Made by a program: the position numbers and the translations under genes. 6,896 nt of DNA from Candidatus Zixiibacteriota bacterium (lineage in GTDB: Bacteria; SM23-81): positions 1 to 6,896 of the forward strand of contig DAOVRJ010000133.1 of NCBI GenBank assembly GCA_030628225.1. The letters run 5' to 3'. Each line of letters starts with the position of its first letter. Position 1 is the stretch's first letter. Under the pieces are notes generated by a model. That model did not search any database. It was not told the origin of the DNA and worked only from the letters and a program-made list of their open reading frames with translations. Positions 1-6,896 of this stretch are shown piece by piece.

Positions 1-836
1 ACGTAGTCGCGCCCGGGATATTTCCACACCCGCAGGCGGGGGTCCCTGGCCAGACGAGCCCGATCCTTGGAGGGAACGGTCTCCAGCATATCGATGCCCC
101 CGGTGTCCATCTCCACCAGGCGGGTGGTCTCGTCCGGAATTATCCGGAAGATGACCCGATCCAGGTGCGGCCGTCCCTGGTAATAGTCCTCATTGGCCAC
201 CAGCACGATGCGGTCCTGGCTGCTCCAGCTTTGCAGTTCAAAGGGACCGTTGCCCACCGGCTGCCGGTTGAAGGAGGCAAATTTCATCCTCTCCGGCTCA
301 ACCCCCTCCAGAATATGCCGGGGCAGCACGACCATCCTGGTATCACCCAACTGATCGGCATAGGACCGTTTGAAGACGAAGACCACGGTCGAGTCGTCCA
401 CGGCCTCCACCCGGTCCACAAAGTCGAAATCGCTGATCCCGGGGTAGGCGATGATCGGGGTGGTCATCAACCGGTAGGTGAAGGCCACGTCGTGGGCGGT
501 GGTGGACACGCCGTCCGTCCAGAAAACGTCCCGCCTGAGGTGGTAGGTCAGGGTCTGGTGATCGGGGGAGAACCCCCAGGACTCGGCCAGTTTGGGCGCG
601 ATATTCAGCTCTTCGTCGTATTCGGTGAGCCGCAGGAACAGAAGCTCGATGATATCATGAGAGAGGGCTGAGGTGGAGACCAGCTCGTTGAGGGCATCGG
701 CGTCCACGCGGACCCCCACCACCAGGGTGCCGCCATCCTGGACGGCTCCGCTGTGCACCTGGCTCTGCCCCTCGTTCCGGCCGCAGCCTAAGATCAGCAG
801 CAGCCAGATAACGATCTTAGCCTTAGCGAAGCGCAT
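1..836 (-). CDS. ABC transporter solute-binding lipoprotein, oligopeptide/dipeptide type (SBP_bac_5), 3' end outside window
   Basis: Captures a peptide or similar solute outside the cytoplasmic membrane and hands it to an ABC permease. My own translation of the minus strand from the ATG at 836 stays open to the window edge (278 codons plus two bases). Residues 1-18 look like a lipoprotein signal: Lys/Arg-containing start, hydrophobic stretch IVIWLLLIL, then ILGC with Cys18 as the likely lipidated residue. The mature part shows family features: APKLAESWGFSPD at about 80-92, a TYHLRRDVFWTDG segment at 97-109, HDVAFTYRLM at 115-124, PVGNGPFEL at 193-201, and FRIIPDETTRLVEMDTGGID at 230-249. Full family members are about 500-600 residues, so roughly half is visible. 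The start is supported by GGAG eight bases upstream (849-845). Permease and ATPase genes would be expected beyond the left edge. The ligand cannot be told from sequence; nickel- or sugar-binding relatives exist. Confidence 0.9.
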   Translation of the reverse strand, partial: MRFAKAKIVIWLLLILGCGRNEGQSQVHSGAVQDGGTLVVGVRVDADALNELVSTSALSHDIIELLFLRLTEYDEELNIAPKLAESWGFSPDHQTLTYHLRRDVFWTDGVSTTAHDVAFTYRLMTTPIIAYPGISDFDFVDRVEAVDDSTVVFVFKRSYADQLGDTRMVVLPRHILEGVEPERMKFASFNRQPVGNGPFELQSWSSQDRIVLVANEDYYQGRPHLDRVIFRIIPDETTRLVEMDTGGIDMLETVPSKDRARLARDPRLRVWKYPGRDY

Positions 837-970
837 GAGATTTTCTCCGGCATATAAAAAAGGGACACCAGCAAGTCTGCCAAGGCCTGATGGCCCCTCG
901 GCCGCTGATATCCCCGGCGCGATGGCCAGCGTGCGGCGTCTCCCTCCCCATCGATGACCTGAGACGCCCG
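837..970. other. Spacer between gcvPA and the solute-binding protein gene
   Basis: This 134-bp spacer shows no credible small ORF. It carries the strong hairpin just past gcvPA and, near the downstream gene, a run of six T on the minus strand (862-857) shortly before the ribosome binding site. TTGGCA on the minus strand resembles a -35 box, but the only -10-like hexamer (TATATG) lies about 21 bp away, too far, so no promoter is called. The solute-binding gene could be transcribed by read-through from gcvPA or from an atypical promoter here. Confidence 0.5.
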
Positions 971-971
971 C
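933..971 (-). terminator. Candidate hairpin terminator or processing hairpin after gcvPA
   Basis: The arm GCGGCGTCTC (933-942) pairs with GAGACGCCCGC (961-971) with one bulged base, around an 18-nt loop. The right arm touches the last base of the gcvPA stop codon, so the RNA folds directly after the stop. The stem is G+C-rich and should be stable. No U-run follows it on the minus strand, so it is not a canonical intrinsic terminator. It may instead protect the 3' end of the gcvH-gcvPA message or attenuate read-through. Confidence 0.45.
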
Positions 972-2320
972 TAACGAGCGAATTTCTGCAGATGGGCCGT
1001 CAGATGGTCGATCTGTTCCTTCGTCCTCTTCTCTGTCACGGCCACCAGCAGACAGTCGTCCAGGTCCAGGCCCAGGCCAAACTGCCCCAGATCTACTCCG
1101 GGAAGGAACCCTTCAGAGGCCAGCTCCTGGATTATCTGTCCAGGGGGCACCGGGACCTGGACGGCGAATTCTTTAAAGAACGGGCGCTCAAACCGCAACT
1201 TAAAACCCGGCAGGCGGCAGATGCCCTCCTGGGCATAATGGCTCTTCTGCAGACAGAGCTCGGCCACCTGACGAAACCCTTCTCTGCCCATCAGAGAGAG
1301 GTACATGGCGGCAGCCAGGGCGTTGAGAGCGTGATTGGTGCAGATGTTGGAGGTGGCTTTTTCCCGGCGGATATGCTGCTCCCGGGTCTGCAGGGTAAGC
1401 ACAAAACCTCTTCGGCCTTGCCTGTCCGTCGTCTCCCCCACCAGCCTGCCGGGCATGCGCCGAATCAGCTTCCTCTTGCAGGCGAAGAAACCGAGAAGCG
1501 GCCCGCCGAAATTTGTGGGATTGCCCAGGGCCTGTCCCTCTCCCAGGACTATGTCGGCATCCATCTGGCCGGGGGGTTTGAGCAGGCCCAGAGAAATGGG
1601 GTCCACACAGACCACGGCCAGAGCCCCGGCCTGGTGAGCGATCTCGATCGTCTCGGCCTGCGGCTCCAGAATGCCGAAAAAATTGGGGTGCTGCAGAAAA
1701 ACTCCGGCCGTCTCATCCCCCACCACACCTTTTAAGGCCGCCGGATCCATCATCCCTTCACGGGGGGGAACGACCTTCACCTTCAGGCCCAGGCTCCCCG
1801 TATAGGTTCGCAGCACCTGGAGGTAGGCAGGATGAACCGTTCCGGCAACGACCAGCTCCCTCCGGCCGGTTATGGCGTGAGCCATCAGGGCGGCCTCGCC
1901 CATTCCCGAGGCGGCATCGTAGACAGAGGCGTTGGCCACCTCCATCTGGGTCAGTTGACAGATGAGGGTTTGAAACTCGAAGATGGAGGCCAGCGTTCCC
2001 TGGCTTACCTCGGCCTGATAGGGTGTATAGGCGGTGTAAAACTCGGAGCGGGTCAATAGCTGATCCACGACGCCGGGGACAAAATGGTCGTAGGCTCCGC
2101 CCCCCAAAAAGGAGATCAGCCGATCCGGTCCGCCGTTTTCCCGGGCCAGGGCCGTCACCTCCTGGACCACCTCCAGCTCAGAGAATCCCGGCGGCAGGGA
2201 AAGCTCCCCGGCGCATCTGATCTGCTGGGGAATGGCTCCCAGAAGCTCCTCAAAAGAGGCCACACCGATGGCCCGGAGCATCTTTCGTCGATCCTCGTCT
2301 GTATTGGCAACGTATGGCAT
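971..2320 (-). CDS. gcvPA: Glycine dehydrogenase (decarboxylating) subunit 1 (P-protein alpha)
   Basis: Subunit of the pyridoxal-phosphate P-protein of the glycine cleavage system. With GcvPB it decarboxylates glycine and passes the aminomethyl group to lipoyl-GcvH in the cytoplasm. The 449-residue product has the usual length for the split alpha subunit. Visible family blocks are FLGGGAYDHFVP (71-82), FYTAYTPYQAEVSQGTLASI (94-113), NASVYDAASGMGEA (130-143), GNPTNFGGPLLGFFA (266-280) and, around 291-331, GRLVGET followed by RGFVLTLQTREQHIRREKA and TSNICTNHAL. The catalytic PLP-binding lysine belongs to GcvPB, so this protein should not act alone. It starts 28 bp after gcvH, with only a weak GGAAA upstream, suggesting co-transcription and perhaps coupling. 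In most split systems gcvPB follows directly; here a solute-binding gene does. Confidence 0.95.
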   Translation of the reverse strand: MPYVANTDEDRRKMLRAIGVASFEELLGAIPQQIRCAGELSLPPGFSELEVVQEVTALARENGGPDRLISFLGGGAYDHFVPGVVDQLLTRSEFYTAYTPYQAEVSQGTLASIFEFQTLICQLTQMEVANASVYDAASGMGEAALMAHAITGRRELVVAGTVHPAYLQVLRTYTGSLGLKVKVVPPREGMMDPAALKGVVGDETAGVFLQHPNFFGILEPQAETIEIAHQAGALAVVCVDPISLGLLKPPGQMDADIVLGEGQALGNPTNFGGPLLGFFACKRKLIRRMPGRLVGETTDRQGRRGFVLTLQTREQHIRREKATSNICTNHALNALAAAMYLSLMGREGFRQVAELCLQKSHYAQEGICRLPGFKLRFERPFFKEFAVQVPVPPGQIIQELASEGFLPGVDLGQFGLGLDLDDCLLVAVTEKRTKEQIDHLTAHLQKFAR

Positions 2321-2348
2321 CGGTTTCCAAAATGGCTGAGGTCAAAGA

Positions 2349-2726
2349 TCACTCGCCGATGAGCTGGCCATACTCCTCTGCAGAGAGCAGGTCTTCCAGC
2401 TCCTTCTCGTTGTCCAGTTTGATCTTGATCATCCACCCTTCCCCATAGGGCTCCGAGTTGATGATCTGGGGCGTGCCGTCGAGCTTCTCGTTGACTTCCA
2501 TTACCTCGCCGGATACCGGGGCGTAAATCTCCGAGACGGCCTTCACCGCTTCTACGGTGCCGAAGGGCTCGGCCTGAGTGAGCTGCTCTCCCACCGGTGG
2601 GAGCTCCACGAACACAATGTCGCCCAGCTCTTTTTGCGCATAATCGGTAATGCCCACGATGGCCGTACCATCCTCCGCGCGGATCCATTCGTGTTGCTCG
2701 GAGTACAGCAGATCTTTTGGAACCAT
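2349..2726 (-). CDS. gcvH: Glycine cleavage system H protein (lipoyl carrier)
   Basis: Small cytoplasmic lipoylated shuttle that carries the aminomethyl group from P-protein to T-protein and the reduced lipoate to L-protein (dihydrolipoamide dehydrogenase). At 125 residues it has the normal family length. The N-terminal YSEQHEWIRAEDGTAIVGIT (8-27) and ELGDIVFVELP (33-43) are characteristic. The lipoylation site is FGTVEAVKAVSEIYAPVSGE, with Lys62 as the modified residue, and the C-terminal GEGWMIKIKL strand is intact. The ATG at 2726 has AAAGGG eight bases upstream, a good ribosome binding site. It is the first gene of the gcvH-gcvPA pair and lies downstream of a 246-bp repeat-rich spacer. 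No glycine riboswitch was recognised in that spacer. Confidence 0.97.
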   Translation of the reverse strand: MVPKDLLYSEQHEWIRAEDGTAIVGITDYAQKELGDIVFVELPPVGEQLTQAEPFGTVEAVKAVSEIYAPVSGEVMEVNEKLDGTPQIINSEPYGEGWMIKIKLDNEKELEDLLSAEEYGQLIGE

Positions 2727-2767
2727 GGGTTGGACCCTTTCTGTTTAGATGGTACATGTGGAACGCG

Positions 2768-2795
2768 ATGCGTAATGCGTAATTCGTAATGCGTA
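2768..2795. repeat. Heptamer tandem array, word ATGCGTA (4 units)
   Basis: Four consecutive 7-bp units: ATGCGTA, ATGCGTA, ATTCGTA, ATGCGTA (units begin at 2768, 2775, 2782, 2789). Three are identical and one differs by a single base. The array lies 42-69 bp upstream of the gcvH start. Confidence 0.9.
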
Positions 2796-2807
2796 AAAGG
2801 CTTTTTC

Positions 2808-2835
2808 CGTGTTGCGTGTGGCTTGTGGCGTGGAA
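2808..2835. repeat. Degenerate heptamer array, word CGTGTGG (3-4 units)
   Basis: Units CGTGTTG (2808), CGTGTGG (2815), CTTGTGG (2822) and a decayed CGTGGAA (2829). Neighbouring units differ by one or two bases. The array begins 12 bp after the ATGCGTA array and keeps the same 7-bp period with an unrelated word. Confidence 0.75.
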
Positions 2836-2840
2836 AGACC

Positions 2841-2855
2841 GAGATTCGAGATTCG
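2841..2855. repeat. Short heptamer array, word GAGATTC (2 units plus one base)
   Basis: Two exact copies of GAGATTC (2841-2847 and 2848-2854) and one further matching base. Two units alone would be weak, but the match in period to the flanking arrays makes it part of the same pattern. Confidence 0.6.
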
Positions 2856-2883
2856 TAGAAGCAGAGTTCAACTGCCGGTCACC

Positions 2884-2925
2884 TTTTGCATTTTTCACTT
2901 TTCATTTTTCATTCTGCATTTCTTT
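2884..2925. repeat. Heptamer array, word TTTTTCA (5-6 units)
   Basis: Units TTTTGCA (2884), TTTTTCA (2891), CTTTTCA (2898), TTTTTCA (2905), TTCTGCA (2912) and a decayed TTTCTTT (2919). The CA at the end of each unit keeps a strict 7-bp spacing through five units. The stretch is much more A+T-rich than the genes around it. On the minus strand it lies just downstream of accC. Confidence 0.85.
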
Positions 2926-2963
2926 TCCTACCACCTTTATCAAGCATCCAGAATCTGCCTCTC

Positions 2964-2999
2964 CCAACTCTCTCAACTCGCCGAACTCTCTGAACTCTC
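2964..2999. repeat. Nonamer array, word (C/T)(C/G)AACTCTC, overlapping the accC 3' end
   Basis: Four 9-bp units: CCAACTCTC (2964), TCAACTCGC (2973), CGAACTCTC (2982), TGAACTCTC (2991). The period is 9 bp, unlike the 7-bp neighbours. The second unit contains the accC stop codon (TGA, 2975-2973 on the minus strand), and the third and fourth encode the Glu-Ser-Ser tail of AccC. Confidence 0.85.
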
Positions 3000-4331
3000 C
3001 ATCCCCTCCACAAAAGAGGTATCAAAAGTTCCTGAGCGGAAACGAGGGTCGGCGATGACCCGTTTATGGAATGAAATGGTCGTCTTGGTGCCCTCCACCA
3101 CAAATTCCTCCAAAGCCCTCTCCATGCGCAGAACGGCCTCCACCCGGTCCCGGCCATGGACGATGAGCTTGGCCAGCAGGGAATCGTAGTAGGGAGGAAT
3201 CACGTATTGGGCATAGACGTGGGTGTCCACCCTGGTCCCCGGCCCCCCGGGCACATGAAAGCTGGTGATCTTGCCGGGCGCAGGACGGAACCCATTATCC
3301 GGATCCTCAGCGTTTATGCGACACTCGATGGCGTGGCCGTTCTGAACCACGTCTCTCTGACGGTAACCCAGCGGCTCGCCGGCGGCCAGTCGAATCTGTT
3401 CCTTGATCAGATCGATGCCCACCACCTCCTCGGTTACCGGGTGCTCCACCTGGATACGGGTGTTCATCTCCATGAAGTAATACCGGCCGTCGCGATCCAG
3501 GAGAAACTCCACGGTGCCCGCCCCCTGGTATCCGATGCTCTTGGCCCCCTTTACGGCATCGGCGCCCATCTTCTCTCTCAGCTCGGCGGTGATGGCCGGA
3601 GAGGGAGATTCCTCTACCAGCTTCTGGTGCCGCCGTTGAATGGAGCAGTCCCGCTCTCCCAGTTGGACCACATTGCCGAAACGATCGCCTAAAATCTGAA
3701 ACTCCACATGTCTGGGCTTTTCCATGAACTTCTCCACGTAGAGATCGGCGTTCCCGAAAGCCTTGTCGGCCTCGCTGGCGGCCATCTCGAACGCCCGCCG
3801 GAGGCTCTCCTCCCCGGCAGCGATGCGCATCCCCCGCCCGCCACCTCCGGCGCTGGCCTTGACCATCACCGGATAGCCGATCTGCTCAGCCACCTGCAGG
3901 GCATGTTCGGCGTCCCTGAGAATACCCTGGCAGCCGGGGATGACGGGCACTCCGGCCTTGAGCATGACCTCCCGGGCATAGGATTTGTTGCCCATCTGGC
4001 GGATCATCTCTGCCGAGGGGCCGATGAAGGTGATGCCGCAATCCTGACAGATATCGGCGAAGTTCGGGTTTTCCGCTAAAAAGCCGTACCCGGGATGGAT
4101 GGCCTCCACGTTGGTCAGCTCCGCGGCGCTGATGATGCGGGAGATGTTCAGATAGCTCTCCGCGCTGGCCGCAGGACCTATGCAGACGTTCTCATCGGCA
4201 AAACGAACGTGCAGGGAGGCCTCGTCGGCCTCGGAGTAAACCCCCACGGTGGAGATGCCCAGCTCCTTGCAGGCCCGTATCACCCGCAGGGCAATCTCAC
4301 CTCTATTAGCGATGAGGATCTTAGAGAACAT
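2973..4331 (-). CDS. accC: Acetyl-CoA carboxylase, biotin carboxylase subunit
   Basis: Cytoplasmic ATP-grasp enzyme that carboxylates the biotin on AccB with bicarbonate and ATP, the first half-reaction of malonyl-CoA synthesis. The 452-residue length matches the family (about 450). The N-terminal [20 protein letters not shown] domain (2-21) and [10 protein letters not shown] (79-88) are present. Active-site positions correspond to E. coli AccC: Lys116, Lys158 before the glycine-rich loop [10 protein letters not shown] (161-170), His208, Glu275, Glu288, Asn290, Arg292 and Glu296 in [14 protein letters not shown], and Arg338. It starts 6 bp after the pilT stop, so translation is probably coupled; the Shine-Dalgarno is weak. 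Oddity: residues 445-452 (ESSESSAS) are encoded by the nonamer repeat. Homologues acting in pyruvate or propionyl-CoA carboxylases are similar, but accB in the same cluster favours AccC. Confidence 0.95.
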
Positions 4332-4337
4332 CTCTGC

Positions 4338-5507
4338 TCATATCCCTGGTGAAGGTTCCCCGGGATCGTTTCCCTGGGGAGGTTCCTCTTTGTTCCCGGA
4401 TTTCTTATCGAAGAAACGCATGCTCCGGTCCGAGGCCCCCACGATCCCGGCCACTTTCAGCTCAAAATCTCCCGGGCGCGTGCTGAACTTCTTGGCCACA
4501 TCCAGCGTGATCAGCTCCCGCTGGTACAAATGCAGAAGGGATTGGTCGAAGGACTGCATTCCGTACTCCGTGGTTCCCTCTTCGATGAGGTCGGGGATCA
4601 GCAGGGCTTTTTCAGGATCCAGAAGATAATCCCGCACAGTGGCCGTGGCCACCAGCACCTCCACCGCCGGGATGCGCCCCTGGCCATCCGCCCGGGGCAA
4701 CAGCCGCATGGAGATGATGGCCTGAAGGGTGCTGGACAGCAGCAGGCGAATGTGATACTGCTGGGAGATGGGGAAGAAGGAGATGACCCTGTTCACCGTT
4801 TGCGGGGCATCGACGGTGTGCAGAGTGCTCAGAACCAGATGCCCCGTGTCGGCGGCCTTGAGGGCAACGGACATGGTCTCCACATCCCTGATCTCGCCGA
4901 TGAGGATTACGTTGGGGTCTTGCCGGAGAATGTGCCTCAGAGCATCGGGGAACGACCTGGTATCGGCACCCACCTCACGCTGGGCGATGACACTCTTCTT
5001 GTTCTCGTAGACGAACTCGATGGGATCCTCGATGGTGAGTATGTTCACCTTGCTGTTCTGATTGATGTGCTCGATCATGGCCGCCAGAGTGGTGGACTTG
5101 CCGCTGCCGGCGGTGCCGGTGACCAAGATCAGGCCGCTCCGTCTCATAGAGAGATCACTGAGAACGGTGGGCAGGTCGAGGGTCTTGAAATCCAGGATGC
5201 TGCTATGAATGGCCCGCAGGACCATACCCACGTGATTGCGCTCCCGGAAGATGTTCACCCGGTAGCGGCCCAGCTCCGGGAATTCCAAGGCCGTATCGAA
5301 CTCCATATCCCGCTCGAAGACATCCCTCTTGGGATCATCCAGTATCTTGCCCAGCAGCACATCGCCATCCTCAGCCGTCAGGGCCGGGTCCTCGGTGACG
5401 ATCAGCTCTCCGTTGATGCGCAAAATGGGCGGCATACCCACGCGGATGTGCAGATCTGAGGCATTCCGGGACCGCATTTCCCGCAGGAGATCTTTCAGGT
5501 CTCGCAC
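4338..5507 (-). CDS. pilT: Type IV pilus twitching motility / retraction ATPase PilT
   Basis: Hexameric cytoplasmic ATPase at the pilus base that powers pilin disassembly and retraction. The 389 residues include NASDLHIRVGMPPILRINGE at 15-34 (N-terminal PAS-like domain), Walker A GTAGSGKST (131-139, Lys137), Asp box TIEDPIEF (158-165), Walker B ILIGEIRD (201-208, Glu205) and His box STLHTVDAPQ (227-236). DQSL follows at 321-324. The C-terminal tail (about 365-389) is polar and probably disordered. PilT proteins usually carry AIRNLIRE in the C-terminal domain; here the equivalent is VRDYLLDPEKALLIPDLIEE (291-310), so a PilT paralogue is possible. The start is GTG (5507-5505), chosen because AGGGGG lies about six bases upstream and the N-terminus fits the family. 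The gene sits between accB (41 bp) and accC (6 bp); no other pilus gene is visible. Confidence 0.92.
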   Translation of the reverse strand: MRDLKDLLREMRSRNASDLHIRVGMPPILRINGELIVTEDPALTAEDGDVLLGKILDDPKRDVFERDMEFDTALEFPELGRYRVNIFRERNHVGMVLRAIHSSILDFKTLDLPTVLSDLSMRRSGLILVTGTAGSGKSTTLAAMIEHINQNSKVNILTIEDPIEFVYENKKSVIAQREVGADTRSFPDALRHILRQDPNVILIGEIRDVETMSVALKAADTGHLVLSTLHTVDAPQTVNRVISFFPISQQYHIRLLLSSTLQAIISMRLLPRADGQGRIPAVEVLVATATVRDYLLDPEKALLIPDLIEEGTTEYGMQSFDQSLLHLYQRELITLDVAKKFSTRPGDFELKVAGIVGASDRSMRFFDKKSGNKEEPPQGNDPGEPSPGI

Positions 5508-5518
5508 AACAACCCCCT
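5505..5518 (-). promoter_or_regulatory. Ribosome binding site and GTG start of pilT
   Basis: On the minus strand AGGGGG precedes GTG by about six bases. The next in-frame ATG (Met11, before RSRNASDLH) would cut into the conserved N-terminal helix and lacks a comparable site. This decides the GTG start. Confidence 0.7.
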
Positions 5519-5548
5519 ATTTTCCGAAGCTCACCTTATCAGCTCAAT

Positions 5549-6019
5549 TCAGGAGGGCTCCACCAAAAAGAGAGACTGACCAAACTCCACCGGCTGGCCG
5601 TCTTCCACCAGAACCTTGACGATTCTCCCGGAGATCTCGGACTCGATCTCGTTCATCAGCTTCATGGCCTCCACAATGCAGACCACAGCGCCCTTCTCGA
5701 TGACCTGGCCGGTCTTCGCGAAGGGCTCGGCCCCGGGAGTCGCAGCCCGGTAGCAGGTGCCCACCATGGGCGACTTAATGGCCACCAGGTTCTCGGCCTC
5801 GGCCTCTGCCTCCGAAGAGGCGGGCGTTTCCGCCGCCGGAGCGGAGGAGGGCTGCTCAAGGGACACAACTGTGGCGGCTGCCGATTCCGAGTCGTTGGCC
5901 GAACTGGCCCGTGCTTTCTTGGAGATGCGCACCTTTCTCCCCCACCGGCTGATCTCCAGCTCCTCGACGTTGCTCTCCTCGACCAGTTTGATCAACCGTC
6001 TGATCATCGACTCTTTCAT
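5549..6019 (-). CDS. accB: Acetyl-CoA carboxylase biotin carboxyl carrier protein (BCCP)
   Basis: Carries the biotin prosthetic group between AccC and the carboxyltransferase in malonyl-CoA synthesis. It has 156 residues, the same as the E. coli protein. The N-terminal part (1-36, MKESMIRRLIKLVEESNVEELEIS followed by a basic stretch) is the helix that contacts AccC. A flexible Ala/Ser/Glu/Pro-rich linker follows (about 37-77). The C-terminal biotinyl domain (78-155) contains IKSPMVGTCYRA (81-92) and the biotinylation motif EAMKLMNEIE, with Lys120 as the target. The ATG at 6019 has GGGAGAA about seven bases upstream. It lies 48 bp after efp, an efp-accB order found in many bacteria. accC follows only after pilT. 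Confidence 0.96.
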   Translation of the reverse strand: MKESMIRRLIKLVEESNVEELEISRWGRKVRISKKARASSANDSESAAATVVSLEQPSSAPAAETPASSEAEAEAENLVAIKSPMVGTCYRAATPGAEPFAKTGQVIEKGAVVCIVEAMKLMNEIESEISGRIVKVLVEDGQPVEFGQSLFLVEPS

Positions 6020-6067
6020 GGGCTTCTCCCTGTGACACTTAAAGGGAATCCGGGCCTGGTTTTCCTT

Positions 6068-6628
6068 TTACTTCACCCGCTCCACATAGATGCCCTTGCG
6101 GGTATCCACCTTTATCCTGTCGTCGATCTCTATGAAGAAGGGCACCTGCACCACAGCACCCGACTCCAGGGTGGCCGGCTTCGATCCTCCGGAAGCGGTG
6201 TCGCCACGCAAACCGGGATCCGTCTGTTTGATCCTCAGCTCGACGAAGATGGGCATCTCCAGTCCGATGACCTCGTTGCCGTGAAATAACACCTGAACCT
6301 CGATATTCTCGGCCAGAAAACTGACGGCGTCCCCCACCTGCTCGACGGAAAGGGGGATCTGCTCGTATGATGATGTATCCATGAAATAGAGCTGCTCCCC
6401 GGAACGATACAGATACTGCATCTTGCGCCGGTCGATCCTGGCCTGTTCCACTTTCTCGCCGGCCCGAAAGGTGCGGTCGATGACCCGACCGGTGCGCAAG
6501 CCCTTCAACTTGGTCCTGACAAAAGCCCCACCCTTCCCCGGCTTAACGTGGAGAAACTCCACGATGCTGTACAGATCCCCATCGACGACGATGGTCATCC
6601 CGTTGCGAAAATCAGCCGTACTTGACAT
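6068..6628 (-). CDS. efp: Translation elongation factor P
   Basis: Binds the ribosome between P and E sites and relieves stalling at consecutive prolines. From the ATG at 6628 the protein has 186 residues (E. coli: 188) and begins MSSTADFRNGMTIVVDGDLY, as family members do. The reading frame extends 25 codons further to an ATG at 6703, but those residues have no family counterpart and cross the candidate promoter. The GGGGGGAGG tract upstream of 6628 also supports the shorter start. The loop KPGKGGAFVRTKLKGL (29-44) has Lys32 at the tip, the lysine-type site that is modified or used unmodified depending on lineage, not the arginine type. OB-like domains II and III follow, ending in RIKVDTRKGIYVERVK. 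It is the first gene of the efp-accB-pilT-accC cluster. Confidence 0.96.
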   Translation of the reverse strand: MSSTADFRNGMTIVVDGDLYSIVEFLHVKPGKGGAFVRTKLKGLRTGRVIDRTFRAGEKVEQARIDRRKMQYLYRSGEQLYFMDTSSYEQIPLSVEQVGDAVSFLAENIEVQVLFHGNEVIGLEMPIFVELRIKQTDPGLRGDTASGGSKPATLESGAVVQVPFFIEIDDRIKVDTRKGIYVERVK

Positions 6629-6645
6629 GGACCTCCCCCCTGAGA
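6629..6645 (-). promoter_or_regulatory. Ribosome binding site of efp
   Basis: On the minus strand an AGGGGGGAGG tract ends three to four bases before the ATG at 6628; the AGGGGG part lies at a more usual distance of about seven. It decides the start in favour of the 186-residue form. Confidence 0.65.
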
Positions 6646-6661
6646 TGTTTCCTCGTAAAAA

Positions 6662-6688
6662 GTTATATTTTATTCTCAATAAAAACAA
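6662..6688 (-). promoter_or_regulatory. Candidate sigma70-type promoter for the efp cluster
   Basis: On the minus strand TTGTTT (6688-6683) stands 15 bp before TATAAC (6667-6662, 5 of 6 matches to TATAAT), in an A+T-rich island in front of the G+C-rich gene. The predicted leader is about 25-30 nt. The spacing is shorter than the usual 17 and the -35 is weak, so this is a candidate only. Confidence 0.4.
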
Positions 6689-6730
6689 GTCGCCGGATCC
6701 CAAATGTCGCCTTTGTTATCCCCATTCCCC

Positions 6731-6758
6731 GATCCTAGATGCTAGATCCTGGATGCTT
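6731..6758. repeat. Heptamer array, word GATCCTA/GATGCTA (4 units)
   Basis: Units GATCCTA (6731), GATGCTA (6738), GATCCTG (6745), GATGCTT (6752). GAT begins every unit with exact 7-bp spacing, and the variable positions alternate C/G at the fourth base. Confidence 0.85.
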
Positions 6759-6841
6759 GTTAAGAACAAAACTTCGGAAAATGCAGAGTCAACCTGGCAT
6801 ATACTCAGAATCGAGCATTTCACTTACCAGGATCCAGCATC
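6738..6841. repeat. Inverted repeat, 15-bp arms with 74-nt loop
   Basis: Arm 6738-6752 pairs with 6827-6841 at 14 of 15 positions. The arms come from the two heptamer arrays. The loop has no obvious gene. It could form a long stem in single-stranded DNA or RNA, or simply reflect the same repeat family inserted in both orientations. Confidence 0.6.
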
Positions 6842-6873
6842 CTGTTTTTCATCCAGTATCCAGGATCCGCCTT
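6827..6873. repeat. Heptamer array, word CCAGGAT/CCAGCAT, reverse complement of the 6731 array
   Basis: Units CCAGGAT (6827), CCAGCAT (6834), a decayed stretch (6841-6852), CCAGTAT (6853), CCAGGAT (6860) and a decayed CCGCCTT (6867). The words are the reverse complement of the array at 6731-6758, so the two form an inverted pair. Confidence 0.8.
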
Positions 6874-6875
6874 TC

Positions 6876-6891
6876 TCAACTCTCCAACTCT
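6876..6891. repeat. Octamer pair, word (T/C)CAACTCT, at window edge
   Basis: TCAACTCT (6876) and CCAACTCT (6884) follow each other directly. The word is the same as the core of the nonamer array at 2964-2999. The array is close to the window edge and may have had more units. Confidence 0.6.
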
Positions 6892-6896
6892 ATAAA

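Follow-up and report, generated by a model that had tools for sequence, protein, structure and literature searches.

Heptamer arrays in the gcvH-accC spacer

The stretch of DNA analyzed here, referred to as the window (6,896 nucleotides of a Candidatus Zixiibacteriota genome), carries gcvPA, gcvH, accC, pilT, accB, and efp, all named from their translations, and is collinear with candidate division Zixibacteria SM23_81, the closest relative compared, at ~76% nucleotide identity. The spacer between gcvH and accC holds a row of short tandem arrays, part of which forms a dispersed composite, and a second dispersed element lies at 6731 to 6870, as follows.

2349 to 2726, minus strand: gcvH (glycine cleavage H protein), flanking gene, 74% identical to SM23_81
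2768 to 2796, plus strand: heptamer array (ATGCGTA)4; TRF 4.1 copies, 90%; attained by 0 of 2,000 shuffles
2808 to 2834, plus strand: degenerate heptamer array CGTGTTG CGTGTGG CTTGTGG CGTGG; 15 of 20 lag-7 matches; 2 of 2,000 shuffles
2839 to 2856, plus strand: heptamer array (GAGATTC)2.3, word family B; TRF CGAGATT at 2840 to 2855, 2.3 copies, 100%
2840 to 2930, minus strand: composite of C array, core, and B array, a dispersed repeat of ~91 bp; 23 other copies, 74 to 90% identity
2857 to 2883, minus strand: nonrepetitive core between the C and B arrays, around GGCAGTTGAACTCTGC; kept in 13 aligned copies
2884 to 2923, minus strand: heptamer array TGAAAAA/TGCAAAA/TGAAAAG, word family C; TRF TTTTTCA at 2884 to 2921, 5.4 copies, 80%
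2943 to 2956, plus strand: word family A (CATCCAG), ~1.5 units, by direct reading of the sequence
2959 to 3003, plus strand: 9-bp array of word family E (AACTCTCNN); lag-9 z = 4.5
2973 to 4331, minus strand: accC (biotin carboxylase), flanking gene, collinear with SM23_81
6731 to 6870, minus strand: second element, whose inverted arms, (GATNCTG)n and (CCAGNAT)n, enclose a conserved ~65-bp core; 13 further substantial copies

Autocorrelation of positions 2768 to 2925 revealed self-similarity at lag 7 (z = 8.0), lag 14 (z = 5.5), and lag 21 (z = 3.9), values attained by none of 2,000 dinucleotide shuffles, while all remaining lags from 2 to 20 stayed at z < 2. The four arrays of unlike words with a shared 7-bp period that a preliminary description had reported are thus real. 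Taken singly, the TTTTTCA array reached a score attained by 0 of 2,000 spacer shuffles, and the GAGATTC array, short at 2.3 copies, was weak, its score being equalled in 54 of 2,000. TRF recovered three of the four arrays and missed that of CGTGTGG, which is degenerate yet above chance. The G-rich strand of the ATGCGTA array is directed inward, from the gcvH side. Moreover, the row extends past 2925 into the 9-bp array, and period 7 is therefore not universal in the spacer. This 9-bp array intrudes on the 3' end of accC (2973 to 3003), where it supplies the last eight AccC residues (ESSESSAS) and the stop codon; the C-terminal end of AccC is different in SM23_81. A known RNA family was rejected, as Rfam gave no credible match within the spacer.

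The spacer measures 257 bp in the window and ~81 bp in SM23_81, where it is free of arrays, and an ancient conserved site was rejected on these grounds. Among 24 orthologous spacers, arrays occurred in four of this genome and three of SM23_81, with a single spacer carrying them in both, in different words. An empty site with preserved flanks was not found for the gcvH-accC spacer, the SM23_81 counterpart diverging along its whole length, so a clean insertion is unsupported.

Genome-wide periods and a small vocabulary of words

In 88 kb of sampled spacers from this genome, 88 arrays were detected at lag 7 and 20 at lag 9, compared with zero to two at each other lag between 2 and 13 and ~0.2 arrays in shuffled spacers. 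The spacers of SM23_81 yielded 43 arrays at lag 7, seven at lag 6, and five at lag 9. Genes were called from ORF length only. The first sample of 660 kb was picked mostly arbitrarily and had the same period peak with fewer arrays, and a second batch of contigs from the same genome was picked for B arrays. The scan over spacers that the preliminary description had proposed therefore returned the sharp 7-bp peak across several words that it had predicted, dropping off steeply to lags 6 and 8 in both genera. Lag 7 was also the commonest in the spacers of other genomes (79 loci), with 14 arrays against one to four at each other lag.

The 88 arrays fell into only 10 word clusters, where random heptamers would give ~50, a result that does not depend on word B alone, the second batch having inflated this word in the pooled vocabulary and counts. 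Likewise, the 43 arrays of SM23_81 formed 10 clusters against ~30 expected, and five necklaces were common to both genera. Read on the G-rich strand, the main words are GATNCTG (A), GAGAYTC (B), TGMAAAR (C), a TTAGGGA-like word (D), GAGAGTTNN (E, 9 bp), and GGARCTN (F). The units of the four arrays are thus different and unrelated inside the spacer, as originally described, but this does not extend to the genome, across which the same words recur. ATGCGTA is a rare word in it, with matches no more numerous than those of a reversed control. Word B had, at two or fewer mismatches, ~200 matches here (a count raised by the B-selected batch), against 56 in SM23_81 and no more than one in each of 39 other genomes. 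A universal vocabulary was rejected, A and B being nearly restricted to this family; word C exceeded its reversed-pattern control in some other genomes. In one genome outside the phylum, two places (C6:49980-50205 and C30:79847-80072 of G097) hold words A and C together, their starts separated by 201 bp, as if a related composite were present in a distant lineage. In another, unrelated genome, a heptamer array, GAGATTGGAGATTAGAGATTAGAGAC, lies near position 1501 of locus L174 between two tRNA-like sequences (tRNAs judged by eye).

Arrays as parts of dispersed elements

The GAGATTC and TTTTTCA arrays are the two arms of the composite at 2840 to 2930, for which any match covering 80 bp or more of the 91 was counted as a copy. 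Across 13 aligned copies, little changes in the order of C units (TGCAGAA TGAAAAA TGAAAAG TGAAAAA TGCAAAA) or in the core GCAGTTGAACTTTGCCTTTACG; it is the B array that differs in length, by whole heptamers. This order of variant units indicates that the composite was copied as a block, and hence that copying, rather than growth in place, accounts for most of these arrays. The ATGCGTA and CGTGTGG arrays (2768 to 2834) were not found inside any dispersed composite. Only GAGATTC and TTTTTCA thus sit demonstrably in a dispersed block; for ATGCGTA and CGTGTGG, such an origin is suggested by their setting.

Copies of the element at 6731 to 6870 are 71 to 93% identical and absent from SM23_81, and the C-core-C, F-core-F, D, and E families have the same layout. 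Inverted arms are found in elements of types A, C, D, E, and F, most of which are more stably folded than shuffles, on one strand or both (z of about -3 to -7). They are not found in the C-B composite, whose arms are different words that do not pair; neither this composite (z = +1.5) nor the whole spacer from 2750 to 3010 (z = +1.9) folds above shuffles. Cores are shared among spacers, repeats connect 45 spacers, and ~21% of the sampled spacer DNA has a match in another spacer. Neither constant ends nor target-site duplications were seen in the alignments of the composite and of the 6731-to-6870 copies, and the element alignments contained no GTAG or CGTC tag of the kind that marks the palindromes of REPs and REPINs, which go with a RAYT gene. 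Y1 transposase (Y1_Tnp) genes are present in the genome, without a link to the elements.

A separate GC-rich dispersed element of ~140 bp, which starts with GAGGGGGTAGCGGAGGAC and ends with CCTCCCCCTC, has at least 21 copies here (among them L063:1482-1622, L075:2843-2983, L072:185-324, L060:1851-1950, and L225:3590-3740) and none in SM23_81. RNAalifold predicted a multistem fold from five copies, one of them truncated, in which 16 of 47 pairs were changed on both sides, and Rfam gave no credible match to the element, a candidate structured repeat or RNA.

Inward strand polarity

The arrays point inward: on either side, the G-rich strand leads away from the flanking gene and into the spacer, whatever the gene orientation, in both genera. 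Among neighboring arrays of labeled word families no more than 120 bp apart, 40 pairs were G-inward and three G-outward, with the G-inward sign of each family set from the data (one free sign each); for adjacent pairs of the same family in this genome, the counts were 16 and 0. A GC-skew test, independent of the words and of the family signs, gave positive-to-negative ratios of 32:12 in left and 14:32 in right spacer halves here (P = 7e-5) and of 19:4 and 8:20, respectively, in SM23_81 (P = 2e-4), P values that are optimistic because the counted arrays are partly mutual copies. Array-free spacers had no skew polarity. The polarity holds at the 3' and 5' ends of genes alike and was reproduced in the first 660-kb sample with fewer arrays.

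Other genomes displayed a weak trend (P = 0.15 for GC skew and 0.01 for purine skew; 18 arrays, including a masked N run), and cyanobacterial plasmid stretches displayed no polarity among 12 arrays. Inverted pairs of heptamer arrays with other words were noticed at L107:2356-2588, L109:3471-3882, and L110:2176-2289, from records titled Acidobacteria, Klebsiella pneumoniae MAG, and Cloacimonadota, respectively, of which the Klebsiella name looks doubtful. The inward rule is new across words and has already been published for one word in Xanthomonas, according to the available text of PMC4692102.

Origin of the array row

Taken together, the array row is probably a chain of pieces of small, noncoding, modular repeats dispersed through Zixibacteria spacers, and the best explanation of the whole is that STRR-like heptamer arrays form the arms of such repeats and gain and lose whole units. 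The elements are dispersed as blocks with conserved unit order and mostly whole-heptamer differences, they turn over between genera, and their G-rich strands point inward. The basic element would comprise a 7-bp tandem array (9-bp for one word), a conserved core of ~30 to 70 bp, and another array with reversed strand polarity, usually an inverted copy of the first, which would enable it to fold back. Transposition in trans may have spread the copies, as may ectopic recombination and template switching from one arm to another; arm units may be gained and lost through slippage or recombination; and different modules piling up in one spacer would place unrelated heptamer words side by side. If modules accumulate in this way, the four arrays need not have originated independently in place. 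A sequence-blind process counting 7 bp, which the preliminary description had put forward, is not needed for the gcvH-accC spacer and is not supported there, given the small vocabulary, a dispersed composite that keeps the order of its units, and a second period of 9 bp in one other word. The suggested protein reading helical phase fared no better: gaps between neighbors of the same word were multiples of 7 in 5 of 19 cases, with ~2.7 expected, and register was not kept.

The dispersed-repeat model is silent on why the unit is 7 bp, and it is here that in-place duplication irrespective of sequence, for instance slippage set by a polymerase contact of ~7 nt and acting on each word separately, has its appeal. 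The sharp peak in two genera, with lags 6 and 8 far lower, and the lead of 7 bp in other genomes are consistent with it. Moreover, most bacteria have heptamers as the most frequent unit of their long SSRs, for which a polymerase-contact explanation has been proposed, as far as the secondary sources relate (Mrazek et al. 2007, cited in PMC4679880; PMC4692102). Nevertheless, cores and unit order conserved in dispersed copies, the small vocabulary, the convergent polarity, and a 9-bp class that uses a separate word make it a fairly unlikely origin of the row, although it may be the source of unit gain and loss and of the 7-bp unit size. Selection keeping the arrays as binding sites or RNA hairpins, such as iteron-like sites or bidirectional terminators, would fit the conserved cores, the several families that fold as hairpins, and the share of array-bearing spacers, which is highest between convergent genes here (0.39, versus 0.26 for divergent and 0.16 for codirectional genes). 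Yet spacers between divergent genes contain arrays too, SM23_81 shows no enrichment of convergent spacers, a single one of the 24 orthologous spacers carries arrays in both genera (in different words), and the composite of the window lacks a hairpin and the inter-array register is not kept, so we regard selection as improbable. A terminator role in particular was rejected as inconsistent between the two genera and incompatible with a composite that does not fold.

Telomere-like end growth, in which templated or terminal synthesis at a break extends the 3' end of each flank with G-rich heptamers before the ends are joined, predicts G-rich arrays to the left and C-rich arrays to the right of the junction. 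A polarity that follows the side of the spacer rather than gene direction, and extends to unlike words and to the nonpairing C-B composite, agrees with this prediction, and the TTAGGGA/CCCTAAC family is similar to telomeric DNA. However, the cores are conserved multicopy sequences rather than random junctions, and composites are copied as blocks, which makes end growth extremely unlikely as the source of the row. Inverted-symmetric elements explain most of the polarity, and least well that between unlike words; that this polarity across unrelated words and unlike neighbors reflects directional end addition or end joining, building 7-nt repeats at breaks beyond the copying of inverted elements, appears highly improbable. 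Chance, low complexity, or an assembly artifact might be suspected from the weak GAGATTC array, but is refuted by the lag-7 signal (z = 8) and by dozens of arrays over many contigs of two genomes, and we give it practically no credence.

Relation to known repeats and implications

The arrays belong to a known kind, the heptamer STRRs, as a variant built of modular dispersed elements. They are tandem, noncoding 7-bp units in several copies, occurring in many spacers with few word families. Known STRRs are described as plain arrays without a conserved nonrepetitive core, whereas here composite and core are copied as a block, which places the elements as an STRR variant rather than a plain member. 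In the available text of PMC4692102, the STRRs cited for Calothrix and Nostoc are likewise tandem and intergenic, with several degenerate heptamer words per genome, but belong to another phylum, with few convergent pairs reported in Nostoc. The GGGAATC repeats of Xanthomonas (Rehm et al. 2015, PMC4692102) share a 7-bp unit with variant positions and a dispersed, mostly intergenic location. Their 70 and 75 array pairs, in close convergent orientation with always one array per strand, have the polarity found in Zixibacteria. They are a single, G-quadruplex-forming word, for which the available text describes neither a dispersed core nor a multiword composite, while the Zixibacteria arrays comprise ~10 words, cores, and composites; GGG tracts are absent from the words of the gcvH-accC spacer, and its arrays do not carry four or more G-tracts each. 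The TAACTGA repeats of marine Beggiatoaceae (PMC4679880) are also intergenic heptamer arrays, patchy over phyla, but consist of one word, almost all direct and mostly just upstream of start codons, with single-base variants seldom repeated. The composite at 2840 to 2930 and the 6731-to-6870 family are, like MITEs, short noncoding dispersed repeats.

Galileo and Foldback elements have terminal inverted repeats composed of internal repeats. The Zixibacteria elements differ from these and from MITEs and REPINs in that their arms can be unlike words. MITEs, REPINs, and REPs share with them short length, noncoding nature, dispersal, and, as far as types A, C, D, E, and F are concerned, inverted arms, according to the available parts of PMC3116915 and PMC3733652.

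The excess of heptamers in bacterial spacers has been on record since 2007, without an explanation as far as the secondary source goes (Mrazek 2007, cited in PMC4679880). Here, many words of one genome are arms of dispersed composites, and their polarity connects them with the GGGAATC arrays that Xanthomonas carries as convergent pairs. The source of 7-bp periodicity thereby becomes testable, as shared mobile architecture versus polymerase slippage versus end synthesis, with a polarity statistic that can be computed on any sequenced genome.
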